Shown: one piece after another, positions 1 to 10,321 of the stretch
Layout: the number at the start of each line of letters is the position of its first letter
How positions within the stretch are numbered: the first letter of the stretch is position 1
Source: Actinomycetota bacterium
GTDB taxonomy: Bacteria > Actinomycetota > Actinomycetes > Nanopelagicales > Nanopelagicaceae
DNA: 10,321 nucleotides
Direction of reading: 5' to 3'
Assembly: GCA_009702845.1 (NCBI GenBank)
Contig: WLHG01000022.1
Location: 1-10,321, forward strand
The notes under the pieces: model-generated
Databases searched by the model: none
What the model saw: only the letters and a program-made list of their open reading frames with translations
Told to the model about the DNA's origin: nothing
Translations under genes and position numbers: made by a program

Positions 1-987
1 AGCGAGGTTACAGAGTTCGTCAGCGTTATTGTGCCGCTTCGTAATGAGGCTGAAAACATATCTGGGCTTGTGAGCTCATTGCTTTCTCAGAACTCGCTTA
101 CGAATGTTGAGTACTTATTCTTAAATGACAACTCTGAGGATGAGAGCTTTGATCTGCTCACATCGGCTCTATCTCGCCATACAAATGCGAAGGTTATTCA
201 GGGCAGCCCTTTGCCGCCTGGATGGATTGGCAAAACATGGGCGCTTCAACAGCTGCTTGAAGCATCAAGGGGTGAAATAATTGTCTCTATCGATGCCGAT
301 GTTCGACTCTCACCTGATGCCATTAATAAGTCGATTACTTTAATGAAGTCGAGGAGATTGGATTTTCTCTCACCGTATCCCCGGCAAATCACTCATAGTT
401 TGAGTGAGCGGCTCATTCAGCCACTTTTGCAATGGTCCTGGATGTCTACGCTGCTACTTGGCATCGCAGAGAAGGCATCATTTTCATCTATGGCCGTTGC
501 CAATGGCCAGTTCTTTATTGTTCGAAAAAGAGCACTCCTTCTAGTTGGTGGATACGAATCGGTCAAAGCCGATGTGTTAGATGATGTATTTCTGGCGCGG
601 CAACTATTGAAAACAGGTTCTCATGGTGTTGTTGTTAATGGTGCCAGCATCGCCGAATGCCGAATGTATTCATCCTGGAGTGAGATTGAGGCAGGATATG
701 GCAAATCACTTCGTCACGCTTTTGGATCGCCCTTCGGATCACTGTGCGCTATCTTCTTTCTTTTTCTTACAGGAATTGCTCCTATCATTTTTGCCCTGGT
801 GGGTTCAGCCTGGGCCTGGCTCGCTTTTGTACTCATAGTAGCTTCGCGAATGATGAGTGCTAATCGGGCTCGTACAAGAATTATCGATTCACTCTTGCAC
901 CCAATCTCAAGTACATTGCTTATATATCTCATTTTTTACTCATACCTCATGCGTGGAGATATCCAATGGAAGGGTCGTCCGGTATGA
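1..987 (+). CDS. Membrane-associated family 2 glycosyltransferase (CrtQ-like), 5' end outside window
   Basis: This probably transfers a sugar to a lipid or carotenoid acceptor at the cytoplasmic membrane. The frame is open from the first base and reads VSVIVPLRNEAENI, the standard beta-1 strand of GT2 enzymes. The GTG at 31 is therefore an internal valine codon and the true start lies upstream. Further GT2 hallmarks are the PLPPGWIGKTWA segment, the DAD nucleotide-sugar/metal motif at 292-300, and a later VLDDVFLARQL segment resembling the ED-x-LA catalytic region. The C-terminus carries two or three hydrophobic membrane segments (about nt 720-850 and 890-955) and ends WKGRPV, typical of CrtQ/HpnB-like membrane GT2 proteins. 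The stop overlaps the next gene's ATG by 4 bp (ATGA), so the two are translationally coupled. A carotenoid substrate is inferred only from the neighbouring desaturase; a glycolipid role is possible. Confidence 0.85.
   Translation, partial: SEVTEFVSVIVPLRNEAENISGLVSSLLSQNSLTNVEYLFLNDNSEDESFDLLTSALSRHTNAKVIQGSPLPPGWIGKTWALQQLLEASRGEIIVSIDADVRLSPDAINKSITLMKSRRLDFLSPYPRQITHSLSERLIQPLLQWSWMSTLLLGIAEKASFSSMAVANGQFFIVRKRALLLVGGYESVKADVLDDVFLARQLLKTGSHGVVVNGASIAECRMYSSWSEIEAGYGKSLRHAFGSPFGSLCAIFFLFLTGIAPIIFALVGSAWAWLAFVLIVASRMMSANRARTRIIDSLLHPISSTLLIYLIFYSYLMRGDIQWKGRPV
968..974 (+). promoter_or_regulatory. Shine-Dalgarno of the CrtI/CrtD-like gene
   Basis: GGAAGGG lies 9 nt before the ATG at 984, inside the end of the glycosyltransferase gene. 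It decides the start at 984 over the in-frame ATG at 966, which would place the motif inside the coding region. Confidence 0.6.
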
Positions 988-2489
988 AGATTGTTGTCAT
1001 TGGCGCCGGCATGGGTGGCATGACCGCCGCTGCTCGATTAGCTCGAAGTGGTCACTCAGTTACGCTCTTTGAAGCATCCGATACTTACGGTGGCAAGCTT
1101 CGCACCGAATGGATTGGAAAGTTTGCATTCGACACTGGACCATCACTATTGACATTGCCGGCGGTCTATAAAGATTTCTTCATCCGAACTGGTAAGCCAC
1201 TTGGATTACTCTGCGAAATAAAGGCAGTTGATCCCTCCTTTGATTACCGTTTTACCGATGGAACAAATGTAAAGTTCGCCAATCTCTCCCGCCATCACAC
1301 TCTTAACGCCGTTCGTGATACCTATGGCAGCGATGCCGCCGATCAATGGGATCAGATGATGAAACGTGCTACAAAGATGTGGGATGTTTCGCGCGAACCT
1401 TTTGTTGAATCAGAGCTGCGATCACCTCTGGATCTTTTGAAACGTAGAACTTTAATTCGCGATATTTTCACGATCGCGCCTTGGAAATCCCTACGAACAT
1501 TTGCCAATGAGCTTCTGCCCGACCAGCATCTTCGATTTATCCTTGATCGATATGCCACATATAGCGGCTCTGATCCCCGTAAGGCTCCGGCTGTTCTTGC
1601 AACGATCGCCTATGTCGAAGAGGCCTTTGGGGCCTGGCATATCTCTGGCGGACTCGGAACTTTGGCAACGCTCGTTCACCAACGTTCTTTAGATGTCGGT
1701 GTTGAGTTTGAATTCAACTCGCAGGTCGAAGAGATCACCGTTGAAAAGGGCGCTGCCACAGGAGTTCGACTAGCCGATGGACGAGTTGTAATTGCCGATG
1801 CGGTTGTGGCTAACGCCGATGCCTCCCTTATCTATAAGCAACTAATCAAAGGAGAAAAGCGAAAGCTGCGCAGGGTGCGTAAGAATTTAGCGCAGGCTGA
1901 AAAATCTATCGCAGGATTTTCACTTCTTCTAGGGCTGAGAAAGGACGGCGCCTCTACGCTCAATCACCATACAATTCTCTTTCCCGAAAATTACGATGCT
2001 GAGTTCGATGCAATTTTCAGCACTCAACTACCGGTCAAAAAACCAACGATCTATATCTGTGCACCAGATGATCCGCAGATGGTTAAAGGTGAAGGCTTAG
2101 AAAGTTGGTCAGTGCTCGTCAATGCACCGCACCATGGCCCAGACGGCTTTGATTGGAGCGATGAAAGCTTTGCGCGAAGCTATGCCAATAGCATTATCGA
2201 CCAGATTGAAGCGCGCGGGATTCCAGTACGCGATCGCTTAGAGTCTTTAACAATTAGAACCCCAGCGGATTTGGAGCGCACGATGAATGCGCCAGGGGGA
2301 TCTATTTATGGAACTTCTAGTAATGGAGCACGAGCTGCATTTATGAGGGCAAAGAACCGCTCACCAATTAAGAATCTTTACTGTGTGGGAGGATCGGCAC
2401 ATCCAGGTGGTGGTTTACCTCTAGTTGGAATGAGTGGTGAATTAGTTGCTAATGCAATTGGGAACGCGCATAACGCACCACAACGATAA
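984..2489 (+). CDS. CrtI/CrtD-family FAD-dependent carotenoid desaturase (second paralog)
   Basis: A 501-aa amine-oxidase-fold flavoprotein. The N-terminal FAD-binding Rossmann motif GAGMGG is at residues 7-12, followed by the YGGKLRTE and FDTGPSLLTLP segments seen in phytoene desaturases. The C-terminal FAD/substrate region reads GGSAHPGGGLPLVGMSG, a variant of the CrtI signature: Gly replaces the usual small S/T/A/V residue after PG, and Cys precedes the GG. This style is closer to CrtD/CrtN-like desaturases than to CrtI proper. A separate canonical CrtI lies downstream at 5013-6497, so this paralog probably acts later, for example introducing an extra double bond in a modified carotenoid end. 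It is coupled by a 4-bp overlap to the upstream glycosyltransferase. Its 3' end overlaps the convergent phosphatidyltransferase by 41 bp. The family call is firm; the exact substrate cannot be read from sequence. Confidence 0.85.
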   Translation: MKIVVIGAGMGGMTAAARLARSGHSVTLFEASDTYGGKLRTEWIGKFAFDTGPSLLTLPAVYKDFFIRTGKPLGLLCEIKAVDPSFDYRFTDGTNVKFANLSRHHTLNAVRDTYGSDAADQWDQMMKRATKMWDVSREPFVESELRSPLDLLKRRTLIRDIFTIAPWKSLRTFANELLPDQHLRFILDRYATYSGSDPRKAPAVLATIAYVEEAFGAWHISGGLGTLATLVHQRSLDVGVEFEFNSQVEEITVEKGAATGVRLADGRVVIADAVVANADASLIYKQLIKGEKRKLRRVRKNLAQAEKSIAGFSLLLGLRKDGASTLNHHTILFPENYDAEFDAIFSTQLPVKKPTIYICAPDDPQMVKGEGLESWSVLVNAPHHGPDGFDWSDESFARSYANSIIDQIEARGIPVRDRLESLTIRTPADLERTMNAPGGSIYGTSSNGARAAFMRAKNRSPIKNLYCVGGSAHPGGGLPLVGMSGELVANAIGNAHNAPQR

Positions 2490-3069
2490 AACTAACTATT
2501 TGTAGCAACAGAAATCCATATGATAAAAGTACGACACCCGATAGTTCAAGCTGGTTCATGATGAGAACTACGAAAAGAAAGCTCGCGCGCACAGGTCGCT
2601 CAGCCGGAGTTACAACACCGATATCGCGAACACCCAATGAGCTTAACTTGGCTCGCGCATACTCTTGGAATGCAGCGATGCTCCATAGAGCAATGGCAAG
2701 CCAAGCAGGAATCCCAATGACATAAAGGGCATACAGCCAAAAAGCTTCGCTGATTCGATCGACAACAGAGTCGAGAGTTGCTCCCCATGCGCTCTCACGC
2801 TTTTGAAATATCGCAACGCTGCCATCGATTCCATCGCAAAAGAGTGAAAATACAAGAAAAAGAACTGCCCACCATGAAGTTGCTGTGATCGCTGTCATCG
2901 CCGCGCTCAGAAGCCCAAGAAGTGTTAAAACATTTGGGGAGATACGAAGCAGTGTGGCGATCAAACCAAAGCGATAGGAGATATTGAGCCACCAAGCAAC
3001 TGCGCCTTTTATCGGCGCATCACTATGCAAGGTACTCCACTTTGCGTTGAAGGCCTCTTTAGTGAGCAT
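2449..3069 (-). CDS. CDP-alcohol phosphatidyltransferase family membrane protein
   Basis: A 206-aa integral membrane enzyme expected to exchange CMP on a CDP-linked lipid for an alcohol, forming a phospholipid or related ether lipid. The CDP-OH-P motif is visible at residues 79-104: D79, D82-G83, A86, G96, D100 and D104. All four metal-binding aspartates are present, but the Arg that normally follows the Ala is Ile87. Around it are five or six hydrophobic segments and the RISPNVLTLLGLL entry helix typical of the family. The ATG at 3069 lies inside the metF end (11-bp overlap), with an AGGA Shine-Dalgarno 8 nt upstream, so it is coupled to metF. The specific alcohol (inositol phosphate, glycerol phosphate or other) is unknown. 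The stop lies 41 bp inside the convergent desaturase gene, leaving no room for a terminator between them. Confidence 0.83.
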   Translation of the reverse strand: MLTKEAFNAKWSTLHSDAPIKGAVAWWLNISYRFGLIATLLRISPNVLTLLGLLSAAMTAITATSWWAVLFLVFSLFCDGIDGSVAIFQKRESAWGATLDSVVDRISEAFWLYALYVIGIPAWLAIALWSIAAFQEYARAKLSSLGVRDIGVVTPAERPVRASFLFVVLIMNQLELSGVVLLSYGFLLLQIVSFIVVVRYARSQLH

Positions 3070-3913
3070 TGTTTAGATTCCTATAGATCTCTTTGGTGGC
3101 AGTTGCACTATTCATAGTATAGAAGTGAAGGCTGGGTGCGCCAGCTCGGAGCAAATCTTCGCACAATGTACTCGCTAGCTCGATGCCCAAGGCGTGAACA
3201 GCATCTACGTCATCTTCAACCGCAGAAAAAGCGCTCGAAACTGCCGGTGGAATATCTGTTCCCCCGAGTTCGGCCATGCGCTGTAGCTGCTTGACGTTAG
3301 TAATGGGAAGGATTCCCGGAATTATCGGCATTGTTGAGCCGCGCGCCTGAAGTGCATAGACAAGTTGTTCCCATTTAGATACATCAAAGAAAAATTGTGT
3401 CGTGGCAAAAGTTGCACCTAAATGCTCTTTACGTAATAAGACATCGATATCTTTTTTAGCATCGCCATTTGATGATGGATGTCCATCTGGAAATGCTGCC
3501 ACTCCAATATCAAAGCCACCGAACTCGTGAATGAGTTGGACCAACTCATCGGCATGAGTGAAGCCATCGGGCATTGGAGTCCACGGTGCACGGGGACCTC
3601 CAACTGGATCACCGCGTAGTGCCAACACTCCTCTAATTCCGGCGGCACGGTACATGTGCAGAATTGAAATTATCTCTTGTCGACTTGAACCCACGCATGT
3701 CAGGTGAGCAACAGTTGGAATCTTTGTGCGTTGCCTCACCTCTTCGGTTACGCCAATGGTTCGATTTCTAGTTGAGCCTCCAGCGCCATAAGTCACAGAA
3801 ATAAACTCAGGTGCTATGAATTCAAGGGCCTCGAGGGCGGCCCACAATCGAGCCTCCCCCTCCTCGTCTTTCGGGGGGAAGAATTCCAATGAATACGAAG
3901 TGCGGACTACCAC
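3059..3913 (-). CDS. metF: 5,10-methylenetetrahydrofolate reductase
   Basis: MetF reduces 5,10-methylene-THF to 5-methyl-THF with a flavin cofactor, supplying methyl groups for methionine synthesis in the cytosol. The 284-aa product matches the usual bacterial single-domain TIM-barrel length. Seen in sequence: LEFFPPK at the N-terminus with the catalytic Glu at residue 10, SVTYGAGGSTRNRT, VLALRGDP with the flavin-contacting Asp at 102, and ATTQFFFD with the substrate Gln at 173. The start is GTG at 3913. No Shine-Dalgarno precedes it, but a TACCCT -10 hexamer ends exactly 6 nt upstream, so a leaderless mRNA is inferred. It heads an operon with the overlapping phosphatidyltransferase and is divergent from crtE with only 22 bp between. 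In mycobacteria a MetF-like gene also sits beside an idsA-type prenyl synthase, so this pairing looks ancestral. Confidence 0.93.
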   Translation of the reverse strand: MVVRTSYSLEFFPPKDEEGEARLWAALEALEFIAPEFISVTYGAGGSTRNRTIGVTEEVRQRTKIPTVAHLTCVGSSRQEIISILHMYRAAGIRGVLALRGDPVGGPRAPWTPMPDGFTHADELVQLIHEFGGFDIGVAAFPDGHPSSNGDAKKDIDVLLRKEHLGATFATTQFFFDVSKWEQLVYALQARGSTMPIIPGILPITNVKQLQRMAELGGTDIPPAVSSAFSAVEDDVDAVHALGIELASTLCEDLLRAGAPSLHFYTMNSATATKEIYRNLNNAH

Positions 3914-3919
3914 TGAGTG

Positions 3920-3925
3920 AGGGTA
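3920..3925 (-). promoter_or_regulatory. Predicted -10 box for metF (leaderless)
   Basis: On the minus strand TACCCT fits TANNNT and ends 6 nt before the metF GTG at 3913, so the predicted start site is the G of that codon. I see no good -35. It shares the TA step at 3924-3925 with the crtE -10 box on the other strand. Confidence 0.5.
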
Positions 3926-3929
3926 CCGT
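3924..3929 (+). promoter_or_regulatory. Predicted -10 box for crtE-crtI-crtB (leaderless)
   Basis: TACCGT fits TANNNT and ends 6 nt before the crtE GTG at 3936, so the predicted transcript starts at the start codon. It sits in a GGTACC palindrome (3922-3927) centred on the TA shared with the opposing metF -10. The -35 region, inside metF codons, is weak. Confidence 0.5.
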
Positions 3930-3935
3930 TAAGGA

Positions 3936-5012
3936 GTGAGTACTGAGGCCAAGGCAACGTTGCAAGAGATTCGTGATGCCGTAGAGATAGAGCTATCAGC
4001 TTTTCTGACAGAGCAGGCCGATTATCTGCACTCCATATCGAGCCAACTTGCACCGGTCTCTATGGCTCTGTCTTCATTTCTTCTCGATAGCGGAAAGCGC
4101 CTGCGCCCACTATTTGCCTACAGCGGATACGTCAGCGTTAGCGACGAAATATCAACCGCTGAAATAAAGTCGATCGCCAGTCTGGAACTTCTGCAGGCCT
4201 GCGCCCTCATTCACGATGACCTCATGGATGGGTCAGATACTCGTCGAGGCAAACCCTCAATACATCGTCACTTCGAATCTATGCATGTACAGGATGAACT
4301 AGAGGGTTTTGCACCCGCTTACGGACTGGCCGCAGCTGTTTTATTAGGCGACTTAGCCCTTGTATGGTCGAGTCAAATGCTTAACGCATCAGGGCTTACA
4401 TCGGCGCAACTCCGAGATGTCTTACCGATTCATGATGAGATGCGTGTTGAACTAATGGCTGGGCAGTTCTTGGATATACATGAGCAAACTCAGAAGTCGA
4501 CAGACCTACAGCGCTCAATGAAAATAGCGCGCTACAAATCAGGTAAATACACAATAGAGCGACCACTTCATATTGGTGCATCACTGACAGGTCGCCAAAC
4601 TCCCGAACTATTAGCCGCTCTATCTGCCTATGGTCTGCCATTGGGTGAGGCCTTTCAGTATCGCGATGATTTACTCGGAGTATTCGGTGATCCATTCGTG
4701 ACTGGGAAACCAGCAGGTGATGATTTGCGCGAAGGTAAGCGAACTGTTTTGATCGCACTGACTGAATTAGAATCTACAGATTCGATGCGTGCTGAGAGCA
4801 AAAAATTCTTTGGATCATCAGATTTGGATGCACATGGTGTCTCTGTATTGCAGGAGATCATCACCGCAACCGGTGCCAAAGACAAGCTCGAAGCTATGAT
4901 CGCTCGCCTGACTGATGAGGCCTTGCGCGCGGCAGAGAGTGAACTCATAGGAGAAAAGGCGCATCCTTTGCTTCTTGAGCTTGCCAAAATTGCAACAAAG
5001 AGAAATAACTAG
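3936..5012 (+). CDS. crtE: Geranylgeranyl diphosphate synthase (short-chain trans-prenyl synthase)
   Basis: CrtE elongates allylic diphosphates with IPP to C20 GGPP, the phytoene precursor. The 358-aa protein shows GKRLRPLF (residues 53-60), the first Asp-rich motif DDLMD at 94-98 followed by DTRRG, and the second motif RDDLLGVFGDP at 243-252 followed by GKPAGDDLREGKRT. The second motif has Gly where the third Asp would be (DDLLG), as is usual in actinobacterial IdsA/CrtE proteins. The start is GTG at 3936. An in-frame TAA at 3930 bars anything further upstream, and AAGGA directly touches the GTG, too close to act as its Shine-Dalgarno, so a leaderless start is favoured. It is the first gene of a crtE-crtI-crtB operon; its TAG abuts the crtI ATG. 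Chain length (GGPP versus FPP) is inferred from crtB downstream, not proven by the sequence. Confidence 0.92.
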   Translation: MSTEAKATLQEIRDAVEIELSAFLTEQADYLHSISSQLAPVSMALSSFLLDSGKRLRPLFAYSGYVSVSDEISTAEIKSIASLELLQACALIHDDLMDGSDTRRGKPSIHRHFESMHVQDELEGFAPAYGLAAAVLLGDLALVWSSQMLNASGLTSAQLRDVLPIHDEMRVELMAGQFLDIHEQTQKSTDLQRSMKIARYKSGKYTIERPLHIGASLTGRQTPELLAALSAYGLPLGEAFQYRDDLLGVFGDPFVTGKPAGDDLREGKRTVLIALTELESTDSMRAESKKFFGSSDLDAHGVSVLQEIITATGAKDKLEAMIARLTDEALRAAESELIGEKAHPLLLELAKIATKRNN

Positions 5013-6497
5013 ATGGTTGCACGTGTTAAAGGACCAACAGATCACGTCGTAATAGTTGGTGCGGGCTTAGCTGGACTTAGCGCAGCGCTTCGATTAGCCG
5101 GAGCCGGTCGAAAAGTAACTGTTATCGAACGAGAGTCCGTTCCTGGCGGGCGAAATGGTTTATTAAATAAAGATGGATATGCCTTCGATACTGGCCCAAC
5201 TGTTTTAACTATGCCATCGCTTATCCAAGATGCTTTTAACTGCGTTGGTGAAGATATGAAGGATTGGTTAGAGCTGATGCCAGTCTCGCCTCTGTATCGA
5301 GCATATTATGCCGATGGATCGCAGATCGATGTTCATGCAAACACGCAAGAGATGGAAGCCGAGATTGCTGCCAAGATTAGCCCGAGCGAAGCTGCTGGGT
5401 ATGCAAAGTATGTGGATTTTGTAACCAAACTATATAAATACGAGATGAATGATTTCATCGATAGAAATATTGATAGCCCTTTTAATCTCTTAACTCCTAA
5501 TCTTGCTCGACTTATTGCATTGGGAGGATTTCGCAGACTCTCACCAAAAGTAAATCAATTTATGAAAGACCCTCGCCTACAGAAGGTATATTCATTTCAA
5601 GCAATGTATGCAGGCGTTAGCCCGCAACAGGCGCTAGCAATCTACGCTGTCATCGCCTATATGGACTCGGTAAACGGAGTCTTTTTCCCAAAGGGCGGAA
5701 TGCATGCAGTGCCTCGCGCCCTTGCCGCTGCCGCCCAGAAGCACGGTGTTGAGTTCAAATACGATACAACTGTTTCAAAGATCGACATTATCAACGGCCG
5801 AGCAAAGGCAGTTGTTACCGAAGATGGCCAGCGCATCGAATGCGATGCGGTAATTCTCAATCCTGATCTTCCAGTTGCCTGGCGCGATTTGTTGGGAAAG
5901 GTTCCGCTCTCAGTCAAGCGGCTTAACTATTCCCCATCATGTGTCACTATGTTGGTTGGCTCATCTAAGAAATATGAATTTGCAGCACATCACAACATTC
6001 ACTTTGGAGAGTCTTGGGATGGCGTATTTGATGAGTTAATAACACAAAAGAAATTGATGTCTGATCCAAGTGTTTTAGTCACAATTCCTTCAAAGGATGA
6101 TCCATTGTTAGCCCCACCAGGTAAGCACTCTTACTATGTTCTCTTTCCCACCCCCAACTTAGATGCAGATATTGATTGGAATGTTCAGGCAGGGCCTTAT
6201 CGAGATCACATGGTTAAAATTCTCGAACAGCGCGGATATACAGGCTTTGGAGATGCAATTGAGACCGAGGTCCTCACGACTCCTCTGGACTGGCAACGGC
6301 AGGGAATGGAGCGCGGCGCTCCATTTGCTAGCGCGCATACTTTCTTTCAAACCGGGCCCTTTAGACCGCGAAATATGGCAGCTGGAATTGAAAATGTTGT
6401 CTTCGCAGGATCTGGAACACAGCCTGGCGTCGGAGTACCAATGGTGTTGATTTCAGGGCGTCTGGCCGCCGAGCGAATCGTGGGGCCAGTTAAATAA
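5013..6497 (+). CDS. crtI: Phytoene desaturase CrtI
   Basis: An FAD-dependent desaturase that introduces double bonds into phytoene, normally four to give lycopene, at the membrane surface. The 494-aa length is typical of bacterial CrtI. The N-terminal dinucleotide motif GAGLAG is at residues 16-21, followed by PGGRNGLL and the FDTGPTVLTMP segment. The C-terminal CrtI signature at about 461-482 (NVVFAGSGTQ then PGVGVPMVLISG) matches the family pattern except for Ser in the position usually A/G/C. The ATG at 5013 follows the crtE TAG with no intervening base, and only a weak AGAGA lies upstream, so translation probably depends on coupling to crtE. The TAA likewise abuts the crtB ATG. It is clearly distinct from the desaturase paralog at 984-2489. 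The number of desaturation steps cannot be read from sequence. Confidence 0.93.
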   Translation: MVARVKGPTDHVVIVGAGLAGLSAALRLAGAGRKVTVIERESVPGGRNGLLNKDGYAFDTGPTVLTMPSLIQDAFNCVGEDMKDWLELMPVSPLYRAYYADGSQIDVHANTQEMEAEIAAKISPSEAAGYAKYVDFVTKLYKYEMNDFIDRNIDSPFNLLTPNLARLIALGGFRRLSPKVNQFMKDPRLQKVYSFQAMYAGVSPQQALAIYAVIAYMDSVNGVFFPKGGMHAVPRALAAAAQKHGVEFKYDTTVSKIDIINGRAKAVVTEDGQRIECDAVILNPDLPVAWRDLLGKVPLSVKRLNYSPSCVTMLVGSSKKYEFAAHHNIHFGESWDGVFDELITQKKLMSDPSVLVTIPSKDDPLLAPPGKHSYYVLFPTPNLDADIDWNVQAGPYRDHMVKILEQRGYTGFGDAIETEVLTTPLDWQRQGMERGAPFASAHTFFQTGPFRPRNMAAGIENVVFAGSGTQPGVGVPMVLISGRLAAERIVGPVK

Positions 6498-7370
6498 ATG
6501 GATGAGCTTGAGGCCTCATACGCAGAGTGCAAACGTCTCAACGCCTTACATGGCAAGACGTATTTCTTAGCAACGTTATTACTTCCAAAAGCCAAACGCC
6601 CTTATGTCCACGCCCTTTATGGCTTTGCACGATATGCCGATGAGATAGTTGATGATTTAGCATCGGAGTTATCTGTTGAAGAGAAAGCACATGCATTAAA
6701 CACCTGGGGTGAAAAGATATTAGCCGACCTAGATCGTGGAGTTAGCGATGATGCAATCGGCCGCGCCTTAATCGACACAGTTAATACATTCGATATACCG
6801 CACGCCCACTTCGAGGCATTCCTACATTCAATGACCATGGATCTTTCTGTCCAGGAATACCAGACCTATGAGGATTTGTTGGAGTACGTCTATGGTTCTG
6901 CCGCCGTTATTGGCCTTGAAATGCTGCCAGTTTTAGGAGTTCTTGACGATGGCGCTTATGAGTGTGCAGAAAAACTGGGTATAGCTTTTCAACTTGCCAA
7001 CTTCATTCGAGATGTCGGCGAAGATTTAGATCGAGGACGAATTTACCTGCCGATTACCGAACTAGCACAATTTGGTGTTACACGAGAAATGTTAGAGGAA
7101 CGGATATTGACACCTCAAATTATCGAAGCTTTAAAATTCCAAATTGAACGAGTTCGTCAACTCCAGAGAGAGGCGCAGCCTGGTATTGCGCTATTGGAGG
7201 CTAAGAGCCGTCCATGCATTGAAGCTGCATCGACCTTGTACTGTGGAATCGTCGATGAGGTCGAAAAGATTGGCTATGACATTTTCAATAAACGTGCAAA
7301 AACTTCAACTGCCAAGCGAATACGAGTTGCTAGCGTTGCTTATTTAAAGCGCCTAACCGTATCCAATTAG
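6498..7370 (+). CDS. crtB: Phytoene synthase CrtB
   Basis: CrtB joins two GGPP head-to-head to 15-cis-phytoene, the first committed carotenoid step. The 290-aa protein has the two aspartate-rich Mg-diphosphate motifs: DEIVD at residues 48-52 (within ARYADEIVDD) and RDVGED at 171-176. The latter lies in a full match to squalene/phytoene synthase signature 2, running from LG at 160 through QLANFIRDVGEDLDRGR to YLP at 185. The ATG at 6498 directly follows the crtI TAA with no spacer and no good Shine-Dalgarno, so it is read as the third coupled gene of crtE-crtI-crtB. The 3' end overlaps the convergent crtYd by 41 bp, leaving no intrinsic terminator between the two transcription units. Squalene synthase is an alternative family member, but the crtI neighbour makes phytoene synthase far more likely. 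Confidence 0.93.
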   Translation: MDELEASYAECKRLNALHGKTYFLATLLLPKAKRPYVHALYGFARYADEIVDDLASELSVEEKAHALNTWGEKILADLDRGVSDDAIGRALIDTVNTFDIPHAHFEAFLHSMTMDLSVQEYQTYEDLLEYVYGSAAVIGLEMLPVLGVLDDGAYECAEKLGIAFQLANFIRDVGEDLDRGRIYLPITELAQFGVTREMLEERILTPQIIEALKFQIERVRQLQREAQPGIALLEAKSRPCIEAASTLYCGIVDEVEKIGYDIFNKRAKTSTAKRIRVASVAYLKRLTVSN

Positions 7371-7632
7371 CTAAAACCCCTAGAACTAAAGCAAAACCGA
7401 AGAGTAGATCCTCTATTGGAGCGGACGCGATTCGAATGCCTACAATCGCATCAGCGTCATACATAACGATATTTTTCGAAGTGAGCCACCAGTTAGTCAG
7501 CAACTGGAAGGCGATAATGATTGCGTAAGAGGTCCAAAATACTCTCCTTAAAACAAGGCGGGTTTTTACAACATAGATATCAAAGGCAACTGCGCATACA
7601 ACGGCGCTCAACGCCAACTGCGTGTACGTCAT
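7330..7632 (-). CDS. crtYd: Lycopene cyclase subunit CrtYd
   Basis: One half of the heterodimeric actinobacterial lycopene cyclase, which with CrtYc forms ionone rings on the ends of lycopene in the membrane. The 100-aa product has three hydrophobic helices and the diagnostic C-terminal segment RIASAPIEDLLFGFALVL, matching the PxED/E motif of this family, preceded by the YDADAIVGIRI stretch. I choose the ATG at 7632 over the upstream in-frame TTG at 7647. The ATG lies 2 nt after the crtYc stop and has a G-rich GGCGGG 7 nt upstream, whereas the TTG touches its purine run and lies inside crtYc. Beta-cyclisation is the usual outcome for CrtYc/Yd pairs, but related pairs form epsilon or gamma rings, so ring type is inferred. 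The 3' end overlaps crtB by 41 bp. Confidence 0.9.
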   Translation of the reverse strand: MTYTQLALSAVVCAVAFDIYVVKTRLVLRRVFWTSYAIIIAFQLLTNWWLTSKNIVMYDADAIVGIRIASAPIEDLLFGFALVLGVLANWIRLGALNKQR

Positions 7633-7634
7633 TG

Positions 7635-7955
7635 CTATACCCGCCAACCTTTTTTGACAGTGCGTACAGCCTCAATTGTCATTATTGCCGCGATAGGAAC
7701 CACAATGAAAAATAGATACTCCTCTAGTGGAATACCAAAAGGGCCATACAAGCCAAGAATCTGAAACTTATCAAAACGCCAATGCCCGCTTCGAATGGCA
7801 TAGGCATCCCACATGATGAAAATTAAAGCTATTGGAGCAATTGCCAATAGGGCACGTTTAATTCTTCTGAGAACACCCACTTTGAGAAAGAGCTCCAGCC
7901 AGAAAGAACCGAAAATTGTGAAGACAATCATCGCTAAATACCCAAAGTTTCCCAC
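7635..7955 (-). CDS. crtYc: Lycopene cyclase subunit CrtYc
   Basis: The partner subunit of the heterodimeric lycopene cyclase, 106 aa with three membrane helices. Diagnostic segments are MWDAYAIRSGHWRF (residues 48-61) and PLEEYLFFIVVP (76-87), the PxEE motif associated with catalysis in CrtYc-type cyclases. The start is GTG at 7955. There is no Shine-Dalgarno, but a TAGCGT -10 hexamer ends exactly 6 nt before the GTG, so a leaderless transcript is inferred. An ATG at codon 9 is a possible but less likely start because it would remove part of the first helix. crtYd follows after 2 nt, so both subunits come from one mRNA. The gene diverges from the riboswitch-controlled transporter; the two promoters overlap. 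Confidence 0.9.
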   Translation of the reverse strand: MGNFGYLAMIVFTIFGSFWLELFLKVGVLRRIKRALLAIAPIALIFIMWDAYAIRSGHWRFDKFQILGLYGPFGIPLEEYLFFIVVPIAAIMTIEAVRTVKKGWRV

Positions 7956-7961
7956 AGGTTA

Positions 7962-7967
7962 ACGCTA
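7962..7967 (-). promoter_or_regulatory. Predicted -10 box for crtYc-crtYd (leaderless)
   Basis: On the minus strand TAGCGT fits TANNNT and ends 6 nt before the crtYc GTG at 7955, putting the start site at the codon itself. It shares the TA at 7966-7967 with the opposing TACTCT. No convincing -35 is visible. Confidence 0.5.
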
Positions 7968-7971
7968 CTCT
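7966..7971 (+). promoter_or_regulatory. Predicted -10 box for the TPP riboswitch operon
   Basis: TACTCT fits TANNNT. With the same 6-nt spacing seen at neighbouring promoters, transcription would begin at 7978-7979, directly at the first paired bases of the TPP aptamer. It shares its TA step with the crtYc -10 on the other strand. Confidence 0.45.
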
Positions 7972-7978
7972 ACGAACT

Positions 7979-8058
7979 ACGGGAGCCGACAGAGGCTGAG
8001 AGGGTCTGAGATTCAGACCGACCGTTTGACCAATCCGGTAATGCGGATCTGGAAGGGA
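7979..8058 (+). ncRNA. TPP riboswitch (THI element) controlling the PnuT-like transporter
   Basis: A thiamine pyrophosphate-sensing aptamer in the leader of the transporter gene. Conserved parts are in order: GGCTGAGA at 7994-8001, CCGTTTGACC at 8022-8031, GGTAATG at 8037-8043, and the 3' AGGGA at 8054-8058. Supporting helices are P2 ACGG (7979-7982) with CCGT (8022-8025); P3 GCC (7985-7987) with GGC (7994-7996); a variable stem GGTCTGA/TCAGACC (8003-8009 with 8013-8019, 3-nt loop); P4 CCA (8030-8032) with TGG (8050-8052); and P5 ATCCG (8033-8037) with CGGAT (8044-8048). I see no clear P1. The 3' conserved segment contains the Shine-Dalgarno GGAAGGGA, so ligand binding should directly hide the ribosome site. 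Family consensus knowledge is from Rfam-type TPP elements; no covariance search was run. Confidence 0.88.
8051..8057 (+). promoter_or_regulatory. Shine-Dalgarno of the transporter, inside the aptamer
   Basis: GGAAGGG lies 9 nt before the ATG at 8067. Its first bases form P4 and its last bases are the conserved 3' AGGGA of the TPP aptamer. The spacing supports ATG 8067 over the in-frame TTG at 8064. Confidence 0.65.
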
Positions 8059-8066
8059 ATCATTTG

Positions 8067-8642
8067 ATGTCATCAACTCTCTTTACTGCATGGGGCTACG
8101 ACGTTTCTATATTGGAATTTGTTTCGGTGATAGCTTCATTTATTGGAGTCTGGCTTGGTACAACTGGCAAGCGCATCACATGGCCATGGTGGGCCGCTAG
8201 TAGCGCCCTCTATATGATCTTCTTTTATCAAGCAGAGCTCTATGCAAGTGCCGCACTACAAATTGTTTTTATTGTGGCCGCAGTTTGGGGTTGGCGTGAC
8301 TGGGCGCCGACAGGGGCGGCACCTGGTGCCTTGTCTCATCGCAATCGAGCGATGTGGGCGGGCGCAACACTGGTTTCAGTATCCTTACTGACGCCAGTTC
8401 TATCTCATCTAGGTGCTGCGGCAACATGGTCTGATGCATTTCTACTCGTTGCAAGTTTAATTGCGCAGATACTGATGGTCTACGAGAAGATCGAATCGTG
8501 GGTTTTGTGGTTCATAGTAGATGCAGTGGGGACAATCCAATATGCCGTGCTTGGCTACTGGTTCACCGCAGTTTTGTACTTGGCATTTACATTGATTGCT
8601 GTAATTGGATGGAAGCGATGGAATGACTCTTATAGCCATTGA
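8067..8642 (+). CDS. PnuC-family transporter, probable thiamine transporter (PnuT-like)
   Basis: A 191-aa membrane protein with seven hydrophobic segments, the size and topology of the PnuC (SWEET-like) vitamin transporter family. The family core WPWWAASSALYMIFFYQAEL followed by YASAALQIVFIVAAVWGW (about residues 33-70) is recognisable, and the C-terminal IDxx/WFxxAVLYLAF-to-IGWKRW region fits. Homologs are usually annotated as nicotinamide mononucleotide or riboside transporters. Here the TPP riboswitch immediately upstream points instead to thiamine, as for the PnuT subgroup known to lie behind THI elements. PnuC-type carriers work by facilitated diffusion and rely on phosphorylation to trap their substrate, which makes the overlapping downstream kinase notable. 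The ATG at 8067 has an ideal Shine-Dalgarno; the last 20 bp overlap the kinase gene. Substrate is inferred from regulation, not from binding residues. Confidence 0.85.
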   Translation: MSSTLFTAWGYDVSILEFVSVIASFIGVWLGTTGKRITWPWWAASSALYMIFFYQAELYASAALQIVFIVAAVWGWRDWAPTGAAPGALSHRNRAMWAGATLVSVSLLTPVLSHLGAAATWSDAFLLVASLIAQILMVYEKIESWVLWFIVDAVGTIQYAVLGYWFTAVLYLAFTLIAVIGWKRWNDSYSH

Positions 8643-9114
8643 TGGTCCGGCCGGTGCTGGTAAAACAACTCTGGCAGCCCAGTTTTTCGATGAGTATTCA
8701 TCCACTAAAACCGTCGCACTCATTCACATGGATGATTTATATGCCGGTTGGGAAAACGCTCTTGATCATCGATTAACATCCAGACTCGCCGACATAATTG
8801 AGGCCTTTGCCGCTCACAGCCGATTCTCATTCCCAACCTTTAATTGGGCAACGATGCGCTTTGATCTCTCCCAAACTATCGATCCCAGTGATATTTTAAT
8901 TATTGAGGGAGTTGGGGCAGGCCAACAAGTAGTCCGCGACGCGGGCGCTAACATCTATTGGCTCGATATCGAAGCTGAGGTTGGCTTGGCTCGAGTTTTA
9001 CAACGTGATGGATATGAAATTGAAAGCCAGATGCGCCAATGGCAACTCGATCAAGATGCACACTTTCTGCGTGATCAAACTCGCGCCAATGCCAACCATA
9101 TTCTTACTTCGTAG
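8623..9114 (+). CDS. Small P-loop kinase (uridine-kinase-like), candidate thiamine-salvage kinase
   Basis: A 163-aa soluble P-loop NTPase. The Walker A motif GPAGAGKT is at residues 8-15; HMDDLYAGW follows, in the position of the nucleoside-kinase DxxY/substrate segment; a Walker-B-like strand DILIIEGVGAG follows in the middle of the protein; and an arginine-bearing C-terminal lid (RVLQRDGYE, RQWQLDQDAHFL) closes it. Such proteins are commonly annotated as uridine kinase-like in actinobacteria, without a proven substrate. The ATG at 8623 has GGAAG 7 nt upstream and overlaps the transporter gene by 20 bp, so both are expressed together under the TPP riboswitch. An in-frame TTG at 8605 exists but would put the Shine-Dalgarno inside the gene. 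I infer a role in phosphorylating imported thiamine or a thiamine precursor; a pyrimidine nucleoside substrate remains possible. Confidence 0.83.
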   Translation: MTLIAIDGPAGAGKTTLAAQFFDEYSSTKTVALIHMDDLYAGWENALDHRLTSRLADIIEAFAAHSRFSFPTFNWATMRFDLSQTIDPSDILIIEGVGAGQQVVRDAGANIYWLDIEAEVGLARVLQRDGYEIESQMRQWQLDQDAHFLRDQTRANANHILTS

Positions 9115-9121
9115 GCAGATT

Positions 9122-9131
9122 GGGCGCGCCC
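9122..9131 (+). repeat. GC-rich 10-bp palindrome between kinase genes
   Basis: GGGCGCGCCC is a perfect palindrome 7 bp after the small kinase stop; a second GCCC at 9134-9137 could also pair with its GGGC. No T-tract follows, so it is not a standard intrinsic terminator. It might be a regulator site or a weak RNA hairpin at the operon end. Confidence 0.4.
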
Positions 9132-9158
9132 CGAGCCCTTCCTTCATGCGTATTTGCA

Positions 9159-9164
9159 TAAAAT
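9159..9164 (+). promoter_or_regulatory. Predicted -10 box for the PASTA kinase gene (leaderless)
   Basis: TAAAAT is one mismatch from TATAAT and ends 7 nt before the ATG at 9172. No Shine-Dalgarno is present, so a leaderless or very short-leader transcript is inferred. No clear -35 is seen in the GC-rich DNA upstream. Confidence 0.5.
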
Positions 9165-9171
9165 TGGTTCC

Positions 9172-10321
9172 ATGTCAGATCTATCCGGTGAACTCATTGA
9201 TAACCGCTATCAATTAATTCGCCAGGTTGCCAATGGTGGAATGGCCTCGATTTATGAGGCGATCGATACGCGCCTAGATCGCAAAGTTGCAGTGAAAATC
9301 ATGCACCCTCATTTAGCCCAAGATGATGCCTTTGTTAGTCGCTTCATACGTGAGGCAAAGGCTGCCGCAGCCCTCTCCCATCCCAATATTGTTGCCGTTC
9401 AAGATCAAGGTTGGAATCAAAATGGCGTGCCAGCAGTCTTCTTAGTCATGGAGCTAATTGAGGGAGATACGCTGCGTGAATACCTGAATGAGCGCGGTCG
9501 ATTTGAAATCAAAGATGCTCTTAATTTTCTTGCACCAATTTTGAGTGCGCTTTCTGCCGCACACTCTCTCGGAATCGTTCATCGAGATGTTAAGCCAGAG
9601 AATATTTTGATCTCGAAAGAAGGCCGCATTAAGATCGCTGACTTTGGCTTGGCTCGCGGCGAGTTAATCGGTTCAACAATGACAGCTGAGTCAAGTGTCA
9701 TCTTGGGCTCGGTTTCATATCTATCTCCTGAACAGGTTCAGCGCGGTGTGGCCGATGCACGAAGTGATGTTTATGCAGTTGGAATCGTTGCATTTGAAAT
9801 GCTCACTGGTGAAAAACCATTCATCGGGGATACTCCAATTCAGATTGCCTATATGCATGTTAATCAAGATATTCCATCACTGCGCTCCAAACGCAAGGAA
9901 ATCCCCCAGGCTCTAGATGATCTCATTGGTCGAGCAACAAATAGAGATCCAGATAAGCGCCCTCGTAATGCCGGTGAGTTTCTTAGCGCAATTGAAGTCA
10001 TTCAAGGTGAGTTGGATCCGAAAAAGAATCAGTTGAAATTAGAACTGGATTTACCCGTTGAGCCTATTCGCGAGAAATCACGAACAAAGCAAAAACCGAT
10101 TATTGCACCCGAGCCGAGCATTGAAGTAAAAGAGACAACTAAAGAGATTCGTCGAAAAGATGAGAAAAAGAGGCGCACCAGTAAAAGAGTTCGGCGAAAC
10201 CGCAAAGTTGCCCTTGCCCTTGCTATCACTTTAGGAATCGGAGGTTGGTACACACTCGTGGGTCCCGGCTCACGAATCGTTGTTCCCTCAACTGTCGGTG
10301 GCTCTTATGATGAAGCTCTTA
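9172..10321 (+). CDS. PASTA-type serine/threonine protein kinase (PknB/PknL class), 3' end outside window
   Basis: A transmembrane Hanks-type kinase of the kind that senses cell-wall muropeptides or lipid II and controls growth and division. The 383 codons present read through to the window edge. The cytoplasmic kinase domain (about residues 13-275) has glycine loop ANGGMASIYEA at 20-30, ATP-binding Lys42 in VAVKIM, helix-C Glu61, catalytic HRDVKPEN at 137-144, DFGLAR at 157-162, and SYLSPEQ then ARSDVYAVG after the activation loop. A charged, Lys/Arg-rich juxtamembrane linker follows, then one membrane helix at about 346-363. The extracellular part begins GPGSRIVVPSTVGGSYDEAL, the start of a first PASTA repeat. 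The ATG at 9172 has no Shine-Dalgarno and lies 7 nt after a -10-like box. The GPGSR junction and the metF-prenyl-synthase neighbourhood suggest PknL rather than PknB, but with the remaining repeats unseen this is tentative. Confidence 0.93.
   Translation, partial: MSDLSGELIDNRYQLIRQVANGGMASIYEAIDTRLDRKVAVKIMHPHLAQDDAFVSRFIREAKAAAALSHPNIVAVQDQGWNQNGVPAVFLVMELIEGDTLREYLNERGRFEIKDALNFLAPILSALSAAHSLGIVHRDVKPENILISKEGRIKIADFGLARGELIGSTMTAESSVILGSVSYLSPEQVQRGVADARSDVYAVGIVAFEMLTGEKPFIGDTPIQIAYMHVNQDIPSLRSKRKEIPQALDDLIGRATNRDPDKRPRNAGEFLSAIEVIQGELDPKKNQLKLELDLPVEPIREKSRTKQKPIIAPEPSIEVKETTKEIRRKDEKKRRTSKRVRRNRKVALALAITLGIGGWYTLVGPGSRIVVPSTVGGSYDEAL

Follow-up and report, generated by a model that had tools for sequence, protein, structure and literature searches.

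The window analysed here, a stretch of 10,321 nucleotides that its nearest relatives assign to Nanopelagicales (acI-type), comes from a freshwater actinobacterium that is probably unable to make vitamin B1. It contains what we read, at a probability of roughly 0.7, as a riboswitch-controlled thiamine import-and-trap operon. A TPP riboswitch, a PnuC-family carrier and an overlapping P-loop kinase follow one another in an order that is conserved among relatives, where thiamine pyrophosphokinase (TPK) is absent, ThiE nearly absent and ThiL present, and the kinase family is separately linked to other thiamine-type transporters. From this we infer the transport substrate, the activity and product of the kinase and the direction of riboswitch control. 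At low TPP, the leader would leave the Shine-Dalgarno sequence at the aptamer 3' end accessible; PnuT, whose transport is facilitated diffusion, would admit thiamine; and the overlapping kinase would use ATP to convert it to thiamine monophosphate (TMP), which would be unable to exit the cell. ThiL, encoded elsewhere, would add the second phosphate, and the resulting TPP would then shut the riboswitch. The relevant features are as follows.

3059..3913, minus strand: metF (MTHFR; PF02219, 297 bits), to the left of what was presumably the ancestral thiamine site; near thiE in other actinobacteria
7966..7971, plus strand: predicted -10 box of the TAnnnT type, TACTCT in GCTACTCT, 9 nt before the aptamer's GGGAG, marking a putative promoter
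7969..8072, plus strand: TPP riboswitch aptamer (RF00059), core about 7979-8058; 32.8 bits against a gathering threshold of 54.3, covarying pairs in 20 aligned copies
8051..8058, plus strand: Shine-Dalgarno-like GGAAGGGA, recognised by its sequence at the aptamer 3' end, 8 nt before the ATG
8067..8642, plus strand: pnuT, a PnuC-family carrier of 191 aa and probable thiamine facilitator (PF04973, 131 bits; PnuC structure 4qtn; TPP element in front)
8623..9114, plus strand: P-loop kinase of 163 residues, PRK/uridine-kinase superfamily (PF00485), PRK06547-related; candidate thiamine kinase
9172..10320, plus strand: Ser/Thr protein kinase (PF00069, 171 bits), which we take to be pknL-like and which borders the presumed ancestral thiamine locus on the right, running off the window; beside thiG in other actinobacteria

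Among the names used for gene order, pknL, Rv2175c, ykoD and ykoC are likewise presumed.

Riboswitch leader and carrier

In a search of 351 bases, the full RF00059 model (1-105) aligned at 7969-8072 on the plus strand with 32.8 bits (E 7.9e-5), while no RF00059 match in the whole window reached the Rfam gathering threshold (54.3 bits). Despite the low score, the near-complete TPP aptamer described in an earlier note on this DNA is borne out by the alignment over the entire model and by the conservation of the leader. A pattern built from 15 Nanopelagicales pnuT-kinase loci, all 15 of which have the same leader type by eye, was found again in 44 of 46 pnuT-kinase or kinase loci, corresponding to 36 distinct copies. 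Twenty aligned copies share one common fold, in which 10 of the 21 pairs have changed in a compensatory way on both sides, and they combine a conserved CUGAGA core with covarying helices other than P1. This recurrence and the covariation of the pairs make a chance match unlikely. In the 36 distinct elements, the 3' end of the aptamer doubles as the Shine-Dalgarno sequence, and a TAnnnT box ends 8-12 nt upstream of GGGAG in every one of them (at 9 nt in 28).

The P1 closing helix was not detected in these 36 elements, whose longest P1-like helix averaged 2.97 against 3.02 in shuffles. It was likewise absent from 19 comparison actinobacterial elements (3.21 versus 3.25; 21 had been collected, two without a usable anchor), and the idea of an acI-specific riboswitch type lacking P1 was dropped because the other actinobacterial elements examined look alike. 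Actinobacterial TPP elements (window 7966-7981; L126-L136, L057-L080 and L170-L232), those over the cut-off included, mostly have a TAnnnT box 8-14 nt before GGGAG and, with P1 undetected, appear as if transcription started at the P2 strand of the aptamer.

The gene behind the leader (8067-8642) belongs to the PnuC family, as the earlier note had it, with 131 bits for PF04973 (cut-off 27.3), a profile match to the solved PnuC structure 4qtn and a W-x-x-W-x-x-x-D motif in which Asn replaces Asp in L009, L012 and L014. Judging by the riboswitch in front of it, this carrier very probably imports thiamine. A PnuT carrier in acI is already published: PMC5301498 describes acI strains in which a PnuC-like gene is preceded by a THI element, proposes this gene as PnuT, and calls four acI strains with PnuT and the THI element thiamine auxotrophs. 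The THI element and the PnuC-like gene are the same as here; the kinase step goes unmentioned in that paper's passages on these strains. In many Nanopelagicales another PnuC-family gene is found apart from the kinase (e.g. G031:C1, G041:C1, G047:C44), often with a higher PF04973 score; its product may carry riboflavin or nicotinamide riboside.

The kinase and the step from thiamine to TMP

The kinase gene begins with an ATG at 8623 and stops at 9114, and the stop codon of the carrier ends at 8642, in agreement with the 20-bp overlap given in the earlier note. Domain and fold place the protein in the PRK/uridine kinase superfamily (PF00485, 32.1 bits, cut-off 22). Its best NCBIfam match is the homologous PRK06547 (NF005115, 'hypothetical protein'; E 4.7e-26), and relatives have motifs in common, but at 91.2 bits the window kinase remains below the curated cut-off of 173. 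It also falls far short of the cut-offs for uridine-cytidine kinase (udk), with 39 versus 220 and 42 versus 180 bits (TIGR00235, PRK05480). Residues D37, Y40, W43, W75 and E95 are common to the kinases from all genomic contexts. Three loci without pnuT (L119, L120, L123) have MDEMYEGW, LDEVYAGW and MDEIYEGW in place of MDDLYAGW. Viral contigs yielded no relative of the kinase. The TPK catalytic domain (PF04263) is absent from its Pfam matches, as is ThiK (YcfN, TIGR02721) from its NCBIfam matches, so the description of the protein as no recognisable ThiN or ThiK was apt. ThiK, a member of an APH-type family, has the very activity proposed here, the conversion of thiamine to TMP.

Relatives of the kinase are currently annotated 'uridine kinase' or 'hypothetical', and the suspicion that many actinobacterial uridine-kinase-like annotations are wrong is not supported as yet. 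A literature search (titles and abstracts, with most subscription journals outside its scope) found no description of a thiamine kinase of this PRK06547-related family. The window kinase is probably a previously overlooked enzyme for this role, non-homologous to the known ones. That it acts as a thiamine kinase making TMP seems likely to us from its genomic context, which involves several transporters and sites.

Among 101 Nanopelagicales genomes (minimum completeness set to 85), the kinase is strongly matched (E<1e-40) in 99, four of these matches spanning a stop codon, and the PnuC family is present in 95. TPK was found in 0/101 and ThiE over its cut-off in 4/101, with eight further weak matches; ThiL exceeded its cut-off in 91 genomes and did not in 10. 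ThiL converts TMP to TPP, and because it is kept while TPK is absent, the step that lacks an enzyme is the phosphorylation of thiamine to TMP. With ThiE mostly gone as well, TMP has to be supplied by a thiamine kinase or by import. Context and the TPK and ThiE counts thus back the import-and-trap proposal of the earlier note, except that ThiL is not absent, contrary to what might have been expected. No ThiK over the cut-off occurred in the 101 genomes. Weak ThiK-like proteins in 49 of them, the best with 74 bits against a cut-off of 299, count against the thiamine-kinase reading.

Salvage of vitamin B1 depends on a kinase; those already known were found neither in the order (no TPK, no curated ThiK) nor, as regards full-length TPK, in a class set of 246 sampled actinobacterial genomes, 220 of them outside Nanopelagicales. 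A hidden TPK was considered and rejected, since the class set gave 79 PF04263 matches that cover the domain only in part (positions 5-45 of 113 for each match listed), and five of five checked were SteA. In Table 1 of PMC6593275, the signature of B1-only auxotrophs is just 'ThiL/ThiN', so that for organisms with ThiL no enzyme is named for the conversion of thiamine to TMP. If our reading is true, one gene would close this gap for abundant freshwater bacteria and many actinobacteria.

Gene neighbourhoods within and outside Nanopelagicales

PnuC lies directly upstream of the kinase on the same strand in 93 of the 99 kinase genomes (in G087, where the kinase is divided between two contigs, the piece behind PnuC was counted), and a TPP element was detected before the kinase-linked pnuT in 72 genomes by a filter under which weak matches drop out. 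Of 80 kinase loci retrieved by a genome scan, 15 are from Nanopelagicales and 65 from outside; pnuT directly precedes the kinase in all 15 and was not found within the fetched flanks of the 65. In the six exceptions without linked PnuT, the kinase remains beside pknL. Five of them (G022, G071, G088, G093, G100) have a TPP element before a ThiB-type ABC importer, with sfuA (TIGR01254) over the cut-off in 5/5, and the sixth (G056) has one before a YkoE-type (PF09819) importer. These elements are over the Rfam cut-off in G056, G071 and G088 and below it in G022 (52.1 bits), G093 (47.9) and G100 (38.5). ThiBPQ can carry TMP and TPP. The retention of the kinase in five genomes without PnuC, two of them with ThiE, counts against a thiamine kinase.

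The two kinase-less genomes (G047, G072), which may represent one evolutionary event, have thiE, thiO and thiG between carotenoid genes and pknL, and in both a further TPP element stands before a CytX-like HMP permease (205 and 198 bits, cut-off 310). The genes thiE, thiO, thiG and pknL are clustered with metF or GGPPS in 14 of 20 thiE regions of other actinobacteria. The pnuT-kinase pair thus occupies a place that elsewhere belongs to thiamine biosynthesis genes. We lean slightly towards the wider proposition that the gap for a thiamine kinase in actinobacteria is filled by PRK06547-type P-loop kinases, which share no homology with ThiK or TPK, and that in Nanopelagicales thiE and thiOSG were displaced at their own site by a TPP-pnuT-kinase cassette, so that a locus for synthesis became a TPP-controlled import locus. 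The riboswitch itself would have been retained through this gene swap.

Outside the order, ykoC directly precedes the kinase in eight Agrococcus and four Brevibacterium loci among the 65. For 10 of the 12, ykoE is seen further upstream (in the remaining two the flank was too short), and a TPP element over gathering lies before ykoE in seven of the 10 loci searched. The arrangement TPP-ykoE-ykoC-kinase recurs in five of 100 further class-genome kinase loci, with the TPP element over gathering in 5/5, which brings ykoE upstream to 15 of 17 ykoC-kinase loci overall, two flanks being too short. In a tree of 187 kinases, calculated by a fast method and with several weak forks, the linkage label needs at least seven changes and ykoEDC-linked rows fall into two clades.

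A thiamine-type transporter is adjacent to the kinase in 12 of the 65 outside scan loci and in 6 of the 100 further class loci, the other 94 having none by the queries used. PnuC-like genes (27-29% identity) 3-5 kb off in L210, L238 and L252 are not adjacent and were not counted as linked. By eye, 18 outside loci showed unlinked relatives recurring near infC/rplT-like genes (L018, L021, L041, L047, L055) and argH-like genes (L016, L022, L031, L068). The earlier note had named close homologues lying mostly away from thiamine genes, in genomes with a complete thiamine pathway and a normal TPK, as evidence against its own reading. This applies to the distant relatives (94/100 and 53/65 away); the reading is not refuted, because the close homologues sit behind PnuC in an order without TPK and nearly without ThiE.

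Statistics for the class set ignore kinship throughout. The kinase (E<=1e-12) is present in 168 and ThiE in 178 of the 246 genomes (157 over the cut-off). A test of whether, across the family, presence of the kinase follows the loss of ThiE gave a negative result: kinase and ThiE showed no association in the 220 genomes outside the order (116/26/61/17, p=0.59, kinship ignored), which argues against the kinase as a simple auxotrophy marker. Kinase and ykoE, on the other hand, are associated (68/76 with ykoE vs 74/144 without, p=4e-9), and among the 43 outside genomes without ThiE the kinase occurs in 9/9 with ykoE vs 17/34 without (p=0.006). Corynebacterium glutamicum gives matches to both PRK06547 and ykoE. 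Eight ykoE genomes without the kinase count against a thiamine kinase. Another route must exist in the 17 of 220 outside genomes that lack both kinase and ThiE and in which no full-length TPK was seen (G115, G129, G131, G146, G158, G161, G193, G225, G233, G249, G256, G280, G288, G295, G302, G322, G328).

Other readings of the pair and related systems

An unrelated conserved kinase might merely stand behind pnuT in a syntenic, streamlined region. Such a kinase would fit the conservation of the whole neighbourhood, its persistence beside pknL where pnuT is gone, the position of most outside relatives away from thiamine genes and the missing link to ThiE loss. We consider this unlikely, since the TPP-pnuT-kinase order also occurs among quite different genes in L250, one of the 100 further class loci (TPP element 37.8 bits), beside a tRNA, argS and a TPP-dependent oxoglutarate decarboxylase gene, and the pair has unrelated genes to its right in L015, where the left flank is outside the contig. 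Synteny alone was rejected as a sufficient cause of the linkage on the grounds of L250 and of the family's position behind ykoEDC in two further kinase clades; the co-occurrence with ykoE and the absence of the kinase from the two genomes without a detected thiamine importer point the same way. The L250 decarboxylase gene (multifunctional; PRK12270, 2005 bits) lies at 515-4234 on the minus strand, about 0.8 kb from the kinase.

Another B1 vitamer or degradation product (HMP, hydroxyethylthiazole, oxidised thiamine) is a very unlikely substrate in place of thiamine. The survey in Table 1 of PMC6593275 assigns YkoEDC to HMP and, for B1, names only 'YkoEDC2', so the ykoEDC-kinase linkage may concern HMP, and a table entry of PMC7397307 gives YkoEDC as an HMP/thiamine permease; G022, moreover, keeps thiC, thiM, thiE and thiD. 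Yet phosphorylated halves could not be joined without ThiE, which is the situation in 97/101 genomes by the cut-off, HMP and thiazole are already served by ThiD and ThiM, and nine ykoE genomes have the kinase without ThiE, including one of the five further ykoEDC-kinase genomes (G273).

A P-loop thiamine pyrophosphokinase that replaces ThiN and yields TPP in one step would suit the absence of TPK and the 10 of 101 genomes with ThiL not over the cut-off; we regard this as very unlikely. A nicotinamide riboside module of PnuC with a NadR- or NRK-like kinase is highly improbable, given the TPP element in front of the pair, the linkage of the kinase to TPP-controlled ykoEDC elsewhere and the better match of uridine kinases and PRK than of NRK1 to the kinase.

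The thiamine import-and-trap reading has a close parallel in PnuC-NadR, where nicotinamide riboside enters via the facilitator and a P-loop kinase traps it. Facilitator and trapping P-loop kinase are common to both, but the pair in the window is TPP-controlled, presumably handles another substrate and has a kinase from another P-loop family.
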